From Enterococcus mediterraneensis (GTDB lineage Bacteria; Bacillota; Bacilli; Lactobacillales; Enterococcaceae): a DNA stretch of 64,000 nucleotides. Below, piece by piece: positions 1 to 64,000 of this stretch. The position numbers and the translations under genes are program-made. Below the pieces are notes generated by a model, which saw only the letters and a list, made by a program, of their open reading frames with translations, was not told the origin of the DNA and searched no databases. The stretch's first letter is position 1; each line of letters begins with the position of its first letter. Location: contig NZ_UWOP01000001.1 of NCBI RefSeq assembly GCF_900604485.1, positions 667,501 through 731,500 of the forward strand, in the 5' to 3' direction.

Positions 1-858
<858 letters not shown>

Positions 859-1017
859 TTTGGAAACGATCAATTGATCGTTAAGCTCATTGAATTGATT
901 TGCTAGCTATTGCTTGCATGTATTTTGCTTCTTGAAAGAAGCGCCCTACACATTTGGTTCGTTTGCTTGCTTTGTTCAGTTTTCAAAGGTCTACCGTGCT
1001 GTTTCAGCAACTTTTTA
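859..1017 (-). promoter_or_regulatory. rRNA operon leader with boxA-like element
   Basis: This is the transcribed leader between the promoter-proximal -10 box (1,018) and the 16S 5' end. On the minus strand it contains CTTTGAAAACTGAAC near 973-987, a boxA-like antitermination sequence usual ahead of Firmicutes 16S genes. Short inverted stretches (for example TCAATTGATC near 870-880) may serve RNase III processing. No coding potential is evident. Confidence 0.6.
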
Positions 1018-1046
1018 ATCATATCAGAGTGACAAGTGTTTGTCAA
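1018..1046 (-). promoter_or_regulatory. rRNA promoter, proximal (perfect -35)
   Basis: On the minus strand TTGACA (1,041-1,046) and TATGAT (1,018-1,023) are separated by 17 bases, a near-consensus sigma-A promoter. It is about 160 bases upstream of the 16S 5' end. Confidence 0.85.
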
Positions 1047-1124
1047 CTCTTTTTTGATTTTTTTCGCAAGAGTTAGAAACTCGAGAAGCGAAATGTTTGA
1101 AAGTTGTTTCTCAGCGACTTGATT

Positions 1125-1153
1125 AGTTTATCAAGTTTTTTGTTATTTGTCAA
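1125..1153 (-). promoter_or_regulatory. rRNA promoter, second
   Basis: On the minus strand TTGACA (1,148-1,153), 17-base spacer, TAAACT (1,125-1,130). It is a tandem copy about 107 bases upstream of the proximal promoter. Confidence 0.7.
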
Positions 1154-1221
1154 CTACTTTTTAAAAGAAACTTTCTTTCTGTATCAGCATTTTGTTTCTC
1201 TCGTAATTTGACGACTTCGTT

Positions 1222-1250
1222 ATAGTAACATCTGTTTCGCGATTCGTCAA
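1222..1250 (-). promoter_or_regulatory. rRNA promoter, third
   Basis: On the minus strand TTGACG (1,245-1,250), 17-base spacer, TACTAT (1,222-1,227). The roughly 97-base offset to the second promoter suggests a duplicated promoter array. Confidence 0.6.
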
Positions 1251-1312
1251 CTGCTTTTTTCAACTTTTTTCTGAAAAGTTTTTGAGGAGTTGTTTCATCA
1301 CCAACGTTGAAT

Positions 1313-1341
1313 AATTTACCATTTCTTAAACCTGTGGTCAA
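1313..1341 (-). promoter_or_regulatory. possible fourth rRNA promoter
   Basis: On the minus strand TTGACC (1,336-1,341), 17-base spacer, TAAATT (1,313-1,318). It is weaker than the other three but keeps the spacing and the roughly 91-base offset. Confidence 0.4.
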
Positions 1342-1511
1342 TAAGAAATTTCACTTTTTTTAGCCAATATTCTGGCGCTCATTTCTTGTTTTTTCCTTGT
1401 TCATTCGTTTTTTAGCAAGAATCCATCATGTTTAGCGTCTTTTTATTTGAAGATAGCCTGAAAAAGCAGACAAAATAACGAATCAGGACATTGTTACAGG
1501 CAAAAAAAGAA
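1342..1511. other. intergenic, nothing recognised
   Basis: AT-rich stretch between the rRNA promoter array and the terminator at 1,512. I see no credible reading frame, repeat or RNA structure here. Upstream activating A/T tracts for the rRNA promoters could lie in it. Confidence 0.5.
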
Positions 1512-1545
1512 ATAAAAAAAAGCCGAAAAAATCGGCTTTTTTTCT
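1512..1545. terminator. intrinsic terminator (bidirectional)
   Basis: Stem AAGCCGA / TCGGCTT (1,520-1,538) flanked by an A-run on the left and a T-run on the right. It can terminate the leftward gene ending at 1,548. Confidence 0.85.
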
Positions 1546-1547
1546 TT

Positions 1548-1910
1548 TTAGAAGAAGGGAACTCCTTCAATCGCGTATTTTTTTATGATTTCAAGAAATC
1601 GATCGGCTTCTTCCCAATGATAATCATCGGGTAATTGTTCAGTCAATTTCGCTTCTTCGGTTTCAAAAACAAATAGCGGAATGTTTTCTTCATCGATATG
1701 TCCATTTGTCAGTTCAACAAGATTCATGTTGTTTACGTCAAGATGCGCAGTTTCTTTCAATAATTGTAAAATATTAGCCAAACCTGTGTGTTCATTAGAA
1801 AATTCTGTATACGCCAACTCGATCGTATCTCCAACTGAGTGCATCAAAAATTTTTTTGAGCCATTTTGCAAGTGCAACATCACAGTACCAGCGACTTTTT
1901 TGTCTGTCAA
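1548..1910 (-). CDS. hypothetical protein
   Basis: I do not recognise this protein. It is about 120 residues long, acidic towards its C-terminus, with no membrane segment or signal peptide. It looks like a small soluble alpha/beta protein ending in a short aromatic tail. The start is uncertain. A TTG at 1,910 is preferred because GAGGTGG lies just upstream; the frame also opens at a TTG at 1,943 that has no ribosome binding site. It is 68 bases downstream of the S1-domain gene on the same strand and probably cotranscribed with it. A CodY-like sequence (12 of 15 consensus bases) lies at 1,957-1,971. Confidence 0.7.
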   Translation of the reverse strand: MTDKKVAGTVMLHLQNGSKKFLMHSVGDTIELAYTEFSNEHTGLANILQLLKETAHLDVNNMNLVELTNGHIDEENIPLFVFETEEAKLTEQLPDDYHWEEADRFLEIIKKYAIEGVPFF

Positions 1911-1978
1911 AACATCCACCTCAATTGTTTTATCTGTTAACAAAGTGATTTTAGCATATTTTCAGAAAACATACAAAA

Positions 1979-2359
1979 TCATTTTCTCGCGTTTGCATGA
2001 TGCAACCGTGTTAGAGCTTCGTCGATCCATTTTGGCAACTCTTTTTCGATACTGTCAAAACCGATTTTTTTATTTTTGTTAGTAAAATATCTTTTGCGGC
2101 GAATCCGGTTAGGCGTATAGTTTTTCTCTAATGTCCGTCGGGATAAGCTGATCTTTTGCGAGTACTCATCGATATCGATGACCTGAACTTTGACGTCTTC
2201 CCCGATTTTTATCACATCATTTATATTTTTGGTATAACCGGATTGGATCTCAGAAACATGGATCAGGCCTTGTGTCTGTTCGTCTAATGAAATAAATGCA
2301 CCATAGGGTTGAATGCCGGTGACTTTTCCTTCTATAATTTGTCCAATTTTATATGTCAT
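1979..2359 (-). CDS. S1 domain RNA-binding protein (general stress protein 13 / CvfD family)
   Basis: A 126-residue cytosolic protein with one S1 RNA-binding domain at about residues 1-75. The diagnostic run GQIIEGKVTGIQPYGAFI is followed by a GLIHVSEI block and a VQVIDID block. A basic tail (RIRRKRYF and following) completes the protein. Size and layout match GSP13/YugI and CvfD, ribosome-associated regulators in Firmicutes. The ATG at 2,359 was chosen because AGAGGAAAC precedes it; an upstream in-frame extension has no such site. It is divergent from the aminotransferase gene with 84 bases between starts. Confidence 0.9.
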   Translation of the reverse strand: MTYKIGQIIEGKVTGIQPYGAFISLDEQTQGLIHVSEIQSGYTKNINDVIKIGEDVKVQVIDIDEYSQKISLSRRTLEKNYTPNRIRRKRYFTNKNKKIGFDSIEKELPKWIDEALTRLHHANARK

Positions 2360-2443
2360 ATAGTTTCCTCTCTTTGCAATATTCATTATACTGTAAGTAA
2401 AAGAAAAATTGAAGTTCATTCAGCTTCAATCGGAGGCGATAAA

Positions 2444-3613
2444 ATGGTTGATTTTGATACGGTCATTGATCGTAGTAATACAAACAGCGTGAAATGGGAC
2501 AGCATCAGCGAGACATACGGCAAAGAAAATCTGTTGCCGCTATGGGTCGCAGATATGGATTTTATGTCCCCTGGTCCGGTCGTTCAGGCTTTAACGGATT
2601 TTGCCAAAAACGGCATCTACGGCTATACTGTCACACCGGATAGTCTTTTTCAAGCGGTTATTAACTGGCAGAAAAAACATTTCGGTTATGAATTGAACAA
2701 AGAAGAGATCATTTTCTCTCCTGGGGTTGTTTCCAGCATCGGGATCGCGATCCAAGCATTTACCGAACCCGGTGATGCTGTCTTGATCCACGATCCGGTC
2801 TATCCGCCTTTTGCTGAAATGATCACTGCAAACCATCGACAACTGATACGCAGCAAATTAATTGAAGAAGACGGATACTTCGCGCTGGATTTTGCAGATA
2901 TGGAAGCTCAAATCATGGAACACGATGTGAAACTGATGATTTTATGCAATCCTCATAATCCCGGCGGTCGTGTCTGGCACCAAGACGAGCTGCAAACTCT
3001 GGGAGAACTCTGCCAAAAGCATCAAGTAAAAGTCGTCAGTGATGAGATCCACGAAGACATTGTATTCCGGCCTCATCACCATGTTTCTTTTCAAACAGTT
3101 CATCCGGATTTTGCTGACTTTTCTATCGTGTTGGCGGCCCCAACTAAAACATTCAATTTGGCTGGGCTCAAAAATTCGATGGTCTTCATCAAAAATCCCC
3201 AGTTGCGGAAACGGTATATTGATATACAACACCTGACTAGTCATAATCCGATCAATACATTTGGCATGATCGGAACTGAAGCCGCCTATCAAAACGGCGA
3301 GAGTTGGCTAGAGGAACTGCTGACGTATCTGGAAGAAAATCTTTCTTTCGCCTGCGATTTTTTTGCTGAAAAAATGCCGCAGCTGCGGGTAATGAAACCG
3401 CAAGGAACCTATCTGTTATGGTTGGATTTCTCCAATTATAGCTTGACGGATCGTCAGCTTCGAAACAAACTGATCAATGAAGCTCAGGTAGTTTTGAATC
3501 CCGGGATCACGTTTGGACCGGAAGGAAGTTCCCATATGCGGTTGAATTTTGCTTGTGCCAGAACCATCCTGGCTCAGGGGCTGGAACAGATCGCCGCCGC
3601 TTTTACAGATTAA
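2444..3613 (+). CDS. patB: PLP-dependent C-S lyase, MalY/PatB family aminotransferase
   Basis: A 389-residue fold-type I PLP enzyme of the MalY/PatB branch, which cleaves C-S bonds such as cystathionine (beta-lyase) and thereby feeds homocysteine/methionine metabolism. Visible family blocks: N-terminal LWVADMDF, CNPHNPGGRVW (PLP phosphate and cofactor contacts), SDEIHEDI with the cofactor Asp, and APTKTFNLAGL with the Schiff-base Lys. The start at 2,444 is preceded by CGGAGGCGAT. The gene stands alone between a divergent S1 gene and a bidirectional terminator. An aminotransferase role in lysine synthesis cannot be excluded, but the motifs fit a C-S lyase better. Confidence 0.9.
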   Translation: MVDFDTVIDRSNTNSVKWDSISETYGKENLLPLWVADMDFMSPGPVVQALTDFAKNGIYGYTVTPDSLFQAVINWQKKHFGYELNKEEIIFSPGVVSSIGIAIQAFTEPGDAVLIHDPVYPPFAEMITANHRQLIRSKLIEEDGYFALDFADMEAQIMEHDVKLMILCNPHNPGGRVWHQDELQTLGELCQKHQVKVVSDEIHEDIVFRPHHHVSFQTVHPDFADFSIVLAAPTKTFNLAGLKNSMVFIKNPQLRKRYIDIQHLTSHNPINTFGMIGTEAAYQNGESWLEELLTYLEENLSFACDFFAEKMPQLRVMKPQGTYLLWLDFSNYSLTDRQLRNKLINEAQVVLNPGITFGPEGSSHMRLNFACARTILAQGLEQIAAAFTD

Positions 3614-3619
3614 AAAAAG

Positions 3620-3661
3620 ACCGTGAAGGAAGTCAAACGTTTTGCTGACTTCCTTCACGGT
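3620..3661. terminator. bidirectional terminator
   Basis: Arms ACCGTGAAGGAAGTCA (3,620-3,635) and TGACTTCCTTCACGGT (3,646-3,661) form a perfect 16-bp stem, with A-run and T-run flanks. It serves both convergent genes. Confidence 0.95.
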
Positions 3662-3672
3662 TTTATTTGTTA

Positions 3673-4260
3673 TTAGCCGTTGATTTCGATAGTTTCTATG
3701 ACTACATCGTGCACAGGACGGTCTTGAGGTCCTCTTTGTACATTGGCGATCTCATCTACCACGCCCATTCCGGAAATCACGTGTCCGAAAACAGTGTGAC
3801 GGAAGTCAAGCCATGGTGTGCCGCCTTCTTTATAGGCTTCGATGATCTCAGAAGGATAGCCGGCGCCTTCCATTTGTCCTAGCATATTGCCGGGAACATT
3901 TTGGTTGTTGACGATGAAGAATTGGCTGCCGTTGGTATTAGGACCGGAGTTTGCCATTGACAACGCGCCGCGGATATTGAAAAGTTCTTTTGAAAATTCG
4001 TCTTCAAAATCACCGCCGAAAATACTTTCTCCTCCCATACCAGTACCGGTAGGATCGCCCCCTTGGATCATGAAATCAGGGATCACACGGTGAAAAATGA
4101 CGCCATCATAGTAGCCTTTTTTCGCTAAACCGACAAAGTTTTCAACTGTTTTTGGCGCTAATTCTGGGAATAATTGAACAGTGATATCGCCGCGATTTGT
4201 TTTGATAACGGCCTGATGATCAGCATTTTTTTCTAATGATAGTTGTGGAAATTGAGACAA
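3673..4260 (-). CDS. ppiB: cyclophilin-type peptidyl-prolyl cis-trans isomerase
   Basis: A 195-residue cytosolic cyclophilin that catalyses proline cis-trans isomerisation during folding. The catalytic core is intact: [19 protein letters not shown] with the key Arg, the GALSMAN block, NGSQFFIV, and the [10 protein letters not shown] segment near the C-terminus. The length fits the Gram-positive type with an insertion after the active site. Translation very probably starts at TTG 4,260, which sits six bases after GGAGGAG; there is no competing ATG. It is monocistronic and convergent with patB across a shared terminator. Confidence 0.95.
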
Positions 4261-4393
4261 TGAAATCTCCTCCTCGTAGTTAGTGTAGTTTCATGATAGC
4301 AGAAAAACATTTTTTTGCCACGTTTCTTTGCTATAATGCTTGTAGAATTATTTATTCTTACAATTCAAACGTTTAATATAAAGGAGAATTTTG

Positions 4394-5365
4394 ATGGAAT
4401 TATATGATGTAACAATTGTCGGAGCTGGACCAAGCGGGATGTTTGCCGCATTTTACGCGGGGATGCGGAATGCAAAAACAAAACTGATCGACAGTCTGCC
4501 TCAGTTAGGGGGACAGTTGGCGACTTTATATCCAGAAAAATATATTTACGACATCCCGGGTTTCACGAAGATCAAAGCCGGCGAACTGATCAAAAACCTT
4601 GAAAAACAGCTTACTACCTTTAACCATACATATTACTTGGAAGAGGAAGTTTTGGAAATCAAAAAAGTAGAAGACTTTATTGAAGTGACTACTAATAAAG
4701 ACATCCACTACTCCAAGTCAGTCATTTTGGCATTAGGTAACGGCTCTTTCCAACCCCGCAAATTAGCATTGGACGGCATCGAAGCCTTTGAAAATGCGGG
4801 ACTTGATTATTATGTGACGGATTTGATGAAATACGCCGGCAAAAAAGTCGCCATCGCAGGCGGCGGTGATTCCGCTGTTGACTGGGCATTGATGTTAGAA
4901 CCGATCGCCGCAGAAGTTTCCATTATTCACCGTCGCCCAGAATTTCGCGGTCATGAACACAGCGTCAACAAGCTGAAAACATCTTCTGTCAATATTTTGA
5001 CGCCTTATGTGATCAATGAAGTTCTCGGAGATGACCGGATCTCTGAAATCGTCTTGCAACAGGTCAAAGGAGAAGAAAGTGTCCGGATGACCATTGACAA
5101 TCTGATCGTCAATTACGGATTTACTTCTTCATTGAACTTGAAGAATTGGGGTCTGGAAAGTACTCGCCAAGGCATTATCGTGGATACGGATATGAGTACC
5201 TCGATCCCCGGTGTTTATGCTTGCGGCGATGTCGTTCAATACGATGGCAAAGTGAAATTGATCGCCACAGGATTCGGCGAAGCACCAACAGCAGTCAATA
5301 ACGCATTGCACTTTATCGACCCGAAAAACCGGACCCAACCAGGACACAGCAGCAGCTTGTTCTAA
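4394..5365 (+). CDS. ferredoxin--NADP(+) reductase, thioredoxin-reductase-like (YumC type)
   Basis: A 323-residue flavoprotein with an N-terminal FAD Rossmann motif (VTIVGAGPSGMFAAF), a central NADPH Rossmann motif (VAIAGGGDSAVDWA) and a C-terminal FAD block (GVYACGDVVQYDGKVKLIATGFGEA). It lacks the CxxC redox pair of true thioredoxin reductases. That places it with type 2 ferredoxin/flavodoxin-NADP reductases, which pass electrons between NADPH and ferredoxin or flavodoxin. The ATG at 4,394 follows AAAGGAGAA. It has its own upstream region; the next gene starts 56 bases later on the same strand. Confidence 0.93.
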   Translation: MELYDVTIVGAGPSGMFAAFYAGMRNAKTKLIDSLPQLGGQLATLYPEKYIYDIPGFTKIKAGELIKNLEKQLTTFNHTYYLEEEVLEIKKVEDFIEVTTNKDIHYSKSVILALGNGSFQPRKLALDGIEAFENAGLDYYVTDLMKYAGKKVAIAGGGDSAVDWALMLEPIAAEVSIIHRRPEFRGHEHSVNKLKTSSVNILTPYVINEVLGDDRISEIVLQQVKGEESVRMTIDNLIVNYGFTSSLNLKNWGLESTRQGIIVDTDMSTSIPGVYACGDVVQYDGKVKLIATGFGEAPTAVNNALHFIDPKNRTQPGHSSSLF

Positions 5366-5420
5366 CAATATCTTGCTTTGCGACAAACGCTAAAAACCAA
5401 TGAAGAAATGAGGCGATCTA

Positions 5421-6029
5421 TTGAAACTGTCTGCTTATTCGATTCTGTTTGAAACTCAAAGACTTGACCAGCAAGTCGAAGAATTTTTGCAAGCTTATCA
5501 TTGTGAATATCTGATGCCTCATCTTCTTGCTGTCGCAAAGGAGTCTGAAGTGTTAGCTCAACGTTTTGATGAAGATCCCCAAGCCGCTTATCAAGCAGGT
5601 ATTCTCCATGATATCAGTGTCGTGATCCCTGATCAGGAGCGGATTGCTTTTCATGAAGATCTGGGATTGTCAATCTTGCCTGAAGAACGCGTGCTGCCCA
5701 TGATCTTGCATCAACAGCAGTCAGCACTTTTAGCCGAAGAATGTTTCCATATAACAGACCAAAAGATCCTGTCAGCGATCTCCTGTCACACTACATTGAA
5801 AGCTGCACCAACAAAACTAGAGATGATCGTTTTTTTAGCCGATAAGATTCGCTGGGATCGTTCAGGGACGCCCCCATTCTTAGCCGGTCTGCAAAATGCG
5901 TTGACCGTTTCGCTTTCCGATGCCTGCTTGTATTACTTAGATTGGCTGTTTTCAGAAGACTTATTGGTTCCCCATCCTTGGGCTGTCTCGGCTAGAGAAG
6001 AACTGCGTTTTCGCGTGAGGAACGACTAA
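5421..6029 (+). CDS. HD-domain phosphohydrolase, YqeK-like
   Basis: A 202-residue HD-superfamily protein. The metal-binding pattern is visible: a His in MPHLLAVAK (about residue 33), the HD pair in AGILHDIS (about residues 58-59), later His residues in the ILHQQQSA and SCHTTL segments, and a terminal Asp in FLADKI. This layout matches YqeK-type enzymes, which in Firmicutes symmetrically hydrolyse diadenosine tetraphosphate to ADP. The exact substrate is inferred. Unlike the usual yqeK it is not next to nadD. The start is TTG at 5,421 after GAGGCGATC. Confidence 0.75.
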   Translation: MKLSAYSILFETQRLDQQVEEFLQAYHCEYLMPHLLAVAKESEVLAQRFDEDPQAAYQAGILHDISVVIPDQERIAFHEDLGLSILPEERVLPMILHQQQSALLAEECFHITDQKILSAISCHTTLKAAPTKLEMIVFLADKIRWDRSGTPPFLAGLQNALTVSLSDACLYYLDWLFSEDLLVPHPWAVSAREELRFRVRND

Positions 6030-6049
6030 AAACATACATTACTACCTGC

Positions 6050-6131
6050 AAAATACCCGACGTCAGCGTCTCATTTGATAACAGCTCACTGTCAGCCGTT
6101 ACATTCGATTCTCCAGCACAGGGTATTTTTT
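6050..6131. terminator. long-loop inverted repeat, probable terminator
   Basis: AAAATACCC (6,050-6,058) pairs with GGGTATTTT (6,121-6,129), which is followed by further Ts. The 62-base interior can fold into smaller hairpins. It lies just after the HD-domain gene, so a terminator is the simplest reading; a small structured RNA is possible. Confidence 0.5.
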
Positions 6132-6258
6132 GTAAAACTTATTTGTTTTTAAAGGGTGTTTCGTCTTCGTTCTGCCTGAGGTCCATCGCTTTCATTTGAT
6201 TGAATGACCGCAATGAGATACCATAAAAGTGTAGCAAAAATGACAAGGAGGACAGCAG

Positions 6259-6768
6259 ATGGTTATCAAAACGAAAACATTAGAAGAAAAAGCGCGGGAT
6301 CTTTTGACTTCACGCGGCGTATCGATAGAAGCGATCGGTGAATTGGTGCTCTTTTTGCAAAAAGAGTATATTGAAGGCATCACGTTAGAACAATGTATCG
6401 AAAGTGTGAACAGTGTGTTAACAAAGCGGGAGGTCCACAACACGATCATTACGGGCGTCCAGTTGGATCTGTTAGCTGAAGCTGGCCAATTAGGTGATCC
6501 ATTGCAAGAAATCGTTTCAGAAGATGAAGGTCTTTACGGCATCGATGAAATTTTGGCCCTTTCTATCGTAAATGTCTATGGCTCGATTGGCTTTACTAAC
6601 TATGGCTATATCGATAAGGTCAAACCGGGGATCTTAGAAAAACTGAATGCCCACAACGGCAAAGATGTCCATACGTTCTTGGATGATATCGTAGGCGCCA
6701 TCGCTGCGGCGGCAGCCAGTCGTTTGGCTCATCAACATCCTCATAAATCCAAAGATATCACGCAATAA
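6259..6768 (+). CDS. pgpA: phosphatidylglycerophosphatase A-like protein (YutG type)
   Basis: A 169-residue member of the PgpA family, which removes phosphate from phosphatidylglycerophosphate in phospholipid synthesis. The family's long helical domain is recognisable: ARDLLTSRGVSIEAIGELV, the REVHNTIITGVQLDLLAE segment, YGIDEILALSIVNVYGSIGFTNYGY and the Asp-containing FLDDIVGAIAAAAASR near the end. Gram-positive members lack the membrane helices of E. coli PgpA, as here. The ATG at 6,259 follows AAGGAGGAC. It stands alone between two terminators. Confidence 0.85.
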   Translation: MVIKTKTLEEKARDLLTSRGVSIEAIGELVLFLQKEYIEGITLEQCIESVNSVLTKREVHNTIITGVQLDLLAEAGQLGDPLQEIVSEDEGLYGIDEILALSIVNVYGSIGFTNYGYIDKVKPGILEKLNAHNGKDVHTFLDDIVGAIAAAAASRLAHQHPHKSKDITQ

Positions 6769-6771
6769 AAA

Positions 6772-6817
6772 AACGCGACAAAAGAATCAGTTTTTCTGAC
6801 TTTTGTCGCGTTTTTTT
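6772..6817. terminator. bidirectional terminator
   Basis: Arms at about 6,772-6,790 and 6,796-6,812 (core ACGCGACAAAAG / CTTTTGTCGCGT) with A-run and T-run flanks, shared by convergent pgpA and the DUF1461 gene. Confidence 0.95.
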
Positions 6818-7454
6818 AATTTTTGTTTTTCAGTGATCGCTTGCCGATAAGGATCATAATGAAAAAGAACACTTCGATCAAAACGAATGCCAAAATAAAG
6901 CAGTGCATAAAATAAGCTTCCGGCAATACATTAATGATCGGGTCTGTCGCCGGATCAAACAGCCAGTCATCATTTGAGAAAAACATCTGATGGAATTTCA
7001 CAAAAAATGTGTCAAAACCGACTGCCATCAAGCTGCCTAAAACTACTGGCACTGCCATCCCCCATTTAAATGGAAGGATCAGCTTCCATAAACGCTTTTC
7101 TTTTGCCAAACGGCGCAAAAAAAGCAGACTGGGGATCAAGGTTACCAAGAAGATGCCATAATCCAATAAAAACAATTTCTTCACATCATAAAAATGCCCG
7201 CGGCCGCTTTCCGACATGGGAAAATCAGGCAGTGACAACTGATGATTGAAAGGATTGTTCAAAAATTTCATCAGCAAATCGAAATTCTTCAATAATTCTT
7301 CCTTGGTAAGATCCGTCGCCTCCAAAATATTCAGATGGTGGATATCCCACACATAAAGAGGACGAAAATTGATCGTCAGCAGGACCGCGAAACTGATCAG
7401 CGTCAAAAATACCAAGATGATCCCGAAAACATCCCGCCAATTATTTTTCATCAT
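6816..7454 (-). CDS. lit: Lit-like lipoprotein intramolecular transacylase (TIGR01906/DUF1461 family)
   Basis: An integral membrane protein of about 212 residues with four predicted helices (about 10-30, 97-115, 128-147, 180-205). The loop between helices 1 and 2 carries ESGRGHFYDVKKLF and the next loop carries FHQMFFSNDDWLFDP. With the start at 7,454 the two histidines are H87 and H155. This closely matches the two histidines reported as essential in Lit, which moves an acyl chain on the lipoprotein N-terminal cysteine to give lyso-form lipoproteins. Assignment to Lit is from family knowledge plus these histidines. It overlaps the HAD gene by 14 bases and is last in the yunD-yutD-nagD cluster. 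Confidence 0.75.
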   Translation of the reverse strand: MMKNNWRDVFGIILVFLTLISFAVLLTINFRPLYVWDIHHLNILEATDLTKEELLKNFDLLMKFLNNPFNHQLSLPDFPMSESGRGHFYDVKKLFLLDYGIFLVTLIPSLLFLRRLAKEKRLWKLILPFKWGMAVPVVLGSLMAVGFDTFFVKFHQMFFSNDDWLFDPATDPIINVLPEAYFMHCFILAFVLIEVFFFIMILIGKRSLKNKN

Positions 7455-8217
7455 AAAAGTCCCACTCATCCAAGCTGTCTAAAACATAGGTCGGAGCTTC
7501 CGGTAAATCAGGTACCGCCTCTTTAGGGGTAAATCCAGAAAGGACCAAGAATGTGTCGATACCGTTGTTTAATCCCGAACGGATATCTGTTTCGTAGTTA
7601 TCCCCTACCATGATAACGGAATCTTTGGAAAGACCGATCCGTTCGACTGCTTTTTCCATAATGATTGCTTCAGGTTTGCCGATATAGATGGGTTTCGTTT
7701 GTGTCGAAGTTTCCACAAGACGGATCAGTGAACCGGCTCCTGGTAACAATCCTCGTTCAGTAGGAATGTTTTTGTCGGAGTTCGTTCCGATAAAGGTCGC
7801 GCCTTTTTGGATCGCCAACGTTGCTAGGACAAATTTTTCGTAAGTCACTTGGTTATCCAAGCCGACTACTACATAATCGGGATTTGTTTTATCCCATTGG
7901 AAACCAGCCTCCAAGATCAGATCGATCAAGCCGGATTCACCGATCACAAAGACTTTGTTGCCTTTATTGTCTGCCTTCATGAAATCGATCGTCGCCAAGC
8001 TGGCAGTATAGATCGTGTCCGCATCCACATGGATATCGAATTCATTTTTTAAACGATCCGCTACCGTTTGCGGACTGCGGGTGGTGTTGTTGGTAACGAA
8101 CAGGAACGGGATCTTGTCTGCCTGCAGCTTTTCAACAAAGCGTTTGCCGGCAGGGATCGGTTCAGTTCCTAAGTAGATCGTTCCGTCTAAATCAATTAAA
8201 TAGCCTTTATATTTCAT
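7441..8217 (-). CDS. HAD-superfamily sugar phosphatase, NagD-like (YutF)
   Basis: A 258-residue HAD hydrolase of the NagD/TIGR01457 group. Motif I is DLDGTIYLG near the N-terminus (nucleophile and acid Asp), motif II is FVTNNTTRSP, and motifs III/IV are the Lys in IGKPEAIIM and GDNYETDIRSGL. The C2-type cap lies between them. Members dephosphorylate small sugar phosphates or nucleotides; the substrate is not predictable. The ATG at 8,217 was preferred over the in-frame TTG at 8,220. It starts right after yutD and its end overlaps the Lit-like gene, so the four genes from 10,262 to 6,816 are probably one operon. Confidence 0.9.
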   Translation of the reverse strand: MKYKGYLIDLDGTIYLGTEPIPAGKRFVEKLQADKIPFLFVTNNTTRSPQTVADRLKNEFDIHVDADTIYTASLATIDFMKADNKGNKVFVIGESGLIDLILEAGFQWDKTNPDYVVVGLDNQVTYEKFVLATLAIQKGATFIGTNSDKNIPTERGLLPGAGSLIRLVETSTQTKPIYIGKPEAIIMEKAVERIGLSKDSVIMVGDNYETDIRSGLNNGIDTFLVLSGFTPKEAVPDLPEAPTYVLDSLDEWDFYDEK

Positions 8218-8220
8218 CAA

Positions 8221-8844
8221 TCAATCTTCCCGTTTACGAATGACGAAGCCCTCTTTTTTGGTTGTCTTGGAAGGTTGGTCATTCTTTTCATTTTTCGTTT
8301 TTTCATTTCTGCGGTTCTTGATCACAGGTTTGGATTTACGACTTGCGACCACTTCCCGTTTTTCAGCGACATGTGCCTGCTGTTTTTCGGAAGAAGCGGT
8401 ATTCTTCTTGCGGCGCTGACGGCTGTGACCTTTTTCCCGTTTGCCGCCGACACGTTGGATCACAAAATACGCACAGCCAAAATTGCAATACTCATACAAA
8501 TAGTCTTCCAGCATATCGATCCGTTGATCAGGGAACGCTTTGCGATTGTCAGCTTCAAAAAAGCCCTTCAACCGTAATTGTTCATAACCCCAATCTCCTA
8601 CGATATAATCGTAACGTGCTAAAACATCGCTGTACCGTTCGCCCAATTTTTCCAGGTCGAAGCCTTCGCGATGGTTTTTTACTAGTTTATATTGTCGGCT
8701 GCCGATCATAAAATCGGTGTCGCTGATTGCTACAGCAACTTCCTCTTTCTTCGGTTTTGCCGGTTCTTCGATGATTTCCTCAAGAACATTGGTCAATTCA
8801 TCGGTTATATTCTTTGCCTTTTCAGGCTGTTTTTCTTTCGACAT
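8221..8844 (-). CDS. yutD: YutD family protein with basic C-terminal tail
   Basis: A 207-residue cytosolic protein. The YutD domain spans about residues 42-130 and contains the recognisable YKLVKNHREGFDLEKLGERY and ILVRYDYIVGDWG-like and LYEYCNFGCAYFVIQRV segments. The N-terminus is acidic and low-complexity; the last 75 residues are a Lys/Arg-rich tail, longer than in B. subtilis YutD. Function is unknown. It lies between yunD and the HAD phosphatase, the conserved arrangement in Bacilli. The strongly basic tail suggests RNA or membrane-surface contact, which is inference. Confidence 0.88.
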   Translation of the reverse strand: MSKEKQPEKAKNITDELTNVLEEIIEEPAKPKKEEVAVAISDTDFMIGSRQYKLVKNHREGFDLEKLGERYSDVLARYDYIVGDWGYEQLRLKGFFEADNRKAFPDQRIDMLEDYLYEYCNFGCAYFVIQRVGGKREKGHSRQRRKKNTASSEKQQAHVAEKREVVASRKSKPVIKNRRNEKTKNEKNDQPSKTTKKEGFVIRKRED

Positions 8845-8879
8845 TTTTTCACCACCTGTTGGTTTATTATACCTTGTTT

Positions 8880-10262
8880 TTAAACGATTGGGTAGTGAGC
8901 ATGTAAGTAGTTTCCTAAGACACTGCGAATAAATTCCGGGAAAAGAAATTCATACTGTCCTGCGATCTCAATGGTCGGAAAAAAGGGAACGAACATAAAA
9001 TGATCCACCGTCGTCAATGTATACTCTTTTTCCGGTTGGACCTCTTGATCCAGCCAGTAGACTTTATGGTTCACACTGTCATAAGAAATACCGTCATAAA
9101 CGATCTGTCCGAAGATCTTACCGCGAAATCCCATACCGATCATCGGAAAATTACGCAAAAAATTACGGTTTTTTTCCATCTCCAAAACCATGCGGATGAC
9201 GTCGCTTCCTTTCAATGCGACACGAATCAGATGCATAGGATGAGGCAATGTCGTATGCAGCTGGTCTTGGTCCACGATTCCTTGCGGCAAAGGTGTCAAA
9301 AACAGGCCGGTATTCAAAACAGCGGCTTCGGTTTGTCCGCGGAATTTGACTGCCGCCAATGTTTCTTTGATCAAAGAATGATCTGCATAAGGATCTAGAT
9401 GCAACGTATAAGGCAGATCAGCCACCACTTTATTCTTCAATAAACGATGGCCTTCTTCCAGGTAGCCGTCGATCTCTTTTTCATCTTCCGGAAATGCGGT
9501 GAGCGTTGCTGTTTCGATAGTGCGAGCTTCCCGATCAATAATCTGCCGCTGATCATCCAATGTCAACGCAACTTCCCCGATGTATTGGCCGAATTTGCCG
9601 GCCGCCGCTAAAAGTACACCATTGACCATCTTCCCTTCCGGAAACAAATGATGGGTGTGGGAACCTAGGATCACATCGATCATTGGCAGTTCATTGGCGA
9701 TCAAGTGATCATCTTCGATCCCCAGATGGCTCATCAAAACCAAGACGTCTACTTGCGGCCGCAATGAACGAGCCAGCTTCGCCAAGATCTCCATTGGAAA
9801 ACGGATATCCCAGCCGTTTGGGGCGTAAGTCAGCGGAAACGGCGCTGTCATTGCTATCAAGCCGACTTTCGTTCCTTTTTTCGTCTCGATGATTTTATAA
9901 GGTTTGGCCCATTTTGGCAGCTGCAATGTTTTTTTGTCATACAAATTTGCTAAAAGAACATCAAAATTCGCTTGATCATAGAGATGATCAAGATCATCTT
10001 TGGAATTTCCCACACCTTCATTGTTGCCGATAGTGGCGGCATCATAGCCTACCTGATTCATTAACGCCACATTTGCGTGGCCGTTCGTCGCCTCGCTCAA
10101 TGGATGCCAGCGATCAGTAAAATCACCTAAGTCAACGGTGATCGCCGTTTCGCCGCTTTGTGTGACCTCACGTTTCCGCTGATCGAGATAACGCCGGATC
10201 TTCGGCCAATTTTCTAAATGTGAGTGCAGATCGTTCGTATGCAGTAGCACGATTTTTTCCAT
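8880..10262 (-). CDS. bifunctional metallophosphatase/5'-nucleotidase (YunD type)
   Basis: A 460-residue protein with an N-terminal calcineurin-like phosphoesterase domain (LLHTNDLHSHLENW, LGDFTDRW, TIGNNE and GSHTHHLFP metal-binding blocks, residues 1-205). The C-terminal 5'-nucleotidase domain has a GMGFRGKI block. There is no signal peptide, unlike secreted 5'-nucleotidases, so it is cytosolic like YunD of B. subtilis. Likely substrates are nucleotides or nucleotide-sugar phosphates. The start ATG at 10,262 follows GAGGCG. It leads the yunD-yutD-HAD-lit cluster. Confidence 0.9.
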   Translation of the reverse strand: MEKIVLLHTNDLHSHLENWPKIRRYLDQRKREVTQSGETAITVDLGDFTDRWHPLSEATNGHANVALMNQVGYDAATIGNNEGVGNSKDDLDHLYDQANFDVLLANLYDKKTLQLPKWAKPYKIIETKKGTKVGLIAMTAPFPLTYAPNGWDIRFPMEILAKLARSLRPQVDVLVLMSHLGIEDDHLIANELPMIDVILGSHTHHLFPEGKMVNGVLLAAAGKFGQYIGEVALTLDDQRQIIDREARTIETATLTAFPEDEKEIDGYLEEGHRLLKNKVVADLPYTLHLDPYADHSLIKETLAAVKFRGQTEAAVLNTGLFLTPLPQGIVDQDQLHTTLPHPMHLIRVALKGSDVIRMVLEMEKNRNFLRNFPMIGMGFRGKIFGQIVYDGISYDSVNHKVYWLDQEVQPEKEYTLTTVDHFMFVPFFPTIEIAGQYEFLFPEFIRSVLGNYLHAHYPIV

Positions 10263-10414
10263 TTAAACGCCTCATTTCACTTTCAAATCAGCAGTTCTGC
10301 ACAAAAAACTGCTGACGGATTATTTTTTTATTATAGTCGGAAGGGAGATATTTTACTAGTTTCCCCACTTTATAAGAGATTGTCAGACGATATTATACTG
10401 AAACAAAACTCAAA

Positions 10415-10458
10415 AAACGCATACTGCTCTTTTCCTAAAGGAAGAACAGAATGCGTTT
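10415..10458 (-). terminator. hairpin with minus-strand T-run between ffs and yunD
   Basis: AAACGCAT (10,415-10,422) pairs with ATGCGTTT (10,451-10,458) and the stem continues inwards with one mismatch. On the minus strand it ends in TTTTTTG, a good terminator. It lies after the SRP RNA's own terminator, so it must end either read-through or a short separate transcript. Confidence 0.6.
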
Positions 10459-10522
10459 GTTTTCGTATACTTATGCTGCCGTTTCTCCCATAATTTCCTC
10501 ATACAGAAGAATTTTACGGCAA

Positions 10523-10544
10523 CAAAAAAAGAGCCTCGCGCTCT
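10523..10544 (-). terminator. terminator of the SRP RNA
   Basis: On the minus strand AGAGC-GCGAG-GCTCT (10,530-10,544) is followed by seven Ts. Confidence 0.85.
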
Positions 10545-10561
10545 TGTTCGTTTATTTATTA

Positions 10562-10649
10562 ATAAGACACATGGTGGAACCCGCTTAGTGCTGCTTCCTT
10601 CCAGATCTGACACGCTTCACAAGCCCACCATTGTCCTAGCCTTTCGGCA
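10562..10649 (-). ncRNA. ffs: signal recognition particle RNA, small bacterial type (4.5S/scRNA)
   Basis: On the minus strand the conserved SRP core is unmistakable: GTGTCAGATCTGGAAGGAAG followed by CAGCACTAAGCGG, the apical GGAA loop and the asymmetric loop bound by Ffh. The closing stem pairs GGTGG (about 10,625) with CCACC (about 10,573). A TATACT -10 box at 10,656-10,661 puts the transcription start near 10,649. The 3' end is set from the pairing and is approximate. Its position between tadA and housekeeping genes is common in Lactobacillales. Confidence 0.92.
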
Positions 10650-10681
10650 AAATTTAGTATACCGCAAAAATTTGTGTTTGG

Positions 10682-11200
10682 CTAGTCTTTCTCCAGAGAT
10701 TTTTGTCGACGCGCGTTTTTTTTGGCTTCTCGCAGACTTTTGAAGAAATCAGTCAGCAGACTGCCGCAAGTTTCTTCAAGAATACCGCCTTCCACATAGC
10801 TCCAATGATTGAACCGCTGATCTTCTAGAAGATTCATAAATGTCCCCGCTGTTCCGCCTTTAGGATCATAAGCGCCAAAATAGACTTCCTCTACTCGAGA
10901 CAGCTGCATGGCACCGCTGCACATAGCACAAGGTTCCAACGTCACGAACAATTGAGATTTTTCCAATCGCCAGCTTCCTGCCTGCCTGCACGCTTCGCGG
11001 ATCGCAAACATTTCCGCATGAGCGGTCGCGTCTTGAGTGTGCTCTCGCAGATTGTGTCCTCGCCCGATGATCTTGCCGTCTAAAACTAGGACCGCCCCGA
11101 TCGGAACTTCTTTTTGCGCGCCGGCCTTTTGCGCTTCTTTGATTGCTTCTTGCATGTAGTATTCTTTTTCCCCTTGAGTCAATGTACTGATTTTTTCCAC
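10682..11200 (-). CDS. tadA: tRNA-specific adenosine(34) deaminase
   Basis: A 172-residue zinc deaminase that converts adenosine 34 to inosine in tRNA-Arg(ACG), needed to read CGN codons. Zinc and catalytic residues are H61 and E63 (TAHAEMFA) and C91/C94 (LEPCAMCSGA). The C-terminal helix is basic. Translation appears to start at GTG 11,200, seven bases after AAGGAGAA; a later in-frame Met would cut the first helix. It lies just upstream of ffs on the same strand. Confidence 0.95.
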   Translation of the reverse strand: MEKISTLTQGEKEYYMQEAIKEAQKAGAQKEVPIGAVLVLDGKIIGRGHNLREHTQDATAHAEMFAIREACRQAGSWRLEKSQLFVTLEPCAMCSGAMQLSRVEEVYFGAYDPKGGTAGTFMNLLEDQRFNHWSYVEGGILEETCGSLLTDFFKSLREAKKNARRQKSLEKD

Positions 11201-11322
11201 GATGTTCTCCTTACCTCATACTTATCAAGGCATCAGCTTGATCGAAACCTATTTTAGCATAGAGTAGCATAGATTTTTTTATCTGTAACCATTTTTCAAT
11301 AGAATCACCAGTTGGACAAAAC

Positions 11323-11414
11323 AAAAAAGCTAAAAATCTCTAAAACAATTAGCAGCGCTCCGCCTGATTTGGCGAATTGCCGTTTTTGAATTAGAAGATG
11401 TTTTAGCTTTTTTT
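11323..11414. terminator. long-loop terminator with internal hairpin
   Basis: AAAAAAGCTAAAA (11,323-11,335) pairs with TTTTAGCTTTTTTT (11,401-11,414). A GC-rich interior carries a CGCC/GGCG mini-hairpin near 11,360-11,375. It follows the membrane-anchored gene ending at 11,428 (minus strand). Confidence 0.6.
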
Positions 11415-11427
11415 GGGAAGGATTGGT

Positions 11428-11763
11428 TTAAAAGACCGAATCAATAAATCCTGTCAACTTGTCTTTCAACATTTCTGTCGTGTCTTTTACATTCTCGCCG
11501 TAAACAGAGATTTTTTTCCGACTTTTTTTGATTTTATCCATGATATCCATCAGTGAATCCAAATCATCATCTGACAAATCATCGACTACACCCAGCAGCT
11601 GCTCGTTCCCGTGAAATTTGTCATCAACAAACTTTTTCACTTTTCGGCGATTCGTGCAGTGCTTGACCTTGTTCACCAGCTTGTCGGAAACAATTGCAGC
11701 CGTAGCGATACCTGCTGCTGCAGCGATACTCAAACCAATCGTTACTTTTGTTGAAGTTTTCAT
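11428..11763 (-). CDS. small membrane-anchored protein, YtxH-like
   Basis: A 111-residue protein with one N-terminal hydrophobic helix (about residues 7-25, Ala/Ile-rich) followed by a charged, mostly helical cytosolic part ending in a KDTTEMLKDKLTGF amphipathic helix. This resembles YtxH/general-stress small envelope proteins, but the match is by layout only. A distinct SDDDLDSLMDIMDKIKKSRKK stretch in the middle is not one I know. Start ATG at 11,763, after AGGAGCTGAT. It is monocistronic. Confidence 0.7.
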   Translation of the reverse strand: MKTSTKVTIGLSIAAAAGIATAAIVSDKLVNKVKHCTNRRKVKKFVDDKFHGNEQLLGVVDDLSDDDLDSLMDIMDKIKKSRKKISVYGENVKDTTEMLKDKLTGFIDSVF

Positions 11764-11824
11764 GTCTATCAGCTCCTCTACTTCTATGGTATCACAGAGC
11801 TGAAAATATGAATAATAATTGCGT

Positions 11825-13165
11825 TTACACCGCTTGGAATCTTAACCCTTTTGGAAAGAAATTTTTGATTGTGCCTTGGACTTGTTTCCCAAAGCCGACT
11901 GGGATCTGTTCCACGCATAAAAGAACCCAACCGGCATTGCCGGCTTTAGTGATGGTTTCTCCTGCCACGTATTTTTTCCACTCATCGATCGATAGGTGGA
12001 CACAAGGATAATCGGCGGTCTTGTTGACTGCCATCGCCAACGCGTAGCTGGGTTCGATGCGGTTTTTCTTGACGGTTCCTAAATGCAGACCTGCCCGCAA
12101 AAACTTGATACCTTTTAATGACGGTGCACTTTCAGGGACCAGCCATAGTTGATCGCCGAATTGAACCAACGTTCCTTCTGCGGGAGCCGGGATCATTTGA
12201 CTCAGCGCTTGCCATAAACGCTGTGTCTCGCGATCGATGCTGTTTTTCGTTTTCTTGCTTTTCTTCTCGGAATCTTCACCATGAAAACGGAGCTTTGCGA
12301 CAAAATGTCCTTCTCCTTGATTTTTATGGGGCCATAACCGCACGGTGTGTTCCAATCCCGCCACACTGCCCCATTCAGGACGACCGTGGGAAACATTCTC
12401 GATCTCGATAGGCTCGATGGTTATTGGATAATTTTCTACCAGCCAGCTGATGATCTGTTCATTCTCTTCCGGTGCAAAGGTACACGTGGAATATATCAAT
12501 GTTCCTTCCGTTTTCAGCATCTGTAATGCCGAGTCCAAGATCTCTTTTTGCCGTACTGCGCATTGCAAAGGTGTCTGTTCTGTCCATTCTGCGATCGCCT
12601 GCTCGTCTTTTCGGAACATCCCTTCTCCGGAACAGGGAGCATCTACCACGATACGATCAAAAAAGCCGGAGAAGTGTTTGACCAATTCATGAGGAGCATG
12701 ATTAGTTACGATGGCATTTGCTGCTCCCCATCTTTCCACATTCTCCGCCAAGATCTTCGCACGTTTTGGAAAGATCTCATTAGCCACCAACAGGCCTTCA
12801 TTTTGCATCTGACCGGCGAGCTGGGTCGTTTTTCCTCCAGGTGCCGCGCACAGATCTAAAACTTTTTCGCCGGGTCGGGCATCAGCTACCGATGCGACGA
12901 TCATCGCACTGGGTTCTTGACTATATACGTAGCCAGCTTGATGCAGCAATGATCTGCCGCTGACTTCGCCTAAATAACCGTTTTGCGCGTAAGGCGCAGG
13001 GCTTCTTTCCGGTCCATAAACTGACAGCATCTCAGCTGCCGCCGGTTTCAATGGATTCAATCGAAATCCTTTTTGGGGAGTCCCCTCTTCTATTGCTTCG
13101 AACAATGCTTCGGCATCGTCTAATAATGTTTGATACTTTTCTTTAAATGCTAGTGGTAATTCCAT
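11825..13165 (-). CDS. rsmF: 16S rRNA m5C methyltransferase, RsmF/YebU type (NOL1/NOP2/Sun family)
   Basis: A 446-residue SAM-dependent RNA m5C methyltransferase. Seen in order: N-terminal targeting region with FRLNPLKP, the SAM motif VLDLCAAPGGKTTQLA, motif IV DAPCSGEGMFRK and motif VI with the catalytic Cys in STCTFAPEENE. The C-terminal 150 residues form the PUA-like RNA-binding extension of the RsmF type. The ATG at 13,165 was chosen for its GGAAGTGAA site; 21 in-frame codons upstream lack one. It stands alone. Confidence 0.9.
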   Translation of the reverse strand: MELPLAFKEKYQTLLDDAEALFEAIEEGTPQKGFRLNPLKPAAAEMLSVYGPERSPAPYAQNGYLGEVSGRSLLHQAGYVYSQEPSAMIVASVADARPGEKVLDLCAAPGGKTTQLAGQMQNEGLLVANEIFPKRAKILAENVERWGAANAIVTNHAPHELVKHFSGFFDRIVVDAPCSGEGMFRKDEQAIAEWTEQTPLQCAVRQKEILDSALQMLKTEGTLIYSTCTFAPEENEQIISWLVENYPITIEPIEIENVSHGRPEWGSVAGLEHTVRLWPHKNQGEGHFVAKLRFHGEDSEKKSKKTKNSIDRETQRLWQALSQMIPAPAEGTLVQFGDQLWLVPESAPSLKGIKFLRAGLHLGTVKKNRIEPSYALAMAVNKTADYPCVHLSIDEWKKYVAGETITKAGNAGWVLLCVEQIPVGFGKQVQGTIKNFFPKGLRFQAV

Positions 13166-13404
13166 TGCTTCACTTCCGTTATTGATTTTTGCTAGAACCA
13201 TTATAGAAACATCTAGAACAGCGCGCAACCAAAAGAACGCAAAACACCTGACTATTACAAAAAAATTATTTTTTCAAGACCACCGGCTAACACGACCTTA
13301 TATGAAAAACCAGCAAAAAAAGAACGCCGCCGCAGACTTCCAGCGCATCTTGCGCTTAGAAGTTCTGTCAACGAACGTTCAGATATATTTTTGTTCCAGC
13401 GATA

Positions 13405-14115
13405 TTAATCGCGGCGATTGTTGCCGCCAAACAGCAAGAACAAACGTAATAGTTGTAAAAAGGTGCTGATGGCTGCAGCCACATAAGTCAATGCAGCAGC
13501 TATCAATACTTTTCGCGCCATCGGTACTTCTTCAGGCGTCAATAAACCGCCATCGCTAAGAATCTTCAGCGCCCGTCTGGAAGCATCGAATTCGACTGGC
13601 AATGTGACTAATTGGAAAAGCAATGCCAATGAAAAAGCGATTAATCCTAAGTTGATCAGAAATTGCCCTTGCAGCACGACACCGATCAAAATGATCGGAA
13701 AAGCCATCGTAGATCCCAAATTCGCTACCGGTACGATCGCAGCCCGCAAACGCAATGGAAAATAATTTTTCGCGTCTTGGACAGCATGTCCGCACTCGTG
13801 GGCCGCTACTCCGATCGCTGCTACTGAAGTGGATCGGGCGGTAGATTGAGACAAGCTCAATATTTTTGTTCCGGAGTTGTAATTGTCTGTCAAATCTCCT
13901 GAGATGCCTTGGACCCCGACATCATTGATGCCTTGACTTTGCAAAATAAATTGCGCGGCTTGTGTACCGGTCACATTGTTTCGGCTTCGTACCTCATCAA
14001 ACTTGCGAAATGTATGATTAACGTAGGCGGAAGCAGCCATTGACAATGCCAGTCCGATCAAGACCAAAATAAACGTTGGATCAAATAGATTAAAACCCAT
14101 TCCATAACCGTACAT
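13405..14115 (-). CDS. membrane zinc metallopeptidase (YugP family)
   Basis: A 236-residue membrane protein. A first helix near residues 8-27 precedes the zinc motif HECGH within IGVAAHECGHAVQDAKNYFPL (about residues 108-112), an HExxH site, followed by hydrophobic segments at about 125-180 and 200-222. Layout and motifs match the Zn_peptidase_2/YugP family, of unknown substrate. An intact HExxH supports an active enzyme. It is divergent from the flotillin pair with a 250-base gap. Confidence 0.85.
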   Translation of the reverse strand: MYGYGMGFNLFDPTFILVLIGLALSMAASAYVNHTFRKFDEVRSRNNVTGTQAAQFILQSQGINDVGVQGISGDLTDNYNSGTKILSLSQSTARSTSVAAIGVAAHECGHAVQDAKNYFPLRLRAAIVPVANLGSTMAFPIILIGVVLQGQFLINLGLIAFSLALLFQLVTLPVEFDASRRALKILSDGGLLTPEEVPMARKVLIAAALTYVAAAISTFLQLLRLFLLFGGNNRRD

Positions 14116-14371
14116 TTGTCAGTTTCCTCCCCTTCTTTTTGACTATATTTTACCATTAATTCTTTGAATAATTTATGAAAAGAACTGGAAAAAACAAGGT
14201 TTAATGTTTTTTTACAGAAATTGTTCTTTTTAAGTCGTTTTAATCGGGCAATAACAGTTTTTACAGAAAGACGATGCGTTTTCGAATAATAAGAAACACT
14301 ACTTGAATCCGCTCTCTTATTAGCTTATTATTAGTCTAATAACTTTAAGTGGAGAAGGTGAGGAAAATGGG

Positions 14372-14788
14372 ATGAATCTTTTGCAGCAATTGATCGCGTA
14401 CTTTGATCGATTCCCGCCGCTAGTTACTGCCATCCTCTGGTTTGCCGTCATTCTTTTGGCACTTGCTTTGCTCTTTGCGCTTTTCAGTCTGTTAATCACA
14501 CCATTTATGATGCTGTACAATCGTTTGACTGACCGTAACAAAAGCAATGTGCTGGACACGGAGGACTATGTACTTGGCGAACTTACGGAAAAGATCCAAG
14601 GTGCGTCACTCGGCGAAGTCATGGAGACCGGCAGCGGCACCGCTCGATCTGTCCATCCTGCCCGCCTTTATCGAGAAACTGATATCCAAAATGATCTATT
14701 GCTGCCCATTGGAACCAAAGTCTTGATCATTGACTTTGATTCTCAAGGTGTCGCTTTGGTTGTAAAAAATAAAAACTTTATGGAATAG
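14372..14788 (+). CDS. NfeD/YuaF-like membrane protein
   Basis: A 138-residue protein with one or two N-terminal transmembrane segments (about residues 18-45) and a soluble C-terminal beta-barrel (about 65-136; LGEVMETGSGTARSVHPARLY and GTKVLIIDFDSQGVALVV), the NfeD/OB-fold signature of short NfeD proteins. It sits 12 bases before the flotillin gene. This is the yuaF-yuaG arrangement, in which the two proteins cooperate in membrane microdomains. Start ATG 14,372 after GAGGAAAATGG. Confidence 0.82.
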   Translation: MNLLQQLIAYFDRFPPLVTAILWFAVILLALALLFALFSLLITPFMMLYNRLTDRNKSNVLDTEDYVLGELTEKIQGASLGEVMETGSGTARSVHPARLYRETDIQNDLLLPIGTKVLIIDFDSQGVALVVKNKNFME

Positions 14789-14800
14789 GAAGTGTCTTTT

Positions 14801-16246
14801 ATGCCAGATTTACTTTTTAGCCCCCTCTTTTTGATCATCATAGTTGTGCTTGCCCTGATCGCCTTTTTGATGATCCGCTATCGTATCGGAAAACCCGATG
14901 AAGCATTGATCGTTACTGGATCGTTTTTAGGCAAGGAAGGTATCAAGATTTTGAAAAACAGCGGGACATTCGTTATCCCCATCGTGCAAAAAGCGCACAA
15001 ATTGAGCCTGCTGACCCATAAATTAGAAATCGGCACCCCTGAAGTCTATACGGAACAAGGTGTCCCTATCAAAGCCAGCGCGACAGTCTTGGTAAAAGTC
15101 GGCAACAGTACCGAATCCATCAAAACTGCCGCAGAACAATATCTAGGCAAATCTACAAAAGAATTGGAAGACGAAGCCCAGGAGGTTTTAGAAGGACATT
15201 TACGGGCGATCCTAGGTACGATGACTGTCGAAGCCATTTATAAAAACCGTGATGACTTTGCCGAGCAGGTCCAACAAGTCGCTTCCACTGACTTGAAGAA
15301 AATGGGTTTGGAAATCGTTTCCTTTACCATCAAAGATGTCAGCGACACCAACGGATATCTGGATGCTTTAGGACGTCCGCAAATCGCCGAAGTCAAAAAG
15401 AACGCGGAAGTTGCTGAATCCAACGCTTTGCGGGAAACCCGGATCAAGCAAGCAGAAAATGAACAGTTGGCAAAACATGAAGAGATCCGCCGTCAAACAG
15501 AGATCGCTGAAGCCAATAAAGATATGGCGCTGAAACAAGCTCAATACAAACAAGAACAAGAAGTCGCCGATGCTAAAGCTGAACAGATCGCTGTCGGTGA
15601 AAAAATGAAGATCAACCTGATCGAACAAGAAAAAAATATCGAGATCCAAGAAAAACAAGCCGAATTAGCCGAAAAAGAATTGACCGCTACATTACGTAAA
15701 AAAGCCGAAGCTGACAAATATGTTGTAGAACAAAACGCGTTGGCGGAAAAAGCCAAAGAAATCGCGAAAGCCCAAGCAGATGCTGAAAAAATCAAATTGG
15801 CAGCTGAAGCGGATGCCGAACGGATCGCAAAACTTGGTAACGCTGATGCGGAACGGATCGCCAAAGTCGGTCAAGCCGAAGCAGAAAGCCGAGAAAAGAT
15901 GGCGATCGCCTTGACCAAACTGAACGAAGCCGGTATCTTGATGGAATTCATCAAAGTCTTGCCTGCTATCGCCAAAGAAGTCAACGCACCATTGAGCAAT
16001 ATCGACAAAGTGGTAAGTTTCGGCAGCGGCGACGGACTGCCTGAAATGGGAGAAGCCGGTTTGGCCCGCACTTTCGACACCATCAAAGAAACTACTGGAC
16101 TCGATCTGGTCTCTTTGATCAATGACACTATGTCCACACGAAACGGCAACAAAGAATTAGTGGCGGCGGTTAAAGAAAGTACACCTGTCGTAACAGAACC
16201 TGCAACTTCTGATCCAACCCACGACACTCCACCATCACACGAATAA
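14801..16246 (+). CDS. floT: flotillin-like scaffold protein (YuaG/FloT type)
   Basis: A 481-residue flotillin. The N-terminal membrane anchor (about residues 7-27) is followed by the SPFH/band-7 domain (about 30-190) and then a long coiled coil rich in Glu-Ala repeats (about 190-385; multiple AEAD and QAEAE units). The C-terminal oligomerisation part has KVVSFGSGDGLPEMG. Flotillins organise functional membrane microdomains. The ATG at 14,801 follows AATAGGAAG; a GTG three codons earlier is less likely. Cotranscribed with the NfeD-like gene; a perfect terminator follows. Confidence 0.93.
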   Translation: MPDLLFSPLFLIIIVVLALIAFLMIRYRIGKPDEALIVTGSFLGKEGIKILKNSGTFVIPIVQKAHKLSLLTHKLEIGTPEVYTEQGVPIKASATVLVKVGNSTESIKTAAEQYLGKSTKELEDEAQEVLEGHLRAILGTMTVEAIYKNRDDFAEQVQQVASTDLKKMGLEIVSFTIKDVSDTNGYLDALGRPQIAEVKKNAEVAESNALRETRIKQAENEQLAKHEEIRRQTEIAEANKDMALKQAQYKQEQEVADAKAEQIAVGEKMKINLIEQEKNIEIQEKQAELAEKELTATLRKKAEADKYVVEQNALAEKAKEIAKAQADAEKIKLAAEADAERIAKLGNADAERIAKVGQAEAESREKMAIALTKLNEAGILMEFIKVLPAIAKEVNAPLSNIDKVVSFGSGDGLPEMGEAGLARTFDTIKETTGLDLVSLINDTMSTRNGNKELVAAVKESTPVVTEPATSDPTHDTPPSHE

Positions 16247-16255
16247 ACAGCAAAA

Positions 16256-16285
16256 GAGAAGATCAACGTTGATCTTCTCCTTTTT
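16256..16285. terminator. bidirectional terminator
   Basis: Perfect 12-bp palindrome GAGAAGATCAAC / GTTGATCTTCTC (16,256-16,279) followed by TTTTTT. Shared by floT and the convergent Crp/Fnr gene. Confidence 0.95.
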
Positions 16286-16288
16286 TAT

Positions 16289-16975
16289 TTACAAATCTTC
16301 CAATCCATCCAGATCCAGCAGTGTGACCTGACTGCCTTTACGCTGGATCAGTTCACGAGATTCCAGCAATTTGAATTTGCGGGACAACGTTTCTGGAGTA
16401 GTACCCAAGAATGCCGCCAGCTCCTTCATTTTCATCGGAATCGTCACTTGAAGATCATCATTGACTTTGTATAAGTCCAACAAGTACGTTGCTAAACGCT
16501 CTTCGACTTTTTCCATCATCAAAAATTGGGTCTGTTGTTCCACCTTGGTCATTTTTTCCGCATTGATCTCCAATAATTTCAGACTGAGCTGAGGATAATT
16601 CAGCAATAGCTGTTGGAAATCTTGGTGCTTCAACACGCAGACTTCAGTTTTTTGCAGGGCTTCTCCAAACAGCGTGTCATTAGGTGCGCCGAACAGCTGG
16701 CTTTCACCTTCATATCCACCCGGCTCCACCACACGCAACAGCTGTTCACGACCAGCGGCAGAAAGCTGATATACTTTCATATTGCCTCGAGCGACGATCA
16801 CCAACTGCGGTTCGCCGTTTGGTGTTAAGATTTGTTCTCCTTTTTCAAAAACATGATGAGTGACTAAGCGATTGATCTTTCGCTGCTCATCAGACGCTAA
16901 ATGGTTGAATAACGGTACCAGCGTGACACAAAGATGTTCTTCTCCCAATCCCGTTCGCTCCTTTTTGTCGATCAT
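16289..16975 (-). CDS. Crp/Fnr family transcriptional regulator
   Basis: A 228-residue regulator. An N-terminal cyclic-nucleotide-binding-like beta roll (about residues 20-130) connects through a dimer helix to a Crp-type winged helix (about 165-220; MKELAAFLGTTPETLSRKFKLLESRELI). It has only two scattered cysteines, so it cannot hold the four-Cys iron-sulfur cluster of classical Fnr. The effector is unknown; in enterococci such proteins often act in redox or arginine metabolism, which is only suggestive. It is convergent with floT, and a gap of 164 bases separates it from dapF. Confidence 0.88.
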   Translation of the reverse strand: MIDKKERTGLGEEHLCVTLVPLFNHLASDEQRKINRLVTHHVFEKGEQILTPNGEPQLVIVARGNMKVYQLSAAGREQLLRVVEPGGYEGESQLFGAPNDTLFGEALQKTEVCVLKHQDFQQLLLNYPQLSLKLLEINAEKMTKVEQQTQFLMMEKVEERLATYLLDLYKVNDDLQVTIPMKMKELAAFLGTTPETLSRKFKLLESRELIQRKGSQVTLLDLDGLEDL

Positions 16976-17139
16976 TCTTATCTTTTTACGATTTCAGTAT
17001 ACACCTTTCACAGCAAGAAAAAATTGACAGCTATCAAGAAACCAGTTTTTTCCATTGATAAACACGTTGTTTTTGTGGAGGTTTGGTGTATTTTTATGGC
17101 GCTGTGACAGTTTCTTAGGCGAAATTTTCAGCTAGTCAG

Positions 17140-17991
17140 TCACACTTCTGGAAACAAATCAGGCAGGTCTTCATCGGTGACCAGCCCTTTGACGATGATA
17201 TTCGTATCTCCCATCAAATAAAGTTCTTGGTCATTCACTGCTACTTCCAGCGTACCGCCCAATACTTGAAGGATGACCGGACTTTTTGTTGCTTTTTCTT
17301 TGGCGGTCACACTGTAGGCAACGGAACCGGAGCCGGTACCGCAAGCCAGAGTGAAATCTTCCACTCCTCGTTCAAAAGTCCGTACCAAAAGTTCGCCGTT
17401 TGCCATCTCATCATAAAAATTGACGTTGGCGCCTTTTGGCAATTTATCCCAAAACCGCAGTTTTTTAGCCAATTCTTGCAACTCTGTCAATGGTTTGTCC
17501 GCAAGTCCGGGATAATGGACCACCAAATGGGGGATCGCAGGATCGCCTAATTCGACATAATCCACTTTTTTTACGACATTTTCCGGATCATCAGCAAAAT
17601 CCCAATCGAATTTTGTATAGGTTGGCGCGTTCAATTGGACTTTGTAGCGGCGTTTGTCCAAACGCCAAGCTTTGACATCTCCCGCTACGGTTTCAATAGT
17701 CATGGATTCGTCAGCGATTCCTTGTTCGTAGGCATAGCGGGCGATACAGCGGGCACCATTGCCGCACATTTCTGCTTCCGTACCGTCCGCATTGTAAAAC
17801 CGCATCCGAAAATCCCCCTCAGCCTGCGGAGTATCCAATGCCATCAACGCGTCACTGCCCACCGAACGTTTTCGTTGGCAGATTTGTTTTGCTAAGCGGG
17901 ACAGTTCTTCACCGGAAAATTTCAGCTCTTGATTGTTGATGACGATAAAATCATTGCCCGCACCTTGCATTTTATGAAAAGGAATGTCCAT
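17140..17991 (-). CDS. dapF: diaminopimelate epimerase
   Basis: A 283-residue cofactor-independent epimerase turning LL-DAP into meso-DAP, the LysA substrate. Both catalytic cysteines are visible: MCGNGARC in the N-terminal half and ACGTGSGS in the C-terminal half, the two pseudo-symmetric folds. The start at 17,991 (MDIPFHKMQGAGNDF) follows GGAGGAGAAG. The CDS overlaps the 3' end of lysA by 20 bases, so the two are translationally close and in one operon with the deacetylase gene. It is the last gene of that operon. Confidence 0.96.
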   Translation of the reverse strand: MDIPFHKMQGAGNDFIVINNQELKFSGEELSRLAKQICQRKRSVGSDALMALDTPQAEGDFRMRFYNADGTEAEMCGNGARCIARYAYEQGIADESMTIETVAGDVKAWRLDKRRYKVQLNAPTYTKFDWDFADDPENVVKKVDYVELGDPAIPHLVVHYPGLADKPLTELQELAKKLRFWDKLPKGANVNFYDEMANGELLVRTFERGVEDFTLACGTGSGSVAYSVTAKEKATKSPVILQVLGGTLEVAVNDQELYLMGDTNIIVKGLVTDEDLPDLFPEV

Positions 17992-19294
17992 GTGCTTCTC
18001 CTCCAAATTCTTGATAAGGTTGTTCATTTTCCAGCATTTGTTCATAGGACTGGCGTTTGACGATCAGCTGATCTTGACCGTCTTTGACTAAAACGACTGC
18101 TGGGATCGGCAATTTATTGTAATTGCTGGCCATCGAATAGCCATAAGCCCCTGTCGTAAAAGTCGCAAACAGATCTCCTGACGTAACATCCGGAATCTGC
18201 AGATCTTTGATCAAAATATCCGTGCTCTCGCAGGCCTTCCCTGAGATCGTCACGGTTTGTGTTGGTGTTTCCCATGCTTTATTGGCGATTAGACCGGTAT
18301 ATTCTGCTTGATAGAGTCCCGGACGGATATTGTCGGTCATCCCGCCATCAATGCTGACGTAAGTACGGATCCCCGGCAATTCTTTGATACTGCCGATAGT
18401 ATGCAGTGTGATCCCGGCTTCCGCTACGATGCTGCGGCCAGGCTCGATCACGATCTCTGGGCGGGGCATTTGATGTTCTTTGCAAAAGGCTTCCGTCAGT
18501 TCCATCAAAGGTTCCAGAAAATAGCGATAAGGTTTCCGCACATCATTTTCCGTATAGCGTACTCCGAAACCGCCGCCGTAATTCAATTCTTTGACGGCAT
18601 AATCAAAGCGTTGTTTCACTTCCAACGCCAGCCGCAACGCGACATTCGCCGCCGCTAAATGCGCGGAATTGTCGGATAATTGACTCCCCACATGGAAATG
18701 AAACCCTAAAAATTCCAGATTTGGCGCTTCGATGGCTTCTTGGACCAATGGAAACAAAATATCTTCTTCTAACGGAATCCCGAATTTGGAATCTTTCTGC
18801 CCGGTAGAAATAAACGCGTGGGTATCTGCTTTGACTTCAGGTGTGATACGGAAAAGGATCGCCGCAGTTTTATTTAGTCTTTGACAGATCGTCTGTAATA
18901 AAGCAACTTCCTGCAGGCTGTCCACGATGATCCGTCCAACACCGTAATCCACCGCCATTTCCAATTCATCAATTGATTTATTGTTCCCGTTGAATTCGAT
19001 TCGTTCTGCTGGAAAATCCGCTTTGATGGCGGTGTATAACTCTCCGCCGCTGACTACATCCAACGACAAGCCTTCCCGTTCGATGATCTTGACCATCGCT
19101 ACTGTCGAAAATGCTTTGCTGGCATAAGCCGCACGGGTGTTGGGATAACGATCTAAAAAGTCCTCCCGCAGCGCTTGGCATTGCGCGATGATCTCAGATT
19201 CGGAAAACACATACAGCGGTGTGCCGTATTTTTCTGCCAATGCTACTGTGTCGCAGCCATCCCAATATAAATGATTGTTTTTGATTTCTTTCAT
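17972..19294 (-). CDS. lysA: diaminopimelate decarboxylase
   Basis: A 440-residue fold-type III PLP enzyme making L-lysine from meso-DAP. PLP Lys lies in YASKAFST near residue 55; HFHVGSQ, the glycine-rich ELNYGGGFG, EPGRSIV and the catalytic Cys in SGKACESTDIL are all present, as is the GAYGYSMASNYN block. Start ATG 19,294 follows AAAGGAGCG; a longer frame upstream has no such site. It lies 71 bases after the deacetylase gene and overlaps dapF. The end product suits the lysine-type cross-bridge wall of enterococci. Confidence 0.96.
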   Translation of the reverse strand: MKEIKNNHLYWDGCDTVALAEKYGTPLYVFSESEIIAQCQALREDFLDRYPNTRAAYASKAFSTVAMVKIIEREGLSLDVVSGGELYTAIKADFPAERIEFNGNNKSIDELEMAVDYGVGRIIVDSLQEVALLQTICQRLNKTAAILFRITPEVKADTHAFISTGQKDSKFGIPLEEDILFPLVQEAIEAPNLEFLGFHFHVGSQLSDNSAHLAAANVALRLALEVKQRFDYAVKELNYGGGFGVRYTENDVRKPYRYFLEPLMELTEAFCKEHQMPRPEIVIEPGRSIVAEAGITLHTIGSIKELPGIRTYVSIDGGMTDNIRPGLYQAEYTGLIANKAWETPTQTVTISGKACESTDILIKDLQIPDVTSGDLFATFTTGAYGYSMASNYNKLPIPAVVLVKDGQDQLIVKRQSYEQMLENEQPYQEFGGEAHGHSFS

Positions 19295-19365
19295 CTTGTC
19301 GCTCCTTTTCATATATGAAATTTCATCACCTATCAACTATCTAAATAGTGGTTTTGAAAAAAGTA

Positions 19366-20520
19366 TTAGTCGTTTAACGCATCGATCAGTTTGACATAGC
19401 ATTGGATACCGCCCAACAGATTTTTTTCGTCAAACTGCATCTTGCCGCTGTGGAGCGGATAGGTATACCCTTTTTCTTCGTTGCGGATCCCTACAAAGAA
19501 AAACAGTCCGGGAACTACTTGTTGATACATGGAGAAATCTTCCGCCAATAAGTACGGTGCTGATTCCACATAGCTGTCGCCGGCAATTTTCTTTAAATCG
19601 TCTACCATTTCAGGATCATTGTCAACTACGCGATACATGTGATTGAAATCCACTGTGCCGACACAACCGTAACCTTTGGCGATCTCGGACGTTAATGTTT
19701 CAATCCGCTCCACCATCCGATCGTAGACCTCATCGCTGAAAGCCCGCATGGTCCCGTTGATCACAACTTTTCCGGCAATGATATTCATGGCTTCGCCGCC
19801 GTGGATATCCCCAAAAGTCAAGACGGCTGAATCCAGCGGACTGAGATTGCGGGAAATGATCGTATGCAGTCCTTGGATCACCGCCGCTGCCGCTAAGATC
19901 GCGTCTGATCCTTGTTGAGGCTGGGCACCGTGCGCGCTTTGTCCGGTGATGGTCAATGTCACTTCACCGTTTCGGGCCATCATACCGCCTTTGCGACAGG
20001 CGATCTTACCCTCTTCAAATTCTGGGAACAGATGCAGCCCGACGATTTTTTCAACGCCGAATCGAGCCAAAACGCCCGCATCGATCAGAAGTTGCGCGCC
20101 GCCCGGTCCTTCTTCTGCCGGTTGGAAAATCAGGACGATCTTACCGCGGACTGCCTCAGGATGTTCCGCTAAATATTTGGCAAAACCTAATAATGTAGCC
20201 ATATGCCCATCGTGACCGCAAGCGTGCATTTTTCCAAGATGATGAGAAGCAAACGCCGCACCGGTCTCTTCTGTCACCGGCAATCCGTCAATATCCGTTC
20301 GAAAGGCGATGGTTTTTCCGGGTCTGTCTCCTTCAAAGACTGCTATCAGTGCTGTATCCAATACTTCGTGGATCTCTTTGACACCAAAGGAAATCAGTTT
20401 TTCTTTGAGATATGCCGCTGTTTGAAATTCTTGCAGACCTAGCTCCGGTATTTGATGCAGTGCGCGCCGAAATTCTGTGACTTCCGGCAGCAATGCTTGT
20501 ATATTGGGTTCAATATTCAT
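19366..20520 (-). CDS. N-acetyldiaminopimelate deacetylase (M20 family)
   Basis: A 384-residue M20 metallopeptidase-like amidohydrolase. Metal ligands are seen in FRTDIDGLPVTEETG, the MHACGHDGHMATLLG block, QPAEEGPGGAQLL and the C-terminal LHSGKMQFDE. The sequence is of the Bacillus YkuR type, which removes the acetyl group from N-acetyl-LL-DAP, the last step of the acetylase branch. Context supports this over a generic aminoacylase: lysA and dapF follow and dapA-dapB-dapH diverge from it. Start ATG 20,520. First gene of the leftward operon. Confidence 0.9.
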   Translation of the reverse strand: MNIEPNIQALLPEVTEFRRALHQIPELGLQEFQTAAYLKEKLISFGVKEIHEVLDTALIAVFEGDRPGKTIAFRTDIDGLPVTEETGAAFASHHLGKMHACGHDGHMATLLGFAKYLAEHPEAVRGKIVLIFQPAEEGPGGAQLLIDAGVLARFGVEKIVGLHLFPEFEEGKIACRKGGMMARNGEVTLTITGQSAHGAQPQQGSDAILAAAAVIQGLHTIISRNLSPLDSAVLTFGDIHGGEAMNIIAGKVVINGTMRAFSDEVYDRMVERIETLTSEIAKGYGCVGTVDFNHMYRVVDNDPEMVDDLKKIAGDSYVESAPYLLAEDFSMYQQVVPGLFFFVGIRNEEKGYTYPLHSGKMQFDEKNLLGGIQCYVKLIDALND

Positions 20521-20632
20521 TTTTCTACATTCCTTTCTCAGGATTTAGCAAGTTACTCTCTGAATATCATTGCTATTTTTTTTCATTATAGTATATAATT
20601 CTAATATTCCTATAATTTTTTTGAATAAAACT

Positions 20633-20647
20633 ATTTTTCTGAATTTT
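20633..20647. promoter_or_regulatory. possible CodY box between the lysine operons
   Basis: ATTTTTCTGAATTTT matches the CodY consensus AATTTTCWGAAAATT at 12 of 15 positions. It lies in the 167-base divergent region, 50 bases before dapA, inside a wider AT palindrome (TGAATAAAA ... TTTTTATTCA, about 20,622-20,654). No L-box or T-box structure is evident. Confidence 0.4.
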
Positions 20648-20696
20648 TTATTCAAACAAAACGATTATTTTGGAAAACTGAAAGGATGTGTTGTAT

Positions 20697-21578
20697 GTGG
20701 CAATTTTTGAAGGCGCCGGGGTCGCATTGGTCACCCCAATGAAAAAAGATGGAACAGTGGATTTTGATAAATTGAAGGCATTGGTGGAATGGCATGTCAA
20801 GAAGGGCACCGATGCGCTGATTGCTTGCGGTACAACAGGAGAAGCCTCTACCTTAGATGATGAAGAACATATCGTGGTCATCGAAGCGGTCGTCAAACAA
20901 GTCGCCGGCCGAATCCCTGTGATCGGCGGTACAGGCTCTAATAATACCCAGCATGGGATCCATTTATCAAAAGAAGCGGAACGAGTAGGCGCGGATGCAC
21001 TGCTGGTAGTGACGCCTTATTATAATAAAGCAACGAAAAAAAGTTTGATCACTCATTACAAAGCGATCTGCGAGTCAGTCTCTTTGCCAGTGATCTTGTA
21101 TTCTGTCGCTTCTCGGACAGGCATGAATCTGACACCAGACCTTGTAGCAGAATTGAAAAAAATCCCGAATATCAAAGGAATCAAAGAAGCCAGCGGTGAT
21201 ATCTCACAAATCGTTGAGATCGCCCGTTTAGTGGATGAAGATTTCGCGCTTTATTCCGGAAATGACGATCAAGTAGTACCGATCTTATCTGTCGGCGGTT
21301 CCGGTGTCATCTCCACCATCGGCAACATCGCGCCGGAACAAGCTTCCCGCTTAGTCCATTCCTTTTTGGATGGCGATGTGAAAACCGCGCGTGAGATCCA
21401 ACTAGCGCAAAAACCGTTGATCGATGTTTTATTCAGCGAGGTCAATCCTGTGCCAGTCAAAGCGGCGGTCTCTCTTTTAGGAAAATGCGAAATGAACTAT
21501 CGTCTGCCGTTGGATGTCCCTGAGGAAGAAACCTTGAATGCATTGAAACGGGAAATGTCTGCCTACGGTTTATTATAG
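20697..21578 (+). CDS. dapA: 4-hydroxy-tetrahydrodipicolinate synthase
   Basis: A TIM-barrel class I aldolase of about 293 residues that condenses pyruvate with aspartate semialdehyde, the committed step to DAP and lysine. Recognised blocks: FEGAGVALVTPM, ALIACGTTGEASTL, VVTPYYNK with the proton-relay Tyr, and IKGIKEASGD with the Schiff-base Lys. The loop usually reading YNVPGRTG is YSVASRTG, a mild divergence. The start is uncertain: GTG 20,697 is preferred (AAAGGA ten bases before); TTG 20,691 and GTG 20,688 are alternatives. First gene of dapA-dapB-dapH. Confidence 0.94.
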   Translation: MAIFEGAGVALVTPMKKDGTVDFDKLKALVEWHVKKGTDALIACGTTGEASTLDDEEHIVVIEAVVKQVAGRIPVIGGTGSNNTQHGIHLSKEAERVGADALLVVTPYYNKATKKSLITHYKAICESVSLPVILYSVASRTGMNLTPDLVAELKKIPNIKGIKEASGDISQIVEIARLVDEDFALYSGNDDQVVPILSVGGSGVISTIGNIAPEQASRLVHSFLDGDVKTAREIQLAQKPLIDVLFSEVNPVPVKAAVSLLGKCEMNYRLPLDVPEEETLNALKREMSAYGLL

Positions 21579-21623
21579 AAACAGACATGATTCAGTAGTT
21601 TTTGAACAACTTAGGAGGTTACC

Positions 21624-22376
21624 ATGAAAAAAATATTGCTTAGCGGCAGTAACGGACGAATGGGAAAAGTATTGCAGCAGCTGATCGCGCAAGATCCTGA
21701 ATTAGTAATTGTTGCCGGCATTGATCGCCATCCGGAGACAGCCAGCGGATTTCCTGTTTATCAACAGCCAGAAGAAGTCAAAGAAGAAATAGATCTGGTG
21801 ATCGACTTTTCTCATTACAGCGTTGTACCGGATCTATTGAACGTTTGTGTGGAACGTGGTTGGCCGATCGTGGTAGCGACCACCGGACTTCCGAAAGAAA
21901 CCAACGCCATGTTGGCGATCGCAGCCAAAGTCATCCCGGTCTTTTATTCTGCTAATATGTCTTTAGGGATCAATGTCCTGATCAAAGCACTGCAAGCGAT
22001 CTCCCCTGCATTGGCGGCAGATTTTGATATCGAAATCATCGAAAAACACCACAATCAGAAAAAAGATGCCCCTAGCGGAACAGCCTTGCTGTTAGCGGAC
22101 AAGATCAACGAAGTCTTGCCGGAAAAGAAAACCTATGTCTACGGACGTTCCGGGACTGAAAATGAAAATCCTAAAAACGAATTAGGCATCCACGCGGTTC
22201 GGGGCGGAACGATCCCCGGTGAACACACCGTCCTTTATGCAGGTCCTGATGAGATCATCGAGCTTACTCATACAGCGTTATCTCGTGATATCTTTGCCAA
22301 TGGTGCGCTAAAAGCCGCAAACTTTTTACTGAAACAGCCAGCCGGACTTTACAGCATGGCTGATCTATTAAAATAG
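21624..22376 (+). CDS. dapB: 4-hydroxy-tetrahydrodipicolinate reductase
   Basis: A 250-residue NAD(P)H-dependent reductase. The N-terminal Rossmann motif reads KILLSGSNGRMGK, the VATTGLPKE loop binds cofactor, and the catalytic EKHHNQKKDAPSGTALLLAD block (His and Lys) is intact, followed by HAVRGGTIPGEHTVLYAG. It reduces the DapA product. Start ATG 21,624 after TTAGGAGG. Gaps of 45 and 18 bases to dapA and dapH show one operon. Confidence 0.96.
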   Translation: MKKILLSGSNGRMGKVLQQLIAQDPELVIVAGIDRHPETASGFPVYQQPEEVKEEIDLVIDFSHYSVVPDLLNVCVERGWPIVVATTGLPKETNAMLAIAAKVIPVFYSANMSLGINVLIKALQAISPALAADFDIEIIEKHHNQKKDAPSGTALLLADKINEVLPEKKTYVYGRSGTENENPKNELGIHAVRGGTIPGEHTVLYAGPDEIIELTHTALSRDIFANGALKAANFLLKQPAGLYSMADLLK

Positions 22377-22394
22377 AAAGAAACGAGGGAACCT

Positions 22395-23108
22395 ATGTCT
22401 GAGATCCAATTTTCCAATCCTTATGAATTAGCAAAATATATCAAAAACGCGACCAAAGAAACACCGGTCAAAGCCTATATCCAAGGTGATCTTTCTGGTG
22501 TCGCGACTGATACAGTCAAATTATTCGGCAGTCAAAACTTTTGGCTGGCGATCGGTGATGACGAACCTGTCAAAGCCTTTCTTGACGAACATCAAGACAA
22601 GATCCAAACCACACATCTTGAAAACGACCGCCGCAATTCCGCGATCCCACTGCTGGATCTGACCACTGTAGACGCGCGGATCGAACCCGGCGCGTTTATC
22701 CGTGATCAAGCAGTCATCGGGAAAAACGCTGTGATCATGATGGGTGCAGTCATCAATATCGGTGCAGTCATCGGTGAAGAATCCATGATCGACATGGGCG
22801 CGGTCTTAGGTGCCCGGGCGACTGTTGGCAAAAAAGCCCACATCGGTGCGGGAGCCGTGTTAGCCGGTGTTCTTGAGCCACCTTCAGCAAGTCCTGTAGT
22901 GATTGAAGATGATGTTTTAGTAGGTGCTAATGCCGTTGTTCTGGAAGGCGTTCGGGTCGGTAAAGGCGCAGTAGTTGCCGCAGGTTCCGTCGTTACGGAA
23001 GATGTGCCGGCTGGTGCCGTCGTTGCTGGTTCACCGGCAAAAATCATCAAAATGAAAGACGAAAAAACCGCCGCTAAAACTGAATTTTTAGACGATCTGC
23101 GCGGCTGA
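22395..23108 (+). CDS. dapH: tetrahydrodipicolinate N-acetyltransferase
   Basis: A 237-residue acyltransferase with a left-handed beta helix: hexapeptide repeats run from about residue 95 to 215 ([21 protein letters not shown], then [13 protein letters not shown] and [16 protein letters not shown]). The N-terminal domain ([21 protein letters not shown]) is that of the Bacillus/enterococcal acetyl-CoA enzyme rather than the succinylase DapD. It fixes the pathway here as the acetylase branch, matching the deacetylase upstream. The N-acetyl-DAP aminotransferase is not in this window. Confidence 0.94.
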
Positions 23109-23138
23109 TCTGTCTTCCTTTTCATTAATCTAAATGAC

Positions 23139-23187
23139 AAAAACGTTCCTGCTTAAACGATGTTTAAAGCAGGAACGTTTTTTTAAT
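23139..23187. terminator. bidirectional terminator
   Basis: Long stem (AAACGTTCCTGCTT / AAGCAGGAACGTTT cores, 23,139-23,181) followed by Ts; shared by dapH and the convergent ABC transporter gene. Confidence 0.95.
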
Positions 23188-25165
23188 CTGCCGACAGTGC
23201 GTCGATCGGATTTAATCGTGAAGCTCTTCTTGAAGGCAACAATGCTGCTAAGAAAGAGATCACCACAGCGATCACGATAGCAAAAATGATATTGCCTAAA
23301 GTGATTTGAACCATATTGAATTTCACGATCGAATACAACATGTGATTCAATAGACTGCCGAATCCGTAAGACAGGATCAGTGCAAAACCAGCTGAGAACA
23401 GACCGATCAAGACTGACTCAGAAGTAAACAAACGACGGATATCTTTTTTCCGTTCACCTAAGGCCCGTAAGATCCCGATCTCTTTTGTGCGTTCTGAAAC
23501 TGACATGTACATCGTCACGATGATCATCAATGCGGAAACCACTAAGGAGACCCCGGCGATCGCGGAAAGAACGGTCGAAGCGATACTTACATATTGATTG
23601 ACGGTATCTAAAATATCGCCGACTGTGATGGCACCAAACACATATTTTCCATCCATCTTCACATTTTGGATCGCTTTTCCGACAGATTTCACATTTTTTG
23701 TGTCATCTACATCGACTGAAACGGTGTTGCTGTTGGTATTCGCGTGAGCTTTTTCCAACATTGTCCGCATCGTTTGATAATTTGTCGCGGTGATGGCGCC
23801 GGCTTGCCCCCCATCACTGATCCCAGAAACTTTGACTTCGCTTTTGACTTGTACTGGTTGATTGTTTTCATCATACCAAGGCAATGTCAAAGTGACGGTT
23901 TTGCCGATCAGCTTCTTGTAGTCCTTCTCGCTTGTCAACGCGATCGCTTGACCTTTATCGATCACGACTTCATTCTTTCCGGGAGCTTTCCCGTTTTTGA
24001 CGGTATCATCCGTAAAAGATTTCGACCATGTTTGTAATCCGGAACTGTTGACGTTTTTTTCTTCATAATTCAATGAATAAGTACTTAACTGATACCCAGG
24101 TTCAACAGTTTCTACGTGGGACAAATCTTTCAGCTTATCGATCTGCTGATCTGTGAAAGACAGTTTGTCGGGTTCGTTGGCGTATTCCCCCATCGACTGC
24201 TGCAGCTCTTCTATCGACATCTTCTTGCCAGTCGGATTTTTCATCACCATCACTGTATTGGGATTGACCATGGAATTGATCTGGTCTTTGATAAATGCGT
24301 TGACCCCATTTCCCAGGCCGCTGAACAGTAGCACAGCAAAGATCCCGATAGCTGTTCCCAGCATGATCAATGAGTTTCGCCAAAAATTATAGCTCAAATG
24401 CTTGAAGGCGTTCTTGTAACTGCCGATAGCTGACAAGACTTTCGGCGTAATGGAGAGATCTCTTTCCGGCAATGGATAAGCAGGACGGATCCGCAGGTCA
24501 TCGTCGATCTTCCCATCTGAAAGTTTGACGATCCGCGTCCCATGATCTGCCACTTCCTGTGAGTGAGTCACAGTGATGACCAGTTTTCCTTCTTCCGCGA
24601 TCTCGCTTAAAAGCGTTAGAACTTCTTTGGTATTTTGCGAATCCAACGCACCGGTCGGTTCATCTGCGATAATGATCTCAGGATTGCTGGCAAGTGCCCG
24701 CGCGATGGCTACCCGTTGTTTTTGTCCGCCGGATAATTGATTGGGATGCTTTTTCAAGTGATCGCCCAATCCGACTTTTTCCAATAATTCAGTCGCTCGT
24801 TGTTTTCGTTCGCCGCTGGAAAGATTGGTCATCTCAAGGGAAACGAGAACATTTTCCAATATATTCAAATGAGTGATCAAATTATAAGACTGATAAATAT
24901 AGCCGATGGTACCGCGACGGTAATCATCCAATTGTTTTTCTTTTTTATGATCTAGGCGCCGTCCTTCGATAATGACTTCGCCTTCGAATTGACGATCCAG
25001 ACCGCCAATGATATTCATCAGCGTCGATTTTCCCCCACCGGATTCCCCCAAAATCGAAACGAACTCGCCCCGTTCAAAGGACAGATCGATGCCGTTTAAT
25101 ACAGGAAATTCCTCTTTTCCTAAAAAATATGACTTGTGGATATCGTGCAATTCTAAAAAAGCCAT
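23183..25165 (-). CDS. MacB-like ABC transporter, ATPase fused to FtsX-type permease
   Basis: A 660-residue single-chain half transporter. Residues 1-230 are a LolD/MacB-type ATPase: Walker A GESGGGKST, Q-loop YIYQSYNLI, signature LSGGQKQR, Walker B IIIADEPTGALD and switch VTHSQEVADHG. The remainder is an FtsX/MacB permease: one helix near 265-285, a periplasmic-type extracellular domain of about 200 residues, then three C-terminal helices. Substrates of such pumps are peptides, lipids or antimicrobials. In Gram-positives ATPase and permease are usually separate, so the fusion is notable. Start ATG 25,165 after GGGTGATAGG. No accessory MacA-like gene is adjacent. Confidence 0.9.
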   Translation of the reverse strand: MAFLELHDIHKSYFLGKEEFPVLNGIDLSFERGEFVSILGESGGGKSTLMNIIGGLDRQFEGEVIIEGRRLDHKKEKQLDDYRRGTIGYIYQSYNLITHLNILENVLVSLEMTNLSSGERKQRATELLEKVGLGDHLKKHPNQLSGGQKQRVAIARALASNPEIIIADEPTGALDSQNTKEVLTLLSEIAEEGKLVITVTHSQEVADHGTRIVKLSDGKIDDDLRIRPAYPLPERDLSITPKVLSAIGSYKNAFKHLSYNFWRNSLIMLGTAIGIFAVLLFSGLGNGVNAFIKDQINSMVNPNTVMVMKNPTGKKMSIEELQQSMGEYANEPDKLSFTDQQIDKLKDLSHVETVEPGYQLSTYSLNYEEKNVNSSGLQTWSKSFTDDTVKNGKAPGKNEVVIDKGQAIALTSEKDYKKLIGKTVTLTLPWYDENNQPVQVKSEVKVSGISDGGQAGAITATNYQTMRTMLEKAHANTNSNTVSVDVDDTKNVKSVGKAIQNVKMDGKYVFGAITVGDILDTVNQYVSIASTVLSAIAGVSLVVSALMIIVTMYMSVSERTKEIGILRALGERKKDIRRLFTSESVLIGLFSAGFALILSYGFGSLLNHMLYSIVKFNMVQITLGNIIFAIVIAVVISFLAALLPSRRASRLNPIDALSAD

Positions 25166-25419
25166 ACCTATCACCCTCTTTTCTGTAAAATAACATGTTT
25201 TACTATATAGAAGAAGAGAAGAAAAGTCATCCTTCTTTAGTCTCAGAAAACAGTTACATAACAGAAATCTTAGAAAAAAAGCACCCGCAGCACACAGAGC
25301 GCAGACAACCATCCAAACGATCATAAAAACAGGTTTTCCATCTAACTGCAATGCAGAGTAAAAGCTGTTTTGTTTGAGTGTGGTTGTCCAGCTCCATTGC
25401 TGGGGCACTTTTCATAGGG

Positions 25420-26385
25420 TTATTTTTCTTCGGTCTGCTCAGTAAATACACGGCAGACTTCTTGGATCTGTTGATAGATTTCTTCGGCTTCTGCCAATGT
25501 AGCGGCATTGGCACCGCTGGCTAGAGGATGTCCGCCGCCATGGTGCTGCTTGGCGATCTCATTGATCACCGGGCCTTTCGAACGCAACCGAACACGATAA
25601 TATCCTTCCGGCTGCTGAACAAAGATCCCCCACGCCAAAACTGTATCGATCATCCCCGGTAGCGGCACTAGACCGGCAGTTTCCGAATCATCGACTCCAA
25701 AAGACGCCAAAGTTTCTTTGGTCAACACCACGCGAGCTGCGCCATATTCATCCACTTCGATATTTTCGTAGAGATAACCGGACAAACGGGCAACTTCCAT
25801 CGTGATCTGCTGCAGCTGACGATTCAATTCCGCCGCGTCAAAATCATAATCTATCAAGCGTCCGGCGATATTCAATGTATAAGAAGTCGTTGCCGGATAC
25901 AAGAAACGACCGGTATCACCAACGATGCCTGCGTACAGCAGACGTGCTGCCGCACTGTTGACTTTCAATTCATCAGGAAAAGAAAACGCGAAATCAGCGA
26001 TCATCTCGCTGCAGCTGCTGGCTTTTGTATTTACCCAAACGATATCCCCGTAAGGTTCGTCATTGGGATGATGATCGATCTTGATCAGTTTGCTGCCGCG
26101 GTCATAGCGGGGGTCGCTGACGCGAGGCGCATTGGCGGTGTCAGTGACGATCACCAGCGCATCTTGATAAAAATCATCAGGGATATCATCCATTTTTGCC
26201 AAGAATTCCAAATCGGCTACCGTACTGCCCACTTGGTAGATTTCTTTTTCGGGAAAACTTGCCCGCAAGATCTCCGCCAAACCGGCTTGCGAGCCGATCG
26301 CGTCAGGATCAGGGCGCATATGCCGATGGATGATGATCCGTTGATAGGTTTTGATTGTTTCTAAAATCTCATGTCTAATGTTCAT
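25420..26385 (-). CDS. nrnA: DHH/DHHA1 phosphoesterase, bifunctional oligoribonuclease/PAP phosphatase NrnA
   Basis: A 321-residue DHH-family enzyme that degrades nanoRNAs (and pGpG/pApA) and can dephosphorylate pAp. Seen in order: HRHMRPDPDAIGSQ (metal site), VTDTANAPR, KLIKIDHHPND (DHH motif), the GIVGDTGRF block and C-terminal DHHA1 with HHGGGHPLASGA. No membrane segments, so it is NrnA rather than GdpP. Starts 17 bases after the end of the CBS/DRTGG gene on the same strand; the three genes from 28,421 to 25,420 look like one operon. Confidence 0.93.
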   Translation of the reverse strand: MNIRHEILETIKTYQRIIIHRHMRPDPDAIGSQAGLAEILRASFPEKEIYQVGSTVADLEFLAKMDDIPDDFYQDALVIVTDTANAPRVSDPRYDRGSKLIKIDHHPNDEPYGDIVWVNTKASSCSEMIADFAFSFPDELKVNSAAARLLYAGIVGDTGRFLYPATTSYTLNIAGRLIDYDFDAAELNRQLQQITMEVARLSGYLYENIEVDEYGAARVVLTKETLASFGVDDSETAGLVPLPGMIDTVLAWGIFVQQPEGYYRVRLRSKGPVINEIAKQHHGGGHPLASGANAATLAEAEEIYQQIQEVCRVFTEQTEEK

Positions 26386-26402
26386 TCTTTCTCCATTCTA
26401 CG

Positions 26403-27734
26403 TTATGGCCGTTCCATTACTTGGCTCACAACGATCGCCTTAGCCACCAATGTGTTCTCAATATAGATCTCGATATCGAGTTTTGCGGAGCGCCGGCCTA
26501 GTTCTAAAATTCGCGGATAGATCGCCAATTCGCTTTCCAATTGGATCAGGCGGAAATAATGCAGATTGACTTGTTCGATCCAACTGTTGCGCCGTTGATT
26601 CAACAACATCATTCGTTTCGCGGCATTGCCGACGACTTCGCTCAACACACCAAATGAGATCGTTCCGACTTCATTGACCATTTGCGGTGAAACGATAAAT
26701 TTAAAATACGGGCGATCCAGTTTTTTTCCTTCAACATCTTGCTCAATAATCTGGATCTCTGCTGAAATCTGATCGGAAATGGTATCAGCGACTTGGGTCT
26801 GCCGTTGGACCAATTGCATGGCTTTCATGACATCTTGCCGAGTCACCAGCCCTAGCAATGACAGATCGTCTGCTACGACCGGCATCACTTCAAGTCCGTC
26901 CCAGATCATTTGATGACTGACTGACGCCACGCTCATTTCCTTTTTAACAACGATCGGATCTCTGGTCATTACTCGTTCAATCAGCTGGGTATCCGCTTTT
27001 TCCAAAATGTCTTTGGCCGTAGCGATCCCCACGACACGCAGGTTTTTATTGACCACAGGGAAACGGGAATGCCCTGTTTCTTCCGCCAATCGCTTGTACT
27101 CTTTGACTGTATCGTGCACATGTAAATAGCGGGTCTTTTCCAATGACATATAGATGTCACTGACCAGCAGGATATCTTTTTTGATCAGCTGATCGCTTAA
27201 CGCGCGGTTGATCATCGTCGCTACGGTAAAGGTATCATACGTCGTCCGCAAGATCGGCAGTTCTAATTCATCCGCTAAACGGCAGATGTCTTCTGAAGTA
27301 TCGAATCCACCGGTGATCAAGACTGCCGCACCGTCTTCTAACGCCAGACGATGGACTTCCTCCCGGTTACCAACGATCATCAATGAACCCGGTGTGATAT
27401 ACCGCTCCATCGCTTCTTCTTTCATGGCGCCGATCACAAAACGATTCAGGGTTTTGTTCAAACCGGATTTTCCGCCAAGAACGTCTCCTTCGATGAACTG
27501 TACGACCTCACCAAAAGTCAGTTTTTCAATATGTTTTTTTAGTTTCCGTTCGATACGGATCGTTCCTACTCGTTGGATCGTAGAAACCAGCCCAATATTT
27601 TCCGCGTCTTTGATGGCGCGATACGCAGTCCCTTCGCTGACGGATAACGCTTTGGCGATCCCGCGCACTGAAATACGTTCTCCTACCGGCAGATTTTCAA
27701 TATGGGCTAAAATCAAATCATGTTTTGTCGCCAT
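26403..27734 (-). CDS. DRTGG/CBS-domain regulator with hot-dog domain (YtoI-like)
   Basis: A 443-residue multidomain protein: winged HTH (residues 1-65, ISVRGIAKALSVSEGTAYRAIKDAE), a DRTGG domain (about 75-190), two CBS motifs (about 200-315, nucleotide sensors) and a C-terminal hot-dog/thioesterase-like domain (about 330-440). This is the YtoI architecture of Bacilli. The ligand is unknown; adenosine nucleotides are usual for CBS pairs. Its partner genes (nrnA, a metal-dependent hydrolase) suggest a link to nucleotide turnover or second messengers, as inference. Start ATG 27,734 after AGGAGAATT. Confidence 0.88.
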   Translation of the reverse strand: MATKHDLILAHIENLPVGERISVRGIAKALSVSEGTAYRAIKDAENIGLVSTIQRVGTIRIERKLKKHIEKLTFGEVVQFIEGDVLGGKSGLNKTLNRFVIGAMKEEAMERYITPGSLMIVGNREEVHRLALEDGAAVLITGGFDTSEDICRLADELELPILRTTYDTFTVATMINRALSDQLIKKDILLVSDIYMSLEKTRYLHVHDTVKEYKRLAEETGHSRFPVVNKNLRVVGIATAKDILEKADTQLIERVMTRDPIVVKKEMSVASVSHQMIWDGLEVMPVVADDLSLLGLVTRQDVMKAMQLVQRQTQVADTISDQISAEIQIIEQDVEGKKLDRPYFKFIVSPQMVNEVGTISFGVLSEVVGNAAKRMMLLNQRRNSWIEQVNLHYFRLIQLESELAIYPRILELGRRSAKLDIEIYIENTLVAKAIVVSQVMERP

Positions 27735-27743
27735 AAAATTCTC

Positions 27744-28421
27744 CTATACTTCGATCGTTTGCCCGACTTGCATCACTTTACCGACACCTTCCGGCAGCAA
27801 ATCAATAAATTTTTGCGGATCTTGTTTGATCAGTGGGAAAGTATTGTAATGGATCGGTACTACTGTTTTGGCTTTCAATAATGCGGCAGCCTTAGCAGCA
27901 TCTTCCGGTCCCATCGTAAAATTATCGCCGATCGGTAAAAATGCCGCATCGATCTCGGCTTCGGCAAATAACGCCATATCACTGAACAATGCTGTATCAC
28001 CAGCCAAATAAACAGTCTTGCCCTCTGATTCGATCAAAAATCCCGCAGGTTCGCCTAGATAGACCATCTCGCCATCCGCTTCATAACCTGTACTGTGCTG
28101 TGCCATTACCATCTTGACGGTGCCGAAAGGAAAAGAGAATTTCCCGCCGATATTCATGCCGTGGTTTTTCTTGACTCCTTGTTTTGCGACGAAGGAACAA
28201 AGCTCGACGATCCCGATAACTGTTGCGTCGTTTTGTTTGGCAATCGCAACAGTGTCTCCAAGATGGTCGCTGTGTCCATGTGTGACCAGTATCCAGTCGG
28301 CTTTTGTTGTTTCTACATTCAAATCAGTTGTTCCATTTCCTGTTATAAAAGGGTCGATCAATAATTTTGTGCCTTGCGTTTCAATAGCGATAGTGGAATG
28401 TCCATGGTATGTGATCTTCAT
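27744..28421 (-). CDS. metal-dependent hydrolase, UPF0173/YtkL type
   Basis: A 225-residue metallo-beta-lactamase-fold hydrolase. Ligands are visible in [10 protein letters not shown], the HGHSDHLGD motif, the [13 protein letters not shown] loop, AGDTALFSD and [10 protein letters not shown]. The family is conserved in Bacilli with unknown substrate. The ATG at 28,421 follows GAGGAGGAAATC; the longer frame lacks a site. Nine bases separate it from the next gene downstream, so it heads the hydrolase-YtoI-nrnA operon. Confidence 0.9.
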
Positions 28422-28525
28422 TTGATTTCCTCCTCTAAACAAGCTGATTATTATAAATAATGATACAGTTTCTCTTTCTATATTGTAACAGAGAATAGCC
28501 GAAACTGTTATCAGAAAAAACCAAA

Positions 28526-28581
28526 AAAGCGAAAATCTCTAGGATCGATCAAAAATATTGATCAAAAGAGACTTTCGCTTT
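28526..28581. terminator. terminator of the YbaK/EbsC gene
   Basis: AAAGCGAAAATCTCT (28,526-28,540) pairs with AGAGACTTTCGCTTT (28,567-28,581), with a GATC-rich inner hairpin and a T-run on the minus strand. Confidence 0.85.
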
Positions 28582-28599
28582 GTATTTCTTTTCTAAACC

Positions 28600-29082
28600 T
28601 TATTTATCGCTCAAGATATCCGTCACCATTGGATTGATCAAGTGCAGAAGATCTTCTACTGCTAGTTTGACACTGTGCCCGATCTCGCCGCTGGACACTA
28701 GGATCTCCGAAAACTCACGGATCGATTCATCAAAAACGATGGGATATTCCGGATGATGCATGTGGATCCCGATGGGTGTGTTGGCACCGTGAGGATAACC
28801 GGTAGCAGTCATCACATAGTCCATCGGCGGAAAACCGACTTTACGATTACCGGTGGCTTTTGCTGTTTTCTTGTAATCCAAATGTGCTGACAATGGGATC
28901 AAAGCGATCGTTGTCCCCGTCTTGTTTCCTTTTAGAACCAGTGTCTTAAAGATCTGTTCTTCCGGGATCGCCAACTCTTCTGCTTTTAAACGAGCGACAT
29001 CTTCTTCCATCGCCCAAGGAAATTCATAACTTTCAAAAGGAACGTTGTTTTCAGTTAAAAAAGTTTCGACCTCATTCGCCAT
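28600..29082 (-). CDS. YbaK/EbsC-family aminoacyl-tRNA deacylase
   Basis: A 160-residue editing enzyme of the YbaK/ProX group, expected to hydrolyse Cys-tRNA(Pro). Visible blocks: EDVARLKAEELAIPEEQIFKTLVLK with the essential Lys, ALIPLSAHLDYKK, and the GYPHGANTPIGI loop. Sequence resembles EbsC of E. faecalis. Its start overlaps the end of the MFS gene by 11 bases, so it is translationally coupled to it, an unexplained pairing. Confidence 0.88.
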   Translation of the reverse strand: MANEVETFLTENNVPFESYEFPWAMEEDVARLKAEELAIPEEQIFKTLVLKGNKTGTTIALIPLSAHLDYKKTAKATGNRKVGFPPMDYVMTATGYPHGANTPIGIHMHHPEYPIVFDESIREFSEILVSSGEIGHSVKLAVEDLLHLINPMVTDILSDK

Positions 29083-30511
29083 GGCGAACGCCTCCTTGTT
29101 TTTTGATCCGCCAAATCGTTAATAACAACGCCACCAAACACAATAAGAAGGAGCCTAGGAAGGTGATTTTCATTCCGTAGATAAAGACATCCGGCCGTTC
29201 AGCGATATATGTCGTCACCCGTTCCCCCATTTTACTGCTCATGGCATGGTATAAGATCGTCGTTGCCGAAGCGATCCCGATAACCATCCCCAAATTGCGG
29301 GCAAAGGAATTCATACTGCCGGCGACACCAAGATTTTCGCGAGTGACACTGCTCATGACCATCGTATTGTTTGGTGATTGGAACAACGAATTGCCTAACC
29401 CCATAATAGCAGTTGCCAAGATATAATACCAAAGAGGCGTATCAATCGTCATGAATGTGTACATCAGTTGTGTGGTGGAAAGCAAAGCCAACCCTACCAG
29501 CACTAAGATCTGAGGGCCCACTTTATCGGTCAGATAACCGCTCAATGGCGAACCGATGACCATCAAAAGCGGAAAGACCATCATCAGCATCCCCGCGTAG
29601 CTAGGACTCAAGCCCCGCGCATTTTGCAGATAGAAGGGAACCACCACATTGATGAAAAAGTTGGAAGAAAAGATCAGTGTCGCGGTCAATAGACTCATGG
29701 AAAAAATCTTGTTTTTAAAAATCGAAAAACTGATCAACGGCATAGGCACTTTCTTTTCCACCATGACAAACAAGACAAAAGATACTACCGCTAAAGCAAA
29801 CAATATCAATGGGATGCTAGTTAAAAAGCCGCGTTCTTGTCCTAGGAAAACACCGCCGAAAAAGGTCAAAATAAAGAGTGCGAATGTTGCAAAGCCCAGC
29901 ATATCTGTTTTCTGTTTACTCATAGTAATATCTTTCGGCAAGAAACGCTGACTAAGGATCATAGTAATGATCCCTACCGGCACATTGATCCAGAAAATAT
30001 AAGACCATGAGAATTGCGCTAAGATCAAACCGCCAAGACCAGGACCGGCGATCGCTCCTAGAGAAACGAATGCACCGATGGAACCCAGTGCTCGTCCCCG
30101 TTCATTCATAGGAAAAACTTCCGTGATGATCCCAGTATTCGTGGCCATCGTCATACTTGCGCCGATTGCTTGGACGACACGGGCAAACAATAAGAAACCT
30201 AACGAATGGTTGAATCCGCAAAGCAGTGAACCGATGGTAAAAATGATCATTCCTAAACGAAAAATCTTGATTTTCCCAAAGCTGTCACCGATCTTGCCAA
30301 ACAGCAGCAGACAAGCACAGACCACCATCAAATAGATGGAGACGATCCATTCCGCCTGGTTCATGGGCACGATCATGTCTTTTGAGATCGTCGGCAGCGC
30401 GATGTTGACGATACTGCCGTCTAAAGTAGACATAAAAGTAAACATTGAGATGGAAACCAATATTTTCCAACGATTTTTTTGAACGATTTTATCTTCTTGA
30501 TAACTAAGCAT
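29072..30511 (-). CDS. MFS drug:H+ antiporter, 14-helix DHA2 family
   Basis: A 479-residue exporter with 14 predicted helices. The DHA2 signatures are visible: TLDGSIVNIALPTI in helix 1, the motif A-like GKIGDSFGKIKIF and the motif C stretch GSIGAFVSLGAIAGPGLGGLI in helix 5. Substrates are likely cationic or amphiphilic drugs, not predictable further. ATG 30,511 follows AAAGGAAG. The gene overlaps the deacylase gene downstream. No regulator gene is adjacent. Confidence 0.9.
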   Translation of the reverse strand: MLSYQEDKIVQKNRWKILVSISMFTFMSTLDGSIVNIALPTISKDMIVPMNQAEWIVSIYLMVVCACLLLFGKIGDSFGKIKIFRLGMIIFTIGSLLCGFNHSLGFLLFARVVQAIGASMTMATNTGIITEVFPMNERGRALGSIGAFVSLGAIAGPGLGGLILAQFSWSYIFWINVPVGIITMILSQRFLPKDITMSKQKTDMLGFATFALFILTFFGGVFLGQERGFLTSIPLILFALAVVSFVLFVMVEKKVPMPLISFSIFKNKIFSMSLLTATLIFSSNFFINVVVPFYLQNARGLSPSYAGMLMMVFPLLMVIGSPLSGYLTDKVGPQILVLVGLALLSTTQLMYTFMTIDTPLWYYILATAIMGLGNSLFQSPNNTMVMSSVTRENLGVAGSMNSFARNLGMVIGIASATTILYHAMSSKMGERVTTYIAERPDVFIYGMKITFLGSFLLCLVALLLTIWRIKKQGGVRHGE

Positions 30512-30631
30512 AACAGGACTTCCTTTTTTTAAATTATTATTTTCAAAAGTTTTCATACATTTTACATTTACCGGCAAAAGAAAGACCGGCTAAGAGTTTA
30601 AAAGGCTCTTCTCCAGTCTTTTGGAACTTGC

Positions 30632-32323
30632 TTATTTACGTGAACGTTTCCGTTGTGAAGACTCCATGATGACCGGTAAGATCACTGGTCGGCGTTTGGT
30701 TTGTTCAAACAGATAACGACTCAAACGTTCCCGGATATCTTGTTTCAATTTGCTCCATTCAAAGTCATCTGTTTGCAGATGCTTTTCAACGATCTCCGCT
30801 ACCATATCAGCACTTTCTCTGATCAGATCGCGGCTGGCTTTGACGTAGACAAACCCTCGGGAAGTGATCTGCGGACGTGCCACGATCTTTTTGTCCCGAC
30901 GATTGATCGTCACGACTGTCACAAAGATTCCATCTTCTGACAAGATTTTGCGGTCTCGCAAGACGATGTTGCCGATATCGCCCACACCAATCCCATCGAT
31001 CAAGACGTTTTCTGCCGGTACTGCGCCACCTTGCGTCATTTCGCCGTTCTTGTATTCTAGTACATCTCCGCGAGCCGTAATGAAGATATTCCGTTCCGGG
31101 ATGCCCACTTGTTTCGCTAAATCAGCGTGAGCCGCCAATTGACGATATTCTCCTTGGACCGGGATCAAATATTTTGGTTTGACCATATTCATCATCAATT
31201 GCAGATCGTCTGGATTTGCGTGTCCGGAAACCCGCATATTATCAGAAATTTGTTTGACAGTTCCGCCGGCGCGGTAAATGATATCTTCTGTTTTGGCTAC
31301 CACTGTTTCCATGGCGGTGGTTGGCGTTGTTGTGATGTACACCAAATCGCCTTCTTGGATCCGCAAGGTACGGTGGGTACCGTTGGCCATTTTTTGTAGC
31401 GCTTTGATCGGTTCGCCCATTCTTCCGGTCTCTAAGATCAGCAGCTGTTCAGGAGCGTACTTTTTCATTTCCTTTTGAGTAATGAAGAGATCCTCATCCG
31501 GCACTTCCAATTTGTTCAATTTGATGGCGGTGCGGATGATCTTGCCGAAATCTTGGCCTGTCAACACAACTTTGCGTTGGGCGCGGGCAGCGGCATTCAA
31601 TACTTGCTGTACTCGCTGCAAGTTGCTGGCAACACTGGCGACAATGATCCGACCTTCCCAATAAAGGATATTATCTAAAACTTCATCGGCGATTTGGCGC
31701 TCAGAAGCGACTTTCGCCGGATTTTCAGCGTTAGATGACGTGCTCAGCAATGCTAAAACGCCCTCTTTGCCGATTTCTGCTAGGCGAGCAAAATCCGTTT
31801 GATACATAGGCACTGCCGCTTGATCGAACTTGAAGTCTCCAGTATACACGATCGTTCCTTCAGAAGTTTTCAGGCTGATCCCAACTGAATCTGGGATCGA
31901 ATGGGTAGTTCTGAAAAAGCTGACCGTCGTATCACTAAAGTCGATTTCTGTGTGTTCGTCAATCACATGAAACGCCCGGAATTTTTTTGTCGCTTCGTTT
32001 TTCAAGACATTGATTTTTGCCAACTCTACGGTCAATTTAGTACCGAAGACCGGCACATTGATCTTTTCCAATAGATACGGCAAAGCGCCGATCGCATCCG
32101 CGTGTCCGTGGGTCAAAAAGACCCCAGCGACACGATCCGCGTTTTCTTCTAAATACGTAAAATCTGGGATGACTGTATCGATTCCCAGCAATTCGTTCTC
32201 AGGATATTTCAATCCACAATCTAAAACGAATAGATCGTCTCCCGCTTCCACTACGTACAGATTTTTACCATTTTCCCGTACGCCGCTAAGCGGAATAATT
32301 TTGATACTACTCAAATTATTCAC
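30632..32323 (-). CDS. rnjB: ribonuclease J2
   Basis: A 563-residue metallo-beta-lactamase/beta-CASP ribonuclease. The catalytic motif reads THGHADAIGALPYLL (H72, H74, D76, A77): the final His of HxHxDH is replaced by Ala, as in the J2 paralogue that supports RNase J1. TTHSIPDSVGIS, YTGDFKFD and the beta-CASP blocks VRVSGHANPDDLQLM-like and PVQGEYRQL are intact. The C-terminus is basic (SSQRKRSRK). J1/J2 act in mRNA decay and rRNA maturation. Start ATG 32,323 after GAGAGGTGA. Monocistronic. Confidence 0.92.
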   Translation of the reverse strand: MNNLSSIKIIPLSGVRENGKNLYVVEAGDDLFVLDCGLKYPENELLGIDTVIPDFTYLEENADRVAGVFLTHGHADAIGALPYLLEKINVPVFGTKLTVELAKINVLKNEATKKFRAFHVIDEHTEIDFSDTTVSFFRTTHSIPDSVGISLKTSEGTIVYTGDFKFDQAAVPMYQTDFARLAEIGKEGVLALLSTSSNAENPAKVASERQIADEVLDNILYWEGRIIVASVASNLQRVQQVLNAAARAQRKVVLTGQDFGKIIRTAIKLNKLEVPDEDLFITQKEMKKYAPEQLLILETGRMGEPIKALQKMANGTHRTLRIQEGDLVYITTTPTTAMETVVAKTEDIIYRAGGTVKQISDNMRVSGHANPDDLQLMMNMVKPKYLIPVQGEYRQLAAHADLAKQVGIPERNIFITARGDVLEYKNGEMTQGGAVPAENVLIDGIGVGDIGNIVLRDRKILSEDGIFVTVVTINRRDKKIVARPQITSRGFVYVKASRDLIRESADMVAEIVEKHLQTDDFEWSKLKQDIRERLSRYLFEQTKRRPVILPVIMESSQRKRSRK

Positions 32324-32473
32324 CTCTCGAATTTTTTTGATTATTTATAAATACTTCCAACGCATAAGCATCCACTTTTCATTATACAACAAAACCGGCG
32401 AAAAGTAGACCGAATGGCGCCAATTCTTAGGAAAGGCTTTAATCTGCAAAAGTAAAACCCTTTCTAAAAAAAC

Positions 32474-32502
32474 TTTTCTTTTTTTAAAGGATATGCTATG
32501 CT
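32474..32502 (+). promoter_or_regulatory. promoter of the ABC-F attenuator
   Basis: TTTTCT (32,474-32,479), 17-base spacer, TATGCT (32,497-32,502), about 30 bases before the leader peptide. The -35 is weak. Confidence 0.5.
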
Positions 32503-32531
32503 GAATTCAGAAAACAAAGGAGGATTGAAGA

Positions 32532-32576
32532 ATGATGGCATCTATGAGATTACGTTTTGCACTTTTGAATAAGTAA
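32532..32576 (+). CDS. macrolide-sensing leader peptide (14 codons)
   Basis: ATG at 32,532 follows AAAGGAGG by eight bases and encodes MMASMRLRFALLNK, then TAA. It closely resembles the ErmD leader (MTHSMRLRFPTLNQ) and the Msr(A) leader (MTASMRLK), both recalled. The MRLR sequence is the known arrest motif at which macrolide-bound ribosomes stall. Stalling here would expose or hide the hairpin at 32,561-32,595 and prevent termination at 32,666, switching on the ABC-F gene. The peptide itself has no other role. Confidence 0.9.
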   Translation: MMASMRLRFALLNK

Positions 32577-32595
32577 TTGAATACAATTCAAAAGT
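32561..32595 (+). promoter_or_regulatory. leader hairpin overlapping the peptide's 3' end
   Basis: ACTTTTGAAT (32,561-32,570) is perfectly complementary to ATTCAAAAGT (32,586-32,595). The left arm is within the leader codons 10-13, so a ribosome stalled at MRLR would cover or free it. Confidence 0.75.
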
Positions 32596-32665
32596 CTTGT
32601 CAAAGCGACGATTTCATGGGATAAGTGTCGGCATTTTTCGCCATCTTTTTTATGACGATCACTCA

Positions 32666-32692
32666 GGGAGAGCACAAGGCTGTCCCTTTTTT
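32666..32692 (+). terminator. attenuator terminator upstream of the ABC-F gene
   Basis: GGGAGAGC (32,666-32,673) pairs with GCTGTCCC (32,679-32,686) with one mismatch, followed by six Ts, 48 bases before the ABC-F start codon. A terminator between promoter and gene implies transcription attenuation. Confidence 0.8.
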
Positions 32693-32740
32693 GTGTACCC
32701 AAAAATCACGTTTTGCAAGCTGACAAGGAGTGCAAAACAC

Positions 32741-34201
32741 ATGGAATTAGCAGTAAAATTAACAGACATCGCAGTAACTTTCGGAAACAAAGACATTTTC
32801 ACTATCGACAACCTGACGGCTTATCAGCAAGACCGGATCGGCATCGTCGGCAAAAACGGCCAAGGAAAAACCACCTTGCTGAATCTGATCGCCGGAACAC
32901 TTCAACCTGATCGCGGAACCATCCAACGAGAAACCGACTTTACCTACTTTGCGCAGATCGCTACTGCTGCCGAAGAGTATCCTGAGTATCTCGATAACGA
33001 ATTGCTGGGACGAATGAAGATCCCTGCAAACAGCGTTGAGACCCTCAGCGGCGGCGAAGCTTCCAAATTGCGGCTGGTTCAAACATTGGCTGATTACCAA
33101 CTAGGTCTGCTTTTAGATGAGCCCACTACTCACCTTGATCGCCGCAGTATCGATCTGTTGATCGAAGAGTTGCGCTATTACTATGGTACGCTGATTTTCG
33201 TCAGTCATGACCGCGCGTTTCTCAATCAGCTGGCCACCAAAATCTGGGAGGTCGACGAAGGTCAAGTCAGAGAGTTTACCGGCAATTATGATGATTACCA
33301 ACAGCAAAAAGAAGAAGAACGATTGGCACAGGAAAATGCCTTTGCCCGTTATGAAAAAGAAAAGACTCGTCTTCAGGTTTCCGCGCAAAAGAAAAAAGAA
33401 CAAGCGGAAAAAATGGCGCAAGTTTCTGATAAAAAGAAAAAACAGAACATCCGCCCCAGCCGTTTGTCTGCCTCCAAACAAAAAGACACCGTTCAAAAAG
33501 CGGCACAAAAAACCGTTAAAACCATTGAAAAACGACTGGAACAGCTGGACACGGTCACAAAGTCTATTCAGCAGCGCAAAATCAATTTTCCCGCTGCCAC
33601 GACCTTTTCCATCCACAATAAATTTCCAGTCATGGCGGAAAATCTGACACTGATCAGAGGAAATAAAAAACTGTTAGACAATGCGGATTTTCAATTTCCA
33701 TTAGGCAAAAAGATCGCCATCACGGGCGGCAACGGCACCGGAAAAACGACATTATTGAACTATATTTACAACAAGCAACCGGGGATCACCCTTTCACCGA
33801 AAGTCGTGTTCAGTACTTATCAACAGATGGATTATCAGCTTCAAGAAGAAGAATCGATCCTTTCCTTTTTGATGAAACGTACAGAGTATTCCGAGCATTT
33901 GGTCCGCAGCTTGTTGAACAATCTTGGTTTTACCCAACAAGAACTTAGCAAACCGGTCAACCGATTGAGCGGTGGCGAGGCCACTCGGATCTCCATCGCC
34001 CTGACTTTTGTCAAACCTGCCAATGTCTTGATCTTAGATGAACCGACTAACTTTATCGATTTGTCTACGATCGCCGCGTTGGAACATTTTTTACAGTCCT
34101 ATCCGGGGACCGTGTTGTTTACTTCCCATGATCCTTATTTTGTCGCAAATGTTGCAGATGAAATCTATGAGGTCCGCAATCAACAACTGCTGAAAAAATA
34201 G
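32741..34201 (+). CDS. ABC-F ribosome protection ATPase, Msr-like
   Basis: A 486-residue protein with two ABC domains and no membrane segments. First domain: Walker A GKNGQGKT (37-44), signature TLSGGEASKL, LLLDEPTTHLD. Then a charged linker (about 185-295) that in ABC-F proteins reaches the peptidyl-transferase centre; second domain: GGNGTGKT, LSGGEATR, LILDEPTNFID. Size (Msr(C) is about 490) and the leader peptide point to a macrolide/streptogramin B protection factor that dislodges drug from the ribosome. Specificity is inferred from the leader, not from the protein. ATG 32,741 follows CAAGGAG; the longer open frame crosses the attenuator and is not used. Confidence 0.88.
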   Translation: MELAVKLTDIAVTFGNKDIFTIDNLTAYQQDRIGIVGKNGQGKTTLLNLIAGTLQPDRGTIQRETDFTYFAQIATAAEEYPEYLDNELLGRMKIPANSVETLSGGEASKLRLVQTLADYQLGLLLDEPTTHLDRRSIDLLIEELRYYYGTLIFVSHDRAFLNQLATKIWEVDEGQVREFTGNYDDYQQQKEEERLAQENAFARYEKEKTRLQVSAQKKKEQAEKMAQVSDKKKKQNIRPSRLSASKQKDTVQKAAQKTVKTIEKRLEQLDTVTKSIQQRKINFPAATTFSIHNKFPVMAENLTLIRGNKKLLDNADFQFPLGKKIAITGGNGTGKTTLLNYIYNKQPGITLSPKVVFSTYQQMDYQLQEEESILSFLMKRTEYSEHLVRSLLNNLGFTQQELSKPVNRLSGGEATRISIALTFVKPANVLILDEPTNFIDLSTIAALEHFLQSYPGTVLFTSHDPYFVANVADEIYEVRNQQLLKK

Positions 34202-34312
34202 CTGAAAAGTAAAAATTGCTCCAGCTTACAACTTTGTTAGTCATTTCAATGGGCTTATTATGAAATGATGTGGTATTTTTATCTCATCAATAAATGAGAG
34301 GTTGAAAAAACT

Positions 34313-34693
34313 ATGAAAAAAATTATCGGAGTAATTTTCTTGATCGCACTTGGTGTAGCCGGCTACTTTGGTTACAATTACTATAATGACACGTACAATG
34401 GACAAACAGCTTATGCTCGTATTCCCGAAACCGTACCTGAAAAAACACAAACAAAAAGTGATTCTGGTGAAATCATCAAAGGATGGTCATCTTACAAATA
34501 TACACTGACCTTCGTCAAAGAAAACGGTGAAAAACAAACGATGGGGTATGATCTGTCTGGTGAAAATCCAACACCTTACCAACCAAATGCCATCGTCAAA
34601 GCGGAAATCAGCAAAAAACGGATCATCAAAGGACCAAATACTGTATCTGAATCCGATGTACCTGATAAAGTAATGAAAGAGTTGAATAAATAA
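34313..34693 (+). CDS. YxeA family secreted/anchored protein (DUF1093)
   Basis: A 126-residue protein with an N-terminal signal or anchor helix (residues 4-22) and a small beta-rich domain. GYNYYNDTYNGQTAYARIP and the following KYTLTF, MGYDLSG, YQPNAIVKAEI segments fit the OB-like YxeA fold. Function unknown. Start ATG 34,313 after GAGAGGTTG. It has its own upstream region 111 bases after the ABC-F gene. Confidence 0.82.
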   Translation: MKKIIGVIFLIALGVAGYFGYNYYNDTYNGQTAYARIPETVPEKTQTKSDSGEIIKGWSSYKYTLTFVKENGEKQTMGYDLSGENPTPYQPNAIVKAEISKKRIIKGPNTVSESDVPDKVMKELNK

Positions 34694-34726
34694 GTTCATC
34701 TTTCTTGTACACTAACTGAATAATAA

Positions 34727-34775
34727 AAAACTGGAAGACAAGTCGATTTATCTGACTTGTCTTCCAGTTTTTTTG
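34727..34775. terminator. bidirectional terminator
   Basis: Perfect 18-bp stem (AAAACTGGAAGACAAGTC, 34,727-34,744, with 34,754-34,771) followed by T-run. Serves yxeA-like and VOC genes. Confidence 0.95.
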
Positions 34776-34786
34776 CTATTTTCTAC

Positions 34787-35203
34787 TTATTCCCCACTAT
34801 AATTGATCTGCCAATTCACGCCGAAGCGGTCAGTCACCATTCCGTAGAGCTTCGCCCAAGGTACCGCTTCTAACGGCATTTCGACTTTTCCGCCTTCTGA
34901 AAGCTGTTCAAACAGTTTTTTGGTCTCTTCCTCTGCGGTAGTCTGCAGGACTAGTGAGATGTTGTTCCCTACTACTACTTCCGGTGCGACCCCTTTTGGC
35001 ACGTCCGCGAACATGACCAATGTTCCATAGATATTCATCCGCGCATTCGTGACCAAATCTTTTGCTTCGTCCGACAAGTGCATTTCTTCTATTCCCGGCA
35101 TTTCTCCGTATGTCGTGATATCTGTTGCTTTCGTATCAAAAACTTTTTCATAAAATGTCATGGCTTCGCGTGATTCAGAGTTAAAATTCAAATAGATGTC
35201 CAA
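34787..35203 (-). CDS. VOC/PhnB-like protein
   Basis: A 138-residue vicinal-oxygen-chelate protein of the PhnB/3-demethylubiquinone-methyltransferase-like subgroup. It has DIYLNFNSESREAMTFYEKVF at the N-terminus, a loop with YGTLVMFADVP and a C-terminal LYGMVTDRFGVNWQINY. The family's metal ligands are only partly conserved, so the reaction is unknown. Start ATG 35,203. Single gene between two terminators. Confidence 0.85.
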   Translation of the reverse strand: MDIYLNFNSESREAMTFYEKVFDTKATDITTYGEMPGIEEMHLSDEAKDLVTNARMNIYGTLVMFADVPKGVAPEVVVGNNISLVLQTTAEEETKKLFEQLSEGGKVEMPLEAVPWAKLYGMVTDRFGVNWQINYSGE

Positions 35204-35296
35204 TTGAAACAGCTCCTTTCATGCCCCTAAAATAGCACAAGTAACCGTTTTCCACAATTGGATTGTCTCATCAATATTTTTCTTAGGGAACGCTTA

Positions 35297-35342
35297 AAAA
35301 GCTAAGAAAAACGCCTTTCCTCTCGCGTTTCTCTTAGCTTTT
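35297..35342. terminator. terminator of asd
   Basis: AAAAGCTAAGA (35,297-35,307) pairs with TCTTAGCTTTT (35,332-35,342); inner AAACGC/GCGTTT pairing extends the stem. Confidence 0.85.
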
Positions 35343-35359
35343 ATAGATTGATCGATAAA

Positions 35360-36415
35360 TTATTCTACTCGTAATAGATCCATTTCATGCAATGTTTCGG
35401 CGATCTGTACGGAATTCCAAGCGGCGCCTTTCAACAAGTTGTCGGAAACCACCCACATGTGGAAGCCGTTTTCCACATCCAAATCTCGACGGATGCGGCC
35501 GACAAAGGTTTCTTTTTTGCCGATGCTGTTCAACGCTTGCGGATAGATTTGATTGCTAGGATCATCTTCCAATACGACACCTGGTGCTTTTTCTAACAGC
35601 GCTTTGATGGCAGCAACATCGGTTTTTTCTTTGGTTTCAATGTAAACTGATTCGGAATGTCCGCTGAATACAGGGATCCGCACACATGTAGCAGCAACTT
35701 TGATCGCTTGATCGTCCATGATCTTGTGAGTCTCGTTGATCATTTTCCATTCTTCATAGGTATAATCATCTTCGGCAAACACATCGATTTGAGGCAATGC
35801 GTTAAATGAGATAGGATAATGCTTTTTATCTCCGCCAGATGGCAAGATTTCAGGATTCAACTCATTCGCAGGAGTTCCGTCCAAATAAGACAGTGTTTCC
35901 CGTTTCAATTCTTCCATAGCTTGCGCTCCTGCACCGGAAACTGCTTGGTATGTGGAAACGATGATCCGGTCAAGACCTGCTGCTTGGCGGATCGGTTCCA
36001 ACGCCACCATCATTTGGATCGTTGAACAGTTAGGATTGGCGATGATTCCTTTGTGTTGATGCAGTGCTTCTTTATTTACTTCTGGAACTACCAGCGGCAC
36101 TTCCGGATCCATCCGAAAATAACTGGTATTGTCAACGACCACTGCTCCGCGTTTGACCGCTTCCGGCGCAAATTTCTTGGAGATCCCGCCGCCTGCACTG
36201 AACAAAGCAAGGTCGATCCCTTCGAAAGATTCTGGAACCAGTTCTTCCACTACTAATTCTTGGCCATTAAAGTTCAGAGTTTTTCCAGCTGAACGCTTAG
36301 ATGCCAATAACTTCACTTCCGCCAACGGCAAAGATGTTTGTTCCAGCATTTCGATCATTTTGGTGCCCACCGCACCTGTTGCGCCAACAACGGCAACACG
36401 ATATTGAGTACTCAT
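35360..36415 (-). CDS. asd: aspartate-semialdehyde dehydrogenase
   Basis: A 351-residue NADPH-dependent enzyme producing aspartate semialdehyde, the substrate of DapA and of threonine/methionine synthesis. [11 protein letters not shown] is the cofactor loop; the catalytic Cys is C130 in [20 protein letters not shown] and the C-terminal His in [10 protein letters not shown] are present. ATG 36,415 follows GAGGAGTGAAG. It is separate from the dap/lysA operons at 17-23 kb but completes the route, lacking only aspartokinase and the DAP aminotransferase. Confidence 0.96.
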
Positions 36416-36558
36416 TGACTTCACTCCTCATAAACTAAACTTTTTGCTATTTTATCACACTTTTCAGACAATTTCAGCAACACTTGTAATTTTTAGGGAA
36501 TTGAAAGCCGCTTATTTTTTTGTTATAGTTACCACAATCGATTATTAGGAGGATACTT

Positions 36559-37023
36559 ATGGCACGAGTAGAAAGTTTTGAATTAGACCATAATACAGTA
36601 AAAGCACCTTATGTCCGCCTTGCCGGAACTGAGGTCAATAATGATACATTGATCCAAAAATATGACCTGCGTTTTTTGCAGCCGAATGAAGATGCCCTGC
36701 CGACTGCTGCGGTCCACACATTAGAACATCTGTTAGCCGTCAACTTGCGGGATTATTTGACAGGTGTTATCGACTTATCACCAATGGGCTGTCGTACTGG
36801 ATTTTATTTGATCCTGTGGGGCGAACACACCACAGAAGAGATTCGCGACGCCTTAGTAACTGTTTTGCAAAAACACGTTGTTGAAACCGACTATGTTCCC
36901 GCTGTTTCCGCAAAAGAATGCGGCAACTACCGCGATCACTCCCTCTTTAGCGCACAAGAATATGCAAAACAAGTATTGGATAAAGGCGTATCCAGCGATC
37001 CTTTTGAACGCAAACTTGGATAA
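36559..37023 (+). CDS. luxS: S-ribosylhomocysteine lyase (AI-2 synthesis)
   Basis: A 154-residue LuxS enzyme that splits S-ribosylhomocysteine into homocysteine and DPD, the precursor of autoinducer 2. Metal ligands are H53 and H57 (HTLEHLLA) and C121 (KECGNYRDH); the catalytic Cys is C78 in PMGCRTGFYL. All are intact. ATG 36,559 follows TTAGGAGGA. Divergent from asd by 143 bases; strong terminator downstream. Confidence 0.97.
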   Translation: MARVESFELDHNTVKAPYVRLAGTEVNNDTLIQKYDLRFLQPNEDALPTAAVHTLEHLLAVNLRDYLTGVIDLSPMGCRTGFYLILWGEHTTEEIRDALVTVLQKHVVETDYVPAVSAKECGNYRDHSLFSAQEYAKQVLDKGVSSDPFERKLG

Positions 37024-37103
37024 GCGGAAGAGATAGAGCAAAATTCCAACAGATTTTTCCATCACGTGATCAGTTATCTGATGATGTCGATCTGCGAAAA
37101 AAC

Positions 37104-37150
37104 AAAAAGGACAAAGTAAAAGTCTGCGACTTTACTTTGTCCTTTTCTTT
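37104..37150. terminator. bidirectional terminator
   Basis: AAAAGGACAAAGTAAAAGTC (37,104-37,123) pairs with its near-complement at 37,128-37,146 (one bulge), with T-run. Shared by luxS and the esterase gene. Confidence 0.93.
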
Positions 37151-37751
37151 ATCCTTTTGTATTCAGCCAATTTCTTGCGGATCCCAGTTCCGCCATGTTG
37201 ATTTGATGCCCAGTTGTGGTATGTTCGATCGTAACATCGGCACCGCGTTTTTCAAAGTTTTCTGCCAACTCATTGAAGGATTCAGGGCTGACGATCGGAT
37301 CGCCATCACCAAAAGACAACCAGACTTTTTTATCCGCTAATGAAAAATCTTTGGTATGGACTTCTAGTGACATTGGGTGGAAAAAGATTCCTTTAGTCAA
37401 CTTTGTTTCTCTTTCCAACAACAAATGAGCCGCGATATTCGCGCCATTTGAATAGCCTACCAAAATCCAGTCTTCCAGCGGTACTTGTTTTTCTTCACTC
37501 ATTTGTTTGATTTCTTCGTACAAGCGGTCCGCTTCTTCTTCTAGACTGTCAAAATCAAATTGATTTAATCCGTTGCGTTTAAAAAATCGATTCATTCCTT
37601 CTTCTTGGACTTCCCCACGAAACGAAAGAATCCGACATGAACCATCTAAAAAACGGGCGATGTCTACTAGCGAATATTCATCTCCGCCAGTGCCATGAAG
37701 CAGCAATAGATTTTTTCCGCCCGCTTCTCCTGCGTCAAAATAATACTTCAC
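37149..37751 (-). CDS. alpha/beta-hydrolase, phospholipase/carboxylesterase (MhqD-like)
   Basis: A 200-residue alpha/beta-hydrolase. LLLHGTGGDEYSLV is the oxyanion region, the nucleophile Ser is in GYSNGANIAAHLL, the acid Asp in FGDGDPIVSPE and the catalytic His in TTGHQINMAEL. It matches the MhqD/YfhM-type esterases often linked to quinone or aldehyde stress, but the substrate is unknown. Start ATG 37,751. Confidence 0.88.
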   Translation of the reverse strand: MKYYFDAGEAGGKNLLLLHGTGGDEYSLVDIARFLDGSCRILSFRGEVQEEGMNRFFKRNGLNQFDFDSLEEEADRLYEEIKQMSEEKQVPLEDWILVGYSNGANIAAHLLLERETKLTKGIFFHPMSLEVHTKDFSLADKKVWLSFGDGDPIVSPESFNELAENFEKRGADVTIEHTTTGHQINMAELGSARNWLNTKG

Positions 37752-37843
37752 CCTGTGCCCCTCCTATCACTTACTTATTGTAAGTGTAAGATACCATGCT
37801 CAGCTTTTTCTGACAAGTATTCTGTTTTGGTGATTACCCTTTA

Positions 37844-38698
37844 TTAAAATCTGCCGAATCCAGAAAATTCGCCCAGAGCCAGAAAGCCCTTCGATCCATC
37901 ATCGCGAGGCTGGATTCCCCATAGATAACCATTTGCGATACAGATGTCATTGATCTTCACCTGCTGCCCTTGTTTTAATAAAGTGATGGCCGCAGCTTTA
38001 GGATCCGCGGATTTCCGCAGATAAATATCCGTCATCAAAGTGAATGTCTTCATAGTGATCGTACCTCCTTCCACAGGGCCTGCCGCGTTTTTGTCGAAAA
38101 AATAATCAAATGGCTTTCCATTCAATCGATTTAGATCCAACGCCCCATTATAGCCGGGCAATCGGCCATTGGAAGTATATTGATGAAGATCATAATTTTT
38201 TGAAGCGGTGGGATCCGCGCCTAAATAGAATCCATCATTTACGCCATATGTCGGCAGCCAGATCCCGTCAAAGGCTTTCGTGTCGATGTTCAAGCGCTGA
38301 TAAAGATGGTTAGCGATATACGCTCCGACTTTTTTCGCTCCGGATTTTTTTAGCTTTCGTCGGTAATATTCACAGCCGCTTCGCATATCTGCCATGGAGA
38401 ACTCTTCGATATCCAACCACCAAAAACTCGGTTCGAATTCCTTTCCTCTCAGCCAAAACAGCTCCGCTTCTTTTTCCATATCCTTATGATCCACACCGCG
38501 GACCCACGCGTAAACAGCGATCGGGATACCGCGTTTTTTAAATTCTCTGATATGGGTTCGATAGTGTTTGTCCTCATAAGCAGAACCGTATTGGATCCGC
38601 ACGATCACCCCTGAAATCTGTTTTGCTAACTTATCATAATCGATCTTTGAAGGCAGCTGCCATTCACTGATATCGATGATCGCTGGTTTAGGAATCAT
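37844..38698 (-). CDS. GH25 muramidase with C-terminal SH3-like domain
   Basis: A 284-residue lysozyme of glycoside hydrolase family 25 (residues 1-205). The first catalytic Asp is in IIDISEWQLPS (D9) and the acidic pair in FWWLDIEEFS (about 98-102), with a VGAYIANHLY strand. The C-terminal 65 residues (TDIYLRKSADPKAAAITLLK...) look like a bacterial SH3 wall-binding repeat. There is no signal peptide, so export would need lysis, a holin or another route. ATG 38,698 follows AGGAGGGGAAG. It is third in the DUF1659-DUF2922-GH25 operon next to a sigma factor gene. Confidence 0.9.
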   Translation of the reverse strand: MIPKPAIIDISEWQLPSKIDYDKLAKQISGVIVRIQYGSAYEDKHYRTHIREFKKRGIPIAVYAWVRGVDHKDMEKEAELFWLRGKEFEPSFWWLDIEEFSMADMRSGCEYYRRKLKKSGAKKVGAYIANHLYQRLNIDTKAFDGIWLPTYGVNDGFYLGADPTASKNYDLHQYTSNGRLPGYNGALDLNRLNGKPFDYFFDKNAAGPVEGGTITMKTFTLMTDIYLRKSADPKAAAITLLKQGQQVKINDICIANGYLWGIQPRDDGSKGFLALGEFSGFGRF

Positions 38699-38761
38699 TT
38701 CTTCCCCTCCTAAAAAAGAATGGAAAAACCGGTCACCCCGATTTTCCCATTCAAAAATCAA

Positions 38762-38974
38762 TTAAAACAATTCAGTCTCGATCACTTCGACATATTTTGC
38801 ACTGTCGACTTGAGTAAATAATGCGACACCCGCCTTTTCAAAAAGCGGCAGTTGTGTCAGTTCGTTCATCGCTGTTTGGACTTGGATCGCCGAGAGATTC
38901 TCATCAGCGAATCGCGGAATCAATTTGTGTTTTTTACCTTCTTCGTTTAAAAATGTCATGTGCAGTTTTTTCAT
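38762..38974 (-). CDS. DUF2922 family small protein
   Basis: A 70-residue protein. The pattern KLHMTFLNEEGKKHKLIPRFADENLSA followed by a short helix and AKYVEVIETELF is that of DUF2922. These proteins are nearly always encoded beside DUF1659 proteins in Firmicutes. Function unknown. ATG 38,974 follows AAGGAGGAG. It is 13 bases after the DUF1659 gene and 63 before the GH25 gene. Confidence 0.85.
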   Translation of the reverse strand: MKKLHMTFLNEEGKKHKLIPRFADENLSAIQVQTAMNELTQLPLFEKAGVALFTQVDSAKYVEVIETELF

Positions 38975-38987
38975 TTAGATCTCCTCC

Positions 38988-39194
38988 TTATTTCACGTAT
39001 TCAGTAGCAACTGTTTCAACGACACTCACCACTGCGGCAGATTGCGGCGCTAAGTTGTCAAAGACGTCGCCTAAAGCCAAGATGTCTTCTTCTGCCGGAT
39101 TTTCAACGACATTTGTCATTCGTTGTTTGGACAACCGTTCTTTCCCATCTTCTTGGTACATGATCCCTAATTCAGTCGTTACACTTGCTTTCAT
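38988..39194 (-). CDS. DUF1659 family small protein
   Basis: A 68-residue protein with the DUF1659 layout: an N-terminal strand pair, the QRMTNVVENPAEEDILALGDVFDNLAP segment and a C-terminal VVSVVETVATEYVK strand. Function unknown. ATG 39,194 follows GGGAGGTAAA. It is the first gene of the operon read from the promoter at 39,244-39,273. Confidence 0.85.
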   Translation of the reverse strand: MKASVTTELGIMYQEDGKERLSKQRMTNVVENPAEEDILALGDVFDNLAPQSAAVVSVVETVATEYVK

Positions 39195-39243
39195 ATTTTT
39201 TACCTCCCAGTTTTTGTTTTAGTAAGTTGCGCGCCTTACACCC

Positions 39244-39273
39244 TTATAACGAAATTTACAGGCAAAATGTCAA
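39244..39273 (-). promoter_or_regulatory. sigma-A-type promoter for DUF1659-DUF2922-GH25
   Basis: On the minus strand TTGACA (39,268-39,273), 18-base spacer, TTATAA (39,244-39,249). The -35 overlaps the last codons of the sigma factor gene, so the lysozyme operon has its own start besides any read-through. Confidence 0.7.
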
Positions 39274-39749
39274 ACGCTTTTTTCATTTTTTTGAAATTTT
39301 TTTCGCAACTGTTTACGATAGTGATGCCGCGTCTGTCGGCTCAATGGTTTTTCGTTTTCTTGAAGCAGTTTTAACAGCATTTTTTGTTCTTTTTGTTGAA
39401 GGGCTGCCCATAGATCCGTGAAATATTCCCGCAACTCTACAGCGATTTCTGCCGGAAGCTGTTCCAATAAAAGCTCATCTCCTGATTCTTTAGCTTGGAT
39501 TTTTCTATTTCTTCGCTGGAAGTCCCGTACATGCCAGCATAATTTTTGAAACAAGAAACCTTTGGGATACTGTTTCTCAAAAGTTTCTCGAGAAGTGAAG
39601 GGGACGATCATCTCATAGCAAAGAATCCGTAATTCTTGTAAACAATCATCATACTCAGCGTGACGTTTATAGATGCCGACTTTTGACAAGACGATCTCCA
39701 TCAACTCCTGATACTCCCGCAATAATTCTTCGATCTCTTGATTTTCCAT
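39270..39749 (-). CDS. sigma-70 family factor, SigH/ComX-like
   Basis: A 159-residue protein. Residues 30-90 fit sigma region 2: EYDDCLQELRILCYEMI (core binding) then LFQKLCWHVRDFQRRNRK (-10 recognition). Residues 105-155 form a short region 4-like HTH, LWAALQQKEQKMLLKLL then RQTRHHYRKQLRKKF. This size and divergence is typical of SigH/ComX-type competence sigma factors and related small sigmas in Lactobacillales. There is no adjacent anti-sigma gene unless the small DUF proteins act as one. ATG 39,749 is preferred (AAAGG eleven bases before). A terminator lies in its upstream leader. Confidence 0.72.
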   Translation of the reverse strand: MENQEIEELLREYQELMEIVLSKVGIYKRHAEYDDCLQELRILCYEMIVPFTSRETFEKQYPKGFLFQKLCWHVRDFQRRNRKIQAKESGDELLLEQLPAEIAVELREYFTDLWAALQQKEQKMLLKLLQENEKPLSRQTRHHYRKQLRKKFQKNEKSV

Positions 39750-39799
39750 CTCGTTCATCCTTTTTCACAATTCCGGCCGGTAACTAAAGAATAGCAAAG

Positions 39800-39840
39800 A
39801 AAAAAATCCCGCTGATCCTGCTATTTCCGCAAAATCAGCG
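39800..39840 (-). terminator. intrinsic terminator in front of the sigma factor gene
   Basis: On the minus strand CGCTGAT (39,834-39,840) pairs with ATCAGCG (39,810-39,816), then GGATTTTTTT. It lies 51-91 bases before the sigma start codon, so it is either an attenuator or a block against antisense transcripts. Confidence 0.65.
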
Positions 39841-39927
39841 CAATCTAGAAAAAAAGATTGAAAAAACTATCGTAATTATTAATGGAAGATCGTTTTACTA
39901 ATTTTAGTTATGAGGATGTGTTTAGTC

Positions 39928-40743
39928 ATGGAAAAATCAGTTGGTCACAAAAACATTGGCAAATCAGGAACTTTCGCAGCTCGAGATTTCAAAGCAAGTA
40001 TAACGGAAACAAACATACGGCAAACGACAATTTTTCATCAGAAAAATATTGATACGTTGACGTCAAAAATCGAGCCTGTCGCGGAGTTTCCCACTTACCA
40101 AACGATCTATGCATTGATCCCTGTTGAGAAGGAACATTACAGACAGTGTTTCGTTTTGACAGAGGACTTGTTTCAATGCGTGGAAAGCTGCAACTATCAG
40201 ATAATCAACTCACTTATCCAAACCCATCTTCATATCCAGCCGAAGCTGTATCGCTATGCCCTCGCGACTGTTTTTCATCACTACCATTACAAACTTTCAT
40301 GCGGATTGCCCAATTATTCGTTGATCCCTCTCGGTGCTATCAACAGCAAACCAACCATTTGGATCAATCCCGCACAAATCTCCGCCATTGAAGAAGGGGC
40401 ACTAGATACTTGCATCCATCTGCGCAATGGATTTCAGATCCGTTGCGAGCTCACGCGAAAAAGCATCCACAACAGTATGCAATTAGGTTTTATCTGCCAA
40501 GGAATCGTCAAACGCGAATGGAGTTATGACTTGCTTCACGAATACCTCCCGCTGCAAGAATACTTGCAAATACTAGGCACCAACGAGATCAATCATGTCA
40601 TCCGCAGCCTGACTATTGCCGATATCCCCGGAAAGCGCGGAGACATGATGAAAAACTATCACATAGAAAACGAATTGGAGATCATCAGAAAAATCAATGA
40701 CCGCGAAGAACGCTTAGGCAAACCAAAGGCGATCGTATGCTGA
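39928..40743 (+). CDS. ComK-like protein with N- and C-terminal extensions
   Basis: A 271-residue soluble protein. Residues about 55-195 follow the ComK pattern: YALIPVEKEHYRQCFVL, a helical middle, then NYSLIPLGAINSKPTIWINPAQI with the conserved Trp, NGFQIRCELTRKSIHNSM and a final strand. ComK is the competence transcription factor that binds AT-rich boxes. The 50-residue N-terminal and 75-residue C-terminal parts are not in ComK. The assignment rests on pattern only. Divergent from the sigma factor gene by 178 bases. The start is uncertain among 39,910, 39,916 and 39,928. Confidence 0.6.
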   Translation: MEKSVGHKNIGKSGTFAARDFKASITETNIRQTTIFHQKNIDTLTSKIEPVAEFPTYQTIYALIPVEKEHYRQCFVLTEDLFQCVESCNYQIINSLIQTHLHIQPKLYRYALATVFHHYHYKLSCGLPNYSLIPLGAINSKPTIWINPAQISAIEEGALDTCIHLRNGFQIRCELTRKSIHNSMQLGFICQGIVKREWSYDLLHEYLPLQEYLQILGTNEINHVIRSLTIADIPGKRGDMMKNYHIENELEIIRKINDREERLGKPKAIVC

Positions 40744-40795
40744 ATCAAAGGTCGATATAAAAAAAGCGGATTTCGCCCGCCGACATCTTTATTAG

Positions 40796-40823
40796 TTGCT
40801 TTATTTATGGAACATGTTACAAT
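40796..40823 (+). promoter_or_regulatory. promoter of the small-peptide operon
   Basis: TTGCTT (40,796-40,801), 16-base spacer, TACAAT (40,818-40,823), about 45 bases before the 25-codon gene. Confidence 0.6.
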
Positions 40824-40868
40824 GGAATTTAATATCTTTTGTTATTTTTTATAAAGGGGGTGATAGCC

Positions 40869-40946
40869 ATGCATGAATTATCCTTTTTAGTAGGGCTATT
40901 ACTGCCTGCTAAATCAAATGGATCGAAAAAGAAAAAGGAGATTTAG
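40869..40946 (+). CDS. 25-residue hydrophobic/lysine-rich peptide
   Basis: ATG 40,869 lies six bases after an unusually strong AAAGGGGGTGAT site. The product begins MHELSFLVGLLLPAK and ends SNGSKKKKEI: a short hydrophobic segment followed by a lysine tail. TAG is two bases before the next ATG, and that gene's ribosome binding site is inside these codons, so translation is coupled. It could be a membrane-associated microprotein, a signal peptide or just a leader for the next gene. I know no homologue. Confidence 0.6.
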   Translation: MHELSFLVGLLLPAKSNGSKKKKEI

Positions 40947-40948
40947 TC

Positions 40949-41317
40949 ATGTACATTATTGAAGGAAATGAACGAAAGATCAACTATGTGTGGGAACATA
41001 TCAAAAAACAACATACAGGAAATAAAATCGCAATCGTCGGCTACGCCGATTCTTTGCCGCAAACGCAGCTCCGGAATAAACAAGTTATTTTTTATACGAG
41101 TTTGTCTGATCCTGCCAAATGGCTCCAACAAGCCGAAGCATTTCTCAAACAGTTTGAGGAACAGTATGATGGGATTATTTTTTATGTAGATTGTCCAAAA
41201 GAAGAGATCAATCACCTGCGTCAAATCGCGAAAAACTATCGTCCAAAACTAACGGTTACTGTCCACTCAGACGCTCCCCTGTCGATCACTCATTCGCCAG
41301 TAGAGCGTTTGGCTTAA
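40949..41317 (+). CDS. hypothetical protein, alpha/beta
   Basis: Not recognised. 122 residues with a Rossmann-like alternation: a VWEHIKKQHTGNKIAIVGYAD strand-helix pair, VIFYTS, a long helix WLQQAEAFLKQFEEQ, the strand GIIFYVDCP, another helix and a last strand LTVTVHSDAP. No nucleotide-binding glycine loop is evident. ATG 40,949 follows AAAAAGGAG. It lies between the 25-residue peptide and the next unknown gene in one operon. Confidence 0.75.
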   Translation: MYIIEGNERKINYVWEHIKKQHTGNKIAIVGYADSLPQTQLRNKQVIFYTSLSDPAKWLQQAEAFLKQFEEQYDGIIFYVDCPKEEINHLRQIAKNYRPKLTVTVHSDAPLSITHSPVERLA

Positions 41318-41332
41318 ATGAGGGATAAAAAA

Positions 41333-41644
41333 ATGTTAAAAAAAGTAGTACGTGAAACCACCGTCAAAAATGCAATCCTTTTTGGCAGTCTACGTCTTTT
41401 CCAGCAGGAACAGTGGCGTTTGACTAAGAAAAAAAGCGAATTAAAACAGCTGTCTCAACAAATCCAATCATTGATGCAGCTTCATCTAACGACAACCAAT
41501 CGTGTCATCGGATTGCCGATGTCGAATCATCAGGTTCTATTGATGGAGATTGAAGAAGAAGCAACCGACCAGCTGTGTCACGGTATCGAAACCATTGTGG
41601 AAACAGCGGAAGGACAGTTTATCGCAACCCGCAGCTTCCATTAA
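41333..41644 (+). CDS. hypothetical protein
   Basis: Not recognised. About 103 residues: a basic N-terminus (MLKKVVRETTVKNA), a helical hairpin around KKKSELKQLSQQIQSLMQ and a C-terminal beta-rich half (NRVIGLPMSNHQVLLMEIEEE). ATG 41,333 is preferred because GAGGGAT is seven bases before it. The ATG at 41,318, which begins right after the previous stop codon, is the alternative. Last gene of the operon; a terminator follows at 41,674. Confidence 0.72.
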   Translation: MLKKVVRETTVKNAILFGSLRLFQQEQWRLTKKKSELKQLSQQIQSLMQLHLTTTNRVIGLPMSNHQVLLMEIEEEATDQLCHGIETIVETAEGQFIATRSFH

Positions 41645-41673
41645 AAAAGCAGATAAAATAAGACATTTTCTCA

Positions 41674-41721
41674 AAAAAAGCCATTTCAGAACCCTAAACG
41701 GTTTCTTGAAACGGCTTTTTT
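41674..41721 (+). terminator. terminator of the small-peptide operon
   Basis: AAAAAAGCCATTTCA (41,674-41,688) pairs with TTGAAACGGCTTTTTT (41,706-41,721); inner GAACC/GGTTTC pairing; T-run on the plus strand. Confidence 0.88.
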
Positions 41722-41810
41722 ATTACCTTATTGCATCAAAATTATCGTCATCGCGAATTTCTATTGGGAGGTCTTTACAGCTAACTTCTTTTTAAGTATC
41801 TTTTATCAAT

Positions 41811-41839
41811 AAAAAACCCAACACCTTTTCAGATGTTGG
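41811..41839 (-). terminator. terminator of the universal stress protein gene
   Basis: CCAACA (41,818-41,823) pairs with TGTTGG (41,834-41,839); T-run on the minus strand. Confidence 0.75.
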
Positions 41840-41852
41840 ATTTTTGACTGAA

Positions 41853-42284
41853 TTATTTCACCATCAATACACTGCATGGGGAATTGTCCACAATATACTG
41901 GGTGGTCGATCCGACTTTTTCACGAGTGATGGATCCCATTCCTGTCGCGCCGACAATGATCAGATCGATCATATGGGCTTCAGGGATCGTTTTTGTGATA
42001 AACACTTTAGGATCTCCAACTTCGACGATCGGTTCAACCTGAGATAGTCCAGCTTCTTTGGCATCATGGATGCGTTTCAACATATCCACTTCAGTTTTTT
42101 CCTGCTCCTCTTTTAAAATCTTCGAGTAGGCAAAAGAACTGGTAGACAGCTCCTCTTCATTGATGATGGCTGCGATGTAAAGACTTGCTTGATTTTGTAC
42201 GGCGATATTGACCGCTTCGTTGAATGCTTTGTCCGCATTTTTCGACCCGTCGATCGCTACTAGAATTGATTTATATCCGTCCAT
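41853..42284 (-). CDS. universal stress protein (UspA family)
   Basis: A 143-residue UspA-fold protein. It has the N-terminal YKSILVAIDGSKNADKAF and the ATP-binding GATGMGSITREKVGSTTQYIV near the C-terminus (the G-x2-G-x9-G-S/T pattern), so it probably binds ATP. Stress survival role by family knowledge. Start ATG 42,284 after AAAGGGGGCG. Single gene. Confidence 0.93.
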   Translation of the reverse strand: MDGYKSILVAIDGSKNADKAFNEAVNIAVQNQASLYIAAIINEEELSTSSFAYSKILKEEQEKTEVDMLKRIHDAKEAGLSQVEPIVEVGDPKVFITKTIPEAHMIDLIIVGATGMGSITREKVGSTTQYIVDNSPCSVLMVK

Positions 42285-42343
42285 TGTAAGCGCCCCCTTT
42301 TCCTCATTATAACATTATCGGAAAGAGGACAAAACAATTAAGG

Positions 42344-42727
42344 TTATTGATCCGTCGTTAGTTCGATCAGATTTCCTTCTGGATCTTGGATCACTGATTC
42401 ATAATACCCGTCGCCTGTGGTTCGCGGACCACTTAATAAAGGAAAACCATCTGTGACAAAGCGCTCGGTCATAGCATCCACATCACTTTTATTTCCCACC
42501 GCGATCGCAAGATGAGTATATCCCAGACTGTCTGCGATCCGTGGGGACAAATGTTTTTTATTGGTCAGTTCGATCCTGCTGCCTTCTTCAAATTCTAAAA
42601 AGTAGGAACGAAATCCCGTTTTTTGATTATGGTACATTTGATTGCTGGTGACATGAAAATATGTTTGATAGAAATTTTTCATTTTTTCAAGGTCATCTAC
42701 CCAGATGGCGATATGTTCGATTTTCAT
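42344..42727 (-). CDS. VOC family (glyoxalase-like) protein
   Basis: A 127-residue glyoxalase/bleomycin-resistance fold protein with two beta-alpha-beta units. HIAIWVDDLEKMKNFY carries the first metal His, LGYTHLAIAV the second, and GYYESVIQDPEGNLIELT the closing Glu. Metal ligands look intact, so it may be an active lyase or isomerase; substrate unknown. ATG 42,727 is preferred over 42,733 since AAGGAGA is six bases before it. It is 17 bases after the VanZ-like gene. Confidence 0.88.
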   Translation of the reverse strand: MKIEHIAIWVDDLEKMKNFYQTYFHVTSNQMYHNQKTGFRSYFLEFEEGSRIELTNKKHLSPRIADSLGYTHLAIAVGNKSDVDAMTERFVTDGFPLLSGPRTTGDGYYESVIQDPEGNLIELTTDQ

Positions 42728-42744
42728 AAGCATTCTCCTTATAT

Positions 42745-43353
42745 TTATTTACGGATCATTCTCCGTCGATAATCATGTTGTGTAAAGCGCGGACGTAACA
42801 GGTCACATATGAGATAACCGATCCCGCAGCCGATAAAATTCAATAAAATATCACTCAGCGCAAATGTTCCGATATAAAACAAATATTGGATGCTTTCGAT
42901 TCCTAAGATCGTAAGCAGCGCAATGATAATAAATTCTTTGAAGGTCGCCTTCAATCCGTACAACACGCCTAAAGGAATAAAATAGACGAGGTTCAACACG
43001 GCGTCCAAGATCACTTTCGGGTCACTGCTGACAAAATCAAAAAGCTCCAACGTCATCGTATGGTAATGACTCGCTTTAGTAAAAAGTACGACAAACAGTA
43101 AAAAGAAATAAACACTGTAAAACAGGTACAAATAAATAGTTGATAATTTTTTCAGACGCCATTGGATATAAAACAGCCACACAGCCAATCCGACAAAAAT
43201 CACCAGAATCAGCTCCGTATAAGCGAAACGATCCATCATATTTTGAAAACGCGGATAACTGTCCAGCGTAGGGATCACTAAAAAATCCACTAAAAGAAAG
43301 GCAAAACCAAAAGATAAAAGAAAAGAAATCAAATAGATCAAAAATTTTCGCAT
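42745..43353 (-). CDS. VanZ-like membrane protein
   Basis: A 202-residue membrane protein with about five helices. The conserved VanZ-like block is seen near residues 85-150: LNLVYFIPLGVLYGL, IIALLTILGIESIQYLF, and ALSDILLNFIGCGIGYLI. VanZ homologues can raise teicoplanin tolerance, but most are uncharacterised. ATG 43,353 after AGGAGCA. Likely cotranscribed with the VOC gene. Confidence 0.85.
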   Translation of the reverse strand: MRKFLIYLISFLLSFGFAFLLVDFLVIPTLDSYPRFQNMMDRFAYTELILVIFVGLAVWLFYIQWRLKKLSTIYLYLFYSVYFFLLFVVLFTKASHYHTMTLELFDFVSSDPKVILDAVLNLVYFIPLGVLYGLKATFKEFIIIALLTILGIESIQYLFYIGTFALSDILLNFIGCGIGYLICDLLRPRFTQHDYRRRMIRK

Positions 43354-43629
43354 ACACATTGCTCCTAAAAAAAGAAATCATGACACAAGTCGGTGAGGTA
43401 CAAAATAACCGCTCTGACTTTCAAACACTTCACACATCACCTTTTACTTATTGCGGAATCTGTTTGAAACATGTAGGTTAAAATGCCGCTTTGCTCGACT
43501 TATGACATAATTCCAGTTTAGCTGTTATTATCGTTATTCGCAAAGAACAGCTATCGATGACGGGCTGTTTCATCTTTGCTTTAAGAGTTTGTCCTTTTTT
43601 CAGATTTTATTTCATTGAACTTTTTGAAG

Positions 43630-44466
43630 TTATAATTTTTCCAACATTTTGGTTAGTGCTTCTTGCCAAGTAGGGATCTTGAAGCCTAGTGCTTTGGCTT
43701 TGCTTAGATCCATCACGGAATATTGCGGTCGTTTTGCTTTTTGCGGATACTCTTCAGATGTCACCGGTAAGACCTCGACCGGCTGATCTTTCAAGATCGC
43801 TTTGGCAAATTCATACCAAGAACAGCTGTTGTCATTGGAAAGATGGTAGATACCATAGGGTGCTTTTTGCTGGATGACATAAACCATAAATTCCGCCAAT
43901 GTCCGCGTCCATGTGGGGCGGCCGAACTGATCATTGACCACTGTCAGTGTGTCTCGGGTCTTTGCCAGATTTTTCATGGTAAATACAAAGTTATGCCCGT
44001 ATGCCCCAAAGACCCAAGATGTCCGGATGATGTAATAATTGTCCATGATCTCTTGGACCGCTTGCTCCCCTAACAATTTTGTCCGACCATATTCGTTCAA
44101 CGGATTGGTTGGATCATCTACTTGATACTCGCCGTTTTTTTTCTTGCCGTCAAACACATAATCGGTGCCGATATAAACCAAGATCGCATCTACTGCTTTT
44201 GCTGCCAAAGCAACATTTCTCGTACCGGTAACATTGACAGCTTCATCTAATTTTCTGTCTTCCTCGGCTTTATCCACTGCGGTATATGCCGCGCAATGAT
44301 AAATGACAGACGGCCGCTTTTCCTGAACAAACGCCAGTACTTCTTTTTCTTCCGTCACATCCAGGTCATGAGAATCCGTGGCGATGACGTCAGCCACTCC
44401 CTGTTCTTCTAATAATAATCGCAGTTCTGTTCCTAACTGTCCGTTTCCTCCGGTAATCAAGATCAT
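43630..44466 (-). CDS. rfbD: dTDP-4-dehydrorhamnose reductase
   Basis: A 278-residue extended SDR enzyme, last step to dTDP-L-rhamnose. ILITGGNGQLGTEL is the NAD(P) loop; catalytic YxxxK is YGRTKLLGE; the TDYVFDG and RTSWVFG blocks are present. ATG 44,466 follows AAAGGATGATC. It is the last gene of rfbA-rfbC-rfbB-rfbD. Rhamnose feeds rhamnose-containing wall polysaccharides of enterococci. Confidence 0.96.
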   Translation of the reverse strand: MILITGGNGQLGTELRLLLEEQGVADVIATDSHDLDVTEEKEVLAFVQEKRPSVIYHCAAYTAVDKAEEDRKLDEAVNVTGTRNVALAAKAVDAILVYIGTDYVFDGKKKNGEYQVDDPTNPLNEYGRTKLLGEQAVQEIMDNYYIIRTSWVFGAYGHNFVFTMKNLAKTRDTLTVVNDQFGRPTWTRTLAEFMVYVIQQKAPYGIYHLSNDNSCSWYEFAKAILKDQPVEVLPVTSEEYPQKAKRPQYSVMDLSKAKALGFKIPTWQEALTKMLEKL

Positions 44467-44517
44467 GCTGATCATCCTTTCAAAAAAAGCAGAACTGCTT
44501 CTGCTTTTTTAATACTT

Positions 44518-45564
<1,047 letters not shown>

Positions 45565-46146
45565 TTAGATTTCACCGTATACAAACGGATTTTCTTTTTC
45601 AAATTCTTTTAGTGTCGGATGCTTGTGATCTTTTTCCGACATAATCGCTTTATCCACTGCAATCGGCCAATCGATCGCCAGATCCGGATCATCAAAGGCG
45701 ATCCCGCCATCGGCTTCGGCATTATAATAGTTGTCGCATTTATACAAGAAATTCACATCTGGTGTCAGCGTCACAAAACCATGAGCATAGCCCTTTGGCA
45801 CCAGTAATTGCCGATGATTGTATTCAGATAAAATGTAGCCTTCCCATTGCCCATAAGTAGGACTGCCTTTACGGATATCCACGATCACGTCCCAGACAAC
45901 ACCAGTCACCACGCGGATCAGTTTCGTTTGCGCCGCATCGCCTTTTTGAAAATGCAATCCTCGCAAAACTCCCGGCTGTGTCGATAAGGAATGATTGTCT
46001 TGAACAAAATCAAACAAAATGCCAGCTTCTTCAAAATCAGATTTTGAATAGCTCTCAGTAAAGAACCCGCGATGATCGCCGAATACGGCTGGCTCGATCA
46101 GTTTGACATCTGTTAATTTTGTTTCTGTTATATTGATTCTTCCCAT
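45565..46146 (-). CDS. rfbC: dTDP-4-dehydrorhamnose 3,5-epimerase
   Basis: A 193-residue cupin epimerase. It shows GDHRGFFTESYSKSDF, LSTQPGVLRGLHFQKGDAAQ with the catalytic His, VVDIRKGSPTYGQW-like (DVIVDIRKGS) and VPKGYAHGFVTLTP. Start ATG 46,146, two bases after the rfbA stop codon, so translation is coupled. Confidence 0.97.
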   Translation of the reverse strand: MGRINITETKLTDVKLIEPAVFGDHRGFFTESYSKSDFEEAGILFDFVQDNHSLSTQPGVLRGLHFQKGDAAQTKLIRVVTGVVWDVIVDIRKGSPTYGQWEGYILSEYNHRQLLVPKGYAHGFVTLTPDVNFLYKCDNYYNAEADGGIAFDDPDLAIDWPIAVDKAIMSEKDHKHPTLKEFEKENPFVYGEI

Positions 46147-46148
46147 AC

Positions 46149-47018
46149 TTACACCTCATCCGCTAAACGGAGCAGATATTGCCCGTATTGATTTTTTTTC
46201 AATGGCTGTGCTAATTCTACCAGTTTCTCTTTGGTGATATAGCCCATCCGATAGGCGATCTCTTCCAGACAAGCGACTTTCAGATTTTGTCGTTTTTCGA
46301 TGGTTTCGATAAATGTCGAAGCTTCCAGCAACGACTCATGGGTCCCTGTATCCAGCCAAGCAAAGCCCCGTCCCATGATCTCAACGGACAACTTGCCTTT
46401 TTTCAAATAGGCTTGATTGATATCTGTGATCTCTAACTCTCCACGCGCTGACGGCTTGATCTGTTTCGCAAGCTCGATCACGTCATTGTCATAAAAATAC
46501 AATCCAGTTACCGCATAATTTGATTTAGGGACTTCCGGTTTTTCTTCGATAGAAATCGCTTGCATATTTTTATCGAATTCCACGACACCAAAGCGTTCCG
46601 GATCATTCACGTGATAACCGAATACCGTCGCACCAGTCTCTTTTTGTGCCGCCCGCTGCAGCATCTTCGACAATCCGCCGCCGTAATAGATATTGTCTCC
46701 CAAAATCAGACATACATTATCCTCTCCAATAAAATCTTCGCCGATAATAAAAGCCTGCGCCAGACCATCCGGACTCGGCTGTACCGCATACTCGATATGA
46801 ATGCCATACTGACTGCCATCGCCAAATAGCTCTTCAAACCGCGGTGTGTCTTGCGGTGTCGAAATAATCAAAATCTCGTTGATTCCCGCCAACATCAACA
46901 CAGACATTGGATAATAGATCATCGGCTTATCATAGACTGGCATTAATTGTTTTGATGTCGCCTGAGTCAAAGGATATAAACGCGTCCCGGAACCTCCCGC
47001 TAAAATGATACCTTTCAT
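46149..47018 (-). CDS. rfbA: glucose-1-phosphate thymidylyltransferase
   Basis: A 289-residue nucleotidyltransferase making dTDP-glucose. [17 protein letters not shown] is the nucleotide loop, followed by [24 protein letters not shown] with the metal Asp, [20 protein letters not shown] and the [13 protein letters not shown] block. First gene of the rhamnose operon. Its start is next to the disrupted region at 47,019-47,630. Confidence 0.97.
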
Positions 47019-47294
47019 AAATACTCCCCCATCCTTGATTTAATTAGAAATCCGTTATCTTTTAAGACATTCAAATACCAATAGAATGAAAAAACACTAC
47101 TTTTATTCGTTTTTTATATTTTTTATTCTATTTAATGATAAAACAAATATGGTAAAAAACAAAAAAGTACGCATTGGGGATTGGGAAATAAAGATGGTGG
47201 GATTGCAGGAAGTTATTTTAAAGGAAATTTTTATTCTAGTAATCAGCTGTTCACTTGCTATATTAAGTCATAAAAATAATTTTTCGTTTCTTTC
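47019..47294. other. AT-rich intergenic region upstream of rfbA
   Basis: Holds the presumed rfbA promoter on the minus strand. A plus-strand open frame (47,086-47,391) exists but has no ribosome binding site and overlaps the decayed permease on the other strand, so it is not called. Confidence 0.5.
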
Positions 47295-47579
47295 TCTCAT
47301 AAATCTTTATCCTGTCGCAATGAATGATAGTAGCAAAGTGACAATTTGGAACATTTATCGGTTTAATATCTGCAAGCCTAAAGTTGTATAGTCTTCAGAC
47401 ACTGTCTGTCTGTAAATTTGCAAATCTATTTTCATTATTTAGAATAAGGAAACATTGATTGGTCCGCCACCGATCCCTAATAAACTTGCAAAAAAGCCCA
47501 AAATCAATCCATACATGATATACCAAAAGACCGTACGAAAACAAAAATTTTTCCATTCATATTTTGTATATAAATGGAG
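47295..47579 (-). pseudogene. decayed TSUP/TauE-SafE permease
   Basis: On the minus strand 47,439-47,579 translates to YEWKNFCFRTVFWYIMYG then LILGFFASLLGIGGGPINVSLF and a stop. The Gly-rich GIGGGP core is the hallmark of TSUP (sulfite/organosulfonate exporter-like) proteins. Further on, 47,300-47,400 reads LGLQILNR, stop, MFQIVTLLLSFIATG, stop, resembling the family's C-terminal helix. Both ends and most helices are missing. It marks a deletion or insertion edge between the rhamnose operon and the glycosidase locus. Confidence 0.55.
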
Positions 47580-47612
47580 CTATAACCAGTATTTTATTCT
47601 GGTTATAGCTCC
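47576..47612 (-). terminator. 14-bp hairpin after the GH2 gene
   Basis: GGAGCTATAACCAG (47,576-47,589) is perfectly complementary to CTGGTTATAGCTCC (47,599-47,612). It lies 26 bases after the GH2 stop codon and cuts into the TSUP remnant. The T-run is weak, so RNA stabilisation is an alternative to termination. Confidence 0.6.
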
Positions 47613-47637
47613 ATATTACTTTTTATTGTTATTTAGC

Positions 47638-49407
47638 TTACTTCAAACGGCGTGCATTAATCTCAGCAATTTGGGAAACCTCGATTTTGGGTTGGCGGTT
47701 TAAATCAAGTAATCCATTGACCTCTTGTTCTACGTCTGTCAGTTGTGTATAACAATATCCCACTACATATGGTAAATCTTGAATAGCCTTGTGCACCTTA
47801 TCAAAGCGAGTCATAAATTCTTCATTTGATACTACTTGATGGCCATACCCCCATTCACTTTCTTTTGCAGTTGAAAATGCAATCCCGCCAAATTCTGAAA
47901 TTATTACCGGTTGATTTTTATATGTGTATCCATTTGCAAAGGCAAAAAAATCATTATTAAATTGAATTTTGTTATTAACAATCGCCTCTTTATTAGCATA
48001 ACGAGTTGCAAGCATCTCTCCATATTCTTCATAATCATGTAATGTTAAAATATCAGAAATAGTATGCACCCAACCGTCATTTGTAATAACTGGTCGTTCT
48101 GGGTCATATGCTTTTGTCAAATAATAAATCATTTCAGTAAAAGCTTGCTGCTCTTTACTATGAGCAATATCTTTAATTCCCCATGATTCATTGAAGGGTA
48201 CCCACGTAATAATACTTGGATGGTTGTAGTATTGCTTAATGATTGCTTGCCATTCAGAAGCAAAATTTTCTACAGCGATATCATTGAAAACATAGGTTGA
48301 AGGCATCTCGCTCCACACCAACATCCCCATTTTATCGCATAAGTACAAGAATCGTTCATCTTCTATCTTCTGGTGTTTTCGTAATCCGTTATAGCCTAAT
48401 TCCTTTATGCGAGATAAATCTAACTCCATTGCTTCAACAGAAGGCGGTGTAATAGATGATTCTGGCCAATAGCCTTGATCCAAAATTAATCGTTGGTATA
48501 ATGTCGTATTGTTTAACAAGATTTGACCATTTTTTATATGAATTTTTCGCATTCCAAAATAACTAGATACTTCATCTAAAAGTTGCTTATCTGAATTATA
48601 TAATCGAAAAGTTACATTATATAAATTAGGATCATTCGGACACCAAACCTTAGTACCCCAATTAGGATCTTCTTTAGAACGAGTATCCAAAGTAAATCTC
48701 TGCATTTTCTTATGCAAATTACCTTGAACTTTACTAATCAGTTCTTCTTCAAAAGTAATAATTGCTTCAAAAATCAAATCTTCACTAAACTCGATTGGTG
48801 CATTCACATTTGGCTGAAATATCACTTGATCTTCATCCAAATGAGGGGTGATTTTCACCATTTCTAATGAAATTGGAGATATCTTTTCTTCAAGCCAAAC
48901 CGATTTCCAAATTCCTGTATTTTGAATATACCAACAACCAAAATTGTCTTTTTTCCATCTCTGTTTTCCTCGAGGCTGTTCACAATCAAGCGAGTCTTCT
49001 ACTCTTAAAACAATCCTATTCTCTCCATTAACCACTAAGGACGAAATGTCGAAAGAAAACCGCTCATACGCACCTTGATGAGTTCCGACCAGTGTACCGT
49101 TTACCCATACAGAAGAATTATAATCAACGCCTTCAAAATACAAAGTCAATAGTTTTTTATCTTTGTCAGACTCAAAACATTTTTGGTACCATATCACAGA
49201 ATGCGGTTCTTCTCTGTGTATTCCACTGGCCTTGGTTTCATAAGTAAATGGCACATTAATAGTTGTTTCTGTTTTAAATCCTTTAGACCAATCTTTAATT
49301 AATCCATTATTATCATCATCAAATCTAAAATCCCACGTCCCATTAAGCGAACACCAATTTTTGCGAATAAATTGTGGTCGGGGGTGTGATTTTCTTTCTA
49401 TTTCCAT
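47638..49407 (-). CDS. glycoside hydrolase family 2 protein (first copy)
   Basis: A 589-residue GH2 enzyme of the short beta-galactosidase/beta-glucuronidase type: N-terminal sugar-binding jelly roll (about 1-175), immunoglobulin-like domain (about 180-290) and TIM barrel (about 295-589). The acid/base is E407 in WVPFNESWG and the nucleophile E505 in VIISEFGG. No signal peptide, so its substrate is an imported oligosaccharide. Glycosidic specificity is not predictable from these motifs. Start ATG 49,407 after AAGGAGAAA. It is a paralogue of the next gene. Confidence 0.92.
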   Translation of the reverse strand: MEIERKSHPRPQFIRKNWCSLNGTWDFRFDDDNNGLIKDWSKGFKTETTINVPFTYETKASGIHREEPHSVIWYQKCFESDKDKKLLTLYFEGVDYNSSVWVNGTLVGTHQGAYERFSFDISSLVVNGENRIVLRVEDSLDCEQPRGKQRWKKDNFGCWYIQNTGIWKSVWLEEKISPISLEMVKITPHLDEDQVIFQPNVNAPIEFSEDLIFEAIITFEEELISKVQGNLHKKMQRFTLDTRSKEDPNWGTKVWCPNDPNLYNVTFRLYNSDKQLLDEVSSYFGMRKIHIKNGQILLNNTTLYQRLILDQGYWPESSITPPSVEAMELDLSRIKELGYNGLRKHQKIEDERFLYLCDKMGMLVWSEMPSTYVFNDIAVENFASEWQAIIKQYYNHPSIITWVPFNESWGIKDIAHSKEQQAFTEMIYYLTKAYDPERPVITNDGWVHTISDILTLHDYEEYGEMLATRYANKEAIVNNKIQFNNDFFAFANGYTYKNQPVIISEFGGIAFSTAKESEWGYGHQVVSNEEFMTRFDKVHKAIQDLPYVVGYCYTQLTDVEQEVNGLLDLNRQPKIEVSQIAEINARRLK

Positions 49408-49666
49408 ATGTTTATTTTCTCCTTAAATTTGTTAATTATGTCTAGCTGTTGCGTTCTAAAGTGATATATCAATAAAAATTTTCCATTATTATTAAAGATA
49501 AGATTATGCGATCACAGTTTTATTATTATCGTTAAATTTCATGTCTACCTTCAAAATATACTGATTAGTGTAGAATTCTGGATATAGTAAAATCTCTGTA
49601 AGACCACTAAAATGGCTTAATCATAAAAACAGCTGAGTAATTCTATCACTTTGGTATAGCTGATAT

Positions 49667-51472
49667 TTACCATTGTCCTCTTAAATTAATACGTTCTGGG
49701 AAATACTGGTCATTGATTTCTTTGATTTTTTCTAAATCGACTTTTGGCTGACGATCATATGTTAGAATCCCATTGATTTCTTGTTCCACATCAGTAAGCT
49801 GGGTATAGCAGTAGCCCCAGAGAGCTTCTGAATCATAAATGGCATCCATTATACGTTTATAGTCTTCTAAATATTGATCATCATTTTCAACAGTTGTGTA
49901 TCCCCATCCAACTTGACCATTCACTTTGTATCCAATACCACCAAATTCTGTCAAAAGAATTGGTTGTCCTTTATATTCAAATCCTTCTGCAAAAATTGCC
50001 CATTTTCCAGGTGGCATATGAACTAAGCCTTCTACATTTTTTAACGTCTTTCTGAAATGATTATATTTATTAATCTCATTTTTTTGTCCATGTGAATAGT
50101 TATGAATAGCACAGATATCAGTTTCAGTCATTTCCCAGCCATCATTAGATATAACTAGCCGAGTTCGATCCAAGGCGTGTAACATATAGTAAATTCCTTG
50201 TGAAAAGCTTTGTTGTTGTTTATTACTATGAATTTCAGGTACTCCCCAACTTTCATTTAACGGTACCCAAGTAATGATGGATGGATGGTTATAATCCCTC
50301 TCTATTATTTCAAACCATTCGTTTGTTAGATTCGTCACTGCATCGGGAGAATAAGATATCGTTGATGCGCATTCTCCCCATACGATATAACCCATCTGAT
50401 CTGCCCAATATAAGAATCGTGGATCTTCTATCTTTTGATGCTTACGGCAACCATTAAATCCCATATCCTTGGCTAATTGAATATCTTTTTTAAAGTCTTC
50501 ATCTGTTGGCGCTGTCAATAGCCCATCTGGCCAATATCCTTGATCTAATACCAGCTTTTGATAAAATGGTTGATTGTTTAAAAAAACCATCCCGTTCTCC
50601 GTATGGACTTTCCGCATTCCAAAATAAGAAGATACATGGTCTAGAACACCTTTTTGTTGATCTTCCAGTTCTAACTCTACATCAAATAAGTTAGGGGTAC
50701 GAGGAGACCAAGTCCAGCCAACATCATGAAAGTTGCTGCGGAAAATTGTTTTATCATATATATCCACTGTTCGAATGATTTCTTGAGTGGCAACTTTAAT
50801 AACATCCTCAACTAGTAACTCGCCCTTGAATGAAATAGAATACCTAATATATTGATTTGCCGCTAACTTATTGATTTTTATAGAAATATCTACTGTTCCG
50901 TTATCAATATTAGGTGTGAACTTTACGTTTTTTATAAAGAACTCTTCAACCGGCTCTAGCCATACTGTCTGCCAGATACCGGTAGTATTGGTGTACCATA
51001 TACTTGAAGATTCTGGTTTCCAGAATTGTTTCCCACGAGGAATCTCTTCACTATCATGAAAGTCTTGTACTCGTACAGTCAAGATATTATCGTTTTCTTT
51101 TACTAATTGACTAATATCAAGTGAAAACGGAGTGTGTCCACCAGTATGTGTTCCTGCTAAAAGACCATTCACATATACTTCTGCTTGATAATCTACTGCC
51201 CCAAAATGGAGTAAGCACCGCTTGTTTGGATTTTCCGTCCAATTGAATTGCTTTTGATACCAAACAATATCATGAATTTCTTGACTGTTAATTCCACTTA
51301 ATTTAGTTTGATAAACAAAAGGAACTTGAATTTTTTTATCAAAGACTTCTGGTTTAACAAACCATTGATCTCTTTTTCCCATGTCCTTATCATCAAATGC
51401 AAATGCCCACTCGCCATTTAAATTTTGCCAATCTTTCCTGACAAATTGCGGACGAGGATATTCACTTCTCAT
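49667..51472 (-). CDS. glycoside hydrolase family 2 protein (second copy)
   Basis: A 601-residue cytosolic GH2 enzyme sharing long blocks with its neighbour (YPRPQFVRKDW, SSYFGMRK, RKHQKIED, HPSIITWVPLNESWG). Acid/base E407 and nucleophile E509 (LLTEFGGIGY) are present. An insert around residues 462-495 is absent from the first copy, suggesting a different substrate pocket. ATG 51,472 follows AGAGAGGTAG. The two enzymes together could trim two linkages of one glycan delivered by the ABC importer. A 259-base gap without a clear terminator separates the two. Confidence 0.92.
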   Translation of the reverse strand: MRSEYPRPQFVRKDWQNLNGEWAFAFDDKDMGKRDQWFVKPEVFDKKIQVPFVYQTKLSGINSQEIHDIVWYQKQFNWTENPNKRCLLHFGAVDYQAEVYVNGLLAGTHTGGHTPFSLDISQLVKENDNILTVRVQDFHDSEEIPRGKQFWKPESSSIWYTNTTGIWQTVWLEPVEEFFIKNVKFTPNIDNGTVDISIKINKLAANQYIRYSISFKGELLVEDVIKVATQEIIRTVDIYDKTIFRSNFHDVGWTWSPRTPNLFDVELELEDQQKGVLDHVSSYFGMRKVHTENGMVFLNNQPFYQKLVLDQGYWPDGLLTAPTDEDFKKDIQLAKDMGFNGCRKHQKIEDPRFLYWADQMGYIVWGECASTISYSPDAVTNLTNEWFEIIERDYNHPSIITWVPLNESWGVPEIHSNKQQQSFSQGIYYMLHALDRTRLVISNDGWEMTETDICAIHNYSHGQKNEINKYNHFRKTLKNVEGLVHMPPGKWAIFAEGFEYKGQPILLTEFGGIGYKVNGQVGWGYTTVENDDQYLEDYKRIMDAIYDSEALWGYCYTQLTDVEQEINGILTYDRQPKVDLEKIKEINDQYFPERINLRGQW

Positions 51473-51538
51473 TTTTTCTACCTCTCTTTTTAACAAATTT
51501 TATTTGATTGCTATGCAATATCATCTCTTTTTCACGAT

Positions 51539-51958
51539 TCAATTAACCTTTGTATTAGCAATAACCATTCGCTTCATTGCTTTATTTTTAGCAAAGTAAA
51601 CTACACCTGTTGCAATACTTAGAACCATTGCAGGTATATCTAAGATAAAATAGGAAAATATCCCTTGTGCCAATAGAAAAAAACCTATTTTTTTAGCAAT
51701 TTGCTCATCTTTCAAATAACGTTTTGCTATCACAAGGTTCATAATACCTAAGCCAATCAACAATGAACCAAATGTACAGGTTAAGGTAAACATGCTACTG
51801 TTTAATGTTTGACTTGCCTGACTAGACATTTCACTAGCTATTTTTCCACTCAAAGGAGCTAATTTATATAATCCAAAATATAAAATTGTTATCAAGCCAT
51901 CGATAATTTGCCAGATACCAATTGTACAAACCATTCGTCGTTCAACTTTTCTATCCAA
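51539..51958 (-). CDS. small four-helix membrane protein
   Basis: 139 residues with four predicted helices (about 10-30, 52-80, 90-108, 110-128). It starts seven bases before the end of the upstream permease operon's spacing (stop of permease at 51,965), so it belongs to the sugar import operon. I do not recognise a named family with certainty; small proteins of this size are often found beside YesV/YteU-like glycan loci, which is suggestive only. Confidence 0.7.
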   Translation of the reverse strand: MDRKVERRMVCTIGIWQIIDGLITILYFGLYKLAPLSGKIASEMSSQASQTLNSSMFTLTCTFGSLLIGLGIMNLVIAKRYLKDEQIAKKIGFFLLAQGIFSYFILDIPAMVLSIATGVVYFAKNKAMKRMVIANTKVN

Positions 51959-51964
51959 CTAGAA

Positions 51965-52810
51965 TCATCCTTTCACACCTGCAGACAATGACATAGACTG
52001 TAGAAAATATTTTTGTGCAAACAAGTACAAAATGAACGTTGGTACGATAGCTATCAATGCACCTGCCATCAGCAAAGTTGGTTTGGATACATACATTCCT
52101 TGTAATAGCTGCAAGCCAGATGTAATCGGCATTTTTTCGATATCATTAAAAACGATTGAAGGCCATAAAAAGTCATTCCATGATCCAGTAAAGGCAAATA
52201 ATGAAACTACTAATAGTACTGGTTTGATTAGTGGTAAGATTATTTTGAAGAAAATTGTACCCTCACCTGCACCATCAATTTGAGCAGCTTCATCAAAATC
52301 TTTTGGAATATTATCCATAAACTGTTTCACCAAGAAAATATTAAACACACCTGCCGCACCCGGGACAATCATAGCTAATGGTGTATTTACCCAACCAAGA
52401 ATATCAATTATTTTATATAGAGGAATCAGATTCACAACACTTGGGAACATCATTGTGGCTAACAAGAATGAAAACAACGCATGTTTCCCCTTAAATTTCA
52501 AGCGACTATACGCAAAAGCTGACAGGGAAACGACAATCAATACCAACAGAGTATGCGAAACAGAGATTAATAGAGAATTCATAAACCAGCGAATTATTGG
52601 AGTACTTGTATTATTTATCAATAACTCTTGATAATTGGTCAAAACCCATTCAATCGGCATGACTTTAAATCCAGAAGTCATAAGTTCCATTTCTGATTTA
52701 AAAGATGTTAATACCCCATATCCCAGAGGAATAATCCAGATACATGCCATCGCAAATAAGAATATAAAAGCGACTAACTGTGAAATGGAAAATCTTTTCT
52801 TTTTACTCAT
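51965..52810 (-). CDS. carbohydrate ABC transporter permease (MalG type)
   Basis: A 281-residue inner-membrane permease with six helices. The conserved cytoplasmic EAA loop is FDEAAQIDGAGEGTIFFKIILPLIKPV, the docking site for the ATPase. Matches the second permease of CUT1 sugar importers. No ATPase gene is nearby; such systems usually use a shared MsmX-like ATPase. ATG 52,810 after AGGGGGAAT. Follows the other permease by 12 bases. Confidence 0.93.
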   Translation of the reverse strand: MSKKKRFSISQLVAFIFLFAMACIWIIPLGYGVLTSFKSEMELMTSGFKVMPIEWVLTNYQELLINNTSTPIIRWFMNSLLISVSHTLLVLIVVSLSAFAYSRLKFKGKHALFSFLLATMMFPSVVNLIPLYKIIDILGWVNTPLAMIVPGAAGVFNIFLVKQFMDNIPKDFDEAAQIDGAGEGTIFFKIILPLIKPVLLVVSLFAFTGSWNDFLWPSIVFNDIEKMPITSGLQLLQGMYVSKPTLLMAGALIAIVPTFILYLFAQKYFLQSMSLSAGVKG

Positions 52811-52822
52811 CATATATTCCCC

Positions 52823-53743
52823 CTAGTCTTCCTTACGTAACAATTTAAACTGGATAGCTGATACGATCATAATACAAATCCCCAATATAACCGCCATAGC
52901 TGAAGCAATACCAGCGATTGATTGTCCTGAGCCAAAAGCATTTTGCTGAATGTACATTAATAATACTCGTGTGGAATTGGCTGGCCCTCCACCTGTTAGC
53001 ATCAATGGTTGACCATAAATATTGAATTGAGCAATAGTTGTCATCACTAACGTATATAAAATTTGACCTTTGATTGCAGGCAGTGTGATTTTCAGAAATT
53101 TTTGAATTGAACTGGCTCCATCAATATCTGCAGCTTCATAATAATCTTTGGGAATACCGTTCAGTGCAGCCTGATAAATAACCATATTGCCTCCAATTGT
53201 CCACCATACAGTCACAATAACAAGAGTCACCCATGCATATGGTTGTGTACTAGTCCAAGGTATATCAGACTCCAACATAGTATTTATTGGTCCATAATTA
53301 ACATTGAAAATCAATGTCCATATGATTACTACTGCTGAAATAGCAAAAAGAGAGGGCATATAGAATATTGATTGAAAAATTTTTCCTAGTTTGGGTTTTG
53401 TATTTAGAGCTGCTGCTAATACTAATGGTACTGCTATACAAAAAGGAACTGAAAAAAGTACGAATTTAAAAGTGTTTAATAAACCTATACGCAACTGTCC
53501 ATAAAAAGTGGAATCCTTTTGGAAAAATAATTCCTTATAATTGTCTAATCCTATAAAAGTCGGAAGCCCAAATAAATCCCAATCAGTAAAAGATACATAG
53601 ATTCCAAAAATAACAGGAATTAGAAAGAAAATGGTAAAAATAATCAGATGGGGCGCTATAAATAACCATGGTATTATTTTTTTTGTTTGATGATGCTTTC
53701 CTTTATTTGAAGTAGCTATTGTTTCAGTATTCGTTGCCAACAT
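52823..53743 (-). CDS. carbohydrate ABC transporter permease (MalF type)
   Basis: A 306-residue permease with six helices (first about residues 24-48). EAA loop: YYEAADIDGASSIQKFLKITLPAIKGQ. First permease of the CUT1 importer whose binding protein is encoded just upstream. Start ATG 53,743 after AAGGAAAAT. A 228-base gap to the binding-protein gene may hold a partial terminator that lowers permease expression. Confidence 0.93.
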   Translation of the reverse strand: MLATNTETIATSNKGKHHQTKKIIPWLFIAPHLIIFTIFFLIPVIFGIYVSFTDWDLFGLPTFIGLDNYKELFFQKDSTFYGQLRIGLLNTFKFVLFSVPFCIAVPLVLAAALNTKPKLGKIFQSIFYMPSLFAISAVVIIWTLIFNVNYGPINTMLESDIPWTSTQPYAWVTLVIVTVWWTIGGNMVIYQAALNGIPKDYYEAADIDGASSIQKFLKITLPAIKGQILYTLVMTTIAQFNIYGQPLMLTGGGPANSTRVLLMYIQQNAFGSGQSIAGIASAMAVILGICIMIVSAIQFKLLRKED

Positions 53744-53971
53744 AGCATATTTTCCTTTCTTAAATAATTGAATAAGAGAAAGTTTTCCTAGCTAATATTC
53801 TCTCAATAAGAGTATGTAAAGAAACCCTTTCTACTCCCTTACTTTTTGTCTAAAGCAAAAACCGAACTATATAATTACATCATTTTTTAATACTTTGCGT
53901 TCGAGGTAATAAACAGTTTTGTAGTTTAAATATAGTCCGGATTTTGCCCTCTATATCACAATTGCTTGATA

Positions 53972-55249
53972 TTATTTATTAGAACTGTCTTTGGCAATTT
54001 TATCTGCTACTTCTTTTTGCATACCTGATGCAAAATCATCAACTGACATTTTTCCAAATACAACATCTAATGCATGAGCATCTAAGTACTCAGCTACATA
54101 ACCGTTATACTTGTAATCAAAAATTTTCAGTGTCGCTTGTTCCTCTGGTGTATTAACAAATAGGGATTGTTCCATATCTGTATATTCACTATTGTCTAAC
54201 AGATCTAATGTCGCTGGGTTTTGTCCTGCTTTCGCCCATTCTAAAGAATTGGTACGTACCCAATCCAAAAATTCCATAACTCCTTTTGTTTTCTCTTCAG
54301 AACGATCTTTATTTTTGAACATAACAAATTGATGAGACGATGCCCAGTTTACTGCATTTGAAAGATCATTACTTAATTGAGGCGAGTTTGTCAATCCCCA
54401 TTCAAATTTTGCTTCTTTTACTTGATTACGCATCCAAATCCCTTCAGGATAAAGAACCATCTTACCTGCTAAGAATAGTTGCGCTGGATCTTCACCATCA
54501 CGAGTAGTAATCTTTTCCTTGTACATATCAGCATATCGTTGAATCGCTTTTTTTGTAGCATCCGTATCCAGAGTAGGTGCTGTACCATCCTTACTTAACT
54601 CCCCGCCTTCTTGAGCAAATAAGGATAAGAAATTAGGTTTTGCCCATGTAATCCCTAATCCTCGAATACCATCATTATCTGCTTTCTTACCAATTTCTTC
54701 TATTTCATCGAAAGTAATAATATTATCATCTAAAGCAGATGGTAAATACTTATCCAATAATTCCTTATTATAATAGATACCCCAACTATGAATATCTAAT
54801 GGGACGCTATACCGAGCACCATCAATTTCTCCTAGATTCCATGCCTCTGGGACATAATTCTCATCTTTTATATCGGAAAAATCTTTTAATGCATCATTAA
54901 AAGTTACTAGCATGTCATTATCTTTGTATTGTTTAATACGTTCCGCGTGAACAATATTTAGATCAGGAATATTTTTACCTGAGTTAACAACAGTAGGAAT
55001 TTTTGTATACATATCAGATTCTTTAAGTGAGACATTTTTTATTTTGTATTCCGGATCTGTTTTATTATATTCATCGACCATCTTTTTTAAATTTTCGCCA
55101 TCAGCACCCACGAAAGGATTCCAAAAAGTAATTTCGCTCTTACTATTCCCAGCATTTGTTGAAGATGAATCTCCTCCACCACATCCTGTCAATAATGTAA
55201 ATCCTGCACCAGCCATCAGTACCATTCCTGCTATTTTTTTTGTATTCAT
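53972..55249 (-). CDS. carbohydrate ABC transporter substrate-binding lipoprotein
   Basis: A 425-residue lipoprotein. Signal peptide with lipobox LTGC (Cys 23), then a family 1 extracellular solute-binding fold: ITFWNPFVGADGENLKKMVDEYN, SVPLDIHSWGIYYNKELL and a C-terminal FDYKYNGYVAEYLD. It binds an oligosaccharide outside the membrane. First gene of the operon importer-membrane protein-GH2-GH2. A long leader (about 95 bases) with a 15-bp hairpin precedes it. Confidence 0.93.
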   Translation of the reverse strand: MNTKKIAGMVLMAGAGFTLLTGCGGGDSSSTNAGNSKSEITFWNPFVGADGENLKKMVDEYNKTDPEYKIKNVSLKESDMYTKIPTVVNSGKNIPDLNIVHAERIKQYKDNDMLVTFNDALKDFSDIKDENYVPEAWNLGEIDGARYSVPLDIHSWGIYYNKELLDKYLPSALDDNIITFDEIEEIGKKADNDGIRGLGITWAKPNFLSLFAQEGGELSKDGTAPTLDTDATKKAIQRYADMYKEKITTRDGEDPAQLFLAGKMVLYPEGIWMRNQVKEAKFEWGLTNSPQLSNDLSNAVNWASSHQFVMFKNKDRSEEKTKGVMEFLDWVRTNSLEWAKAGQNPATLDLLDNSEYTDMEQSLFVNTPEEQATLKIFDYKYNGYVAEYLDAHALDVVFGKMSVDDFASGMQKEVADKIAKDSSNK

Positions 55250-55264
55250 TTTTTCCCCTCCGTT

Positions 55265-55281
55265 TTACTTTTAGGTTAAAC
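55265..55281. promoter_or_regulatory. operator-like repeat, copy 1
   Basis: TTACTTTTAGGTTAAAC matches copy 3 (55,462) at 14 of 17 bases in the same orientation. It lies 16 bases before the binding-protein start codon. Confidence 0.5.
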
Positions 55282-55288
55282 ATACTTT

Positions 55289-55327
55289 TATAAATACTTT
55301 TTTTAAATTAACAAAAAAGTATTTATA
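55289..55327 (-). promoter_or_regulatory. 15-bp inverted repeat in the binding-protein leader
   Basis: TATAAATACTTTTTT (55,289-55,303) is perfectly complementary to the arm at 55,313-55,327 with a nine-base loop. It is transcribed, between promoter and gene, so it may be an operator or an RNA hairpin. Confidence 0.7.
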
Positions 55328-55351
55328 GGTATTAAACCATTGTACAAACTT

Positions 55352-55380
55352 AAATTATCATCCAATGAAAGCGATGTCAA
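55352..55380 (-). promoter_or_regulatory. promoter of the sugar import operon
   Basis: On the minus strand TTGACA (55,375-55,380), 17-base spacer, TAATTT (55,352-55,357). Confidence 0.7.
55365..55380. promoter_or_regulatory. cre site (CcpA binding)
   Basis: ATGAAAGCGATGTCAA fits the cre consensus WTGNNARCGNWWWCAW at 15 of 16 positions and overlaps the -35 box of the import operon. Catabolite repression by CcpA is expected. Confidence 0.75.
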
Positions 55381-55408
55381 TACTGTCATTTAGCTATTTT
55401 GTAAAAAC

Positions 55409-55424
55409 AACTTTACAGTTAAAT
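55409..55424. promoter_or_regulatory. operator-like repeat, copy 2
   Basis: AACTTTACAGTTAAAT shares ACTTT and AGTTAAA with the other two copies and has AACT/AGTT symmetry. It overlaps the -35 of the regulator promoter, which suggests autoregulation. Confidence 0.5.
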
Positions 55425-55441
55425 AGATATTGCATTATAAT
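55412..55441 (+). promoter_or_regulatory. promoter of the divergent regulator gene
   Basis: TTTACA (55,412-55,417), 18-base spacer, TATAAT (55,436-55,441), about 50 bases before the start codon. Confidence 0.75.
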
Positions 55442-55461
55442 AAAAGTGTTACTACGATATT

Positions 55462-55478
55462 TTACTTTTCAGTTAAAG
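55462..55478. promoter_or_regulatory. operator-like repeat, copy 3
   Basis: TTACTTTTCAGTTAAAG, just downstream of the regulator's -10 and reaching into its ribosome binding site (AAAGGAG). Confidence 0.5.
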
Positions 55479-55491
55479 GAGTCTGTATATA

Positions 55492-55492
55492 A
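55492..55492 (+). other. regulator start codon
   Basis: The ATG at 55,492 follows AAAGGAGTC by about ten bases; no other in-frame start fits the winged-helix N-terminus. Confidence 0.7.
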
Positions 55493-56409
55493 TGGAACTT
55501 GATCTCGAATCGCATTCTTTACCTGTTTATGAATCATTAGCCAGTAAAACTCGTTTAAAGATGCTAAAGTACATTGGTAATAGAAAAAGAAGTATCGGTG
55601 AGATTTCGGAATATTTAGGAATGAGCAATGCTATCGTAACTCGACATGTACAGCAGATGGAAGATGCCGGATTATTACATTCTGAGCGAGGCGTAGGCAT
55701 CAACCGAAACAAAAAAATGGTATATTTGAAAGTTGATGATATTCATATTGTTTTTCCTGAAAAAGTCTATCAAGGATATAAACTTCATCAAACAGAATTA
55801 AAAATCGGTCATTTTGTGGATTTTTCTATTTCACCAACTTGTGGACTGGCGACTCCTCAAGAAGTAGTAGGGAAAGCAGATGATCCTAAATACTTTATGG
55901 ATACCAAGCGTGTTGATGCCGCTTTGTTGTGGTTCAGCGAGGGATTTGTAGAATATAAGATTCCAAATATGTTAACAGACGATGAAGATCCTAATATGTT
56001 AGAAATAAGTTTCGAAATCGCTTCAGAGTTTCCACTCTCAAATAATATTTGGCCTAGTGACATCTCCATTTATGTTAATGATATATTGGTTGCTGTTTAT
56101 ACTGTACCTGGAAATTTCTCTGATACTCGGGGTCGTTATACCCCTTCTTGGTGGAATAGCAATTTTAGTCAATATGGTTTGTTGAAGCATGTTCGGATCA
56201 ATAAATTAGATACTGGAATTGATGGGGAAGCCTATTCTGATATTACTATTGATGATTTAGAACTCACTAAGCATCCATTTATTAAGCTTCGATTCTCAGT
56301 AGAGTCAAACGCTATCAATAAAGGAGGTATGACACTTTTTGGTAAAGGATTTGGAAATTACAATCAAGATATTCTCATCAATACGTATTATTTAGAGAAA
56401 CAATCTTAG
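55492..56409 (+). CDS. ArsR-like winged-helix regulator with large C-terminal sensor domain
   Basis: A 305-residue protein. Residues 8-75 are an ArsR/MarR-like winged helix (YESLASKTRLKMLKYI, ISEYLGMSNAIVTRHVQQMEDAGLL, wing with GVGINRNKKMVYL). Residues 80-300 form a beta-rich domain with aromatic patches (GRYTPSWWNSNFSQYG), plausibly sugar binding. It is divergent from the sugar import operon and is the likely local regulator. Classical ArsR proteins are about 100 residues; this fusion is a separate architecture. No metal-binding Cys motif is seen. Confidence 0.82.
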   Translation: MELDLESHSLPVYESLASKTRLKMLKYIGNRKRSIGEISEYLGMSNAIVTRHVQQMEDAGLLHSERGVGINRNKKMVYLKVDDIHIVFPEKVYQGYKLHQTELKIGHFVDFSISPTCGLATPQEVVGKADDPKYFMDTKRVDAALLWFSEGFVEYKIPNMLTDDEDPNMLEISFEIASEFPLSNNIWPSDISIYVNDILVAVYTVPGNFSDTRGRYTPSWWNSNFSQYGLLKHVRINKLDTGIDGEAYSDITIDDLELTKHPFIKLRFSVESNAINKGGMTLFGKGFGNYNQDILINTYYLEKQS

Positions 56410-56456
56410 AATTAAATGTCTCCCACACAATTTCATAAAAAGAACACCCAAAAAAA

Positions 56457-56642
56457 TCATTGATGATACGTTCCTTAAGCCTTTTTTGACTAAAAAGCAA
56501 ATTTAAAGGACGTATCATCAATGACACAAGTATATTTTCATACGAGCGAAGATGTTCATAATTTATTGTAGAAAACAGCACTAATCAAACGAAAAAATAT
56601 TTTGAATATCTTTTCAATCAACTTGTGAAACAATACCTCTAA
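56457..56642 (+). mobile_element. IS256-family insertion sequence remnant (5' end)
   Basis: From 56,521 the plus strand reads MTQVYFHTSEDVHNLL, a stop, then, after a frameshift, KKYFEYLFNQLVKQYL. This is like the start of IS256-type (mutator) transposases. Just before it lie two 22-base arms (56,457-56,478 and 56,503-56,524) complementary at 20 positions; the right arm contains the start codon. Everything downstream is lost. The remnant sits between the regulator gene and the helicase gene and marks a rearrangement point. Confidence 0.6.
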
Positions 56643-56654
56643 ACGAAAGATTTT

Positions 56655-59039
56655 TCAATACCACAGATGTTCTTGGACGATTTTATGATTTCTTTGCTGC
56701 AAAGCTTGTATACGAGCTTGCAGTAACTTTTGTCTTCCTAATAAATTTCTTGTGTAAACAAGGCGACAATTTCTTTGTTTCCGCTTGATTTCTCGTAGAA
56801 AACTATTAGCAGCTTCTTTATTGCGCGCTAAATCCTTCGGAACAGCAAAGTAGCGATTATTAATTTCTACTAAATAACGAGTATCTTGCACCGGCTCTAA
56901 CAGTTCCATTAGTGCTTCATTAAAAAAACGTTCTTCTTGGTACGTTCCATTTTTTATCCGTACAGTAAACTGATCTTCATTAAAATCAATGTAAAGGCTG
57001 ATATTTTTAGAAAGTTTTTGTTGCTCTTGATAAGTGGACAGTAGGGACTTGGCAAAAACACTGCGTAAGCCACATTCCTTCTTCCATAAATATCTGGTTC
57101 GCTGCTGACGCAAGTATAATAAAAAATCACCTTGAAACAAAGCTCCCCAGAAAGATAGCCGGGTATTCGCTAGCTCTGAATATTGTTCTTTTTTTGATTG
57201 AAATTCACTACTCGTAGCTTCTTGTCTAACAATTATCGGCATAGAAAGATGGGTTCCTTTGCTCAAGGATTCTTCCCAAAATTTAGTTAATAGCGACCGT
57301 TGCTGAGCAAAGAAAAAATTTTGCTGATTATAATTCTCTAAATTTTCTTTTGTTGGTTCATTTGGAAAATTAAAACGCGCTTGACCGCTAGTGATAGTAT
57401 CAGGAATTTGTTGGTTAGAAATACCTTCGATAAATGACAGTCTGCGCATAATCGGAGAAAGCTCTGGCTGCTCCTTCCAAGAAACTTCAGGTACGTAAAC
57501 GCCCAAATGCCATAGATGACTAAGCGATTTATTGTTAGCGGAACGTAGCGCACGTCCTCGCAGCTGCTGCACCTGCACAATGGAACTAGATTTATTTCCT
57601 AAAACCAGCGTATTTACACTCGGACAATTCCACCCTTCCCCAAGCAAAGCAATCGTTCCAATCAAACAATTCAGAATCTTTTGATCCAATAGAAAAGTCA
57701 CCTTTTGAAGGAACTCGCGACGGTTTGCATCTGTCAATTTCAATCGCAAATACCCAGGGACTTCCGTAAGTTTATGAAAATTAGCCCGAGGAAAATATTT
57801 TTTTACGACTTTTTCAGACATAATTATAAAACGACCACAAATCATTCCTAGCTCTGTCTTTTCTTGTATCAGAGTTTGGAGACTGAGAAATTGCGGTACA
57901 GTACCATAATAATTTGGGTTTTCCGGAAAATCCAAGGCCTCTTCACAAATTCGATCAAATAATACAACTCCACATAGATCCTCTTCAAGATACATTTCTT
58001 CTTTAATGATGATTCGATTAATAGCAGCTATCTTTTCTTGTGGGCTTTCTAATAAGCGGCCCTCTGGAAAATCAGGATAAAGAGATAAACCTTCTTCTTT
58101 GAGCCAATGTACTTTTTTTAAAAAAGCAAAAATTTCTAATTCTGGATACGTTGACAGTAACCATTGATAAAGTAATTTTACTTGCTCTGGGGAAACATCT
58201 GGAAGATGCCATTTACGTTTAAAGCCCAGTACTCGCCAATGACTTGCGGAAATTCGGAAACCGTTTCTATCTAAAAACAGCAACATCGCTACATAAAAAT
58301 CAAAATCTTCATAGATTGCTGTTGTATGTTGCAACGGATTGGTAATATAAGGGTGTTTACTAATTATTCCCACACTTTCCTCATCTGTAAGTAGTCGATC
58401 GATAATCTGGTCTTGCTTAGCGAGAAAGGAAGAATAGCTGTTTTTCCCTTGAGAATCTGCTTCGATAAAATAGACAAAATCTTGATAGGGAGTGAGGACT
58501 TTTTTATCGATCAATTCCGTTGCTGAGATTTCCTCATCAATTGGTCCATTTAGTTTTAGGTAGGACTTCCATTCTCTCTGAGTACTATCCAATGGCGATG
58601 TCGCGGTTAAAGAAAGACTTTTCAAGGAAGGCGCACTATTCTTTAAGGAAAGTACTACTTCACCCCAATTTTTCTTCAGATGATGCGCTTCATCCAAAAT
58701 CAAAAACTCAATGCCCTTCCGAAGTAAAAAATCGGGATCTTCTTGCAACTGTAGATAGAGAGTTTGATAAGTTGCAATAGTAATTTGCCCCGGTACCAAA
58801 AGATCTATACTGATATGAATATTAAAAAAGCTCTTCGTTGTAGCTATCCATTGTTCTCTTAGCAAAAGCGCGGGAACTAAAATCAATGTTTTTCGCTTTA
58901 ATTCTTCAAAAATCGCTAAACCCAGTATCGTTTTGCCAGAGCCGGGCGGTGCAATAAAATGGTACGTTGACTGCTGCGGATGCTGTTTTACGTAATCTAG
59001 CAACCGCTGCTGATAGGATCGTAAAGTGATATTTTCCAT
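56655..59039 (-). CDS. orphan superfamily 2 helicase with unique insert and C-terminal domain
   Basis: A 794-residue cytosolic protein. Motif I APPGSGKT (residues 30-37), motif II DEAH (116-119), motif III LTAT (144-147). After a 200-residue insert the second RecA-like domain has motif V ALLGEGWNCP (464-473) and motif VI QQLRGRALR (491-499). About 285 C-terminal residues match nothing I know. The fold is like XPB/UvrB-type DEAH helicases that unwind or translocate on DNA or RNA. No nuclease or methylase gene is adjacent, so a restriction or defence role is only a possibility. Start ATG 59,039 is placed by the FENITLRSYQQ homology to helicase N-termini. Confidence 0.85.
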   Translation of the reverse strand: MENITLRSYQQRLLDYVKQHPQQSTYHFIAPPGSGKTILGLAIFEELKRKTLILVPALLLREQWIATTKSFFNIHISIDLLVPGQITIATYQTLYLQLQEDPDFLLRKGIEFLILDEAHHLKKNWGEVVLSLKNSAPSLKSLSLTATSPLDSTQREWKSYLKLNGPIDEEISATELIDKKVLTPYQDFVYFIEADSQGKNSYSSFLAKQDQIIDRLLTDEESVGIISKHPYITNPLQHTTAIYEDFDFYVAMLLFLDRNGFRISASHWRVLGFKRKWHLPDVSPEQVKLLYQWLLSTYPELEIFAFLKKVHWLKEEGLSLYPDFPEGRLLESPQEKIAAINRIIIKEEMYLEEDLCGVVLFDRICEEALDFPENPNYYGTVPQFLSLQTLIQEKTELGMICGRFIIMSEKVVKKYFPRANFHKLTEVPGYLRLKLTDANRREFLQKVTFLLDQKILNCLIGTIALLGEGWNCPSVNTLVLGNKSSSIVQVQQLRGRALRSANNKSLSHLWHLGVYVPEVSWKEQPELSPIMRRLSFIEGISNQQIPDTITSGQARFNFPNEPTKENLENYNQQNFFFAQQRSLLTKFWEESLSKGTHLSMPIIVRQEATSSEFQSKKEQYSELANTRLSFWGALFQGDFLLYLRQQRTRYLWKKECGLRSVFAKSLLSTYQEQQKLSKNISLYIDFNEDQFTVRIKNGTYQEERFFNEALMELLEPVQDTRYLVEINNRYFAVPKDLARNKEAANSFLREIKRKQRNCRLVYTRNLLGRQKLLQARIQALQQRNHKIVQEHLWY

Positions 59040-59242
59040 TGAAAATCCTCAAATCTTTGAGAAGTTGTTCAGTCTCCCCATTATTTTCTAAAGAATATAA
59101 TCATTATTTTTGTAAATCATCTTATCGCAACGAGTTTGCTAAAGCAAGATTGATTCTACACTCTCCTATTTCTTAACTTTCAAACATGATAATGTCCTAC
59201 TTAACGAGAAGTTAAAATGTCTCTATGCAATATCTAACGGTA
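59040..59242. other. divergent spacer, helicase side
   Basis: AT-rich. It should contain the helicase promoter on the minus strand; no convincing -35/-10 pair, repeat or RNA gene was identified. Confidence 0.4.
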
Positions 59243-59272
59243 TTGCATTGTGGATTTTCAGAAAATTATTAT
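59243..59272 (+). promoter_or_regulatory. promoter of the MFS exporter gene
   Basis: TTGCAT (59,243-59,248), 18-base spacer, TATTAT (59,267-59,272). The CodY box lies inside the spacer. Confidence 0.55.
59253..59267. promoter_or_regulatory. CodY box
   Basis: GATTTTCAGAAAATT matches the CodY consensus AATTTTCWGAAAATT at 14 of 15 bases. Its place between -35 and -10 predicts repression in nutrient-rich conditions. Confidence 0.7.
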
Positions 59273-59337
59273 TTTGTTACTTGCATCAAAATAAAACCTA
59301 TGATACGCTACTTTTTAGATAAATAATCGTACAGATA

Positions 59338-59353
59338 ACACGTGCAAACGTGT
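59338..59353. promoter_or_regulatory. palindrome upstream of the MFS gene
   Basis: ACACGT-GCAA-ACGTGT, a perfect 6-bp inverted repeat, about 77 bases before the start codon. Could be an operator for an unlinked repressor. Confidence 0.45.
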
Positions 59354-59355
59354 CG

Positions 59356-59403
59356 AAAGAGAGGCGATTTCTATTTTTAAATAGAAATGGTCTCTCTTTT
59401 TGT
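59356..59403 (+). terminator. terminator-like hairpin in the MFS leader
   Basis: The arms (59,356-59,374 with 59,382-59,400) pair at 16 of 19 positions and end in a run of Ts. It lies between the promoter and the start codon, so it may attenuate transcription. Confidence 0.55.
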
Positions 59404-59429
59404 GCGAAATATATTTAGAGGTGATCTAT

Positions 59430-60800
59430 TTGCAGAAAAAAATCCATCTGACATCTGCCGTTTTGGCAACGGGTGTCATGTCTTTTGCGGGGGTTTTGAT
59501 TGAAACCGCCATGAACGTTACTTTTCCAACTTTAATTGAAGAATTTTCTTTATCAACATCCCTTGTCCAGTGGATCACAACGATTTATCTTTTGATGATT
59601 TCAATCGTTGTGCCCTTATCGACCTATCTTCATAAAAATTTCAGCATACGTACATTGTTCCTAGTATCCAATATGGCTTTTCTTGCTGGCCTGTTTACTG
59701 ATTTTATTGCACCGAATTTCGCGATACTGTTGTTAGGAAGATTATTACAAGGGATTGCTACGGGGATCGCTTTGCCGTTGATGTTTCATATTATCTTGAC
59801 CTATGCGCCGTTGAATCAACGAGGAACCATGATGGGCCTTGGCACCCTGACTACTTCGATTGCACCGGCGATCGGACCAACTTATGGCGGAATTCTGACC
59901 TCTGCGCTTTCTTGGCATTATATTTTTATTTTCTTAGTTCCGGTACTGCTGCTCTCCCTTAGCCTGGGTTTATATGCGATTCCTGAAAAAAAAGTCATCA
60001 AAACTGGCCGGTTAGATCTACTCAGCCTTTTAGGATTGGTTCTTTTATTTAGCGGCAGTCTGATTTTTCTAAGTCTTTTAGGAGAACCGCTCAGTTGGCT
60101 AGCACTATTGATTGGCGTGTGTGGCGCAGGATTATTTTATCTACGTACACTACATCTAGACCACCCTTTGCTAAAATTAACTGTTTTTAAAAATAAAGCG
60201 TTTAGTCTTTTTCTATTCAGCTTCTTAGTTTATCAATTTTTATTATTGGGCATTTCGTTTGTGTTACCTAATTTTATTCAAATTGTTCAAGGTCAAAGCG
60301 CATTTGTTGCTGGTTTAGCTATGCTGCCGGGGGCTACGATCGGCGCGGTTCTTTCACCGATCTCAGGAAAAATTTTAGATCAAGCAGGCCCTAAAAAACC
60401 GATCCTCATCGGCTTAATGTTGGCAATAATCGGCTGGTCTGCTCTGCTTATTTTCTTAGGAATCAGTCCTTTATGGGGGTTGATTGCAGGGCATGTCTTT
60501 TATATGATCGGTTTAGGATTATCTTATAGTAACTTGATGACAACTGGGATGAACTCGCTCCCTCCTGAGTTACAAAATGACGGCAATGCGATTTTCAATA
60601 CATTGCAGCAATTTTCCGGAGCGATCGCAACCTCCCTCGTTGCCGTAGTGATCAATTTTTTCCAAGCTCACAGCGCCAAAACCTACCAAGCAGCAACTAT
60701 TACTGGCTCCCAGGTTGCTCTGGGAATTTTGTTGTTCTTGCTTCTGATCAGTTTAGCCGGTTGTTTTTACCAATTTTCTAAACGTGATGCTTCATTCTGA
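59430..60800 (+). CDS. MFS multidrug exporter, 14-helix DHA2-like
   Basis: A 456-residue exporter with 12-14 predicted helices. GVLIETAMNVTFPTLIEEF matches helix 1 of DHA2 pumps; GRLLQGIATGIALPL and GTLTTSIAPAIGPTYGGIL are motif-like stretches in helices 4 and 5. Substrate unknown. It appears to start at TTG 59,430, four bases after AGAGGTGAT; the open frame extends to 59,400 without a site. Its leader carries a CodY box, a palindrome and a hairpin, an unusually rich control region for an MFS gene. Confidence 0.88.
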   Translation: MQKKIHLTSAVLATGVMSFAGVLIETAMNVTFPTLIEEFSLSTSLVQWITTIYLLMISIVVPLSTYLHKNFSIRTLFLVSNMAFLAGLFTDFIAPNFAILLLGRLLQGIATGIALPLMFHIILTYAPLNQRGTMMGLGTLTTSIAPAIGPTYGGILTSALSWHYIFIFLVPVLLLSLSLGLYAIPEKKVIKTGRLDLLSLLGLVLLFSGSLIFLSLLGEPLSWLALLIGVCGAGLFYLRTLHLDHPLLKLTVFKNKAFSLFLFSFLVYQFLLLGISFVLPNFIQIVQGQSAFVAGLAMLPGATIGAVLSPISGKILDQAGPKKPILIGLMLAIIGWSALLIFLGISPLWGLIAGHVFYMIGLGLSYSNLMTTGMNSLPPELQNDGNAIFNTLQQFSGAIATSLVAVVINFFQAHSAKTYQAATITGSQVALGILLFLLLISLAGCFYQFSKRDASF

Positions 60801-60936
60801 TCATCCGAAAATCAACCTGCTAGCATCACTTCACAAGAGGTTGTGCTTTCTTGGTTGAAGCACTTATCCAAAGGGACCTAAATGAAGATGCAGGGTGAAT
60901 GAAGGGGTTGGAAAAATCTAGAGATATGAATAACAC

Positions 60937-60975
60937 TTTTACTACTTTAGATTATAATAATCTAAAGTAGTAAAA
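60937..60975. repeat. 18-bp perfect inverted repeat
   Basis: TTTTACTACTTTAGATTA (60,937-60,954) pairs perfectly with 60,958-60,975 across a 3-base centre, 20 bases before the ATPase fragment. Operator or hairpin; no long T-run follows. Confidence 0.75.
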
Positions 60976-60994
60976 CGACAAGAGGTTTTTGGGT

Positions 60995-61246
60995 ATGTTT
61001 TTAGGAGAAGAAACAGAGTTTGAAACTCTCCAACGGCTGTACGGGAAGAAGATATTTCAAATGGCTGTTGTTTATGGACGCCGTCGTATTGGAAAGATTT
61101 CCTTGCTACATGAATTTATTAAGGATAAAAATTCACTCTATCTGCCTGTGGAAGAAATGAATGATTCGCTGAATTTAAAAAAGTTTTCAAGATTGCTAGG
61201 AGAAACGTTGGAACACCTAAAAATCTCGGTAATCCAACGTTTCTGA
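60995..61246 (+). pseudogene. archaeal-type AAA ATPase, N-terminal fragment
   Basis: 84 residues, MFLGEETEFETLQRLY then FQMAVVYGRRRIGKISLLHEFI, like the first part of archaeal-ATPase-family (PF01637 type) proteins. Intact members are about 450 residues. The Walker A is damaged: GRRRIGKIS where GKT/S is expected. It ends at a stop in a hairpin-rich segment. Confidence 0.7.
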
Positions 61247-61368
61247 GCACTGAGAACAGATTCCATGAATAATCCAAGATATATCTCGGTTGCTCAACAT
61301 AGCTAAAGCTGTGCCACAATCGAAGCAGATTCATCTACACGACTAAAGTCGAGAGTGTTCTCGGTCAG
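61202..61368. repeat. hairpin-rich segment with three CTCGGT-containing repeats
   Basis: CTCGGT occurs at 61,225, 61,285 and 61,360, each followed by a similar TNNTCAA-like stretch (TAATCCAACGT, TGCTCAACAT, CAGTCAATAA). GAAACGTTGGA (61,202-61,212) is complementary to TCCAACGTTTC (61,233-61,243); AGCTAAAGCT and CGACTAAAGTCG form further hairpins. It joins two oppositely oriented ATPase fragments. Nature unknown. Confidence 0.5.
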
Positions 61369-61881
61369 TCAATAAAAAAGCATACCTAGATCAATAAATT
61401 CAACCGTACAGTCTTCCTTAAATTTCATTTGCAATTCATGAGAAATTGGTTTTTTAGTAAAGAAATAATAAATTGATTCAAAATTTGGAAATAGTTGTCC
61501 TTTGTTTATCAATTTTTCGATTTCTAACTGTTTCTTAAAATCATTTCGCCACTTGCATTCGCCAAGGAGAATTTTTTTTGTCTATTTCATCTGCGACGAC
61601 GACATCAACATCTGTCGGTATTTTTTTGACCGGATCATTCCCCCACCAAGCACCAAAAAATGTTGCAATCAATGGGAGCTCCTCTTCACTATTTTTGCGA
61701 ACCAAATAATCTAGGGCACTCTCTTCAAATGCTGGTTTTCCCACGAAATCAGATAGTAATGGAAGTACACGACGTTTAGCATAACTAAATCCGTCACCAC
61801 GTTCTATTAGCTCCTTATTTTGAAAAACAAATTTATGAAAACTAAATAAAGAACCAAAAAACAGTTCCGACGCTTTTTCTT
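61369..61881 (-). pseudogene. archaeal-type ATPase, C-terminal (DUF234) fragment
   Basis: On the minus strand about 170 residues read KQEKASELFFGSLFSFHKFV, then VGKPAFEESALDYLVRKN, FFGAWWGNDPVKK, a frame change near 61,575 in a T-run, then ILLGECKWRNDFKKQLEIEK and a terminal TVEFIDLGMLFY. This is the DUF234 end of PF01637-type ATPases. The ATPase part is missing and the frame is broken. Its direction is opposite to the N-terminal fragment at 60,995. Confidence 0.7.
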
Positions 61882-61883
61882 GC

Positions 61884-62414
61884 TTAATTATCCGCCCACG
61901 GTAAATCTGTTGTTAACAGCGAAGCAAACTCCTTGTATTCATCCCGTTCCTGCAACCGATGCTGCCGTCGCTTTTCATATCCAGCACAGACCATCTTTTC
62001 TTCCTCGGTCTCCGGTTCAACTTTCGGCACCACAAATTCAATTTCCTCATTCATATGAGAAGGAACTGCCACAAATGTCGTAAAGCAGGTTGCCGCTAGA
62101 TACCGTTCTCCTGTCGTCAGATTTTCACCAATCACTTTGACAAACACTTCCATTGATTTATGATGGGTCCCTGACACATATGATTCCACACAGACAGAGT
62201 GATTTTCATGCAACGGTTTTAAAAAATTTAAGTTATCCAGTGAAGCGGTCACTGCGCCTCTTCGGCAATGACGTGTCACAGAGATCGAAGCTGTATCATC
62301 GATCAATGTCATCAGCTTCCCACCAAACAAAAAACCAAATGGATTCAAATCAAAAGGGAAGATCCGATGAGTTTGGATTGCCCGAGAGGTTCGGCAATAA
62401 TGATATTCTTCCAA
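61884..62414 (-). CDS. acyl-CoA thioesterase, hot-dog fold (YkhA/YciA type)
   Basis: A 176-residue hot-dog thioesterase. FDLNPFGFLFGGKLMTLIDDTASISVTRH holds the catalytic Asp region, followed by NLNFLKPLHENHSVCVESYV and a KSMEVFVKV strand. Substrate is an acyl-CoA of unknown chain. A charged C-terminal tail (PETEEEKMVCAGYEKRRQHRL) is as in Bacillus YkhA. The probable start is TTG 62,414 after GGAGTGA. It abuts the ATPase remnant by two bases. Confidence 0.88.
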   Translation of the reverse strand: MEEYHYCRTSRAIQTHRIFPFDLNPFGFLFGGKLMTLIDDTASISVTRHCRRGAVTASLDNLNFLKPLHENHSVCVESYVSGTHHKSMEVFVKVIGENLTTGERYLAATCFTTFVAVPSHMNEEIEFVVPKVEPETEEEKMVCAGYEKRRQHRLQERDEYKEFASLLTTDLPWADN

Positions 62415-62796
62415 CTATATTCACTCCATTCATGCATCGTGATGGCTAGAGTATATCACAACAAAAGAAAAATAAACATCCTGCAACAGTACTGATCCGA
62501 GCCCAATAAAAAATGTGCTATTCTAAGTTTCAGTCAAATAAAGTACCCGGAAAATAGCAAGCTTGCCTTTATAGTCTAATAGCTCCGCCTCAAGATTTAA
62601 CGAGCAATATTTGTTATTAACCTTCTAAAATACGTATATGACCATTTTATCCAAATATCAAACCTTAAATGTTAAAAAAACTTACCACTGTATTCTCTCT
62701 TAGCATTAAAGTGCTTCTTTACCTTGCCATCACTAAAACTCCTCTGTCGAATATACAGTGATTTGTCAGTAACTCGTTGCTATTCGGATTGCCCAC
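62415..62796. other. intergenic, nothing recognised
   Basis: About 380 bases, AT-rich, without a credible gene, RNA or long repeat. The thioesterase promoter on the minus strand is presumably near 62,430-62,480. Confidence 0.5.
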
Positions 62797-62859
62797 AAAA
62801 AAACTCCCTGATCTGCTAAGCGGCTGCCAACCGCTCATCAAATCGAAAGGAGTTTTTTT
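62797..62859. terminator. branched terminator
   Basis: AAAAAAACTCC (62,797-62,807) pairs with GGAGTTTTTTT (62,849-62,859); inside, AGCGG (62,819-62,823) pairs with CCGCT (62,831-62,835). It ends transcription of the gene at 62,928 (minus strand). Confidence 0.75.
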
Positions 62860-62927
62860 ACTCATATAGCTAGTTTATCCACGCGTTTTTACGACCGAAA
62901 AACACGACGAAAATTCACCAGATGATA

Positions 62928-63305
62928 TCAAGTTTTCTGAATTTTTGCCGCTTCAAGTTTTCGCTTGTTGTACTGCTTCAGTTTCCGAAGTTCCCGCATT
63001 TGCTTTGTCTCTAACACTTCCATTAAGAATTGGCTATAACGCCCAAATTGCAGTGCTTCACAAAAATTATCTACGACATGAAAATCGTTGATGGAATACG
63101 GCAAGTGATCCATATCTTCTTGGAACAACTCCAGCTGTAATGCGCGAGCTTTTGCTAAATGTTCCTGTTCTTGCTTTATGTGGCTGACCATTTTCCCCAC
63201 GTCTTTTTGATGGAAAGCGAGGATTCCCTTTGTCAGTTCTTCGATAGCGTCATCTGAAACATAACTGATTTGAAACGAAAGTGCTTTGGTTTTTGTCGTA
63301 GACAT
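62928..63305 (-). CDS. PTS EIIA (lactose/cellobiose)-like protein, His retained
   Basis: A 125-residue helical protein. FQISYVSDDAIEELTKGILA, then HLAKARALQLELFQED, then DFHVVDNFCEAL follow the three-helix pattern of the EIIA(Lac/Cel) family, with HVVDN at the place of the phosphorylated HAQDH motif, so His and Asp are kept. A basic C-terminal helix (LRKLKQYNKRKLEAAK) is extra. Sequence is far from typical EIIA and lacks an adjacent EIIB or EIIC gene. Role unknown: phosphocarrier or sensor. ATG 63,305. Followed by the terminator at 62,797. Confidence 0.55.
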   Translation of the reverse strand: MSTTKTKALSFQISYVSDDAIEELTKGILAFHQKDVGKMVSHIKQEQEHLAKARALQLELFQEDMDHLPYSINDFHVVDNFCEALQFGRYSQFLMEVLETKQMRELRKLKQYNKRKLEAAKIQKT

Positions 63306-63338
63306 AATAAATCCCCTCTATTCTTAGTTTTTTTGGTA

Positions 63339-63360
63339 CAAGAAAAGATACGTAAATCAA
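63339..63360 (-). promoter_or_regulatory. shared upstream element, copy 1
   Basis: On the minus strand TTGATTTACGTATCTTTTCT (G follows) lies about 33 bases before the 63,305 start. It shares GTATCT[TA]TTCT[TA]G with the element at 63,714. Confidence 0.4.
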
Positions 63361-63372
63361 TCTACTCTCTCT

Positions 63373-63678
63373 TTAAATTTCTTTTTCCAAAGTATTTTGT
63401 ATTGATTCAAAGAATTCTCCCCAGTGCATAGCAGTAGTGAGACATTCCTTTGCGCTAGAGACCTCCGCAGGTTTGATCGGAGAGCGTTTTTCCAGATAAA
63501 ACAACTTCCTTTCTAAATTGTTAGCTACATTTAAGCAGACTTGACCTTGATTAAGGAGTCGTAGCGATTTGCTGATCTCTCCTTGTTTGATCATTTTCGT
63601 CCCTTCTAAAAAATAGTCCATCGCCATTTCCGCATGGTTGAGAATCAACGATGCGTATATTTGCTCTTGTGCTGTCAT
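63373..63678 (-). CDS. PTS EIIA (lactose/cellobiose)-like protein, active-site His lost
   Basis: A 101-residue all-helical protein beginning MTAQEQIYASLILNHAEMAMD. Its helix pattern and the C-terminal SSAKECLTTAMHWGEFFESI follow the EIIA(Lac/Cel) family, where VHAQDHLMTAM is usual. Ser stands where the phosphorylated His should be, and Lys-Glu where Gln-Asp should be. It therefore should not carry phosphate in the normal way. It has its own promoter-like element and lies next to its His-containing relative; a heterodimer or regulator role is speculation. Confidence 0.5.
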   Translation of the reverse strand: MTAQEQIYASLILNHAEMAMDYFLEGTKMIKQGEISKSLRLLNQGQVCLNVANNLERKLFYLEKRSPIKPAEVSSAKECLTTAMHWGEFFESIQNTLEKEI

Positions 63679-63713
63679 TTTCTTCCTCCAAACATTTTAT
63701 TTTTTTTGCTTTT

Positions 63714-63738
63714 CTAGAATAGATACGCAACCATTCAA
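63714..63738 (-). promoter_or_regulatory. shared upstream element, copy 2
   Basis: On the minus strand TTGAATGGTTGCGTATCTAT, continuing TCTAG, about 35 bases before the 63,678 start. Same core and distance as copy 1. Confidence 0.4.
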
Positions 63739-63785
63739 TAAAATCTTCGAGAAAAAGAAAAAGTTTTGAAATGTTATTACAATAA

Positions 63786-63823
63786 AAAAACCACATGAAA
63801 TACACCGATCATTTCATGTAGTT
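63786..63823 (-). terminator. terminator of the GH1 gene
   Basis: ACATGAAAT (63,793-63,801) pairs with ATTTCATGT (63,811-63,819), with a T-run on the minus strand. Confidence 0.9.
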
Positions 63824-63859
63824 TCCAATTTTCATCTATTTGGTTGCCAAACGTAATTG

Positions 63860-64000
63860 TTAGATATTCTTCCCGTTTTCCTTTATCGTTTCTTGCAGCC
63901 AGTAGAAACTGTCTTTTTTCAATCTCATACCGCTGCCATTTCCATGATCATCAATATCAACGTAGATAAAACCATATCGTTTGCTCATTTGTGCTGATGC
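63860..64000 (-). CDS. GH1 6-phospho-beta-glucosidase, C-terminal end
   Basis: The last 46 codons of a gene that enters from the right edge: ASAQMSKRYGFIYVDIDDHG, then GSGMRLKKDSFYWLQETIKENGKNI and TAA. SKRYGFIYVD and the KKSFYW-like segment are typical ends of 6-phospho-beta-glucosidases (BglA type), which cleave PTS-imported beta-glucosides in the cytosol. The catalytic residues lie outside the window. Confidence 0.88.
   Translation of the reverse strand, partial: ASAQMSKRYGFIYVDIDDHGNGSGMRLKKDSFYWLQETIKENGKNI

Follow-up and report, generated by a model that had tools for sequence, protein, structure and literature searches.

The cluster described here, from a 64,000-nucleotide stretch of the Enterococcus mediterraneensis genome (hereafter the window), is probably the enterococcal version of the SigS circuit of staphylococci, a rearranged set of SigS-type sigma factor, ComK-like partner and SroAB-type pair to which a GH25 muramidase is added; from the sequence comparisons below we put the probability of this reading at roughly 0.6. 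It is proposed because the sigma factor aligns with SigS-type sigmas of staphylococcal-type genomes, the gene next to those sigmas is ComK-like as well, and sroA and sroB correspond to DUF1659 and DUF2922. All five genes reported in the first-pass annotation are present in the window, as judged from open reading frames and profile searches, and are listed with the predicted regulatory elements.

37844-38698, minus strand, ORF opening at 38761: GH25 muramidase gene (PF01183, 70.7 bits)
38718..38752, minus strand: terminator-like stem of 15 pairs, between the DUF2922 and GH25 genes
38762-38974, minus strand: DUF2922 gene, SroB-type (PF11148, 68.8 bits)
38988-39194, minus strand: DUF1659 gene, SroA-type (PF07872, 24.3 bits, cut-off 24.1)
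39222..39241, minus strand: GTAAG-N8-CTTAC, an inverted repeat of the leader, where the transcript is predicted to start
39247..39272, minus strand: predicted promoter specific to the sigma factor (TGACA-N16-CGTTA), overlapping the sigma gene's end
39270-39758, minus strand: gene for a small, fast-evolving ECF/SigS-like sigma factor (A3 against A7 profiles; relatives match Sigma70_r2)
39773..39780, no strand assigned: perfect palindrome CCGGCCGG, located in the sigma gene leader
39910-40743, plus strand, likely start 39928: ComK-like gene (family profile A6 against ComK proteins, A9)

Taken alone, the sigma-like protein has no Pfam sigma match and the ComK-like protein gives E 0.012 with Pfam ComK (15.8 bits, under the cut-off of 22.3); both names are secured because syntenic relatives match Pfam and the profile-profile comparisons agree. 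The sigma factor of one relative (L049) matches Sigma70_r2 at 25.6 bits (cut-off 24), and the ComK-like protein of another (L055) reaches 24.9 bits, above the Pfam cut-off of 22.3. When profiles were compared, the sigma family (A3) aligned with SigS-type sigmas from staphylococcal-type genomes (A7) at 95.3% (E 2.1e-8, 149 columns) and the ComK-like family (A6) with ComK proteins (A9) at 98.1% (E 7.9e-14), so the ComK similarity that had been put forward for the window protein is borne out. The homologous core spans 138 columns, with a W-x-N-P-like centre included; the AlphaFold model of the protein has a pTM of 0.79, and a search by sequence for a ComK structure found none. Judged by these profiles, the window protein is a true member of the ComK family (PF06338). 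It shares its core with the ComK of Bacillus and Staphylococcus but is longer, occurs in Lactobacillales, is encoded beside a sigma gene and shows no sign of com gene control. As ComK is said to be absent from Lactobacillales (PMC3364868, PMC1524751), the result is contrary to those accounts, placing there a ComK-family protein that is moreover coupled to a sigma factor.

The sigma factor itself looks like a SigS-related ECF-type sigma with regions 2 and 4, the latter shortened; in the structural model region 4 has three helices and appears to lack one helix of the HTH. A separate sigma gene (L112) lies behind rlmB and yacP (neighbours named by eye), which is the usual position of SigH, and an identification of the window sigma with the gene at that position was rejected. 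The protein had been called SigH/ComX-like; it is indeed a sigma factor, but the label is imprecise because the SigH position is held by that separate gene. With the SigH/ComX competence sigmas (PMC3364868) it has in common its small size, its divergence and its occurrence in a Firmicute that does not sporulate, whereas it lies away from the SigH position, has a different predicted promoter and, compared by hhalign with the SigH-position sigma of its own genome (a single sequence), reaches only 1.6%.

The sigma and ComK-like genes are divergent in the window, and their linkage extends well beyond this strain. A ComK-like match was found in 22 genomes, the own genome included, out of 59 searched; a joint reading of the ComK-like and sigma search tables places a sigma match within 1 kb in 18 of the 22 and within 3 kb in 3 more (21/22 altogether), the remaining one being unlinked. 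The five-gene set occurs together at L026 (the own genome), L030, L032, L033, L034 and L126, and profile matches confirm that DUF1659, DUF2922 and a wall hydrolase lie downstream of the sigma gene, as first described.

No described system of this composition had been known to the first-pass annotation, which needs correcting in that S. aureus SigS/SACOL1828/sroAB (PMC2585143, PMC13192611) has the same core, although the published accounts of it that were consulted give neither the ComK link nor the DUF names. The two share an ECF-type sigma and a DUF1659-DUF2922 target pair, sroAB being a reported direct target of SigS (PMC13192611), as well as a small ComK-like gene beside the sigma in the staphylococcal-type genomes tested. 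There, the partner adjoins the SigS-type sigma in all four loci read, and the gene after the sigma is matched by the enterococcal profile A6 in the four genomes (E 7e-6 to 4.7e-4). Profile to profile, the ComK-like family matched the staphylococcal-type neighbour at 82.9% (E 9.2e-6), and the smaller ComK-like profile A4 did so at 11.8% only; one of two such neighbours tested passed the Pfam ComK cut-off, the other having no Pfam ComK match. We suggest that a ComK relative may be encoded by the unexplained gene next to sigS in S. aureus. Staphylococcal-type SroA proved to be DUF1659 in 3/3 tested, and the product of the gene that follows, SroB, to be DUF2922 in 3/3. The window DUF1659 protein gave 12.3 bits (E 0.13) with the NCBIfam SroA model (NF049869), whose curated cut-off is 80 bits, and is therefore filed as DUF1659 family only, not as SroA; DUF1659 proteins of relatives gave E 0.0017 and 0.0037.

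By eye, TGnCC-N17-CGATA before sroA resembles the layout of TGACA-N16-CGTT. The circuits differ in that the enterococcal partner gene is divergent, whereas the staphylococcal one follows the sigma on the same strand, and in the size of the partner, about 271 aa here and 145-148 aa in the staphylococcal type. On the enterococcal side the target pair is often beside the sigma gene, with a leader inverted repeat and a wall hydrolase behind the pair, and the sigma would be short of one HTH helix. Sigma factors of such size diverge fast. This, and the differing layouts, would suit an independent origin, in which an ECF-type stress sigma gained its ComK-family partner and DUF1659-DUF2922 targets with no shared descent with SigS and the alignment reflects general sigma similarity. 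We regard that as improbable, since sigma type, ComK-family neighbour and DUF1659-DUF2922 pair are three independent components which recur together in both groups.

The predicted promoter ties the target operons together. TGACA-N16-CGTT with the leader repeat precedes DUF1659-DUF2922 operons in 31 of 44 regions across Lactobacillales (shuffle mean 0.01, reversed control 0), and the motif is also found where operon and sigma gene lie far apart (G001, G002, G004, G008, G009, G021, G034 and G035). The own genome holds 16 copies of the short motif, no commoner than the reversed control (14), and the two that are promoter-positioned both stand before DUF1659 pairs; its second DUF1659 operon is without the leader repeat, and the motif there falls inside an over-long ORF call. 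In 105 family genomes the long pattern was found 19 times, spread over 18 genomes, compared with 7 matches for the reversed control, three of the 19 (G061, G005 and G013:C2) looking like chance. The leader repeat (counted by script; its 3' arm is unaligned in MAFFT) has a perfect 5-base partner in 20/29 leaders, against a shuffle mean of 0.43 and a maximum of 3 in 500 shuffles. Of 32 distinct regions, 18 have a palindrome of at least 8 bp, with a core G+C of at least 4, in the sigma leader; shuffles gave a mean of 2.2 and a maximum of 6 in 300.

The best reading of these patterns is a stress sigma regulon that would include a wall hydrolase. The ComK-family protein encoded with the ECF-type sigma may control its synthesis or activity, and the sigma would direct RNA polymerase to the TGACA-N16-CGTT sites that precede linked and unlinked DUF1659-DUF2922 operons. 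The DUF1659 and DUF2922 proteins belong to the families of SroA and SroB, respectively, and by analogy with S. aureus they could act back on the circuit, probably at the mRNA level. In the window, as in many relatives, the operon continues into a peptidoglycan hydrolase gene, and the stress output may thus include wall cutting or lysis. DUF1659 and DUF2922, both domains of unknown function, thereby gain a shared predicted promoter and a candidate regulon open to testing, whose likely outputs include a wall hydrolase.

The cluster had been proposed as a module for wall opening, DNA uptake or fratricide; the conserved sigma-ComK pair and the wall hydrolase after the DUF genes stand, and the DNA-uptake part is unsupported, the motif being absent at the two com promoters read, those of comEA and comGA. 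As a competence module, the sigma and ComK-like proteins would turn on DNA uptake, and the muramidase would supply DNA by wall opening or by killing of siblings. In favour, the ComK-family protein is genuine, the genome has com genes, and ComK1 and SigH are reported to govern transformation genes in S. aureus (PMC10182052). The SigH position, however, is held by another sigma gene, the motif precedes DUF1659 operons, and it is missing upstream of comEA (L108) and comGA (L075), the two com promoters examined, which carry different -10-like elements. We therefore hold a competence module to be distinctly unlikely; the set is probably not a DNA-uptake switch, direct control being unsupported at the two promoters, and it may play an indirect role in uptake.

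The muramidase has no hydrophobic N-terminus (from its start and hydropathy) and matches a phage endolysin family at 153 bits, and in G016 the DUF pair is followed by a holin gene of the LLH family (30.2 bits against a cut-off of 24.9) and, by eye, an amidase-like gene. These would fit a phage lysis cassette, domesticated or in decay, that came by chance to lie beside a sigma gene; yet the DUF pair itself gave nothing below E 0.08 against PHROG, its promoter and leader extend over many genera, and at six loci where the operon is separate from the sigma gene (L081, L084, L095, L096, L098 and L105) GH25 still accompanies the pair, which makes such an accident very unlikely. In some relatives a hydrolase of a different family takes the GH25 position, and in others, such as G005, G006 and G033, none follows the pair (by eye).

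Returning to the SigS reading, we counted against it the terminator-like stem between the GH25 and DUF genes, the SroA E-value of only 0.13, the unlike gene order, the A4 result, a sigma gene without its own TGACA-N16-CGTT promoter, the own-genome motif count close to its control, the relatives without a hydrolase, the second operon without a leader repeat and the neighbour without a Pfam ComK match. A wider scenario is offered tentatively, as something we rather doubt: an old Bacilli sigma-ComK switch may in Lactobacillales command a stress-induced lysis cassette (SroAB-type proteins and an endolysin-like enzyme without a signal peptide, with a holin in one genus). The switch would be tuned by leader palindromes whose symmetry is conserved although their sequence is not, its sigma would have lost one promoter-binding HTH helix, and the ComK of DNA uptake would be a single offshoot of a more ancient family coupled to sigma factors.

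Some smaller observations concern the non-coding parts. The terminator-like stem is not significant by number, because the region has 4 such sites against 2.9 in shuffles. A notably stable RNA stem in the leader was considered and rejected (folds at z -0.2 to -1.5), and no Rfam family was matched there, two sub-threshold matches lying elsewhere. Between the sigma and ComK-like genes, none of 19 non-empty intergenic regions holds a sigma-type or strict sigma-A-type promoter; -10-like hexamers can be seen there by eye.

All five genes described by the first-pass annotation were found in the window, which belongs to a genome of 2.70 Mb in three contigs. The sigma and ComK-like genes are transcribed divergently, with genes for DUF1659, DUF2922 and a GH25 muramidase following the sigma gene on the same strand; a terminator-like stem upstream of the sigma gene is a possible attenuator.

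39270 to 39758, minus strand: sigma gene
39803 to 39840, minus strand: terminator-like stem, 12 pairs and a T run
39928 to 40743, plus strand: ComK-like gene

Within a sample of 59 genomes, this one included, ComK-like matches occurred in 22 and sigma matches in 38. When both tables were read jointly, the two matches lay less than 1 kb apart in 18 of the 22 (16 divergent, 2 convergent) and within 3 kb in a further three (G005, G006, G007), leaving one genome, G012, in which they are unlinked. Gene order is therefore conserved beyond the source strain, with the pair within 3 kb in 21 of 22 genomes, and the complete set of five genes is found at the window locus (L026), at L030, L032, L033 and L034, and in Enterococcus sp. 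CU12B (L126). In Tetragenococcus (L121–L124) the pair is convergent. Some genomes from this family, G011, G017, G024 and G030 among them, matched neither protein. Additional ComK-like genes away from the sigma gene were seen at L006, L010 and L003, the L010 copy adjoining a galU-like gene (by eye).

The proposed ComK similarity was upheld for the family by profile–profile comparison. A profile of 17 ComK-like proteins (A6) matched 75 of 398 class genomes, eight of these in the window's own taxonomic order, and aligned with a profile of eight of the matched proteins (A9) at 98.1% (E 7.9e-14, 138 columns); all three A6-matched proteins tested scored 89.6 to 133.9 bits against Pfam ComK. The window protein alone falls under the Pfam ComK cut-off. 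Searched singly, 5 of the 12 ComK-like members of A2 matched ComK at E ≤1 (best 0.00013). L055, one of three orthologues in genomes more remote from this one, was above the cut-off; of the other two, L053 was 0.1 bit short and L054 had no ComK match. The AlphaFold model has a pTM of 0.79. ComK has been described as exclusive to Bacillales (PMC1524751) and the Lactobacillales as being without a ComK homologue (PMC3364868).

The label "SigH/ComX-like" is imprecise for the sigma factor. A different gene (L112) holds the SigH position behind rlmB and yacP (neighbours named by eye), so the window gene was rejected as the occupant of that position, and an hhalign-type profile comparison with the L112 product gave only 1.6%, a weaker test because this is a single sequence. 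The comparison with a profile of SigS-type sigma factors gave 95.3% (E 2.1e-8). Alone, the window protein had no Pfam sigma match, and a search of the whole genome with a general sigma model did not recover it at E up to 1. The helix-turn-helix stretch EIAxxxxV of region 4 (residues about 133–140) is absent from the window protein and its near relatives and kept in more distant ones; in orthologues with an intact helix-turn-helix, Sigma70_r2 scored 25.6 bits in L049 (cut-off 24) and just under in L053 (23.7) and L055 (21.5), with Sigma70_r4 matched below its cut-off. In the structure model of the window protein region 2 is confident, and region 4 forms three helices with pLDDT of 71–82. Against the PDB, the family profile scored best with 5zx2 (E 0.0071), an ECF factor that carries the name SigH.

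Further evidence for a relationship to the SigS system came from four SroA-bearing genomes (L199–L202), in which a gene of 145–148 aa lies no more than 4 bases behind a SigS-type sigma gene and is matched by A6 (E 7.2e-6 to 4.7e-4; a similar match in a fifth genome, G447, by search only). One of two such neighbours tested exceeded the Pfam ComK cut-off (26.6 bits), the other having no ComK match, and a profile of the neighbours aligned with A6 at 82.9% (E 9.2e-6) and with the smaller ComK-like profile A4 at 11.8%. These genomes are presumably staphylococci and the neighbour SACOL1828, for which the 2008 SigS paper reports no homology and a spacing of 112 bp to sigS in S. aureus (PMC2585143). 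The SroA model of NCBIfam matched 41 of 398 class genomes (24 above cut-off), and in three of three tested SroA is a DUF1659 protein (32.1 to 44.1 bits) followed by DUF2922 (51.2 to 67.2 bits). The window DUF1659 reached only E 0.13 with this model; its relatives at L009 and L005 reached 0.0017 and 0.0037, and four others tested (L053, L037, L014, L057) were unmatched. In S. aureus, sroAB is reported as a direct SigS target whose products have opposite effects on sigS (PMC13192611).

Upstream of DUF1659 lies TGACA-N16-CGTT, then after 5–9 bases TGTA(A/G)G, then an inverted repeat GTAAG..CTTAC. In a set of 44 distinct sequences taken from upstream of DUF2922 genes, the −10-plus-leader pattern occurred in 38, the −35/−10 pattern in 32 and both in 31. 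This tally does not count independent events, as the sequences are related to one another and no fewer than three (L147, L149, L153) were retrieved by the motif itself. The corresponding means in 200 shuffles were 0.8, 0.7 and 0.01 (maxima 4, 4, 1), with 1, 2 and 0 in reversed and 1, 0 and 0 in antisense controls. Operons unlinked to the sigma gene were read in G001, G002, G004 and G021 (250 to 670 kb away), G008, G009, G034 and G035 (different contigs) and G016 (about 20 kb), G014, G028 and G032 being outside this reading; the promoter was present in 8/8 of the first two groups, and in G016 the leader was present and TGACA absent. In the window's own genome TGACA-N16-CGTTW occurs 16 times (reversed control 14), and only two copies are correctly oriented before a gene: that at the window DUF1659 and one, inside an over-long ORF call, at a second DUF1659–DUF2922 pair (L057/L069, C1:1227068-1227550). 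This second pair, unlinked to the first, adjoins rpsF-ssb-rpsR (named by eye) and has neither a sigma gene nor the leader repeat. The staphylococcal-type sroA is preceded by TGnCC-N17-CGATA (by eye). In Tetragenococcus halophilus Tet1 a further promoter-plus-leader copy (L122:2458, minus strand), sited between sigma gene and DUF operon, precedes what by eye looks like a toxin–antitoxin pair.

In 20 of 29 leaders, against a mean of 0.43 and a maximum of 3 over 500 shuffles, the 5-base arm is matched by a perfect partner no more than 24 bases away. Loop length ranges from 1 to 18 bases, and in two of the 20 the arms are altered yet still pair. Leader RNA folds were hardly better than shuffles, and the repeat may act as a DNA dyad or as an RNA stem. 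The sigma-gene leader itself holds a perfect palindrome (39773–39780), symmetric in 18 of 32 regions, relatives included (shuffle mean 2.2, maximum 6), its sequence varying among relatives whilst symmetry is kept: CCGGCCGG, CCTCGAGG, CCGCGCGG, GACGGCCGTC, TGGCTAGCCA, CAACCGGTTG.

The suggestion of a DNA-uptake switch fared less well, as TGACA-N16-CGTT was absent upstream of comEA and comGA, the two com genes examined, where other −10-like elements were seen (TTTTTTACGAATCTATT and GATAGCGTATCTATAA, respectively). In S. aureus, transformation genes need only SigH and ComK1, with ComK2 affecting stress and other genes (PMC10182052), and comG is repressed by ComK2 under strong oxygen limitation (PMC12491500).

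From the genes, their conservation and homologies, and the motif with its distribution, we infer a SigS-like circuit in which stress would raise the sigma factor, the ComK-like partner would tune its synthesis or activity, and the sigma factor would activate DUF1659 promoters both in cis and in trans. The DUF1659 and DUF2922 proteins, both small, would modulate the circuit in the manner of SroA and SroB, and the wall hydrolase produced could bring about remodelling or lysis. No paper among those read gives such a circuit in Lactobacillales or a ComK-like SigS partner, and the literature searched, with subscription papers mostly outside it, has no mention of DUF2922.

The association of a wall hydrolase gene with the DUF genes held for the window and many relatives. 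GH25 directly follows DUF2922 in the window and in relatives from genera g1, g4, g5, g10 and g15 (107.9 bits at L053), and lacks a hydrophobic N-terminus wherever its start was printed; elsewhere the DUF pair is followed by Amidase_2 with LysM (L103, 34.1 and 54.2 bits), by an LLH holin (L079, 30.2 bits against a cut-off of 24.9) plus a gene that by eye resembles an amidase, or by a glucosaminidase-like gene (L206, by eye). It did not hold for G005, G006 and G033, where no hydrolase was seen after the pair by eye. A terminator-like stem of 15 pairs separates DUF2922 from GH25 in the window, and GH25 may therefore be co-transcribed only in part with the DUF genes. The GH25 gene at L097 (G002) is seemingly split into two open frames. 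Two genes from the SigS-type sigma gene of L199–L202 stands what by eye resembles a membrane-anchored glucosaminidase gene, again a wall hydrolase near the circuit.
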